Positions 1 through 31,429 of a stretch of DNA of 31,429 nt are shown here, in pieces. Below the pieces are notes generated by a model. That model was not told where the DNA came from and ran no database searches. It saw nothing but the letters and a program-made list of their open reading frames with translations. This stretch comes from a virus. The first letter of the stretch is position 1, and the number at the start of each line of letters is the position of its first letter. The position numbers and the translations under genes were made by a program. The stretch is from the IMG/VR virus record IMGVR_UViG_3300025890_000082, positions 1 through 31,429 of that record; one strand, given 5' to 3'.

Positions 1-187
1 CCTGCACGATGGCGAGCAGGCTGGCCGTGTGGCCGTGTGCCTGCACGATGGCGAGCAGGCTGGCCGTGTGGCCGTGTGCCTGCACGATGGCGAGCAGGTT
101 GGCCGTGTGGCCGTGTGCCTGCACGATGGCGAGCAGGCTGGCCGTGTGGCCGTGTGCCTGCACGATGGCGAGCAGGCTGGCCGTGTG
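1..187. repeat. 39-bp tandem repeat array (about 4.8 copies)
   Basis: Units start at 1, 40, 79, 118 and 157, and the last breaks off after 187. The copies are identical except for one C-to-T change at 99. Each unit ends in a doubled GGCCGTGT and contains GCCTGC and GCAGGC, which can pair around a 10-base loop. The array begins mid-pattern at base 1, so it probably continues to the left. The period is a multiple of three, so it is open in several frames, but no start signal makes it look coding. It could be a minisatellite at a phage end, flanking host DNA, or a collapsed assembly repeat. Confidence 0.95.
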
Positions 188-213
188 CGGGAAACCGCAA
201 ACGAAATAATTCG

Positions 214-273
214 AACCTACTGTGGACACCGTAGCGCGCCACCAGGGGGCGCGTACTGTGGACACAGTAGGTT
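214..273. promoter_or_regulatory. Pair of operator-like palindromes inside a larger inverted repeat
   Basis: Two near-identical dyads share the core TACTGTGGACAC. The left one (217-234) has one mismatched pair. The right one (254-269) is perfect, with 7-base arms around GA. Their centres lie 36 bp apart. The outer 11 bases, AACCTACTGTG at 214-224 and CACAGTAGGTT at 263-273, are exact reverse complements, so the region can also form a cruciform with a GC-rich middle. Two matched dyads in gene-free DNA upstream of a long operon look like binding sites for a dimeric regulator or replication initiator. The binding protein is not identifiable here. Confidence 0.6.
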
Positions 274-301
274 GCGGATTACCGCAGGATTTTAGGCGAA
301 C

Positions 302-419
302 GATATGGTCACATTTGGTACGATTTGAACGCAGTGGATCGGGCGCAGATGGACGGGTATGGTATGGTTTGGACTGATTCGAACACATCGATTTGAACAG
401 ATGTGAACGGATTTGGACA
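302..419. repeat. Imperfect decamer array (consensus GATTTGRACR) with a 44-bp higher-order period
   Basis: Eleven degenerate 10-bp units start at 302, 312, 322, 332, 346, 356, 366, 376, 390, 400 and 410. They are grouped 4 + 4 + 3, with 4-base spacers at 342-345 and 386-389, so blocks recur every 44 bp. The clearest units are GATTTGAACG (322), GATTCGAACA (376), GATTTGAACA (390), GATGTGAACG (400) and GATTTGGACA (410). One unit per helical turn would put a bound protein on one face of the DNA. Iteron-like replication or regulatory sites are the obvious reading; function is unproven. Confidence 0.65.
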
Positions 420-600
420 CCCTCCCACCCCGGCGATGGGTACATCCGTGCCCCATACCCTCACACAAGCCATCCACCAAACATATAAACAAATGTACAG
501 CCCACCAATCCCCGATAAACCGGACATCGACATCCAATTACCACCCCACACTTGAAAAATCCCACTTCCCTGATCTCAAAAAATAAAAAATAAAACTCCC
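420..600. other. Gene-free, G-poor tract
   Basis: No credible gene is seen. The top strand has only about one G in ten bases here, whereas the preceding 120 bases are G-rich and C-poor, so GC skew flips sharply near 420. The tract ends in an A-rich stretch (about 577-596). A skew switch next to a decamer array would fit an origin or control region, but nothing here proves it. The minus-strand open frame across 292-537 has no recognisable content. Confidence 0.5.
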
Positions 601-641
601 TTGAAACTTCTGGCCCTATCCCCTACCGTGGCCCTATGCCC
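601..641 (+). promoter_or_regulatory. Possible weak promoter and doubled TGGCCCTAT motif ahead of the first gene
   Basis: TTGAAA at 601-606 is followed after 17 bases by TACCGT at 624-629, a fair -35 with a poor -10. Overlapping it, TGGCCCTATCCCC (611-623) and TGGCCCTATGCCC (629-641) form a direct repeat with an 18-bp period. Both carry TGGCCCTA, the reverse complement of the octamer TAGGGCCA that recurs across the window. The site sits 20-60 bp upstream of the first gene start at 660, so a regulatory role for the rightward operon is plausible. Confidence 0.3.
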
Positions 642-659
642 ACGAATGGAAAGAGAAAT

Positions 660-974
660 ATGTCTCACTACACCCCACAACAGTATCTCGAAATCCGGAA
701 CCTGGCGAACAAAACCATCAATAGGGCCAGAGAGATCAGCGAAGAAGCCTGTAAAAAGGCATGGCTTTGCCCACCGCCCCAGAACCTGCGACCGGCAACT
801 CCTGAAGACATCGTTGTCGGACAGGTCATGTGGCTCACCGATGACGATGACGACGAACATTGCCGTTGGATGATCGTAGAAGAAGTCACTTGCCCCGCAG
901 ATGAGTTCAAAGGTTGGAGCGGCAACGGCTGTCGCTATGGATTTGTTGGCTGGAGCGTCGAGGAAAAAGCATGA
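660..974 (+). CDS. Small hypothetical protein, first gene of the rightward run
   Basis: 104 residues, not recognised. The N-terminal half is predicted helical and charged (MSHYTPQQYLEI, then a stretch rich in Arg, Glu and Lys). The middle holds an acidic run of five Asp near residues 69-73. The C-terminal half is rich in Trp and Cys. I chose ATG 660 because a purine-rich GGAAAGAGAA lies just before it; an in-frame ATG at 636 has no ribosome site and falls in the TGGCCCTA direct repeat. The stop overlaps the next start (ATGA), so the two are likely co-translated. It contains one copy of the octamer TAGGGCCA (722-729). Confidence 0.7.
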   Translation: MSHYTPQQYLEIRNLANKTINRAREISEEACKKAWLCPPPQNLRPATPEDIVVGQVMWLTDDDDDEHCRWMIVEEVTCPADEFKGWSGNGCRYGFVGWSVEEKA

Positions 975-1204
975 CTGAAGAAGTAGCCACATACATCGCC
1001 ATACCGATCCACTTCAAGGTGATGCCGCATCACAACAAAAAGCTCTCGCGAGCCGAAGCAAGGCAATGCATCAAAGAGATGATTGCGAACGACAACCTTC
1101 AGCTCATGGAGCATGACATTGCTGCTCCTTTCGTGCAGATTCATTGTCACGGACAAGGCATCTGTGACATCGCCCTTTCTATGGATGAGGATGAGGAAGA
1201 ATGA
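971..1204 (+). CDS. Small hypothetical acidic-tailed protein
   Basis: 77 residues, not recognised. It starts at the ATG overlapping the upstream stop (ATGA at 971-974); a longer in-frame start at 914 would run deep into the upstream gene and is unlikely. A basic and helical middle (KKLSRAEARQCIKEM) is followed by VQIHCHGQGICDIAL, which has a C-x5-C pair with a His. The end is strongly acidic (DEDEEE). Its stop again overlaps the next start at 1201, so it belongs to one tightly packed transcript. No function can be assigned. Confidence 0.65.
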   Translation: MTEEVATYIAIPIHFKVMPHHNKKLSRAEARQCIKEMIANDNLQLMEHDIAAPFVQIHCHGQGICDIALSMDEDEEE

Positions 1205-1548
1205 CAAACCGACTCATCGAAAAAGCCCAGGTGAAAGACGCTCGGCGTTGCCGTCCCAAGCGGCAGCCGCCGTCTTTGCAGTCGTTCATGGATTGCAAAG
1301 AGTTCGCTGATCAGCCGCCTCACGACCTGCAGAAAAAGTACCTGCTGCAACTCACCACCATATCCGAGTTCTGGGCAAACAATGCCGAGTACAGTCGAGC
1401 AAAAAAGATAGCTGAAAAATGCATGCTCGATCATATTTATGGCGACATTCGCAGCATGATTCACCGACTGCGACTGGAAGTTCACAACGGCAACACAGAA
1501 GAAGCGATGCGACTGCTTCACAACATGGAAGAGCTGATGAATCGATGA
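1201..1548 (+). CDS. Small hypothetical helical protein
   Basis: 115 residues, not recognised. The first 25 residues are basic (RRCRPKRQPP near residue 15). From about residue 42 the protein looks wholly alpha-helical, with paired helices (KKYLLQLTTISEFWANN, then RAKKIAEKCMLDHIYGDI, then EEAMRLLHNMEELMNR). A helical repeat or small adaptor is possible. The ATGA overlap with the previous gene fixes the start. A 40-base gap follows before the next start, the first break in this string of overlapping genes. Confidence 0.65.
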   Translation: MTNRLIEKAQVKDARRCRPKRQPPSLQSFMDCKEFADQPPHDLQKKYLLQLTTISEFWANNAEYSRAKKIAEKCMLDHIYGDIRSMIHRLRLEVHNGNTEEAMRLLHNMEELMNR

Positions 1549-1588
1549 GAACTGTTTTCCAATTTCAGATAGGGAGTATGTGAGAGCC

Positions 1589-1897
1589 ATGGCCAACGCC
1601 GACAATAAGATCAGCTCCAACCACTCCGACCTCACATGGGAAGCCATGCAGAAGGCGGCTGACTACCAACCTCTCAATCTCGACGAGGGTTGTATCGTTG
1701 ACATCATTCTCGGCACAGAAGTTGTGTTTGAGAGGCTGATTGCTGCAGCTCTCAAAGAAGCTCCTAATGAGGTGGATGCTGAAAAGACGCAGCTCTTCGG
1801 ACTGCCTTACGAGTCGTTCAAGACGCTGCAGGAAGTCCACGAACGTGCCGTTGAGCTTCGACTCCACGGCAAGAAGATAATGGTGCTCGGGGAATAA
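1589..1897 (+). CDS. Small hypothetical helical protein
   Basis: 102 residues, not recognised, predicted mostly helical. It has an acidic middle (DEGCIVDIILGTEVVFERL near residues 32-50) and a basic C-terminal helix (ERAVELRLHGKK). ATG 1589 is used here. GTG at 1580 is an alternative that adds three residues; the purine tract AGGGAG at 1571-1576 is 12 bases from the ATG but only 3 from the GTG, so the true start is uncertain. The stop lies one base before the start of the gpK-like gene at 1899, which suggests coupled translation. Confidence 0.6.
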   Translation: MANADNKISSNHSDLTWEAMQKAADYQPLNLDEGCIVDIILGTEVVFERLIAAALKEAPNEVDAEKTQLFGLPYESFKTLQEVHERAVELRLHGKKIMVLGE

Positions 1898-1898
1898 A

Positions 1899-2681
1899 AT
1901 GTACTTCAACATCACCCAGAACCGTGACCTTGCGGCTGCGGCACGCAAGCATGCCCTTGAATGTTTCCCCGAACAGGCAGTCGGGCTCGTCGTCTACGCT
2001 AAGCAGGACGGCATACGGTACGAGTACCTGCCGCTGGAGAACTCGTCACGGAATCCGGAGACGCAGTTTCTGGTCGTCGGCTGTCCGCAGGTCGAGACTG
2101 TGGCGGTGATCCACAGCAGGACGCACACCACGTCCAATGCCCCTGGGCTTCGCGACATGAAGCAGCAGCAGGAAATGGGCATCCCCTGGGCTGTTCACAG
2201 TTGCAACGGCACCTGCTGCAGCGAGCTGCAATGGTTCGGAGATCAGCTTCCGATCCCACCATTGCTGGGACGTCGCTTTGTGTCAGGCTACACCGACTGC
2301 TGGTGCCTGATACGAGACGTCTACCGGCAACAGTTTGACATCGTCCTGGAGAACGTTCCGCGAGATGAAGACTGGTGCTTAGGGCCAGAGCCTTTCGATC
2401 ACTTCAGCGAAGACAATATCGAGCGGACAGGTTTTGAGATTATCTCAAAGGACGACGCGAGACCCGGAGATGTGCTGCTTGGTCGCGTTAGAAGCAAGGT
2501 GAATAATCATTGTGCTCTGCTGCTTGAGAATGGCTACGTGCTGCAGCAGTTTGCCGGAGAGAACTTTCGATCGAGAAGAGAAAGCATTGCCCATTGGGGC
2601 AAGCTGGTGACCTACGTGGGACGTCACAAGAAGTTTGTCGATAATCCTGATTCTATCCCGGAGATTCGTGTCGATGAGTGA
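1899..2681 (+). CDS. Lambda gpK-like protein, extra copy: degenerate JAMM plus NlpC/P60 peptidase
   Basis: 260 residues in two domains, as in tail-tip protein gpK: an N-terminal JAB/MPN (JAMM) domain at about 10-110 and an NlpC/P60 cell-wall peptidase domain at about 125-245. The peptidase nucleophile Cys134 (in TDCWCLIRD) and His204 (in VNNHCALLL) are present. The JAMM site is damaged: canonical H-x-H...S-x2-D reads IHSRTHTTSNAPGLRD here, so the second zinc His is Arg74 and the Ser is Gly83, while His72 and Asp86 remain. The tail-operon paralogue at 23069 keeps the full motif. By eye the two share about a third of their residues over the whole length. This copy lies among unknown genes and about 1 kb before two small membrane proteins, so it may serve as a lysis enzyme or an accessory virion hydrolase. 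That role is inference. Confidence 0.85.
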   Translation: MYFNITQNRDLAAAARKHALECFPEQAVGLVVYAKQDGIRYEYLPLENSSRNPETQFLVVGCPQVETVAVIHSRTHTTSNAPGLRDMKQQQEMGIPWAVHSCNGTCCSELQWFGDQLPIPPLLGRRFVSGYTDCWCLIRDVYRQQFDIVLENVPRDEDWCLGPEPFDHFSEDNIERTGFEIISKDDARPGDVLLGRVRSKVNNHCALLLENGYVLQQFAGENFRSRRESIAHWGKLVTYVGRHKKFVDNPDSIPEIRVDE

Positions 2682-3324
2682 TTTTGATTTTGAAGATGAC
2701 CTGGAAGAATGCTTCTACGAGATGCTGGGAATGCGGCACGATCCCAGTGAGCCGAAGCTGATCATGTTGCTGCGTCGTATCAACAGTGCGAAGGAGATCG
2801 ACGAGCAGTGCGTCTATGAGTTCGAGGCGGTTGGAGAGAATGTGCGTCTCAGCGAGATGCTTCGACATGATGGCGGAGACGACCATTCAGCGTGGGAAGG
2901 GCAGCTTCCGAAGGACTATCCGGAAGGCATTCTGACCTTCAAGGAGACTCTGAGCTTCGTCAAAAATGAGTTGGCTCCTGCCCAGGGACCGAGGATCGGG
3001 GAAGCCGAGATTCGGCATGTGATGGAACATCACTCCTGCAACCGCGAAGAAGCCATCCTGGTCATCGAGTTTCATCGCGACAAAGAAGACAGTGAGCGTC
3101 GATGTCCGGAGTTCGGAGCATTGATGATGCTTCACATGATGGCAGCCAGCAAAGGCTGCACATGGAGCATGCAGGGCGACGAGAAGGGCAACTGGACGTT
3201 CAAGGTCAACACTCCGAATCCAAGGGACCGGTTCATCAGCGAGAACGGTCTGTTCTCGCAGGTCGCCATGGACACCATTCACCACCTTACGGCACTGCCC
3301 AGAGGAAACACTGATGCACGGTAA
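2674..3324 (+). CDS. Hypothetical protein
   Basis: 216 residues, not recognised. The first dozen residues are very acidic (MSDFDFEDDLEE). A helical, Glu/His-rich centre follows (IRHVMEHHSCNREEAILVIEFHRD, about 110-133), then a Met-rich hydrophobic helix (ALMMLHMMAAS). I chose ATG 2674, which overlaps the gpK-like stop by 8 bases and has GGAG about 10 bases upstream; an in-frame GTG at 2635 would overlap much further. It overlaps the next gene by 11 bases. Its coupling to the gpK-like gene hints at shared timing, not function. Confidence 0.65.
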   Translation: MSDFDFEDDLEECFYEMLGMRHDPSEPKLIMLLRRINSAKEIDEQCVYEFEAVGENVRLSEMLRHDGGDDHSAWEGQLPKDYPEGILTFKETLSFVKNELAPAQGPRIGEAEIRHVMEHHSCNREEAILVIEFHRDKEDSERRCPEFGALMMLHMMAASKGCTWSMQGDEKGNWTFKVNTPNPRDRFISENGLFSQVAMDTIHHLTALPRGNTDAR

Positions 3325-3565
3325 CGCCACACACCTCGATACGAATTCTCGTGAGTACAAGACCTGGATTCACCTTCGCCGCAAGCGTCGGGCCGATACC
3401 TGCGAACGATGGAAGTCATACAGCTCATTCCTGTACGACATGGGACGATGTCCGGACGGACTCGTCATTGGACGTCTTGACGCCACGAAGCTGTACGGGC
3501 CGGACAACGCAGCGTGGATGGATCGTCAGGACATGATGCGAAGGGCACGAGCAGCCAGAACTTGA
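3314..3565 (+). CDS. Small protein resembling the DNA-binding part of phage HNH/AP2-type proteins
   Basis: 83 residues. It starts Y-K-T-W with a basic stretch (HLRRKRRADTC), then W-K-S-Y, FLYDMGRCPDGLVIGRLD and LYGPDNAAW. This spacing (W..SF..FL.DMG..P.G..I.R.D....Y.P.N..W) is the conserved frame of a large family of small phage and homing-endonuclease-associated proteins that carry AP2- or HNH-like modules. I see no HNH catalytic triad, so DNA binding without cleavage is more likely. It is the last gene before the 185-base hairpin-rich intergenic region, with its start inside the upstream gene. Confidence 0.6.
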   Translation: MHGNATHLDTNSREYKTWIHLRRKRRADTCERWKSYSSFLYDMGRCPDGLVIGRLDATKLYGPDNAAWMDRQDMMRRARAART

Positions 3566-3629
3566 CAATTCTCGATTAAAGGATCACCATCTTGCAGCGA
3601 GTTCTGTGAGAGGGACTTCTGGATCAGAC

Positions 3630-3677
3630 AGAGCCAGCCGGGACTACTTGGCTGGCTCTTGTCGTGCGCCACGACAA
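3630..3677 (+). terminator. Tandem hairpins ending the first gene block
   Basis: AGAGCCAGCC (3630-3639) and GGCTGGCTCT (3650-3659) form a perfect 10-bp stem with a 10-base loop. Directly abutting it, TTGTCGTG (3659-3666) and CACGACAA (3670-3677) form an 8-bp stem with a 3-base loop. The U tract after either is short, so termination may be partial or Rho-dependent. The position, 65 bases after the last gene of the small-gene block and before the membrane-protein genes, fits a transcription boundary. Confidence 0.6.
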
Positions 3678-3702
3678 CTTGCTCTAATGCGTCAAGAAGG
3701 AG

Positions 3703-3739
3703 CTATTCGGGACAGGAATAGTTGAACTATTCCTGACAG
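3703..3739. promoter_or_regulatory. 23-bp perfect palindrome within a 24-bp-spaced direct repeat
   Basis: CAGGAATAGTT (3713-3723), a single G (3724) and AACTATTCCTG (3725-3735) form a perfect 11-bp dyad. In addition CTATTCGGGACAG (3703-3715) recurs as CTATTCCTGACAG (3727-3739), exactly 24 bases on. The dyad ends just before the probable ribosome site AGAGGA (3738-3743) of the membrane-protein gene at 3750. It could be an operator or an RNA hairpin that tunes translation of putative lysis genes. Confidence 0.5.
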
Positions 3740-3749
3740 AGGAAAATCC

Positions 3750-4067
3750 ATGCAATTCCTGTTCAAATTGACCTTGCTTTTTGGCCTGGTTTGCACAGGC
3801 TACTCTGGTTACCGTTTCGTTTACTTTTTTCGATCCACGCATCTGGCGGGCAAGGCAGTGATGTGGATGATCGGCGGAGAGTTCGTCGGGCTGACGATCT
3901 ACTGCATGTTTGCCACACTTGAGATAGTTGGAATTAATCCTGACCCTCTTGTGTCTACGGCTTTGCGTAACGTAGTCTTTGGCACGGCACTTGCCGCGTC
4001 TATCCACATGTCGGGTGCCATTCGGAAAATTGGAAATGATGATCACCATTCTCGCACAAATCGGTGA
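3750..4067 (+). CDS. Small membrane protein, candidate holin
   Basis: 105 residues with about three hydrophobic segments: 2-20 (FLFKLTLLFGLVCTGYSGY), about 36-60 (VMWMIGGEFVGLTIYCMFATLEIV) and about 70-87 (ALRNVVFGTALAASIHM), ending in a short charged tail. Size and topology match class I holins, but I recognise no specific holin family. A ribosome site (AGAGGA) lies 6 bases before the ATG. The gene overlaps the next one, which is also a membrane protein, by 32 bases. The strong palindrome just upstream suggests controlled expression. Another small phage inner-membrane protein is equally possible. Confidence 0.6.
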   Translation: MQFLFKLTLLFGLVCTGYSGYRFVYFFRSTHLAGKAVMWMIGGEFVGLTIYCMFATLEIVGINPDPLVSTALRNVVFGTALAASIHMSGAIRKIGNDDHHSRTNR

Positions 4068-4371
4068 GCTGACTCCGTGGGAAAAACACGGCTTGCCAGG
4101 ATTGGTGATATTCGCTCTATTCGGGCTGGTCTTTTGGGTGATGAAGAATCACAGAGGTGAGCGACGGCAGTGGACTGTTGACGCAAACGCACGCGAAGAC
4201 GTCCGGGTGAAGCAGAATGAGACGTACATAAAAGTTCAAGGAGAGTTCTCGGAAGCCGTCAGGGAACTGGCTAAAGGCCAGCAGGAGTCTCTGGCGATGC
4301 ACAGGCAACTCCATGAAGAGAACATTCGAGCCAAGGCTCTTCGAGATGCCAATTTGAAAGGCACGACATGA
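4036..4371 (+). CDS. Single-pass membrane protein with coiled-coil tail, candidate holin or inner spanin
   Basis: 111 residues. One transmembrane helix at about 20-36 (GLVIFALFGLVFWVM) is followed by a long charged helix (residues 40-105, rich in Glu, Gln, Arg and Lys). That is the layout of inner-membrane spanins and of some coiled-coil holin-type proteins. Start ATG 4036 (or the adjacent ATG 4039) lies inside the previous gene; an in-frame start at 3979 would add 19 residues with no ribosome site. The ATGA overlap with the next gene keeps it in the virion operon. The lysis role is inferred only from topology and context. Confidence 0.6.
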   Translation: MMITILAQIGELTPWEKHGLPGLVIFALFGLVFWVMKNHRGERRQWTVDANAREDVRVKQNETYIKVQGEFSEAVRELAKGQQESLAMHRQLHEENIRAKALRDANLKGTT

Positions 4372-4700
4372 TTAAAGCAGGCCAAATCTGGACCACCGCA
4401 GAGGCAGCGGATGACACTTCAACGGTGATCACCCTTACGCCTCCGTCCAACAAGCGAGTCGCTCTTCACTACCTGCTGTTCGCTTACGACAAAACTCTGA
4501 CCACGACGCCAGGTCGACTTACCATTACCATCGGCGGGGTGGAAGTCTTCAGTGCGCCGGTAATTGAAGCTGGTCCTGGCCCGATCCCCTTGCCGGATAT
4601 GATCGGAGAAGTCAACGGCGAAGCCATGGTCATTACCTTGACGACCGGCGGAACCACCGTGCAGGGATCGCTGAATTCGATGCACACTCTGGAGGATTAA
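4368..4700 (+). CDS. Small beta-rich protein, possible capsid decoration or fibre protein
   Basis: 110 residues, almost entirely predicted beta strands, with alternating Thr/Val stretches (TSTVITLTPPSNKRVAL, then PGRLTITIGGVEVF, then GEAMVITLTTGGTTVQG). Similar small beta-sandwich proteins are common among phage structural genes, between head or tail genes. There are no catalytic motifs. Its start overlaps the membrane-protein stop (ATGA), and the glycosyltransferase starts 2 bases after its stop. A virion surface role, perhaps as the substrate of the following modification enzymes, is a guess from location. Confidence 0.55.
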   Translation: MIKAGQIWTTAEAADDTSTVITLTPPSNKRVALHYLLFAYDKTLTTTPGRLTITIGGVEVFSAPVIEAGPGPIPLPDMIGEVNGEAMVITLTTGGTTVQGSLNSMHTLED

Positions 4701-4702
4701 GG

Positions 4703-5605
4703 ATGTCGACAGGAATGGGACTGGTTGGATACCAGGGCAACTCGGGCAAGAGCGGATCGTCTGGCGTCATTTGCCAGAAGGAAGCCATGCCTCACGACAC
4801 GTCTCTGGTCACCATTGTCGAAGAGAAGGTCCGCAAGAAGCGAGACTTGAATGTCGTGTGCCCGTTGGCCAACAAAGGCTACAGCTTTGGCATTTGGAAG
4901 AAGGCTTTCAAGAAGCTACCGTTGAACCGAGCACACGTACTGATCTACGACAATGGCAACGACAAGAGATTCTCTCAACGGATTAGAAGAGTCTGCGACA
5001 ATCTCGATAGTTACACGCTGGTCCGTGATACGAATCCTCATTTGACAGCAGACGACTCTTTCGACTTTGACGCCATTGGGGCCAGGTGCCGATCCATCTA
5101 CGGCGAAATCTACAACAAGTTGATTGACCCTCGACGACCATTGTCGGTCAATCTTGAAGATGATGTGGATTTCAAAAACGGTTCTTTCGAACGGCTGGAG
5201 AGGATCATCAATGAGGATGACGACATCGCCACAGTCATTGGTCAGTGCAACTGTCGTCGGGCCATTCAAGTTGCGAACACTCTGCAAAGCATTGCTGTGG
5301 ACTTCAAGGTAAGTCAGATGCTTGGAAGAGCAGCTCAGACTTCGGACCTGGATATCGAGATGCAGTTGCTGCCGTCGAAGACGTTTGGGGTCGACATGAT
5401 CGGCGCTGGACACATGGGGCTGTGGCTGACTCGTACAGACGCCATTGCCGCAACTGGCGGCATGGGTCAGAAGTTCGGAACTCTTCGCGGCAACGACTTG
5501 AACTGGGGCTTTGGCGTCAATGCTGCAGGCTTGAAATTCGCGATCGACTGGCAGGTCAAGCTTGACCACTTCTATCAGAAGGAAGGTCAACTACTGTCAT
5601 GCTGA
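4703..5605 (+). CDS. Glycosyltransferase (GT-A-like) with a collagen-like N-terminus
   Basis: 300 residues. A Rossmann-like start (NVVCPLANKGYSFGIWKKAF, about 50-69) is followed by VLIYDNGND (79-87) and an acidic metal-site candidate NLEDDVDF (150-157). This fits nucleotide-sugar transferases of the GT2/GT-A type. The sugar, acceptor and linkage cannot be told. Residues 6-21 form five consecutive Gly-X-Y triplets, unusual on a transferase and more typical of phage fibres. A strong ribosome site (GGAGG, 4690-4694) precedes the start. It overlaps the sulfotransferase gene by 7 bases, so the two products are probably made together and act in sequence on one glycan. Confidence 0.65.
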   Translation: MSTGMGLVGYQGNSGKSGSSGVICQKEAMPHDTSLVTIVEEKVRKKRDLNVVCPLANKGYSFGIWKKAFKKLPLNRAHVLIYDNGNDKRFSQRIRRVCDNLDSYTLVRDTNPHLTADDSFDFDAIGARCRSIYGEIYNKLIDPRRPLSVNLEDDVDFKNGSFERLERIINEDDDIATVIGQCNCRRAIQVANTLQSIAVDFKVSQMLGRAAQTSDLDIEMQLLPSKTFGVDMIGAGHMGLWLTRTDAIAATGGMGQKFGTLRGNDLNWGFGVNAAGLKFAIDWQVKLDHFYQKEGQLLSC

Positions 5606-6192
5606 CGCTGAGGTGCTGCCGTGTTCTTCGAACACCGAAGACAGGAAGCAAGTGGCTCACTGCAGCACTTGAGGCTTCCTGCAAGTATTTTCACAACGTA
5701 GGTAACGGGGCAGGTCAAGGGCCGAATGGCTATCACGCCACGTTGCGAAACGTTGGCAGTAGCCCCCTTAAGACTGTTGCCTTTGTCCGACATCCTTTTA
5801 CCTGGTACGGCTCTTACTGGAATCACCGAGTACGACTCGGATGGAAACCTGAAGAGCATCCTTTTGACGCAACATGTGCTGATCCGGTCTTCTCTGAATT
5901 CATGAAGAAGGCGATAGATCATTTCCCCGGCTACTGCTCCCGCAGCCAGGCAATGTGGGTCGGGGAAGCGGAAAGCGGAAAACCGATCGACTTCGTTGGT
6001 CGGTTTGAACATCTTCATCGCGACACGACTCAGTTCCTGGAATTGTTCCGCGAGCCGTATGACTCGCAACTGTTGCTGGCCACAGCTCCACGAAATGGCA
6101 GCGACTATCAAAAACATCCAGCAGAGCTGAGTCCTTCCATGAAGGAAAGGATTGAGCAGACCGACTGCGGAATCATCAATCGATTTTACTGA
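5599..6192 (+). CDS. Sulfotransferase family protein
   Basis: 197 residues. The N-terminal RTPKTGSKWL (11-20) matches the PAPS 5'-phosphosulfate-binding loop (P-K-T-G-S/T-x-W-L) of sulfotransferases. VRHPFTWYGSYW (63-74) matches the 3'-phosphate-binding strand-helix with its conserved Arg and Ser. The C-terminus (LSPSMKERIEQTDCGIINRFY) resembles the usual family end. The predicted reaction transfers sulfate from PAPS to a hydroxyl, most likely on a sugar given the adjacent glycosyltransferase. At under 200 residues it is short but seems to contain both cofactor motifs. An 18-base gap separates it from the large terminase gene. The acceptor is unknown. Confidence 0.8.
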   Translation: MLTLRCCRVLRTPKTGSKWLTAALEASCKYFHNVGNGAGQGPNGYHATLRNVGSSPLKTVAFVRHPFTWYGSYWNHRVRLGWKPEEHPFDATCADPVFSEFMKKAIDHFPGYCSRSQAMWVGEAESGKPIDFVGRFEHLHRDTTQFLELFREPYDSQLLLATAPRNGSDYQKHPAELSPSMKERIEQTDCGIINRFY

Positions 6193-6210
6193 TCACACAG
6201 GTAACATCTA

Positions 6211-7785
6211 ATGATTGCGTCAATGCAGCAGGACTTGACTCCGCCCGAAACAAAGTGGGCGAGATTCGACGGTCAGCTCCGGCCCTATGTCCGCGATGCG
6301 GAAGGGAAGATTCAACTCCTGACCTGGGCAGCCATGCCAGGATCACAGGAAGGATTCCTCAAGTGCAGCGTACAGGAAGTCTGTTACGCCGGTACTCGTG
6401 GCCCAGGGAAGACAGACGCTTTGCTGATGAGCTTTGCTCAGCACATCGGCAAGTGGGGCAAAGACTGGCGAGGCATCATCTTCAGAAGGACGTTCCCTGA
6501 ACTTGAAGACATCATTGCGAAGTCAGACAAGTGGTTCACGGAAATCTTTCCTGACGCGGTCTACAACAAGGGCAAGCATTACTGGGAATGGCCAGGTGGA
6601 GAACGTCTCTACTTCGGTCACATGCGAGTCCCGAGCGACTACACGAAGTACCACGGTCACAACTACCCATTCATCGGATGGGAAGAACTCACGACCTGGC
6701 CGAGCAAAGACTGCTTCGTCGTCATGCTGTCGACGAATCGAACGACCAATCCCAACGTCCCGAAGATGGTTAGGGCCACAACCAACCCGCATGGCGTCGG
6801 ACACAACTGGGTCAAGGCTCGATACAACTTGCCGGTCAAAGGAGACGGCAAGTTTGGAGAACTGTGCGGCGGCGACATCATGCTCGACGAGAAGGGCAAG
6901 CCTATCCTTGACAACAAGGGTAAGGAGATGTTCCAGCCGGAACGTATTGCCATTCACGGCGATATCGACGAGAACTTCTTATTGCTGGACGCTGACCCAG
7001 GCTATAAGGCCACGATTGCCGCATCGGCAAGTTCACCCAGTCAGTTGAAGGCTTGGTTGCATGGATCATGGGACGTTGTCGCCGGAGGAATGTTTGACGA
7101 TCTCTGGGATTCGACAGTCCATATTGTCGAGCCCTTCAAGATTCCTAAGTCGTGGCGATTTGATCGCTCTTTCGACTGGGGAAGCTCCAAGCCAGCATCC
7201 GTTGGATTCTGGGTTGAGTCGGATGGCTCTGATTACATCAATGCCGCCGGGTTCCGAGTATCAACCGTACGTGGCGATCTCTTCCGCGTACATGAGTGGT
7301 ACATGTGCAAGCAGGGCGAAGAGAACAAGGGACTGATGCTGACTGACCGGGAGATTGCGAACGGCGTCAAAGAGAAGGAGATGCAGCATCCTCTGCTGAT
7401 GAGTCAGAAGGTCAATCCAGGACCGGCGGACACCTCGATCTGGGACACGACGAACGGCAGCTCGATCTACAAATCCATGGCAGGCATGGGAGTTCGCTGG
7501 ACGAAAGCCGACAAGTCAGCAGGCTCCCGCATCCTTGGCTGGCAGCGAATCCGCAACCGACTGCAGGCGTCCTTCAAAAAGGAAGGACTTCCACGCGAGC
7601 ACCCTGGGCTGTATGTTTTCGACACTTGCGATGACTTTATACGCACAGTTCCTGTGTTGCCGCGAGATGATAAGAATACCGATGATGTGGATACGGAAGC
7701 TGAAGATCACATCGCGGATGAGACACGGTACAAGATTTATTCTCGCTCCGGCAAAATGACGAAAAAGAAGATTAGAGGTCGATGA
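6211..7785 (+). CDS. terL: Terminase large subunit
   Basis: 524 residues, typical for TerL. ATPase: Walker A GTRGPGKT (61-68), Walker B YPFIGWEE (152-159) and the coupling motif RATTNP (188-193). Nuclease: the first acidic residue of the RNase H-like fold is in FDRSFDWGSS (about D322). The protein cuts concatemeric phage DNA and drives it through the portal into the empty head. The start is ATG 6211, or ATG 6223 four codons on; CACACAGG lies just upstream. It overlaps the portal gene by 4 bases. The likely small subunit is not upstream as usual but after the portal (9286). One copy of TAGGGCCA lies at 6771-6778. Confidence 0.95.
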   Translation: MIASMQQDLTPPETKWARFDGQLRPYVRDAEGKIQLLTWAAMPGSQEGFLKCSVQEVCYAGTRGPGKTDALLMSFAQHIGKWGKDWRGIIFRRTFPELEDIIAKSDKWFTEIFPDAVYNKGKHYWEWPGGERLYFGHMRVPSDYTKYHGHNYPFIGWEELTTWPSKDCFVVMLSTNRTTNPNVPKMVRATTNPHGVGHNWVKARYNLPVKGDGKFGELCGGDIMLDEKGKPILDNKGKEMFQPERIAIHGDIDENFLLLDADPGYKATIAASASSPSQLKAWLHGSWDVVAGGMFDDLWDSTVHIVEPFKIPKSWRFDRSFDWGSSKPASVGFWVESDGSDYINAAGFRVSTVRGDLFRVHEWYMCKQGEENKGLMLTDREIANGVKEKEMQHPLLMSQKVNPGPADTSIWDTTNGSSIYKSMAGMGVRWTKADKSAGSRILGWQRIRNRLQASFKKEGLPREHPGLYVFDTCDDFIRTVPVLPRDDKNTDDVDTEAEDHIADETRYKIYSRSGKMTKKKIRGR

Positions 7786-9335
7786 TGGCTGACGAAGATC
7801 GCCCAAAAGTTGAGACAACTCATCCGAACTATGGTCCGATTGCCGGGATCTGGAAGAAGGTGCGTGACGTCATCGAGGGAGAGCCTGCCGTTCTGCATCC
7901 GGAGAACGTCCAGACTTATCTGCCGCCCCCGCCAGGCATGCAGCCAGGACCGGAGCAGTCGATCAATGACAAGCTGACGAATCGACTGCAGTCTCGCTAC
8001 GAGTTCTACAAGACCTTTGCGGACTTCCCTGAGATCACGGCTCCGATGATTCAGGGCATCATGGGCCTGGTCCATGAGAAGCCGCCGGAATACAACCTGC
8101 CAGAGAAGCTGTCATACCTTGCTAAGAAGGCGACAGGCGACGGTGACTCGCTCGAAGAGCTGTGGCAGCTCCTGACCCAGGAACTGTTCTACACCGGACG
8201 CATGGGACTTCTCGCGGACGTGCAGGGCGGACTCGGCTTAGAAGGTGCCCAGATGCATCTTTGCCAGTACTCGGCAGAAGCCATTCGGAACTGGAGACTC
8301 TCTCAGAAATGCGAAGGAGAGCAGGCGCAGATGGTTGTGCTCGGCGAGCATGGCATGGCACCTGATCCGAAGGATGACTTCAAGCACATCGAGGTCATGA
8401 ATTATCGTGAGTGCCGACTACTCGGAGACGAGTATTGGGTTCGCGTCTGGACGAAAGTCGAAGACGGCAAGGTCGCTCCGGTAGTTACTGCAGAGACTGA
8501 TCCTCAAGGCTGGATGCGTCCCGAGTTGTTTGGAAGACCGTTCGAGAACATTCCTTTGACGGTCATCAATGCCACTGACATTGGATACGAGTATGGACCG
8601 GTCCCAGCCTGGCCGATGGCGAAGAGAGCACTCGCCATCTTCCGAAAAAGTGCGGATGCGAATCGCTCGCTGTACATCAAAGGCGACCCGCAGTGCTGGG
8701 TCACCGGAGTACAGCCGGACGACATTCCCGATGAGATCGGAGGAAGCTCCATCTGGGGATTGCCCGACTCCGAAGCCAAGGTTGGATACCTCGACATCGA
8801 CGGACAGGGAATACCTCTCCAGCTCAAAGCCATTGACTCAGAGTACAGTCGGTTTTACGGAGAAGCTGGACATCTACTTGAGAGCGCTTCGAAAGGAGCT
8901 GAGGCGGCTGAGGCTCTGAGGATTCGTCAAGGCATGAAGCAGGTCTCTGTGAAGGCTCTCGTCAAGAATGCCGGAGCAGGGATGCAGGAAGCGTTGCGGA
9001 TGGTCGGACGTCTGTCCGGCATGTCCGATAGCGAAGTGGAAGAGATTACTTTTGATCCGAATGTGAACTTCACTGAAGGCACGATGGGATATCAGGAACT
9101 GCTCTTCCTGATGCAGGCTAAAGACCTGGCGATTCGAAACGGAGTTCCACTGAGTAACGAAACGATTCATGCTCAGATGAGAAAACGACAGCTTACGCAT
9201 CTGACGTATCAGCAGGAACTCGAAGGCTCGACGTCGGACATCGATACTGCGTTTGGACTCATTGGTCGATTAGCGGAGGAAGAAGATGTCGGCAGCAACA
9301 ATTCAACGGGAACTGGCCAAACAGGCTCCGAGTAA
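7782..9335 (+). CDS. Portal protein (DUF4055 type)
   Basis: 517 residues. The opening HPNYGPIAGIWKKVRDVIEGE, the YEFYKTFADF segment and the GIMGLVHEKPPEY strand-turn follow the pattern of the DUF4055 family, which occupies the portal position in many siphoviruses. It would form the dodecameric ring at one capsid vertex that docks the terminase and later the neck. The C-terminal third has the long helices expected of a portal stem and crown (SKGAEAAEALRIRQGMKQVSVK). ATG 7782 overlaps the terL stop; the next ATG, at 7785, is better spaced from AGAGG and may be used. The last 50 bases overlap the next gene. Confidence 0.85.
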   Translation: MMADEDRPKVETTHPNYGPIAGIWKKVRDVIEGEPAVLHPENVQTYLPPPPGMQPGPEQSINDKLTNRLQSRYEFYKTFADFPEITAPMIQGIMGLVHEKPPEYNLPEKLSYLAKKATGDGDSLEELWQLLTQELFYTGRMGLLADVQGGLGLEGAQMHLCQYSAEAIRNWRLSQKCEGEQAQMVVLGEHGMAPDPKDDFKHIEVMNYRECRLLGDEYWVRVWTKVEDGKVAPVVTAETDPQGWMRPELFGRPFENIPLTVINATDIGYEYGPVPAWPMAKRALAIFRKSADANRSLYIKGDPQCWVTGVQPDDIPDEIGGSSIWGLPDSEAKVGYLDIDGQGIPLQLKAIDSEYSRFYGEAGHLLESASKGAEAAEALRIRQGMKQVSVKALVKNAGAGMQEALRMVGRLSGMSDSEVEEITFDPNVNFTEGTMGYQELLFLMQAKDLAIRNGVPLSNETIHAQMRKRQLTHLTYQQELEGSTSDIDTAFGLIGRLAEEEDVGSNNSTGTGQTGSE

Positions 9336-10065
9336 TAAGCGAACTGTTCGAGACCATCTTGAGAAGGAGCTGTTCGAGACGCCACCGGAGACTCGAACTG
9401 AGAACCTGCACGCACTGCAGGAGATGGTGACAGAGACCTTTACGAACGACTCGGTTGCTGATGAACTGGCACTGCGCATTGAAGGGTTGGCGACGGCACG
9501 CATCGCTGCATTGGCAACGACTGGTCAAGACATCCCGGTCGAAGGCTTGCTGACTCAGTGGTTCATGCAGAAGGCGTTTAGGCTGTACCTGAAAGGCTGC
9601 AGTCGCACGGCAGTCGCACGGCAGTTGGGAGTCGAAGAGCAGACTCACTACAAGTGGTTGAAGCAGGGACAGAAGCTGCTGGAGAAGTACGCCCACAATC
9701 CGGAACTTGAAGTCACTCGTCATCAGCTCAACACAATGACCTACTACGAAGGTGTTGTCACTGCGGAAGGCGTCAACGCCAATGAGCTGACCGGCATCAT
9801 TCATGAGGCGGCGAAGGACGACTGGCGAGCGGCCGCGCATATTCTGGCTCGACGACATCCTCAGGACTGGGGCTCGAATCGAGAGAAGGTTACGGTCGAA
9901 GTCACCGGAGAAGTGGAAGTCAAGCACACAGGTATTCTGGCAGTGGCTCCGGTCTCCGCCAATCTGGAAGCCTGGCGGGAAGAGACTGCTAACATTGTCG
10001 ATGTCGATGTCGAGGCTCTGCCGGACTTAACTGATGAGCTGAAAGAGCAGGAAGAGAATGGTTGA
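9286..10065 (+). CDS. Probable terminase small subunit in an unusual position
   Basis: 259 residues. A helix-turn-helix lies at about 99-125 (LYLKGCSRTAVARQLGVEEQ), followed by a helical linker. DDWRAAAHILARRHPQDWG (178-196) strongly resembles the W-x-A-A-x-x-L-x-R-R-x-P-x-x-W/F-G block of many small terminases. The C-terminal third is acidic. Small terminases bind the packaging site and load the large subunit. A strong ribosome site (GGAGG at 9275-9279, 6 bases before ATG) starts translation inside the end of the portal gene. It sits between portal and minor head protein, not beside terL. A DNA-binding head accessory protein is the alternative. Confidence 0.65.
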   Translation: MSAATIQRELAKQAPSNKRTVRDHLEKELFETPPETRTENLHALQEMVTETFTNDSVADELALRIEGLATARIAALATTGQDIPVEGLLTQWFMQKAFRLYLKGCSRTAVARQLGVEEQTHYKWLKQGQKLLEKYAHNPELEVTRHQLNTMTYYEGVVTAEGVNANELTGIIHEAAKDDWRAAAHILARRHPQDWGSNREKVTVEVTGEVEVKHTGILAVAPVSANLEAWREETANIVDVDVEALPDLTDELKEQEENG

Positions 10066-11158
10066 TTACGTCGAAGGTGAGGCAGAGTCACCCTCTGACT
10101 TTCTTCAGGACTTACTGATCGCTCACCAGGTAGGAATCCTGCGCGTGGCGAACGGGACAACACGTTCTGTCGTCAAGCAGATGAACGAGACGGAAGACGA
10201 GTTCATCGTCAAGATTCTTGCAGCGTTGCAGGGACTCGGAACAATTACCGCCAGCAACTTCATTCGCAATCAGCCGAAGGTTGAACGAGTCATTCGAGAC
10301 CTCAGTCGCGAGAGAATGAAATCATGGGAAGAGACGCAGACGCTGATCAACAAGGAGATGGTGGCCTTGGCTCTGTGGGAAGCGACGTGGCAGAACAAGG
10401 CAGTCAAACGAGCTTTGAAAGAAGGTACGGAAGCAGGTCGAAAGACTCCCTTCCGCGAATTCCTTTTCCCGGAATCAGCCGCCGAAAGACTGGTTAAGCG
10501 AACGCCAATCAGAGGAAAGACCCTGGGCACATGGACGAACCTGCTGGCGGAGAATGACATTGGTCAAGTCGCGGAGACGATTCGACAAGGACTGAAAGAC
10601 TCTCTTCCTGCGTCTGAGATTACAGATGCGATTCGTGGCACACCTGCTCGGGACTTCGAAGATGGGATTTCTTCACGTCTTCGAGACAAGGTGGACGGCG
10701 TCGTCAAGACGGCGTCCGTTGAGACCACGCAGTCTGTGCGAGAGCAGGTGTGGGTCAAGAACAAGAAGCGAATCAGCGGAGTCGTCTGGACGGCAGTTCT
10801 GGACACGAAGACCAGTGAGATATGCAGAGGGTTGGATGCTCACGTCGCGCCGCTGTTCGGCATGGAAGACACGCTCGATCCAAAGCTGCCTCGACTGAAT
10901 CCGCCTGACCGCAGACCCCCTGCTCACTTCAGATGTCGCTCGATGATGTCTGCGATCGTGGACGGCAGACTGCCCAGAGAGACCACGTATGAAGAGTGGC
11001 TCTTGAAGCAGCCGAAGGATGTGCAGAAGGACGTCTTAGGGCCACGAAGATTCCGAATGCTGGATACCGGAACCCTGGACTTCAAGAAGCTTTTTGATGG
11101 CCCTACCGGCAGACCTTTAACTCTGAAGGAGCTTAAGGTTAGGGAGAATTTTGACTAA
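10058..11158 (+). CDS. Minor head protein, Mu F / SPP1 gp7-like
   Basis: 366 residues. The signature of the Mu F-type head morphogenesis domain lies at about 225-295: VETTQSVREQVW, then VVWTAVLDTKTSEICRGLD, and PPAHFRCRS with its conserved Cys/His/Arg. Such proteins bind the portal during head assembly, and some are ejected with the DNA. The N-terminal 200 residues are helical. The start overlaps the previous gene by 8 bases, with AGGAAGAG just upstream. Two copies of the recurring octamer lie near its end, at 11037-11044 (plus) and 11098-11105 (minus), in different reading frames. A 142-base gap with promoter-like signals follows. Confidence 0.9.
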   Translation: MVDYVEGEAESPSDFLQDLLIAHQVGILRVANGTTRSVVKQMNETEDEFIVKILAALQGLGTITASNFIRNQPKVERVIRDLSRERMKSWEETQTLINKEMVALALWEATWQNKAVKRALKEGTEAGRKTPFREFLFPESAAERLVKRTPIRGKTLGTWTNLLAENDIGQVAETIRQGLKDSLPASEITDAIRGTPARDFEDGISSRLRDKVDGVVKTASVETTQSVREQVWVKNKKRISGVVWTAVLDTKTSEICRGLDAHVAPLFGMEDTLDPKLPRLNPPDRRPPAHFRCRSMMSAIVDGRLPRETTYEEWLLKQPKDVQKDVLGPRRFRMLDTGTLDFKKLFDGPTGRPLTLKELKVRENFD

Positions 11159-11168
11159 TCAAAAAATT

Positions 11169-11249
11169 TGCGGAATGGCCCTTGAGTTATTTCCGCATGC
11201 CGTTCTATATTAAGACCTTGCGTGACTCAAAGTCTGTGACAGCGAGTCA
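11169..11249 (+). promoter_or_regulatory. Candidate promoter and inverted repeats ahead of the scaffold-coat genes
   Basis: TTGAGT (11182-11187) and TATATT (11206-11211) are 18 bases apart, the best sigma-70-like pair I found in the window. TGCGGAA (11169-11175) and TTCCGCA (11191-11197) form an inverted repeat around the -35 box, and TTCCGCA recurs at 11254-11260. TGACTC (11223-11228) and GAGTCA (11244-11249) form a further dyad downstream of the -10. This is one of the few sizeable gaps in the structural block, and it precedes the genes needed in the highest amounts. Confidence 0.5.
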
Positions 11250-11300
11250 ATTTTTCCGCAGTCCCAGTAGGGGCTAACACCAGAACCCAGGAGGGTTGTG

Positions 11301-12110
11301 ATGACGACTCTTTACTCGATCTCTACGTTCAAAGCTTCTCGAAAACTCACTTGTCCTCTTGCTGACGGAGACCCTCCAACAGCAGAAGAACAGCAGGCGA
11401 AGATTGATGCCGCAGTTGAGGCAGCAGTCGCTCCCCTGAGAGCCAATCGGGATGAAATACTCGCAGAGAAAAAGAAGACTGCGGAAGCACTAACGGCAGC
11501 CAAAGGCGTCCTTGACAAGCTCGGCGGCGAAGACGGAATCAAGTCTCTCATTGAGCTGAAAGAGAAGGGCGAAGGCGACGAGACCCTGCAGCGAATCCAG
11601 AAGGGTGAGTGGCAGGAAGTATTTCAGGAGAAGAATCAGGAACTGGTCAAGAACTACGAAGGCCAGCTTCGTGAAGCTGCTGAAGCGACTGAAGCCGTCA
11701 AGGTTTCTGAGCAGGCAGCTATCCAGAAATACAAGAACAAGATGCGTGAAGTTGAAGTGCTGTCTGTGACGGCTGCTTCAGAAGGATTTCAGAAGGCTGC
11801 GATTGAAGATGTTCAGGCGCGGTCATCAGGAGTCTTCAACTACTTCAATGAAGAGACAGGTGCTCACGAAATTCGTGACGCCGACAACGTAACGAAACTC
11901 GGCAAGGATGGGATCAGTCCTTACACCGTTGCCGATTGGCTTGAAGCACAGAAAGAAGTTTGCTCGCACTGGTGGGTTCCATCAAAGGGTACTCAGGCTC
12001 CTGGATCAGGAGGCGGTCCTGCGACACCTACCGACACTTCTAAGATGGGTTTCGCTGAATTCGAAGCTCATCGAAAAGAGCAGCAAGGCGCTAACAAAAA
12101 ACCTTATTGA
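11301..12110 (+). CDS. Capsid scaffold protein
   Basis: 269 residues directly before the coat gene. Residues 30-160 are a charged, Ala/Glu/Lys-rich helix likely to be a coiled coil (AEEQQAKIDAAVEAAVAPLR and onwards). The C-terminus is Gly/Pro-rich and then basic (AHRKEQQGANKKPY), as in scaffolds whose C-terminal helix grips the coat. Scaffolds nucleate the procapsid and then leave. The start is ATG 11301, with AGGAGGG 6 bases upstream; the GTG at 11298 is too close to that site. No protease gene is seen next to it, so the scaffold may be released intact, as in P22. Confidence 0.8.
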   Translation: MTTLYSISTFKASRKLTCPLADGDPPTAEEQQAKIDAAVEAAVAPLRANRDEILAEKKKTAEALTAAKGVLDKLGGEDGIKSLIELKEKGEGDETLQRIQKGEWQEVFQEKNQELVKNYEGQLREAAEATEAVKVSEQAAIQKYKNKMREVEVLSVTAASEGFQKAAIEDVQARSSGVFNYFNEETGAHEIRDADNVTKLGKDGISPYTVADWLEAQKEVCSHWWVPSKGTQAPGSGGGPATPTDTSKMGFAEFEAHRKEQQGANKKPY

Positions 12111-12129
12111 CGGTGGGGTGTTCGCCAAC

Positions 12130-12160
12130 GCTCTCACCAGTACCACCTGAGTAGGAGAGC
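12130..12160 (+). promoter_or_regulatory. Short inverted repeat overlapping the coat gene ribosome site
   Basis: GCTCTC (12130-12135) can pair with GAGAGC (12155-12160), which includes most of the Shine-Dalgarno TAGGAGAG before the coat ATG at 12167. The stem is only 6 bp with a 19-base loop, so any effect on translation is speculative. Confidence 0.25.
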
Positions 12161-12166
12161 ACTCCC

Positions 12167-13342
12167 ATGGCGAATACCATTCTGACGATTGACGACATCG
12201 CAAAAGAAGCTTTGATGCTTCTTCGATCCACCCTGGTCGGTGTCAAGCTGTTCGATCGTCGCTACGAAACGAATTTCACTGGCACCGAAATGATCGGTGA
12301 CACGATTCGAATCAGGCGACGTGGGTCGGGAACGGTTCGAGAATTCACCTCTTCGATCACCGTTGACGACATCACTGAATCGAACGTCAACCTGGTGCTG
12401 GAAAAGCACTACGACTTGTCGTTCGCGGTCACCTCGAAGCAGTGGACCTTGGACCTGCAGAGCTTCAGCGAGCAGCTTCTCGCTCCGAACGTTCTGAAGA
12501 TGGCAGAGCAGATCGACGCTTATGCGTTGACCAAGCTGAAGCATCTTCCTCACATCGGTGGGGTGGGCGAAACTTCCTTCAACGGAAGTACTGCGGTTCT
12601 TCCCGGCGCTCTTCCGAGCACCGTTGGTCACCTGGCTGCGATCAACCGCAAGCTTGACGATCAGAAGGTTCCGATGGCGGAACGTGTTCAGCTTGTGAGC
12701 CCGACTTACAAGCAGGCACTGCTGAGCGTTGACACCTTTGTCGAAGCCGACAAGCGTGGTGACGGCGGTACGGCTCTGGAGCAGGCTCGAATGGGCCAGC
12801 TCATGAGCATGAGCCACTTCATGGACCAGAACGTTGACAGCACGACTGTCCACACTGCTGGAACCATGGCGACGGCTGCTCTGGACGGTGCTCTTGCCAT
12901 CGGTGCAACGAGCATTCCGTACGACACTGGAGACGCTGCCTCAGGAACCTGGAAGGCAGGCGACATTGTCACCATCACCGGCTACGGCAACGTCGTTGTC
13001 GCAGCCGACAACACGGCATCTTCGAACGCTGGTACGCTTACCATCGAAGAGCCGATCAAGGAAGTCGTCGCTGACGGTGCGGTCATGACGATGTACGACC
13101 CTGCAGGAACTCGAACCCTGCACGGTGCTGCCTTCAATCCGCGAGCCTTTGCCTTCGCTGCGGTTCCTTTGGAAATTCCTCAGGAAGCTGACGGTGCGGT
13201 CATCAGCTACGAAGACCTCTCGATTCGCCTGATTCGAGATTACAACATCACGACCAAGACATCGACGATCTCGATGGACTGTCTGGTCGGTGGCGTTCTG
13301 GTCGACGGAGCCTTGGGCTGCCAGGTTGTTCGCGGAGAGTAA
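12167..13342 (+). CDS. Major capsid protein, P22 coat-like
   Basis: 391 residues. The opening MANTILTIDDIAKEALMLL, the basic RYETNF segment and the MIGDTIRIRRRGSGTVREF strand follow P22 gp5-like coat proteins (HK97 fold). Residues about 230-310 (Ala/Gly/Thr-rich, with AGDIVTITGYGNVVV) look like the inserted telokin-like I-domain of that family. The ribosome site TAGGAGAG lies 7 bases upstream. Codon use is notably biased and uniform, as in highly expressed genes. A strong terminator follows 18 bases after the stop. P22 itself is a podovirus, so a P22-type coat on a lambda-type tail is a modular combination. Confidence 0.9.
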   Translation: MANTILTIDDIAKEALMLLRSTLVGVKLFDRRYETNFTGTEMIGDTIRIRRRGSGTVREFTSSITVDDITESNVNLVLEKHYDLSFAVTSKQWTLDLQSFSEQLLAPNVLKMAEQIDAYALTKLKHLPHIGGVGETSFNGSTAVLPGALPSTVGHLAAINRKLDDQKVPMAERVQLVSPTYKQALLSVDTFVEADKRGDGGTALEQARMGQLMSMSHFMDQNVDSTTVHTAGTMATAALDGALAIGATSIPYDTGDAASGTWKAGDIVTITGYGNVVVAADNTASSNAGTLTIEEPIKEVVADGAVMTMYDPAGTRTLHGAAFNPRAFAFAAVPLEIPQEADGAVISYEDLSIRLIRDYNITTKTSTISMDCLVGGVLVDGALGCQVVRGE

Positions 13343-13360
13343 TTTTCGCTGAGGCTTAAC

Positions 13361-13396
13361 GTGCCGGGCAGAGCTTCTCTGCCCGGCACTTCTTAT
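13361..13396 (+). terminator. Strong rho-independent terminator after the coat gene
   Basis: GTGCCGGGCAGAG (13361-13373), loop CTT and CTCTGCCCGGCAC (13377-13389) form a perfect 13-bp GC-rich stem, followed by the T-rich TTCTTAT. It closes the scaffold-coat unit and probably sets coat mRNA levels above those of downstream genes. Confidence 0.9.
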
Positions 13397-13427
13397 ATCT
13401 TTAAGACACACACACAGGAATTTCAGA

Positions 13428-13982
13428 ATGGCCACACACTTTTTTACAAACGGCAAAAAGACAGTTCAGGCAGATGCTGCCGCAGCAGACATTCTGCGCG
13501 GGCAGACCGACGAAAAAGACAAGCCCATCTGGGCTGAAATCAGCGACCCGAATCCACCACAGCCGACTCAAGAAGAAGTCGCTCTGGCAGATCACACTGG
13601 TCAGATTGAAATCGTTCACAGCAAGTCAGGAAAGAAAGGCTGGTGCGAAAACGGTCAGTGCCAGACCATGCTCGACACTGGCTGGGAACTCGTTCATCCC
13701 GACAGCTTCAAGCCTGAGGTTGTGAAAGCTTCGGTCAAGGAAGAGCCGAAGGAATCACCCAAGGAAGAGCCGAAGGAATCACCCAAGGAAGAGCCACCTG
13801 CGGAACTCTCTGACGAGCTGAAGGCTCTCAAGACTGTCCTTGAAGGTCTCGACCACAAAGAAGACGGCATGTGGAACAGCAAGGGTGAGATCAACATCAC
13901 ATCCCTTCGAGCACTTGTTCCCAACGTGACTCGCAAAGAAGTCGAAGCCGCCATCCCAGGATTCAAACGAACCTTGGGCTAA
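13428..13982 (+). CDS. Hypothetical head-neck region protein with a KEEPKESP repeat linker
   Basis: 184 residues. The N-terminal half (MATHFFTNGKKTVQADAAAA to about residue 95) has a Cys pair (GWCENGQCQTM). A charged linker follows with the octapeptide KEEPKESP twice and a partial third copy (about 104-123). A small C-terminal domain (about 125-184, helical, ending RKEVEAAIPGFKRTLG) resembles a compact winged-helix-like unit. Position after the coat suggests a capsid accessory or head-tail joining role. CACACACAGGAA serves as the leader upstream of the ATG. No family was recognised with confidence. Confidence 0.6.
   Translation: MATHFFTNGKKTVQADAAAADILRGQTDEKDKPIWAEISDPNPPQPTQEEVALADHTGQIEIVHSKSGKKGWCENGQCQTMLDTGWELVHPDSFKPEVVKASVKEEPKESPKEEPKESPKEEPPAELSDELKALKTVLEGLDHKEDGMWNSKGEINITSLRALVPNVTRKEVEAAIPGFKRTLG
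13737..13795 (+). repeat. 24-bp in-frame tandem repeat
   Basis: A 24-bp unit is present twice exactly (13737-13760, 13761-13784), plus 11 bases of a third copy. It encodes the charged Pro-rich linker of the surrounding gene. Identical DNA copies imply recent expansion, so copy number may vary between relatives. Confidence 0.95.
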
Positions 13983-14011
13983 GTCACTGAGAAGTCAGTC
14001 TGGAGATCGCT

Positions 14012-14572
14012 ATGACAATGATCGTCGAAACGGGAGCGGGAGTGGCTGGAGCCAACTCATACACTACCGTGGCGTTCATCCAGGCTTATTTTGATGATCG
14101 CGGCAGCAACACAGCCTGGGATGCGCTGGCCACAGATGCGGATAAAGAATTCATCCTCATCAAAGCGACCGACTACATCGAGAAGCGGTTCAGCGAAAAG
14201 TGGATCGGCGACAAGAACGACAACACCAACGAGTTGTCGTGGCCGAGGCACAATGTCTACGACAGACATCATCGCCTGCTCTACACCAACACCGAGATTC
14301 CTCCTGAACTTCAGAAGGCTGTAGGAGAGTATGCGGTTAGGGCCATCACTGCAGCATTGATTGCAGACCCTTCGACTCAGGGACTGGAAGTCGAAGAGTC
14401 CGAAAAAGAAATCGGGCCTATCAAAAAGCGTGAGAAGTTTATGAAAAACTCTGGTCTGCGCCAGAAGTCATCTTTGGTTCGCGACTCTGTGTTTAAGGAA
14501 TACCCTGCCGCCGATTTGCTGATCGAAAAGTTTCTTGCAAGATCAACCGTAAAACGAATGGCCAGAGTCTAA
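14012..14572 (+). CDS. Head-tail connector/adaptor (DnaT-like family of phage neck proteins)
   Basis: 186 residues. The opening MIVETGAGVAGANSYTTV, then AYFDDRG, FILIKATDYIEKRFSEKW and ELSWPR, match a widespread phage family annotated as DnaT-like ssDNA-binding protein, which occupies the HK97 gp6-type adaptor position. Here it most likely forms the first ring under the portal. GGAG lies 6 bases before the start at 14012. It contains one TAGGGCCA (14338-14345). An 80-base gap follows, holding two copies of TGCTTCTGGCTG (14604-14615 and 14617-14628). Confidence 0.8.
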   Translation: MTMIVETGAGVAGANSYTTVAFIQAYFDDRGSNTAWDALATDADKEFILIKATDYIEKRFSEKWIGDKNDNTNELSWPRHNVYDRHHRLLYTNTEIPPELQKAVGEYAVRAITAALIADPSTQGLEVEESEKEIGPIKKREKFMKNSGLRQKSSLVRDSVFKEYPAADLLIEKFLARSTVKRMARV

Positions 14573-14651
14573 GAACTACCTGTGTGTGGGGAGGCAGTCA
14601 GACTGCTTCTGGCTGTTGCTTCTGGCTGCCTTCCTTTATGGAATATCTTTC

Positions 14652-15077
14652 ATGGCTACTTTCGACTATACGGAATTCACTGAGGTGGTGAATGAGTTGG
14701 TCGATGAATTCGGACAGTCAGTAGACTTTCTGAAGAAGTCACGAGCGGTAGTAGATAACGACGCACCTCATCGGAAACCTGCTACGGAAGTGTGGGACTT
14801 GGCGAACGCTCCTGCAGGGCACTTTGTCACAGCGAATGCAGTTTCAATCGGAGAGATCAGGTCAACGGTACAAGGTCAGTTCATTCAGCAGACGATGCAG
14901 GATTTGATTCAGACACAGAAGGATGGCTGGCTCACCAAAGGGCCAGACGCCTTAGGAGTAACTCTCGACGACTTTACTACCATTCAGCAAGGAGAAAAAA
15001 CCTGGGCCATCAAGTCTGTGTATGGCCCTAATCCTGGCGGCACGGTCCTGTTCTATTGGTTGGAGGTAGAAGCATAA
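14652..15077 (+). CDS. Probable head closure or head-tail joining protein
   Basis: 141 residues, in the slot between the adaptor and the tail terminator where head closure proteins lie. The N-terminal half is helical (FTEVVNELVDEFGQSVDFLK). The second half carries beta strands with TWAIKSVYGPNPGGTVLFYW near the end. ATG 14652 is taken as the start; an in-frame GTG at 14586 would add a hydrophobic leader encoded by the doubled TGCTTCTGGCTG, which looks accidental. The ribosome site is weak. The stop overlaps the next start (TAATG). One reverse copy of the octamer lies at 15023-15030. Confidence 0.6.
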   Translation: MATFDYTEFTEVVNELVDEFGQSVDFLKKSRAVVDNDAPHRKPATEVWDLANAPAGHFVTANAVSIGEIRSTVQGQFIQQTMQDLIQTQKDGWLTKGPDALGVTLDDFTTIQQGEKTWAIKSVYGPNPGGTVLFYWLEVEA

Positions 15078-15577
15078 TGCCAGCCTCTGAATCAGAAGCG
15101 TACAACCAAAGTGTTCTGCTGCTGTTAGGTACTTGGGAACACAATCCTGCAGTAACATGGACCATCGACCACCTCGACGGTGACCTGGTCATCGACGGGG
15201 TTCCTATTCAATTTCCCAACCAGGTAGATAATGTCGTACGAGATCGGGAGTCGGCCACAGGAGACAGCATTGCCCCATGGGCTCAGATGCTGTGGCAACC
15301 GGCAACCGGCAGACAAACAAACGTAGGAAGCAACGCGGGAGCGAATCGATTTGAGCATCGAGGAACTCTAACACTGCAGATAAATGTTCCTGCAGGAGAA
15401 GACCTTTTTATGGCGATGGCTTTGGCTACAATGGCAGGCAAAGCGTTCAAAGGAAAAAGTACTTCTGGAGGAGTCTTTTACAAGAATCCTCGAACTCAAG
15501 TGATTGGTAAAATCCGAGGTGGCTTCGTGTATCGCGTTGACTTCCTTACAGAATTTCAATTTGACGAGGTGACCTGA
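15077..15577 (+). CDS. Tail terminator-like protein
   Basis: 166 residues. The position directly before the tube gene and the layout (helix, beta strands LVIDGVPIQFPN, then FEHRGTLTLQINVPAGED, a helix MAMALATMAGKAFKG, and a terminal strand GFVYRVDFLTEFQFDE) fit the lambda gpU / DUF4128-like tail terminator fold, which caps the finished tube and joins it to the head. GGAGGT (15062-15067) lies 9 bases before the ATG. A TTG start at 15056 is possible but unneeded. It shares one base with the tube gene start. Confidence 0.65.
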   Translation: MPASESEAYNQSVLLLLGTWEHNPAVTWTIDHLDGDLVIDGVPIQFPNQVDNVVRDRESATGDSIAPWAQMLWQPATGRQTNVGSNAGANRFEHRGTLTLQINVPAGEDLFMAMALATMAGKAFKGKSTSGGVFYKNPRTQVIGKIRGGFVYRVDFLTEFQFDEVT

Positions 15578-17148
15578 TGGCTGAACTTCAAGCAATCTCC
15601 AGTAACAAAACTGAACTCAACATTGCCGAGGAACAGTCCATCGGCGTCCTGCTCGGAACGAGCGGCGACATCTGGGTTCCTCATGAACCGAACGGGTACG
15701 ACGATCTCGGTGGTGACATTACCACTGCTCCGCGAAAGCCGATCAAGTCCGACCGAATGGGTCGCAAAGGACCGGTGGTTGACGTCGAAGCGAAAGCAGG
15801 CTTCAACACTGATTTTACCTACACCAACTTGTTCGCATTGCTGGAAGGTTTTCTGTACTCGGTTGCTCGGCGCAAAGCTGAGAAGATCAACACTGCAGGT
15901 ACAGAAATCACGGCAGTAACTGCAGCCACAGAAACGTTCACCGTTGACGCGGATGGTGCGGACTTCCTGGCAAACGATCTTGTCCAGGCAGCAGGATTCA
16001 CCAACTCGGGTAACAACGGAATCTTTACGGTTGCCAGCTCAACTGCCACGACAGTAGTCGTGGACGAAGATGTGACTGTCGACGAGACTCCGCCTACGGA
16101 TGCCTCGCTCGTTGTGGTTGGTCACGAGTTTTCATCTGGCGATGCGGAGATCGCAACTACGTCAGGTTTTCCTACTCTGACCACGACGACCAAAGACCTG
16201 ACGGAACTCGGAATTCTGCCAGGTGAGACGGTCTACATCGGCGGAGACGGTGCGACCGAGAAGTTCTTCAACGCAGCCAACAACGGCTACGCCCGAGTTC
16301 GTTCGGTTGCTGCCAACGTCATGACGTTCGACAAAACGTCGGCCACAATGGTCACTGACGATGGAACTATCGACGGCGCTGGCGGAGCAGGGCAGACCAT
16401 CCGCATCTTCCTGGGCAGACTGCTCAAGAACGAAGTAGGCTCTCTGATTGTTCGCAAGACGTTTACGATCGAACGTCAGCTCGGCGCTCCGAATGATTCA
16501 AACCCAGGGGATGTGCAGGCTGAGTATGTCACAGGCGCGGTCTGCAGCGAACTGGCCATCAACATTCCTGAAGCTGAAAAGGTTACTGCAGACCTGTCGT
16601 TCATGGGACTCGATCATGAGACGGTTGCTGCTGGAGCTTTGAAGGCAGGTACTCGGCAAACGTTGTTGGCAGAAGATGCCTTCAACAGTTCGTCCAGCGT
16701 GCCTCGAATCAAGATCAACGTGGTCAGTGCAACAGACAGCTTCCCGAGTCCACTGTTTGCACAGATCGGTGAGCTGACATTGTCTGTCAACAACAACCTC
16801 TCTCGTAACCTCGCGATTGGTACGACAGGGGCATTTGAAATGTCGGAAGGAGACTTCGGAGTTCAGCTCGAACTCGAACCATTCTTCGCCAACGTTTCCG
16901 CGCTGGCTTCGGTTCGTGCCAACGATGACTTGACGGTTGACTTCAGCCTTTACAATGCCAACAAGGGAGTAAGCTTTGACATTCCATTGCTGGCAGGCTC
17001 AGGTGCTTTGGCCAACGTTGAAGCAGACACTCCGATTAAACTTCCGCTGACCAGCGAAGGTGCAAACGGAATCGACGTGGACTCCACGTTGAATCACATT
17101 CTGGCTGCCGTGTTCTTCGATTACCTGCCAACAGCCGCAGCTACTTAA
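15577..17148 (+). CDS. Major tail tube protein
   Basis: 523 residues. The N-terminus (EEQSIGVLLGTSGDIWVPHE, then DLGGDITTAPRKPI and GFNTDFTYTNLFALLEGF) is characteristic of a large phage tail tube family. Residues about 105-190 form an inserted beta domain with ANDLVQAAGFTNSGNNGIFTV, also usual in that family. The C-terminal part returns to the tube fold (ELTLSVNNNLSRNLAIG). It is expected to polymerise around the tape measure. It overlaps the terminator-protein gene by one base. A canonical transcription terminator lies 25 bases after its stop, as expected for an abundant virion protein. Confidence 0.88.
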   Translation: MAELQAISSNKTELNIAEEQSIGVLLGTSGDIWVPHEPNGYDDLGGDITTAPRKPIKSDRMGRKGPVVDVEAKAGFNTDFTYTNLFALLEGFLYSVARRKAEKINTAGTEITAVTAATETFTVDADGADFLANDLVQAAGFTNSGNNGIFTVASSTATTVVVDEDVTVDETPPTDASLVVVGHEFSSGDAEIATTSGFPTLTTTTKDLTELGILPGETVYIGGDGATEKFFNAANNGYARVRSVAANVMTFDKTSATMVTDDGTIDGAGGAGQTIRIFLGRLLKNEVGSLIVRKTFTIERQLGAPNDSNPGDVQAEYVTGAVCSELAINIPEAEKVTADLSFMGLDHETVAAGALKAGTRQTLLAEDAFNSSSSVPRIKINVVSATDSFPSPLFAQIGELTLSVNNNLSRNLAIGTTGAFEMSEGDFGVQLELEPFFANVSALASVRANDDLTVDFSLYNANKGVSFDIPLLAGSGALANVEADTPIKLPLTSEGANGIDVDSTLNHILAAVFFDYLPTAAAT

Positions 17149-17172
17149 TCGAGGAATTCTGTTCGGACTTCG

Positions 17173-17204
17173 GGCTCGGTCCAATGTAGGGCCGAGCCTT
17201 TTTT
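17173..17204 (+). terminator. Rho-independent terminator after the tail tube gene
   Basis: GGCTCGGTCC (17173-17182), loop AATGTA and GGGCCGAGCC (17189-17198) form a 10-bp stem with one G-U pair, directly followed by six T. This is the most textbook terminator in the window. Confidence 0.92.
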
Positions 17205-17231
17205 ATTGACGACTGCACACAGGAGATTCAG

Positions 17232-17729
17232 ATGGGACTTAACAGCAACTATGCAACTAACCCTAAGGCAGAAGCTGAAGGATGCTGGTTCGAGCTGGAC
17301 GAGACTACGAAGGTATTGCTTCGGCGAGCAGGTGGGGCAAACAAAGAGTACGACACAACTCACACTGAATTGCTGCAGCCGTACATGCGGCGGCTGAAGG
17401 TGGGAGCAGGTGGCAAGATTCCTCCTGGCCTTGTGGAGCCGCTGAAAGCAGTCAGCCGTCTGACGTATGCTAGAAGCGTCATTAAGGGCTGGCAGACGAA
17501 AGTTAATGGAGAGTGGCAAGACGGCATCGAGCCGTACACTGTTGACGAGGAAGGTGCTTGTGAAGCAGCTCCTTTGGAGACCGCTGCTGACCTGATGCCT
17601 GTCACTGAAAAGAACATTCTTAAGTTGCTGGAAAATTATCCGGAAGTCTACACAGACATTCTGGAAATTTGCTCGGAAGCAGACGCCTTTCGCGCAGAAG
17701 AACTCGAAGTGATGGAGGGAAACTCGTAG
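17232..17729 (+). CDS. Tail assembly chaperone, lambda gpG-like (unshifted product)
   Basis: 165 residues between tube and tape measure, where gpG-like chaperones lie. The N-terminus is beta-rich and the C-terminus helical and acidic (KNILKLLENYPEVYTDILEI). The family coats the tape measure and recruits tube subunits. The slippery heptamer GGGAAAC at 17717-17723, three codons from the stop, sends some ribosomes into the -1 frame to make the longer fusion. The leader CACACAGGAG lies before the start, directly after the terminator. A U-free stretch without a clear promoter separates the two, so transcription may read through. Confidence 0.82.
   Translation: MGLNSNYATNPKAEAEGCWFELDETTKVLLRRAGGANKEYDTTHTELLQPYMRRLKVGAGGKIPPGLVEPLKAVSRLTYARSVIKGWQTKVNGEWQDGIEPYTVDEEGACEAAPLETAADLMPVTEKNILKLLENYPEVYTDILEICSEADAFRAEELEVMEGNS
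17717..17723 (+). other. Programmed -1 ribosomal frameshift site
   Basis: The heptamer reads G GGA AAC in the chaperone frame, a perfect X-XXY-YYZ slippery site and close to lambda's G GGA AAG. Slipping back one base re-pairs Gly and Asn tRNAs on GGG and AAA and enters the open -1 frame. Only a weak stem (TGAG/CTCA near 17735-17750) is visible downstream. Confidence 0.88.
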
Positions 17730-18082
17730 AAGTCCTGAGGTGGCAGCTCACTTACGGTAAGCAGCGAGACACAATGCATGCTCGCTATGCGGATAAGGAT
17801 GAAAGTCAAATTCCTGATCCGCTGCTTAATGAGCCAGAGCTTCTCCCAGGACTTAATCTTTACTTTGATGCTTTTTGGGAACTCTGTCCCGACAGGCAGC
17901 TCGGAATGAGTGTGGGGCCAATTCCTTACACTTCAATTCGACAATACTGCATAGACTGGAATTTGAACGAAGAACTGACGTTCAACATGAAGAAGCTTGT
18001 TCGCAAGCTGGATCTTGTGTACTTGGAATGGCAAGAGAAGAAGGCCAAAGCCACTGCGAAAATAAAAGGCAAGGGCAAGTGA
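17723..18082 (+). CDS. gpT-like extension of the tail assembly chaperone (made by -1 frameshift)
   Basis: This frame has no ribosome site of its own near a plausible start and overlaps the G-like frame up to its stop. After the slip at 17717-17723 it continues LVEVLRWQLTYGKQRDTMHA and so on for 119 residues, giving a G-T fusion of about 283 residues starting at 17232. The T part is helical and ends in a very basic Lys tail (EKKAKATAKIKGKGK). In lambda the T domain binds the tube protein while G binds the tape measure. The frame arithmetic (frame of 17232 minus one) agrees with -1 slippage. Confidence 0.82.
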   Translation, partial: LVEVLRWQLTYGKQRDTMHARYADKDESQIPDPLLNEPELLPGLNLYFDAFWELCPDRQLGMSVGPIPYTSIRQYCIDWNLNEELTFNMKKLVRKLDLVYLEWQEKKAKATAKIKGKGK

Positions 18083-18083
18083 A

Positions 18084-18548
18084 ATGGCAACTCCTGCAAA
18101 ATTCGCACTGGACATGAATCTTCGTGCTAAAGAAGTGGAACGCTCAGTCAATCGAATTGTGGAGTTGGCCGGACGTGAGATCGCGAAGGAAGTGATAGCT
18201 CTCACTCCGGTCGACACCAGTCTGGCAATCAGCAACTGGACAGGAGCCCTGGGCTCACCTGCATCTGGAACACGAGCGGCGGTTTCTCCAGGAGAGTTTG
18301 GAAGTACTGCCGACGCTTCAGGAGCAGCCACCCAGGCAGCCGTCTGGTCGGCTATTCTAAATCGCCGCACAGGACAGGATTTGTGGATTAGTAACAACCT
18401 GCCTTACGTTAATGACTTGAATGTCGGTAACATTGCCCCTCGGTCAAGTCCTGCACCTGACCGTGCTCCGTACCCGAGATTTGCTGAACGAGCAGTACTG
18501 TTCGGCGCAGGAGTGGTTGCCCAGAACTCCAGGAAGATTTTCAAGTAA
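18084..18548 (+). CDS. HK97 gp10-like tail completion protein, displaced
   Basis: 154 residues. EVIALTPVDTSLAISNWTGAL (about 36-56) is the hallmark TPVDTG-x-x-x-x-W segment of the HK97 gp10-like / tail-completion family, followed by a Gly/Ala/Ser-rich loop, ISNNLPYVNDLN and a C-terminal helix. Such proteins normally sit in the neck block before the tail terminator; here the gene lies between chaperone and tape measure. It starts 2 bases after the T frame ends, with AAGTGAA as a weak site. The tape measure ATG follows its stop directly. Confidence 0.75.
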   Translation: MATPAKFALDMNLRAKEVERSVNRIVELAGREIAKEVIALTPVDTSLAISNWTGALGSPASGTRAAVSPGEFGSTADASGAATQAAVWSAILNRRTGQDLWISNNLPYVNDLNVGNIAPRSSPAPDRAPYPRFAERAVLFGAGVVAQNSRKIFK

Positions 18549-21500
18549 ATGGCTACCAACACACTGCACATTCGAGTTCGTTCTGACGGCACACGAGTTG
18601 TCGGGAAGAACATTTCGAGAATTGGCGAGAAGGCGAACATCGCATCCCGTCAGATTTTTATCATGCGCCGAGCAGTGCAGACCCTGTTCGCAGCTCTTGG
18701 CGTACGTGCAGGATTTCGAGCCGTTGAGCAGTTCACCGAACTCAACAATAAAATCAAGACTGTCACCTCAAGCACGAAGGAACTTGTAGCGGTCAGAAAA
18801 AAACTACTGGCAATTTCAAATGAATCGCGGACTTCGTTGTCTGCCACTGTGCAGCTTTATGCGAGAACAACTCGTGCCGTCAAGAAGCTCGGACTCTCTG
18901 AAGCTAAGCGTTTAAGATTCACGTCGCTGCTGACCAAAGAAGCGATTGTTGGTGGAGCCACAACCATTGAAGCTACAAATGCCATTCGGCAGTTGACTCA
19001 GGGTATGGGTGCGGCTGGACTGAAAGGTGAGGAGTTACGCTCAGTTCTCGAACAGTTGCCTACGGTAGGACAGAGAATCGCAGACTTCCTGGGAGTGACT
19101 CAAGGAGAACTTCGCAAGCTTGGAGAAGAAGGTCAGCTCACAGGTGAGGTTGTTGTGGCGGCAATGCTTGCGGCAGAAGATTCCATCGAGAAAGCTTTCG
19201 GAGAAACTACGTCTACGGTTGGCCAGGCTTTCGAAGTTTTCAAAAACAACTTCGTCGAATTTGCAGGCACCTTGGATCAGGTAGTTGGTCTTTCAGCAGG
19301 ACTTGCTAAAGCACTCAAGTTGATCGGGGAGAACCTGCGACTGATTGTAAGCCTGATGGCAGCAGTAGCTGCCATTAAAGTCTTCAACATTCTTAGCAAT
19401 AATGCGGGACGCTTTGGACTGATTCTTTTCCAGCTAACGACAAGACTCGGGCAGTTTTTGAAGGCACTTCTCTCCATCAGAGCAGCTTCCGTAGTCGCAT
19501 TCTCCGCCAGCACTTTAAGCACCATGTCGAAGTTGGCAACCACGCTTAAGGCTAGCGCGGTTGCCGGAAATGCCGGACTGCTGGCTCGGGCAATTGGTTT
19601 AATGTTAGGGCCAGTTGGAGCCGTCGTTGCAGGTGTGGCCACACTCGCCACTGGACTTTTCTTCCTCACTCGTAAGACGGAAGACCTGAAAGTCGCTACG
19701 GACGAAACCACTAAAAGCCTGGAAGAAATGACGGCGGCGCTCATTGCTGCTGATCGTGCAAAGTCTGGAACAACTTCTCCGACTGTAGCAGACGCTGTGC
19801 AGCCTGAGCGAATCACAATGGGACTTGGACTCGACCAGATGAAAGAGGTTGACGAAGTTCTGACAGGAGTTTTGCCAGAGGCTCAGCGTAAAATTGTAGC
19901 ATTCCGAAACGAAGCTCAACGACTGGCGGAGATTAGAATCCGAGAGGGATTCAGCGGAGTTAAGAAGGAGAGCGAGGCTTTCAAAGTTGCCACTAAAGAA
20001 GTGAAGCGGCTCAGAGACGAATTGGGCAACATTCAAATTGAGTCCACGAAGCTCAACTCTTTGGAAGATGTTTTGAAGAATGCTGCTATCGGAGCCCGAA
20101 AGTTTGGCCAGGAATTGAAATTTGCAGATCGTGTCAGTCAAGGACTGCTTGGTCTGTTTACTCAAGGCAATCGAGGAATCCTGAGCGACGAAGAAGAGGC
20201 GGGTGGCGCAGCCAACAAAGCGAAACAAGAGCAGCAAGGATACATTCAACGACTGGCTCAAATTGAAGACCTGTGGCAGTCAGGACTGCTTTTCAAATCT
20301 CGATATGACAATGCAAAGGCATTCATTGATGAGAAGTTAGGTGGAGGCCAGGTACGCCTCGACAAGCTGCGAGAAGAGGTGGCTCTGCTGAAGCAGTTCG
20401 GCGGAGACCAGGAACTGGTAGACCTTAAGCTTGCTGGAGTGGACGATGAAATTCTGAAAAAGATTGCAGCTCAAAAACAGAAGCGGGTAGAAATCCTGGA
20501 CACCATTCGAGCCAGTGCTCGGGCGGAGCAGGATGCTGCACGCGCCGCTGCAGAGTCGACTCGCAATACGGAAGCCAAACTTCAGGCTTTGCGAGAACAG
20601 ATTCGATTGTTCGGACTCTCCGAAAAGCAAAGAGAACGTGCAGACTTCCTTTCCACCGATCCTACTCTTTCTCAAAGAGTTCAGTTCGAAGGGCTGACCA
20701 ACCGACGCAACCAGCAGGAAATCTCTGCAGGAGTTCAAGAGCAGATAGATAAACTGAAGCAGACAACGACGGCCTTTGCAGAGCAGGCGAAACTTCTGGA
20801 AGAGGTGGCGAAGACTGCCGGTCCTCAAAAGCTTGAGCAGATCGACAGGATTCTTGTTGAAGGAAAAGATGCTCTGACGAAACAGGCTAAAGATACAGCG
20901 GAAGCCATTGCAGCAGACCTTGGAACCGCAGGAGACAAGAGTATCGAAGAAGTTCGTGCGGCTCTCGTAGCAGGTGCTGGAACTATCGGTACGCAAGCAG
21001 GCTCCGCTTTGGTGACTGCGTTTAAGGCTGCAGTTCTCGGAGCCATCCCTGGGCTAAATGCTTTGGCTCCTCCTGGAGTCAGTGGAGTTTCTACGCCTGA
21101 GCAGGATGCGGAACGAGAGACACGTTCAGCTCAAATTGACGAGTCTGCTAACGCGGCGATACGTGCCACGGAAGCAGCTCGGGCATTGAACGAAGAGTTC
21201 CGTCTCTTTGGTCCCACAGTGGAAAATTCGACGTCTCGCGGAAGTGCTGCATTGAAAGGATTTGGAGACGAGGCTATCACATTCGGCGGAGAATTGAAAA
21301 ATGCCTTCAGCTCAATCTTCGGCAGCCTCGAAGACGCACTTGTAGGATTTGTCACAACTGGAAAGCTCGACTTCAAATCGTTGATCAACTCCATCCTTGC
21401 GGACCTCGCGAGGATGGTGGTCCGCATGTTGATCATCAAACCTTTGATGGGATTCTTTGGCGGATTCTTTGGCGGCATCTTCGGATTCTCTGGCGGAGGT

Positions 21501-21932
21501 GCAGTCAACAGTGCATTCGGGCTACCCGGTCTAGCAGGTGGGGGATTCGTCAACGATGATCCTGCAACTCCTGCTCGATTCGCAACCGGCGGACGAGTGC
21601 ATGGTCCAGGTACGGGAGTGAGTGACTCAGTCAATGCGTTGCTGTCTCGTGATGAGTTTGTTGTCAACGCTGCAGCAAGTCGTCCGAACATGGCAGGACT
21701 TGAATACCTCAACAGTACTGGCAGAATGCCTGGCGGTGGAAGTGTCACTTCGGTCTCTTATTCTCCGAACGTCATGGTCACGGTCGAAGGCAACAGCGAT
21801 AATGCTGCCAGCAACGGAGCCCAGATCGCGAAGGACATGGAGCAGCAGATGAGAGCCCAGTTCAATGAGTTTGTTCAGCAGGAGCAGAAACCTGGCGGAG
21901 CATTCTCCAAGACCAATGAGGATGTGCTATGA
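18549..21932 (+). CDS. Tape measure protein (lambda gpH-like)
   Basis: 1127 residues. An N-terminal tape-measure domain (about 60-250) contains LGLSEAKRLRFTSLL and GLKGEELRSVLEQLP. Hydrophobic segments lie at about 262-280 and 348-374, then long charged helices (500-860). A lambda-type C-terminal region has KLDFKSLINSILADLARMVV and a Gly/Phe-rich stretch (FFGGFFGGIFGF, about 960-985). The protein fixes tail length, about 170 nm at 0.15 nm per residue, and enters the host envelope at ejection. The start follows the upstream stop directly, and the end overlaps gpM by 4 bases. One TAGGGCCA lies at 19606-19613. Confidence 0.95.
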   Translation: MATNTLHIRVRSDGTRVVGKNISRIGEKANIASRQIFIMRRAVQTLFAALGVRAGFRAVEQFTELNNKIKTVTSSTKELVAVRKKLLAISNESRTSLSATVQLYARTTRAVKKLGLSEAKRLRFTSLLTKEAIVGGATTIEATNAIRQLTQGMGAAGLKGEELRSVLEQLPTVGQRIADFLGVTQGELRKLGEEGQLTGEVVVAAMLAAEDSIEKAFGETTSTVGQAFEVFKNNFVEFAGTLDQVVGLSAGLAKALKLIGENLRLIVSLMAAVAAIKVFNILSNNAGRFGLILFQLTTRLGQFLKALLSIRAASVVAFSASTLSTMSKLATTLKASAVAGNAGLLARAIGLMLGPVGAVVAGVATLATGLFFLTRKTEDLKVATDETTKSLEEMTAALIAADRAKSGTTSPTVADAVQPERITMGLGLDQMKEVDEVLTGVLPEAQRKIVAFRNEAQRLAEIRIREGFSGVKKESEAFKVATKEVKRLRDELGNIQIESTKLNSLEDVLKNAAIGARKFGQELKFADRVSQGLLGLFTQGNRGILSDEEEAGGAANKAKQEQQGYIQRLAQIEDLWQSGLLFKSRYDNAKAFIDEKLGGGQVRLDKLREEVALLKQFGGDQELVDLKLAGVDDEILKKIAAQKQKRVEILDTIRASARAEQDAARAAAESTRNTEAKLQALREQIRLFGLSEKQRERADFLSTDPTLSQRVQFEGLTNRRNQQEISAGVQEQIDKLKQTTTAFAEQAKLLEEVAKTAGPQKLEQIDRILVEGKDALTKQAKDTAEAIAADLGTAGDKSIEEVRAALVAGAGTIGTQAGSALVTAFKAAVLGAIPGLNALAPPGVSGVSTPEQDAERETRSAQIDESANAAIRATEAARALNEEFRLFGPTVENSTSRGSAALKGFGDEAITFGGELKNAFSSIFGSLEDALVGFVTTGKLDFKSLINSILADLARMVVRMLIIKPLMGFFGGFFGGIFGFSGGGAVNSAFGLPGLAGGGFVNDDPATPARFATGGRVHGPGTGVSDSVNALLSRDEFVVNAAASRPNMAGLEYLNSTGRMPGGGSVTSVSYSPNVMVTVEGNSDNAASNGAQIAKDMEQQMRAQFNEFVQQEQKPGGAFSKTNEDVL

Positions 21933-22282
21933 CATTTCCCTCACATCCTGACATTTCGTTTACCCAGGACTCGGGTGGCGAAGAAGTCGAATACATGGTC
22001 AAGGAGATGCAGTTCGCAGGCTATCGTCAGCGAGCCATCGTCGGGACCAACAGTCAGCAAAGTATCTGGAACCTGTCCTGCTCAGAGATGAGTCTGGCGA
22101 ACTCGAAGATACTTGCAGACTTCCTCGATGGACGGGCAGGGCTGCCGTTCTACTGGACGCCGCCTCGCAGCACGACACCTTTGTTGTTCACGACCGACAA
22201 GCGAAGCAGATCGTCTCTGAGGGCCACACACGAGACAGCAGTCGTCACGTACAAGAGATGGTTTGGAGCAGATGACTCATGA
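21929..22282 (+). CDS. Minor tail protein, lambda gpM-like
   Basis: 117 residues, about the lambda gpM length. EMQFAGYRQRAIVGTNSQQ, then W-N-L-S, ILADFLDGRAGLPFYWTPP and a C-terminal YKRW match the minor-tail M family. It is a tail-tip ring protein. Translation is coupled to the tape measure upstream (ATGA) and to gpL downstream (ATGA). Confidence 0.9.
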   Translation: MTFPSHPDISFTQDSGGEEVEYMVKEMQFAGYRQRAIVGTNSQQSIWNLSCSEMSLANSKILADFLDGRAGLPFYWTPPRSTTPLLFTTDKRSRSSLRATHETAVVTYKRWFGADDS

Positions 22283-23067
22283 CCGAAAATGCCAGCCTCT
22301 TACGTCGACAGCAGTCTCTGACTCCTGGTCGCGAAGTTCAGCTTTTTACGCTCGACACTACGGCAATTGAAAAGCTGGATGGCAGCGGCTACGGAAGCAC
22401 GTACAACTTCTGCTCTTCGTTTCGCGAGGATTCCCGAAACGTCACATTCAATTCCACGATCTACACTCCGATCGCGATCGAGGCAACAGGCTTCGAGACC
22501 TTGGGCAAAGGAGTTCTGCCCTCACCTCGCCTGAAGATTGCCAATACCAATCTGGAAATGACCACTCTCATTCAAGAGCTTGGTGATCCAGTGGGCGCGA
22601 GAATGACTCGGTTCCTGACCTTCGACAGATACCTTGATGACGGCAGCGAGCCTGATCCTGAAGCGATGTTTCTGCCACAGATTTATCTGATTGATCGAAA
22701 GGTCAAAGAGACTCGGATGATGGTGGAGTTTGAACTGTCCGCCTCGATGGACCAGGCAGGCAGAATGCTTCCCAAGCGACAGATTCTAAGAGATGCCTGC
22801 ACACACATTTATCGTCGATGGAACGGCTCGTCATTTGACACCGGGGCTGCCACATGTCCTTGGATCGGAAATGGAATCGCAGATCCCGACACGACTGGAC
22901 CTTACTTCCTGAATGACGATACGGAGACCGACGACCCTTCTCTGGACAACTGCGGTAAGCGTCTGCGATCCTGTGAAGTACGCCATGCTCCGGAAGACGG
23001 AACCATCCGACTCGATCTTCCGACAAGAGCCTTTCCAGGAGTTGCCAGAATCAGAGCGCGGAGATGA
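22279..23067 (+). CDS. Minor tail protein, lambda gpL-like, with Fe-S cysteines
   Basis: 262 residues. The N-terminal two thirds are beta-rich, as in gpL. The C-terminal domain holds four cysteines (174, 193, 225, 232), and the last two have the 7-residue spacing seen in lambda gpL, which carries a 4Fe-4S cluster there. Context segments are RDACTHIYRRW, TCPW, DNCGKRLRSCEVR. A fifth Cys (45) is N-terminal. The position between M and K is that of lambda. It forms part of the tail-tip hub. The stop lies one base before the K-like start. Confidence 0.9.
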   Translation: MTENASLLRRQQSLTPGREVQLFTLDTTAIEKLDGSGYGSTYNFCSSFREDSRNVTFNSTIYTPIAIEATGFETLGKGVLPSPRLKIANTNLEMTTLIQELGDPVGARMTRFLTFDRYLDDGSEPDPEAMFLPQIYLIDRKVKETRMMVEFELSASMDQAGRMLPKRQILRDACTHIYRRWNGSSFDTGAATCPWIGNGIADPDTTGPYFLNDDTETDDPSLDNCGKRLRSCEVRHAPEDGTIRLDLPTRAFPGVARIRARR

Positions 23068-23068
23068 G

Positions 23069-23821
23069 ATGTTCGACACACAGGTCACTGCAGCAGCCAA
23101 GCAGCATGCATTAAGAGAATACCCGAACGAGTCAGTAGGAGCCGTTTACGAAGGGACGTATCGCCCGCTGCAGAACGTGGCTCCGGAGCCAGAGAGTTCC
23201 TTTCGGCTGGAGAGTTATCCTGCTGAAGCTGAAGCAATCATTCACAGCCACACTCAGACGTCCTCTCGTGCTCCCAGTTTCGAGGATATGTCGAGCCAGC
23301 AGATAGACGACTCCCGTCGCCCTTGGGGCATCCTGAGCTGCAACGGCAAGGTCTGCACGGACATCGAGTGGTTCGGAGACGCTGCGACCGTGGAGCCTTA
23401 CGTCGGCAGGACTTTTCTAAGTGGCCAGAGAGACTGCTGGTGCCTCGTGCGAGACATCTACAGAAAAGAGTTGGGCATCAACACCTTGCCGAATCTCCCC
23501 CGAGGCGAGAACTGGTTTCGAGGAAGAAATCCTCAAGACCTGCTGTCCCGAATCAACATTGAAAATGCAGGGTTTTTCCGAGTCTCGATGAAGGAGCTGC
23601 GTCCATGGGACATTGTGCTCGGCTCGATCGGCTCGAAGGTGACCAACCATTGCGGAATCTATATTGGAGATAACCAGATTCTCCATCACACAGAAGACCG
23701 ATTATCCGCTAGAGTTCTCCTGAATCCCTGGGTCAAGCGACTCCGATATTACTTGCGACACGAAGCATTGAAGGATGAGTCTGTAGAAGACCTTCCTGAT
23801 CCGAAGGACGTCTTGAGATGA
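23069..23821 (+). CDS. Tail tip protein, lambda gpK-like: intact JAMM plus NlpC/P60
   Basis: 250 residues. The JAMM domain (about 5-100) has an intact zinc motif: IIHSHTQTSSRAPSFED gives His59, His61, Ser70 and Asp73. The NlpC/P60 domain (about 115-235) has Cys123 (in RDCWCLVRD) and His194 (in VTNHCGIYIG). In lambda-like phages gpK helps assemble the tip and may open peptidoglycan during entry. ATG 23069 follows the gpL stop, with GGAG 5 bases upstream; longer open frame to the left is a shadow of gpL. It sits in the canonical L-K-I position, so this is the orthologous copy and the one at 1899 is the extra. Confidence 0.92.
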   Translation: MFDTQVTAAAKQHALREYPNESVGAVYEGTYRPLQNVAPEPESSFRLESYPAEAEAIIHSHTQTSSRAPSFEDMSSQQIDDSRRPWGILSCNGKVCTDIEWFGDAATVEPYVGRTFLSGQRDCWCLVRDIYRKELGINTLPNLPRGENWFRGRNPQDLLSRINIENAGFFRVSMKELRPWDIVLGSIGSKVTNHCGIYIGDNQILHHTEDRLSARVLLNPWVKRLRYYLRHEALKDESVEDLPDPKDVLR

Positions 23822-24426
23822 AAACTATTTTTCTGTACGGAGCTTTGGCGGAGCAATTCGAACCAAGATACACCTTGGATGTCGAAACACCTGCTGAAGC
23901 AATTCGTCTGCTGGAAGCCAACTACCCTGGAAAGTTCGCCAACGCGATGCGAAACCAGTGGTGGAGAATCTCCCGGCGGGCGGAAGGTCCGTGCATGGTG
24001 GAGTGTGAGCTTCACATGCCGACATCGGCAAAAGAGTTTCACTTTGAGCCGTACACTCAAGGCGGATTCAAAGCGCTCTTCGGACTGTTCCTTGGAGGCA
24101 GTGGACTTGGTTCTATTTTTACCCCTTTGGGGCTACCTGCTTTGGGTGGGGGTGGGGCTGGCATTCTTGGATTCGGCGGAGCACTTGGAGGCTTTGGTAA
24201 AATTGCCATTGGCCTGGCTCTGCTTGGAGTCTTTGCTCTTATCTCTGGAGCACTTTCTCCAAAGGAAGAAGAGAAGGCAGAGGAAGATGAGCAATCATCC
24301 TTTCTCTTCAATGGTCCCGTAAATCAAACGTCACAAGGTGGACCTGTTCCGGTGGTTTATGGGCAGGTCATTGTCGGCTCGACCGTCATCAGTGGCGGCA
24401 TCAAAGTGGAAGACATTCAAGCATGA
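23818..24426 (+). CDS. Tail assembly protein, lambda gpI-like
   Basis: 202 residues. The N-terminal ubiquitin-like beta-grasp part (MKTIFLYGALAEQFEPRY, then TPAEAIRLLEANYPG) is followed by a Gly-rich hydrophobic centre (about 80-145). A C-terminal strand pair (FLFNGPVNQTSQGGPVPVVY, then GQVIVGSTVISGGI) completes the gpI pattern. gpI assists J/tip assembly. Both ends overlap neighbours by 4 bases. Confidence 0.92.
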   Translation: MKTIFLYGALAEQFEPRYTLDVETPAEAIRLLEANYPGKFANAMRNQWWRISRRAEGPCMVECELHMPTSAKEFHFEPYTQGGFKALFGLFLGGSGLGSIFTPLGLPALGGGGAGILGFGGALGGFGKIAIGLALLGVFALISGALSPKEEEKAEEDEQSSFLFNGPVNQTSQGGPVPVVYGQVIVGSTVISGGIKVEDIQA

Positions 24427-27400
24427 GTGATGCAAAGCAACTGGTACTTACTGGAGCCAGTAAGGGCGGTGGAGATCAGCGAGCACCTGTGGATCATGCT
24501 GCTACGCTGTTCTCTCGCGCCACAGCTCAGATTGTAGACCTGCTCTGCGAAGGTGAGATCGAAGGGCTGCTGGACTCTGTCGATCCTGGCAAGTCGATCT
24601 ACTTCGATGAGGTTCTTGTGCAGAACGCTGACGGCACATTCAACTTTGAAGGCGTCACAATTCAAACTCGTGTGGGAACTCCAAGTCAGACTGCAGTTCA
24701 AGGCTTCGATGCAGTGGAGTCGTCAGTCTCGGTGAGTCAGGAAGTCACGGATGTCTCTTCTCCGCAATTCACCATCACCGAAGAAAGCATTGATGCACTT
24801 CGAATCATCATTCAACTTCCTTCCCTGATGATTCAGAACACGGAGAACGGAGACCTGCTGCCTCACACAGTTGGCATCTCGATCGAAGTTTCTGAGAACG
24901 ACTCGGGAGGCGTCTTCACGGAGATCGTAAATAATGAAATCACCGGAAAGACAAAGTCAGCCTACCAGCGAGCGTACCGCATTGACCTCAGCAGCTACAC
25001 TGTGGCTGCCAACGACTATCCGCTGATTTTCAAGATCAGTCGAACGACTCCGGAAGCCACAGAGACCACAACACAGGACCAGATTTTCGTTGACTCGTAT
25101 GTCGAGATTCAGGAGCAGAAGTTTGAGTATCCTGACTCAGCCTACGTCGCCATCACCGTAGACTCTGAACTGTTCGGCGGGAAGATTCCGAAACGATCGT
25201 ATGAGATTCAGGGACTGAAGATTCAGCATCCTTCTAACTACGATCCGGAGACTCGTGTCTACACAGGTATCTGGGATGGCACCTTCTCTGAAGGCTACTG
25301 CAACAATCCTGCGTGGGTGATGTATGACATGCTCACCAACAGCCGGTACGGTCTCGGCGACGACATTGATGCCTCGCAGGTTGACAAGGCAGCTCTTTAC
25401 CAGATCGGCATCTACTGTGACGAACTGGTCGATGATGGCAAAGGCGGACAAGAGCCTCGCTTCACATTGAACGCTGTCATCACTCAGCGCAAAGAAGCCT
25501 ACACCGTTTTGAATGCAATCGCTTCCGTTTTTCGCGGCATGGCATTCTGGTCTGCCGGGGGTGTTTCCTTCAGCAACGATCAGCCGAAAGACCCGGTAAG
25601 GATTGTTACGAACGCCAACGTCAAAGACGGTGACTTTACCTACTCAGGTGTCGGCCTTAAGGCTCGGCACTCTGCAGTACTGGTGACGTGGAATGATCCT
25701 CTGGACTTCTATCGACAGCAGATCGAAGTTGTTGAAGACCCGGACCTCATTCAACGATTCGGATGGAGACAGCTTGAGCTGGTCGCGTTCGGCACAACGT
25801 CCCGAGCACAAGCTATTCGAATGGGCAAGTGGATTCTGCAAGCCGAGTCTACTGAAACTGAAACTGTCACGTACGAGGCAGGCTGGGACCACGCAGACAC
25901 CACCCCTGGGCAAATCATTCAGATCAGTGACGAGCATCGAGTCGGTTCAAGAATTGCTGGTCGAGTGTTGGCGACCGATCTACACTCCTTGACACCTGCA
26001 ATTGCGACCGATGCTTTTGCCATCGAGTCGACGTTCACATCCGTAACCACTTACGTCGACACAGGGGTTGAGTCTGATGCTGATGCCACTTTCAAATGTA
26101 CGCTCAAAATCCCTTCTGCAATTGCTCCTGAAGGGCTCGTTTTCGAGGCTGGTGACGATACGTCCTCCGGTGCTTACGTGGGGTTTGATTCTTCTGGCAA
26201 TCTTATTTTTCGTGCAGGAGATGGCTCAGCGTCTCCAGATGTAGCAACCAGTGCTCGAATCGCTATTCCCTACGCCAGCCTTCTTAAAGACCAGGACCTG
26301 GACATTCTGTGGGACTACCGAATCAGTCCCGGCAGAATCCGAGTCTGGATCAACAATCAATTCGTCGCCGAACAAGGCACGTCAGCAGGAGCCGACTTCC
26401 TGGGCTCTGTATGGGCCAACACAAACGGAGCAGGGTACGGAACTCTGGGCGGAGCAGCGACGGTTTTGGGAGAAGCAGGAAGCTACACTCAAGACGTCCA
26501 GGACTCAGGAGTCGTACTTGTTTCGACACTGCAGTACTGGCGCAACACAGACATCTACACACCTCTGCAGTCGGCTGTCTTGAAGGAAAGCTTTTCGGAC
26601 GGCGACACCATCACGTCTGTGACAGACACCACGTCTGGCGGAATGGATAGAAACACAAACGCTGTAATCTCCTGCGGCATCAAGACTCCGGCAGCAGGCA
26701 CAGTTCCTGTTGGAATCATTGCTGAACTTGGCGAAGGGACTTTGACTTCAGATGAAGCATTCTATCTCGGCTTCGATGGAACAGGTGACCTCGTTGTGCA
26801 TGCAGGTGCTGGAGGGGCAACGCCAGACACAGCAGAAGCGGCTCGCATCGTCGTTCCAGCTTCCGAGTGGACCGCCGACACCTGGTACAATCTCACCGTT
26901 CAACTATTGCCAGCGACCGGGGAGATCACGCTCCACATCAATCACATTTACTACGAAGCGGCTCAGACCAGTGACCTTGGACCGTTCCAGAATAGTCAGT
27001 GGGCAGATGCCACTTCTGGAGGATACGGCAAAGCAGGAACTACTCTCTCGACATCAGACCTTACTGGAGCATTCGCTTCTGCGTTCAATGGGACGCTAGT
27101 CAGCTCTCTTGATTATTATCGGGATGAGACGCTCGACGATCCGAATGCAATCACCGCAGGGACTGTGACTCTCGACCAGGACTGGACTGCAGAACCAGGA
27201 GATAGTCTTGTCGTTGTTGTGGCGGACAATGCTCCTGACATCATCAAGCTTAGTCCAGGGACTTCGGGGGCGGATGTCAGCTTGATCGGTCGGCCGCGCA
27301 AGGACATTCCTCTGAACGCAGTGTTCTTCATTCAAGGTGCTGTGTCTGCCCAGGAATGGACGGTGCTTAACAACCGCGAGGCTGACACTCATCAGTATCA

Positions 27401-30400
27401 GATCACGGCACTGCGGTACGACAAGACGAAGTTTGCGAGAGTCGAAGAAGGGATCATCATTGAGCCCGAGCGAGTCAGCCTGGTGCCTACAGGCACACTG
27501 CTGCCGCCTACCAACTTGAACTTCGATGAATCTCTGTACGTGACGAATGGTGTGGTTCACACACGAGTCAATCTCTCGTGGACTCCATCCACCGATCCTC
27601 GGACTCGACTGTATCGAGTGGAGTATGAAGCCCCAGGAACGAACCGGCAGCTCTTAGGTGTCACCGGAATTCCGAACATCACGATCCAGCCTGCGGAAGA
27701 AGGGATTCACTCCTTCTGGGTAACCTCGATTTCAAATGGCACAGGAGCCTCACACATTGTTTCTACAGCAGAGCTGCTGAATCAAACAGTGCTTGGAAAG
27801 TCAGCTCCTCCAGGAGACGTCGAGAACTTTACTGCGGATCGTGGATACGCCGCAGTCACACTTACCTGGGATGCCGTGGCTGACCTGGACTTCCCGAAGT
27901 ACGAGATCAGAACAGGCTCTGACTGGGACAATGGAACTCCTATTGTCGAACTGCTTCAAGGAACAAGCTTCAGCGTTGTGGCAGATACCACGGAAGATGT
28001 CACGTACTCAATCAAGGCGATCGACTCGACTGGAAACTACAGTCTCAACGCAACGTCTTTGACGACTTCTATTCAGGTGATCCCTGCAGTGACTTCGCTG
28101 AACACGTATCAGCGTCTGCACAACATCCGAATCACATGGGCAGCGATCACGACGGTTGCCAATATCCAGTACGAGATCAGGCACAGCAAGACTTCGGAGA
28201 CCTGGGAAACCTCTCGGCTGTTCGAGCGCGTCTCCACACCTTACGTGGAAGTTCCGTTCTCCGTGACAGCCGCAACTACGGAGACGATTCGAGTCAAACC
28301 GTTCGTTGAGCTGGCCAGCGGCAATCCGTTCTATGGTCCTGAGACCACCGTAGATCACACACAGCAGCCGGTCATCAATGGCTACCGTGTGAAGAGCCGC
28401 ACGCTGGAGACGGCATGGGCGGAGCTTGGAGCAGACCTGCCTGCACGGTTCGTTGCTCACGGACCTGCAGTCGACGACACGTACGTTGAAGGCGCAACGA
28501 TCCGATCGGTCACCAACTGGTTCGAAGGCTACTCCGGCAACAAACGAATCGATGCGATCGATGACGGTGCGTGGAGAGTCACGATCAACGTTAGCGGAGG
28601 AACGCCCACAGGAAACATTCTCGGCGTCGGCGCAGAGACCACATGGGGAGCCATGTCCCTGGGCTTTGATGGAGAAGGGGATTTGATCTGGCGAGTCGGC
28701 AATGGTCGAGCCCAGTGGTTCCAGCAGGACGTTACAAGCCTCAATCAACGTTGGGGATTGTTAGAGACGTCTGGCACGAGAGCTTCGAAAAACGTTACGG
28801 CTGGAGAACCTGTCGCCGGAACCAATGACCTGACAGAGACTGGAACTGTTGGAGAAGGCATTGGAGCAGGAAGCGGAAGCTTCAACCTGGTTCCTACTTC
28901 ACTCTTCGAGTCAACCACTCCTTCGTACCTGTCAGGAACCGACATCTCGATTGCCGGTAACGACTGGACGTTGATGTTTAACTTCGCCGTCAACAGCTCT
29001 TCTGACGGAACAGGTAAACTCTTTCAACTAGGGAGCGGCAACACACTCAGCGTGGAATTGATTGATGGCGACACTCTTAGGGCCACAGTGTACGACTCTG
29101 GAGGAGCAGTCTCTGTTGATTCGTTGCCTCGTACGTTGACCGACGATACTTGGTACTTTGGCTTCGTACTGTTCGAGCACTCCACACTTACTTTGACCGT
29201 AGGTATCGGACGAGCTTATGACGATACAGGGACCGTAGCCTCTGGCGGACTGGTTGACGGCTCGGGATCATTGATTGTCGGAAAAGACTTCGACGGCTCA
29301 ATGTGTCAGGTTGAGTGGTACGACAGGCTGTGGGACATCTCTACTTCAATGGAACTTGAGCTTTGGGAGTCTCGCTCTATCAACAGCCTGAACGGCTACA
29401 CGCGAGTCGTTGTGCCAAATGCCTCGATTCCAACAGGACAGGATGTTGAACTGCTGTTTGACATTGCCAAGGGAGACTTCACGGCGGTATCTGGAGACTC
29501 TCCGGCACACGCAAGGCTTTGGGTTGACGATACGCTGTACGAGGCAGACTCTGACGACGGCTTTGGCATACTCAGGCTTAGGGCCACAAGTTCCGGAAAG
29601 TTTGCTGCAGCGAAGACTACGAACAAGGGAGAATCGGCAGGCTATTATGATGCTCTTTCCAACGTCACGATTGAATCTGATCTTGACTACTGGAACAAGC
29701 AGCTTGTCTACGACACGTTGGAAATCAGTGCAGATGAGCTGACCATGGTTTCCGGAGCCGAGTATGCGGAGTACGTCTTCGACTTCGACTTTGCAGGAAA
29801 TCGAAAAGGTCGCATGTGGGTTGAGTACTCCGCTGTGTCAGTGGCAACAGGAGAGTTGGATATTGCGGATGCCTTAATGGAGATCAATGATGCTGACTTC
29901 CCGATCACCGAGTCTTTTTCTGCAGTTGATCCTCAAGTTGCGGTGCTGATTCAGCTCGACGGCTCCGGAGACTATGTGCCGTTCGAGGAAGGCACATACG
30001 AGTTCACGACTTCGAAAATCAAGATTACTTTGACGGCAGGTGCGAACGGAATCACTAAGCCGTCTATCGAGAACTTCAGTGTTTACTTTCACAACGATGG
30101 AGATCGAATCAGTCTGCAGAATCAGACGACCGATGCCACGCAGACAGACCTTACGACAGACGGTACAGCGGCAACTGTCCTCAACACAGTGGTTCTTACC
30201 GACGACAATACCTTGAGGTTCGAAGGAACTCTCATGGCACGTAAGAGCGACAACACAGAGACTGCTCGATACTTCATCGAAGGCACCTTGACTCGCGGCA
30301 CAGGAGCAGCCTCGGTGGTCATGGAAACCTCTCAGCTCACTGTGCTTCACGAAGACGACGAGAACTGGGATGTGGCACTATCAGCAGACACGACCCTGGG

Positions 30401-30482
30401 CGGATTGGCTGTTAAAGTTACCGGAGTAGCGGCAACAACTATCGACTGGATTGCTGACATCTTCGTCAGGGAGTTTGGCTAA
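24423..30482 (+). CDS. Central tail tip / host specificity protein, lambda gpJ-like, with lectin-like insertions
   Basis: 2019 residues against about 1130 in lambda. The conserved hub (about 25-530) starts with AQIVDLLCEGEIEGLLDSVD. Two related lectin-like modules (R1 about 537-712, R2 about 718-900) interrupt the hub before it resumes at AGTVTLDQDWTAEPGD. About three FN3-like domains follow (1027-1320). A third module copy (R3, about 1352-1760) is split by a LamG/ConA-like domain (about 1431-1657, core from RWGLLETSGTR). The modules share L-G-F-D-x-x-G-D/N-L, then A-R-I-x-x-P, a W-I-N-like strand and an L-D-Y/Q-Y-W/Y-R end. The C-terminal 110 residues resemble a fibre domain common in phages. 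The protein should bind the receptor; the inserted modules suggest glycan binding. Two copies of TAGGGCCA lie at 29078 and 29579. Confidence 0.9.
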   Translation: MSDAKQLVLTGASKGGGDQRAPVDHAATLFSRATAQIVDLLCEGEIEGLLDSVDPGKSIYFDEVLVQNADGTFNFEGVTIQTRVGTPSQTAVQGFDAVESSVSVSQEVTDVSSPQFTITEESIDALRIIIQLPSLMIQNTENGDLLPHTVGISIEVSENDSGGVFTEIVNNEITGKTKSAYQRAYRIDLSSYTVAANDYPLIFKISRTTPEATETTTQDQIFVDSYVEIQEQKFEYPDSAYVAITVDSELFGGKIPKRSYEIQGLKIQHPSNYDPETRVYTGIWDGTFSEGYCNNPAWVMYDMLTNSRYGLGDDIDASQVDKAALYQIGIYCDELVDDGKGGQEPRFTLNAVITQRKEAYTVLNAIASVFRGMAFWSAGGVSFSNDQPKDPVRIVTNANVKDGDFTYSGVGLKARHSAVLVTWNDPLDFYRQQIEVVEDPDLIQRFGWRQLELVAFGTTSRAQAIRMGKWILQAESTETETVTYEAGWDHADTTPGQIIQISDEHRVGSRIAGRVLATDLHSLTPAIATDAFAIESTFTSVTTYVDTGVESDADATFKCTLKIPSAIAPEGLVFEAGDDTSSGAYVGFDSSGNLIFRAGDGSASPDVATSARIAIPYASLLKDQDLDILWDYRISPGRIRVWINNQFVAEQGTSAGADFLGSVWANTNGAGYGTLGGAATVLGEAGSYTQDVQDSGVVLVSTLQYWRNTDIYTPLQSAVLKESFSDGDTITSVTDTTSGGMDRNTNAVISCGIKTPAAGTVPVGIIAELGEGTLTSDEAFYLGFDGTGDLVVHAGAGGATPDTAEAARIVVPASEWTADTWYNLTVQLLPATGEITLHINHIYYEAAQTSDLGPFQNSQWADATSGGYGKAGTTLSTSDLTGAFASAFNGTLVSSLDYYRDETLDDPNAITAGTVTLDQDWTAEPGDSLVVVVADNAPDIIKLSPGTSGADVSLIGRPRKDIPLNAVFFIQGAVSAQEWTVLNNREADTHQYQITALRYDKTKFARVEEGIIIEPERVSLVPTGTLLPPTNLNFDESLYVTNGVVHTRVNLSWTPSTDPRTRLYRVEYEAPGTNRQLLGVTGIPNITIQPAEEGIHSFWVTSISNGTGASHIVSTAELLNQTVLGKSAPPGDVENFTADRGYAAVTLTWDAVADLDFPKYEIRTGSDWDNGTPIVELLQGTSFSVVADTTEDVTYSIKAIDSTGNYSLNATSLTTSIQVIPAVTSLNTYQRLHNIRITWAAITTVANIQYEIRHSKTSETWETSRLFERVSTPYVEVPFSVTAATTETIRVKPFVELASGNPFYGPETTVDHTQQPVINGYRVKSRTLETAWAELGADLPARFVAHGPAVDDTYVEGATIRSVTNWFEGYSGNKRIDAIDDGAWRVTINVSGGTPTGNILGVGAETTWGAMSLGFDGEGDLIWRVGNGRAQWFQQDVTSLNQRWGLLETSGTRASKNVTAGEPVAGTNDLTETGTVGEGIGAGSGSFNLVPTSLFESTTPSYLSGTDISIAGNDWTLMFNFAVNSSSDGTGKLFQLGSGNTLSVELIDGDTLRATVYDSGGAVSVDSLPRTLTDDTWYFGFVLFEHSTLTLTVGIGRAYDDTGTVASGGLVDGSGSLIVGKDFDGSMCQVEWYDRLWDISTSMELELWESRSINSLNGYTRVVVPNASIPTGQDVELLFDIAKGDFTAVSGDSPAHARLWVDDTLYEADSDDGFGILRLRATSSGKFAAAKTTNKGESAGYYDALSNVTIESDLDYWNKQLVYDTLEISADELTMVSGAEYAEYVFDFDFAGNRKGRMWVEYSAVSVATGELDIADALMEINDADFPITESFSAVDPQVAVLIQLDGSGDYVPFEEGTYEFTTSKIKITLTAGANGITKPSIENFSVYFHNDGDRISLQNQTTDATQTDLTTDGTAATVLNTVVLTDDNTLRFEGTLMARKSDNTETARYFIEGTLTRGTGAASVVMETSQLTVLHEDDENWDVALSADTTLGGLAVKVTGVAATTIDWIADIFVREFG

Positions 30483-31429
30483 ATGCCTGTAGACACAATC
30501 TCGGTACGACCGAGTTCAGAGAAAACGATTCACGAAACAGTCATCGAGACTGTCCGAGTCAAAGGTACGGACCCTTCCCTGGAGCTGCACGAAGGTACTG
30601 ATCGCGCTCGACACAACTTGAGTTCCGTCAGCCTGTTTGCGATGCAGACAAACATTGCGGACGCTGGATGGGTCACCCACCTCTCTGTCGACGCCAATGG
30701 AGTCGTTGACCTGTACGGAGACATCGAGCTGATTGGCACCGTACTCATCGACCACACAGCCCTGGAAGATGACGACCATGCCTTGGAGATCGATGTAGAT
30801 GCTGCCGGTTACGGTGACGTTGAAGCGATCGACATCGTCTATACGACGGGTGACATTGCGACTGCTGAGGAAGAGGCAGTCCTCCTTATCAACATCGATG
30901 AAACCGCAGCCACAGGTGGAGACATTTCCGGTCTCGAAATGATCGCGACAGAAGGTTCTGCTGACAAACTGACGGGACTGTTTGTCGGGGTAGGCATCGG
31001 ACCTGTTGAACAACTCTCCGGATCATTCGGTGACGCGGACAATGTGGACGTGGACGGAGTCGATCAGACCACTGCACTGAGCACAGGTGGTGCCGGGAAC
31101 ATCACACTGTTCGTCGCAGACGACGACTACCTGATCGTCGGCAATGCTGCGAAGTTCCAGGAGATCGAGGCTATCCTCGACACGGGTGCCAGCGGCTCCG
31201 GCATCACTCCGACCTACGAGTATTCAACAGGCGTAGGCACGTGGGGATCGTTCGTCCCGATCGACGGAACAAATCAGTTTCGAAACACGGGCGTAATAAT
31301 CTGGCTGGACTCGGACATACCATCGTGGGCACCGGGAACAGGCAGTGAGTATCTGATTCGAATCACTCGGACGAAGAACTCACTGACGACCACGCCGATC
31401 GCGGACCTTGTGAAGATCGCTGCGACGAC
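30483..31429 (+). CDS. Phage tail/structural protein, incomplete at right edge
   Basis: The gene starts at ATG 30483, overlapping no stop but directly following the J stop (TAA 30480-30482), and is open to the last base (315 codons). The first 60 residues are polar. About 65-170 is acidic and beta-rich (DLYGDIELIGTVLIDHTALE). The segment from about 180 (NITLFVADDDYLIVGNAAKF, then TYEYSTGVGTWGSFVPIDG, FRNTGVIIWLDSD and YLIRITRTKNSL) matches a domain that recurs in phage tail and fibre-associated proteins. Location after J fits a fibre or fibre-associated protein. Full length and C-terminus are outside the window. Confidence 0.75.
   Translation, partial: MPVDTISVRPSSEKTIHETVIETVRVKGTDPSLELHEGTDRARHNLSSVSLFAMQTNIADAGWVTHLSVDANGVVDLYGDIELIGTVLIDHTALEDDDHALEIDVDAAGYGDVEAIDIVYTTGDIATAEEEAVLLINIDETAATGGDISGLEMIATEGSADKLTGLFVGVGIGPVEQLSGSFGDADNVDVDGVDQTTALSTGGAGNITLFVADDDYLIVGNAAKFQEIEAILDTGASGSGITPTYEYSTGVGTWGSFVPIDGTNQFRNTGVIIWLDSDIPSWAPGTGSEYLIRITRTKNSLTTTPIADLVKIAAT

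Follow-up and report, generated by a model that had tools for sequence, protein, structure and literature searches.

Why would a phage carry a second, full-length gpK gene away from its tail operon when an ordinary gpK already stands between gpL and gpI? The question arises from the window analysed here, by which we mean the entire IMG/VR record IMGVR_UViG_3300025890_000082, a linear fragment of 31,429 bases from an incomplete genome. In lambda-like phages, the JAMM and NlpC domains of gpK are proposed to process gpI (PMC1779556), and the separate roles of the two enzyme halves are unsettled.

The additional gene, copy 1, encodes a full-length member of the lambda gpK family, with a JAMM and an NlpC/P60 half, in the class of about 250 residues (Table 1). 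It matches phrog_30 (minor tail protein, gpK type) over residues 8-246, both it and the resident gpK (copy 2) match Pfam NLPC_P60 above the cut-off, and the two proteins are 40% identical across 241 columns (E 2e-61). Its reading frame is intact and preceded by a GGGGA-type ribosome site. The gene is located left of the terminase, on the same strand as the tail operon, and is flanked by two genes termed A and B, whereas the only gpL and gpI of the record (starting at 22279 and 23818) enclose copy 2 in the lambda order gpL-gpK-gpI-gpJ. No second gpI was found in the record by tblastn, nor was a second gpL. Members of the gpI family have an N-terminal ubiquitin-like domain (PMC1779556). A preliminary description of this DNA had recognized two two-domain JAMM-NlpC/P60 proteins, one in the L-K-I position with the motif HSH...S..D and one of gpK type outside the tail operon; profile matches to both reading frames, gene order and flanking genes bear this out.

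Table 1. Features of the window around copy 1 and in the tail operon, with one feature of a second phage record in the last line.
Feature	Position	Strand	Basis
Gene A, upstream neighbour of copy 1	1580..1897	+	62% identical to L006 gene ending at 747
Copy 1, second gpK homologue, 260 aa, ATG start	1899..2681	+	phrog_30 1.2e-51; NLPC_P60 5.8e-10
Copy 1 predicted domains: pseudo-JAMM, ~residues 1-110; NlpC/P60, ~residues 120-245			pLDDT 95; PDB fold matches
Gln26 (CAG) replacing catalytic JAMM Glu	1974..1976	+	alignment, codons
His72-Ser73-Arg74 (CAC AGC AGG), second zinc-ligand His replaced by Arg	2112..2120	+	alignment, codons
Gly83...Asp86, Gly in place of the catalytic Ser, Asp ligand retained	2145..2156	+	alignment, codons
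Cys134, NlpC/P60 nucleophile, kept	2298..2300	+	alignment, codons
His204, NlpC/P60 catalytic His, kept	2508..2510	+	alignment, codons
Gln216, third NlpC/P60 catalytic position	2544..2546	+	His in 95/99 aligned homologues
Gene B, downstream neighbour, ATG overlapping copy 1 stop	2674..3324	+	38% identical to L006 749-1408
Small HNH-endonuclease-like protein, last of the left gene block	3314..3565	+	phrog_8790 1.5e-11; phrog_3377 3.3e-10
Strong 13-bp hairpin between left block and membrane genes	3630..3659	+	recurs in L006 (~1725-1757) and L007 (~365-400)
Two small putative membrane proteins	3750-4067, 4036-4371	+	homologous to L007 453-791 and 763-1116; no Pfam family
gpL homologue	22279..23067	+	phrog_18 3.7e-56
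Copy 2, resident gpK, 250 aa	23069..23821	+	phrog_30 2.7e-59; intact E-HxH-S-D and Cys-His-His
gpI homologue, the single one in the record	23818..24426	+	phrog_32 5.7e-33
gpJ homologue, 2019 aa	24423..30482	+	position after gpI; homology to L003 and L086 genes
JAMM-less NlpC protein of L095 phage (L172)	rc 10144-10605	reverse	Cys-His-His intact

In the JAMM motif, EXnHS/THX7SXXD, the Glu serves as acid-base catalyst, the two His and the Asp bind zinc and the Ser acts as stabiliser (PMC300881). Copy 1 reads Q-HxR-G-D at these positions; through E26Q, H74R and S83G it has lost three of the five catalytic residues, and the active motif E-HxH-S-D, a criterion of the gpK/TAPK family, is absent from it. 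The preliminary description had it as H-S-R...G-x2-D, with a zinc ligand and the Ser lost, which is correct; the loss is in fact larger, the catalytic Glu being replaced as well. Across 99 aligned proteins, drawn from IMG/VR, from phage records and from one genome and including both copies of the window, 96 have the Glu, 97 the second His and 95 the Ser (2 have Thr). A leave-one-out count of losses at columns at least 95% conserved, performed on 97 proteins, returned 0 or 1 lost JAMM-half positions for 96 of them and 3 of 9 for copy 1, every one catalytic. As judged from the alignment, the triple loss is unique in the sample of about 97 intact homologues, the others having lost one at most. 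Since identity to copy 2 is not lower in the JAMM half (43%) than in the remainder (39%), the JAMM half is not simply eroding. Mutagenesis of Csn5 has shown the motif residues to be needed, with the single mutants E56A and S128A each disrupting CSN deneddylation (PMC300881). The codons at two of the lost positions (AGG for H74, GGG for S83) are several base changes away from His and Ser codons, hence sequencing error is an unlikely source of the substitutions. Relatives with H-x-H had been considered a pointer to such an error; all homologues in tail operons do keep H-x-H, an orthologue of copy 1 was not found, and the multi-base codon changes speak against the error itself.

Structure prediction with AlphaFold2, run with 46 homologues, gave a pLDDT of 95.0 and a pTM of 0.90 for copy 1 (96.4 and 0.91 for copy 2). 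MepS-type NlpC/P60 proteins and Pyrococcus JAMM1 were among the best PDB matches of copy 1 in Foldseek, and whole-length viral NlpC/P60 proteins matched it in BFVD. Because of this confidence and these matches, the pseudo-JAMM half is predicted to be folded. In the NlpC/P60 half, the peptidase residues Cys134 and His204 are retained, as had been described, and the third catalytic position is filled by Gln216; residues 216 and 217 are both Gln where the common state is His-His. A publication that describes a solved NlpC/P60 structure names Gln among the accepted third residues (PMC3573020), so that activity of this half as a peptidase is plausible. Given Gln216-Gln217, the activity could be gone as well.

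Copy 1 begins one base past the stop of gene A, and in L006, a relative with a terminase 86% identical to that of the window, gene A is followed one base later by gene B with nothing between. The slot comparison is that of the window with L006; the next relative, L007, does not reach the slot. With the slot empty in L006 between the same flanking genes, copy 1 behaves as a one-gene cassette, by gain in the window phage or by loss in L006. It is part of a block of small genes that ends at the HNH-like gene and is followed by the hairpin. In the three phages, the place and the pairing of the hairpin are conserved, its sequence has changed and a TTGTTGTGCGC-like tail is common; it is a candidate terminator or processing signal. 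A promoter scan returned no match. Between copy 1 and the two membrane genes beyond the hairpin there are 1068 bases, which include two genes and the conserved hairpin, and the earlier statement that copy 1 adjoins two putative lysis membrane proteins is thus not upheld. The membrane proteins of L006 at the corresponding place differ from those of the window. In place of the window's second membrane gene, L006 encodes at 2186-2683 a PAS-domain protein (Pfam 5e-12) that has a hydrophobic stretch near its N terminus, which is unusual for a phage.

Other parts of these records deserve mention in their own right. Two probable sugar or sulfate transfer genes, the second weakly sulfotransferase-like, are located 5' of the terminase of the window (4703-6192); homologues are present in L006, and L007 has a different glycosyltransferase. 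The terminase large subunit of L007 (3172-5766, 864 aa) has an internal intein-like insertion (VPYGEVLTDRGWVDIAEVAAGD ... VYCLTVPDTETFFLRQKGCVWLSGN) that is missing from the terminases of the window and L006. A gene resembling a terminase small subunit (window 9286-10065; phrog_4102, 7e-17) comes after terL and portal, not before terL. At the extreme contig end (window 1-195), a 39-base unit (cctgcacgatggcgagcaggctggccgtgtggccgtgtg) is repeated in tandem about five times; the array may be genuine or may stem from assembly at the contig end.

Regarding the origin of copy 1, a tree of 97 rows places it as sister to the gpK of L086 (support 100/89), with copy 2 sister to L003; in a tree of 25 rows, copy 1 and L086 are joined at 96/86. 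The L086 gpK lies between gpL and gpI and has its JAMM motif intact. A tree of both copies with gpK homologues had been proposed in order to date a duplication, and in it the copies are not sisters: a clade of the two is rejected by the AU test on the 25-row tree (p 0.000374). Recent duplication of the resident gpK is ruled out by this test (p 0.0004). Of the common descent suggested earlier, kinship at the level of the family holds and derivation of copy 1 from the resident gene is not supported, the best sister being the L086 gpK. Transfer from an L086-like phage would be the simplest reading of the trees. Copy 1 stands out neither in GC content (55.7%) nor in codon usage, and so composition offers no hint of a recent transfer. 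We consider it quite improbable that copy 1 represents an old in-lineage gpK duplicate, predating the split of these phages, of which L086 keeps the orthologue in its operon. With the whole protein, a clade of both copies and L003 is rejected only marginally (p 0.064) and a wider clade with L087 and L088 added is not rejected (p 0.118), and a tree of the JAMM half does not tell the cases apart; however, the NlpC half on its own puts copy 1 with L086 (97/97), and with it the wider group is rejected (p 0.028), and L006, the nearest relative covering the slot, is without the gene. Copy 1 may also be a mosaic, with the JAMM half from the side of copy 2 and the NlpC half from that of L086, a case on which the JAMM half carries too little signal to decide.

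Second copies of gpK are scarce in the collections searched. Copy 1 has matches at 1478 places in 1476 INPHARED records, two of which have two places each. Whole-record searches of 45 IMG/VR records with gpK gave one further true second match, that of L095, a phage with a complete L-K-I-J operon and a separate 153-aa JAMM-less NlpC protein just downstream of J. This protein is 38-46% identical to gpKs of other clades and closer to them than to the phage's own gpK. Together with copy 1, it suggests more than one origin for JAMM-free second copies of gpK. The other double match, L168, had the look of a JAMM-less relative and is really an operon gpK of the L086 type that a frameshift, perhaps a sequencing error, divides in two (7792-8564). 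Scans of IMG/VR for an orthologue of copy 1, with the single sequence and with the alignment, found none; the single-sequence scans with either copy recovered no relatives, homologues being reached through alignments. Scans with genes A and B found only L006, and one scan of genome contigs gave nothing beyond a distant Caballeronia match.

Based on this evidence, we tentatively favour, at not quite an even chance, the interpretation that copy 1 serves as an auxiliary peptidase of the cell wall or tail tip, with NlpC/P60 as its only working domain and the pseudo-JAMM half as a scaffold. A gpK of the L086-type lineage would have been captured and would since have formed a cassette of one gene within the accessory operon on the left. 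Its JAMM half, catalytically dead and retained as a folded scaffold, would be unable to process gpI, and processing of the only gpI present would fall to the resident gpK; as the phage has a single gpI and an intact gpK to go with it, copy 1 would be free of the JAMM task. Its NlpC/P60 half would stay an active Cys-His-Gln peptidase, and the protein would be an accessory hydrolase of peptidoglycan that more probably travels with the tail tip or acts on the wall at entry than serves as a lysis enzyme. There is precedent in NlpC-only relatives of gpK (PMC1779556) and in the tail peptidase g14 of RcGTA, which degrades peptidoglycan (PMC7296036). In lambda virions, gpK was undetected and of gpI only residues 135-223 were modelled (PMC10721106), hence a place in the virion would be a departure for copy 1.

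The losses in copy 1 affect catalytic JAMM residues only, with the fold and the other conserved positions kept, and its donor lineage appears foreign. These facts would also suit a JAMM pseudo-enzyme that pairs as a partner with the resident gpK, or an inhibitor that poisons the tail assembly of a competing, L086-like phage by binding its gpI; in Csn5, mutation of catalytic and zinc-ligand residues has a mildly dominant-negative effect (PMC300881). Such a role is nevertheless unlikely in our estimation, for the Cys and His of the NlpC half are conserved too, which it does not need, and that three losses among 11 conserved positions should all be catalytic is, at about 0.06 by our own count, no more than mildly unlikely as a matter of chance. 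We give a similarly low probability to copy 1 being a relic, for which recombination would have picked up a stray tail gene that now drifts without function. Both active sites show changes, L006 is without the gene and an orthologue was not found, all of which a relic would explain; it would explain less well the intact frame, the ribosome site, the overlap with the start of gene B and the retention of most family-conserved positions. In simulated neutral drift from copy 1 to 80% identity, about 5% of copies were stop-free, a figure to be read with the caution that most of the divergence may predate the transfer.

The preliminary description had seen in copy 1 a tail protein repurposed as an endolysin or as a separate virion hydrolase, with no other endolysin in view. 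A separate hydrolase of virion or cell wall may well be right and is in line with the interpretation favoured above. That no other endolysin is in view carries no weight, because the record, an incomplete fragment of 31.4 kb, lacks much of a genome. Recruitment of a gpK as the phage's endolysin, with the membrane proteins downstream serving as holin and as a spanin-like partner, would be consistent with an NlpC/P60 hydrolase fold near those of MepS and autolysin domains and with the presence of two small membrane proteins further on; yet these belong to a different gene block, L006 combines different membrane genes with the absence of copy 1, and the protein retains the entire gpK architecture and has neither a cell-wall-binding domain nor an export signal by inspection and Pfam. 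In the absence of endolysin-specific features, we regard the proposal as improbable and as unsupported in the form originally given.

Inactive MPN subunits such as Rpn8 and Csn6 pair with the active Rpn11 and Csn5. By analogy, copy 1 could be a captured rival gpK turned pseudo-deubiquitinase, a decoy or partner that attaches to the ubiquitin-like gpI and in this way blocks or tunes the building of tails, whether those of competitors or those of its own phage, which would make it a viral counterpart of the Rpn8/Rpn11 pairing, and which we hold to be highly improbable.

The interest of copy 1 lies in the combination of a presumably dead JAMM half, a retained NlpC/P60 half and a normal gpK alongside. 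A natural separation-of-function mutant of this kind would make the question of the NlpC half's own role directly testable. Compared with lambda gpK/TAPK, copy 1 shares the two-domain architecture, the length, the conserved gpK motifs and the NlpC/P60 Cys and His, and differs in being a second copy outside L-K-I-J with no adjoining gpI, in having lost the Glu, second His and Ser of JAMM and in having Gln as third NlpC residue. With the JAMM-less TAPK variants and RcGTA g14 it has in common a gpK-type NlpC/P60 domain without a usable JAMM; in these, however, JAMM is physically absent, whereas copy 1 is predicted to have it folded, minus the catalytic residues, with a normal gpK also present. 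The NlpC protein of the L095 phage is likewise an extra gpK-derived protein beside a full L-K-I-J and closer to the gpK of other phages, but it is 153 aa long, JAMM-less, placed just after J and has Cys-His-His intact. Rpn8 and Csn6 (MPN-) resemble copy 1, here compared as a single-chain prediction, in a JAMM fold that has lost its catalytic residues with an active paralogue alongside, and are unlike it as eukaryotic proteasome-lid subunits without NlpC/P60.

Follow-up and report, generated by a model that had tools for sequence, protein, structure and literature searches.

Why would a phage carry a glycosyltransferase and a sulfotransferase gene back to back among the genes that build its virion, and on what would the two enzymes act? 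Such a pair is found in the window analyzed here, a 31.4-kb IMG/VR record (IMGVR_UViG_3300025890_000082, 31,429 nt) with a siphophage-type late region. A sequence-only reading had proposed that a GT-A-like transferase and a protein with two PAPS-binding motifs build a sulfated glycan on virion proteins or remodel the host surface. We recovered both ORFs and their motifs at the positions it gave, as well as the 7-base overlap between them and their placement between a small beta-type ORF and terL. The features of the locus are as follows:

4368..4700, + strand: small beta-type ORF (110 aa), the first gene of the cassette, separated from the next by a 2 nt gap
4703..5605, + strand: predicted GT-A glycosyltransferase (GT; 300 aa), with NLEDDVDF and the EDD metal motif at residues 152-154
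4727..4771, + strand: collagen-like Gly-X-X tag GYQGNSGKSGSSGVI, GT codons 9-23
5599..5605, + strand: GT/ST overlap ATGCTGA, 7 nt, conserved in six cassettes
5599..6192, + strand: predicted PAPS-dependent sulfotransferase (ST; 197 aa), with K14, R64 and S72 and a link to Sulfotransfer_2 via relatives
6211..7785, + strand: terL, the downstream neighbor (PHROG terL, E 1.8e-26), starting 18 nt past ST

The identities of TerL and the portal were confirmed with Pfam and PHROG, and the window TerL is approximately 50-52% identical to the TerL proteins of Pseudomonas phages, at about 52% to those of Ab18 and Ab20 and 51% to those of M6 and PAE1. If the phage resembles its TerL relatives of roughly 60 kb, the window represents about half of the expected genome. 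Neither promoter-like sites nor + strand terminator-like sites were found in 3500-8000, which is consistent with transcription of the region as one unit. The contig begins on its left with a 39-bp tandem repeat (1-187) of 4.8 copies with 98% match, which is possibly why the assembly stopped there. Upstream of the cassette lie a hydrophobic multi-helix ORF (3750-4067) and, overlapping it, an ORF with one hydrophobic segment and a charged helix (3979-4371); both are kept in the related contig L004, neither belongs to a family, and by eye both appear holin-like. The window also encodes two paralogous JAB/NlpC-P60 tail-type proteins that are 40% identical (1899-2681 and 22913-23821), of which one lies where tail genes are usually found and the other far upstream amid small ORFs.

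We assessed the identity of the first enzyme by structure prediction. The AlphaFold2 model of GT, built on a 14-sequence alignment, was strong (pLDDT 83.7, pTM 0.82), good throughout except for residues 1-33 (pLDDT under 50), and consisted of a compact globular GT-A domain, bearing out the GT-A-like transferase that had been proposed from the LEDDVDF motif. E152-D153-D154 constitutes a DXD-type metal motif and is invariant in 23 GT sequences, as are D83, N84, D265 and H289, among others. The model matched 265 structures in the PDB at E up to 0.001, with VIA Z scores of 15-19 to many GT-A enzymes. The nearest solved folds were the GT-A domains of COLGALT1 (Foldseek E 5e-8; VIA Z 19.0, rmsd 3.0, 227 aligned), LH3/PLOD3 (Foldseek E 1e-8) and mimivirus R699, which together span Foldseek E 1e-8 to 6e-8 and VIA Z 17-19, and Mnn9 was equally near (Z 19.0, rmsd 4.1, 228 aligned). 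Assignment of the window protein as a GT-A glycosyltransferase by its predicted fold is therefore well supported, and it is presumably catalytically active. Because Mnn9 is as close as COLGALT1, the substrate is not transferable from the fold, and we rejected the likeness to COLGALT1 as evidence of substrate.

The sequence of GT was far less familiar than its fold. It is only about 10% identical to COLGALT1, LH3 and R699 and has no sequence-profile match to them; a GT profile run against PDB chain sequences returned no COLGALT match. GT had no match of note in Pfam, PHROG or NCBIfam, and it did not match GT25/Glyco_transf_25 by sequence, with no Pfam match at E 1. No member of the family was detected in isolated phages by tblastn of 50,697 phage records, nor in GTDB contigs by two scans with short peptide patterns, which distant relatives could escape. 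GT thus appears to define a new GT-A family, missing from Pfam, PHROGs and NCBIfam at the sensitivity used. Its dN/dS was 0.25 relative to the L003 homolog, an approximate value given the high dS; three GT pairs that are closer to each other gave 0.10-0.14.

The evidence for the second enzyme comes from motifs and family relationships. Both PAPS motifs noted by the sequence-only reading were present, RTPKTGSKWL at residues 12-21 and VRHPFTWYGSYW at residues 63-74. K14, the 5′-phosphosulfate lysine of the PKTG loop, was found in 13 of 14 related ST sequences, the exception being the second ST of L115; in the R-x7-S motif of the 3′-phosphate site, R64 was present in 14/14 and S72 in 13/14. The PAPS lysine and R-x7-S are shared with the carbohydrate sulfotransferases of Pfam Sulfotransfer_2 (PF03567), from which the window ST differs in its score just under the cut-off of 22 (18.7 bits, E 0.002), its short length and its position as the second gene behind GT. 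Four homologs scored above the PF03567 cut-off (L002, 38.5; L094, 62.4; L096, 65.4; L075, 31.5 bits). A wide ST profile run against PDB sequences gave six matches, all to sulfotransferases and all weak (best E 0.015), and a narrow six-sequence profile (A11) gave no match to a solved sulfotransferase. Structure prediction, which had been suggested as a check, produced a low-confidence model for ST (pLDDT 60.8, pTM 0.54) with weak Foldseek matches, the best to Stf0 and SULT1A1 (E 0.2-0.4), and VIA Z scores of 4-5; Stf0, SULTs and NDST were among the matches, but guanylate kinases scored equally. A P-loop sulfotransferase fold is likely. Taken together, the conserved motifs and the family link support ST as a PAPS sulfotransferase, presumably an active one. 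ST dN/dS was 0.06 in L071/L072, and the window-L003 pair was saturated at synonymous sites. Relatives of ST in the cassette clade were found in viral contigs only.

To place the pair in a comparative context, we gathered relatives from IMG/VR by seeded scans, counting each contig once; these are uncultured contigs, many of them fragmentary. GT occurred in about two dozen contigs, which represent several types of phage, and in most of them it is surrounded by virion genes. Six of them (the window, L003, L071, L072, L073 and L093) have the order small ORF-GT-ST with the identical 7-nt overlap. The further GT contigs were L080-L083, L087-L090, L103, L109-L111, L113-L118 and L121; of these, L110 and L111 hardly differ from each other and L114 is truncated. 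With the window included and L114 left out, 24 GT contigs were tested. ST was the next gene after GT in ten contigs (the window, L003, L071, L072, L073, L093, L109, L115, L116 and L118), with an opposite-strand methyltransferase ORF between the two in L115 and a fusion of ST to Methyltransf_24 in L116. In L080, L110, L111 and L113 a SAM methyltransferase was next after GT, and in L082, L083 and L103 a head-morphogenesis-like ORF. Adjacency frequencies are biased upwards because the contigs came from scans seeded with these proteins. The pairing of GT with ST exceeds chance: gene order is conserved in L003, L071, L072, L073 and L093 at 36-50% protein identity. We observed by eye that the methyltransferase of L113 (2136-3053) runs on into a P-loop-like motif, GPSLDGKTSL, possibly part of a kinase domain.

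We then considered those of the genes surrounding GT that could be identified by family assignment or similarity. GT is located before terL in the window and L003, between portal and head morphogenesis genes in L073, L082, L083 and L103, behind SU10-type adaptor genes in L071 and L072, and, judging by position and sequence, between a TerL-like and a portal-like ORF in L089 and L090. A GT gene among virion genes is the arrangement looked for in phage virion glycosylation. This distribution also bears on the idea that GT and ST modify viral DNA or nucleotides ahead of packaging. The window cassette does abut terL, and GTs encoded by viruses are able to act on DNA (Pyle et al., 2024, as summarized in PMC12619734). 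However, adjacency to terL is not general, the neighbors elsewhere being portal, adaptor and fibre-like genes. Among 15 contigs, which are fragments, we found no thymidylate-synthase-type hydroxymethylase, and no TET/JBP match either, in a search whose control gave no signal anywhere. We consider DNA hypermodification very improbable.

Comparisons between individual phages indicated that the two enzymes travel together. The window and L003 are 84% identical in TerL and 79% in the beta-type protein, but only 48% in GT and 41% in ST. L003 and L073, in turn, are 68% identical in GT and 56% in ST, with beta-type proteins at 33%, and their grouping was supported at 100/100 in the GT tree and 96/95 in the ST tree. 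The beta proteins of L003 and L073 each cluster with those of their own phages, that of L073 with L080, L082 and L083; the L073 GT is just 47-49% identical to the GTs of these three, against 77% identity between the portals of L073 and L082. These identities and trees imply joint movement of GT and ST, with the beta gene remaining behind in its phage. In L004 the same slot is occupied by a two-domain GT2-type enzyme (Pfam Glycos_transf_2) without ST, weakly related to GT in its C-terminal half (E 5e-12). GT and ST thus appear to be an exchangeable module that has been co-transferred between phages. As the second enzyme is replaced or missing in relatives, the cassette would work as an exchangeable surface-coat module, a form of glycotype switching.

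What, then, would the cassette modify? We propose that the three genes (beta-type, GT and ST) form a late cassette that puts a sulfated glycan on an acceptor, most likely a virion protein, a proposal to which we give roughly even chances. GT would take a sugar from a host nucleotide-sugar and place it on the acceptor, the likeliest candidates being proteins of the virion during assembly, for instance the beta-type protein or its partner. ST would then add a sulfate, drawn from the PAPS of the host, to this glycan. Relatives would use a methyltransferase in place of ST, or an ST-methyltransferase fusion, or no second enzyme at all. Given the gene order, overlap and co-transfer, successive action of GT and ST on one glycan is the natural reading, in which the sulfate would go onto the sugar placed by GT, and the methyltransferases that stand in for ST elsewhere agree with a tailoring step. 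The cassette chemistry, a sugar followed by sulfate or methyl, is well supported. No APS kinase was found in the 15 contigs searched; the host would then have to supply PAPS, and the ST reaction would take place inside the cell. Of what had been proposed from sequence, the enzyme identities are borne out and joint action is backed by the comparison; we infer the virion target from gene position only.

The beta-type protein had also been suggested as the acceptor. An ORF matching its profile (A12) lies directly upstream of GT in 19 of the 24 GT contigs, and in L089 and L090 this place is taken by a different type of small ORF (A13), with both types present in L088 and L117; a small ORF of either type was directly upstream in 21/24 contigs, and none was recognized in L081, L118 and L121. 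The 4368-4700 protein matches no family in Pfam, PHROG or NCBIfam, neither A12 nor A13 had a convincing PDB sequence match, and kinship between the two was looked for and not shown. A scan seeded with the beta protein yielded L003 and L004 only. Its position and sequence pattern suggest a virion role and a beta fold. This near-constant adjacency makes the protein a candidate acceptor or docking partner. The GT-ST pair, however, is exchanged between phages independently of the beta gene, and the beta protein therefore need not be the acceptor.

Alternatively, the enzymes may alter host glycans (LPS, capsule or S-layer glycan) late in infection, blocking superinfection or preventing loss of progeny on debris. 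This is a common interpretation of marine phage GTs (PMC7029224), the host envelope is also a conceivable target for a GT from a late operon, and in L002 a related ST belongs, next to phage genes, to a larger carbohydrate cassette that also encodes GT9 and a methyltransferase-like ORF. Here, however, the cassette lies amid virion genes and is tied to a small ORF, and the GT model is a compact globular GT-A domain. The gtr seroconversion cassettes combine a gtrA flippase and a gtrB bactoprenol glucosyltransferase with a specific GT; by contrast, Pfam detected no flippase or undecaprenyl-GT family among the window proteins scanned around the pair. Remodeling of the host surface is in our judgment a serious but clearly less probable alternative to modification of the virion.

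A further candidate acceptor was suggested by the N-terminus of GT itself, which in the window carries Gly-X-X triplets (GLVGYQGNSGKSGSSGVI), as do the N-termini of most GTs. The window tag has six consecutive G-X-X triplets from residue 6, a run unreached in 5,000 shuffles, and is disordered in the model (residues 1-33). At least three triplets in the first 40 residues were found in 17/24 GT ORFs (L004 included) compared to 18/1,160 other ORFs; in L093 the run was not significant in shuffles. The tag and the A12-type beta ORF co-occur (Fisher p 0.002, 22 GTs), the sequences being related and hence not independent. The tag probably serves to dock GT on its target, or else is a substrate of the modification. 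One could envision a phage counterpart of collagen glycosylation, with the tag or another virion G-X-X tract as acceptor and sulfate added afterwards. In accordance with this, the collagen-modifying enzymes COLGALT1 and LH3, along with mimivirus R699, are the top fold neighbors, the tag is strongly enriched on GTs and is present even on the two-domain GT2-type enzyme that L004 has in place of GT, and the tags contain Ser/Thr. Against it, Mnn9 scores equally and identity is approximately 10%, the LH3 match covers residues 294-536 of a multi-domain chain, and the only other window ORF with a tract of at least four triplets is 23818-24426. A free triple helix, moreover, needs more than four triplets to be stable. 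We therefore regard a collagen-like acceptor as improbable. The same low standing applies to its extension, in which GT would modify Gly-X-Ser tracts in its own tag or a docked virion partner and an exchangeable ST or methyltransferase would cap the glycan, giving a sulfated, switchable coat.

Glycosylation of the virion has a precedent in mycobacteriophages, which glycosylate capsid and tail-tube proteins with the implication of phage GTs (Freeman et al., 2023, Cell Host Microbe, as summarized in PMC12619734). Involvement of a phage GT is common to the mycobacteriophages and the system proposed here, and the present cassette differs in that its GT has no Pfam/PHROG match, is partnered by ST or a methyltransferase, bears a collagen-like tag and nearly always follows a small ORF. 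Phage-borne sulfotransferases have also been annotated, as auxiliary genes, in Stenotrophomonas phage DLP6 and in OM43 phages (PMC10580990, which calls their role in phages unclear); the OM43 example belongs to Sulfotransfer_3, unlike the window ST. Our literature search, which covered subscription journals and preprints poorly, turned up nothing on a phage GT-sulfotransferase pair located in virion genes. If modification of the virion is correct, the particles of some environmental phages bear sulfated or methylated glycans and can change them through exchange of a two-gene module between unrelated genomes, phage sulfotransferases, called functionally unclear in PMC10580990, gain a concrete role, and attention is drawn to a GT-A family missing from Pfam, PHROGs and NCBIfam.

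Several additional features of the related contigs were observed. The TerL genes of L004 (3172-5766), L073 (853-3369), L082 (3-1748) and L083 (3-1343) contain intein-like insertions, while the window TerL is continuous; L004 is a close relative of the window, yet has the insertion. Two adjacent ST-like ORFs are present in L115 (5350-6661), the second without the PAPS Lys and Ser, and the opposite-strand Methyltransf_24 ORF lies just before both. Finally, L003 (2186-2683) and L115 (1894-2409), two different phages, encode PAS-domain proteins that are 41% identical and have an N-terminal hydrophobic segment, in each case a short distance upstream of the beta-GT cassette; a sensor-type protein near virion genes was unexpected.
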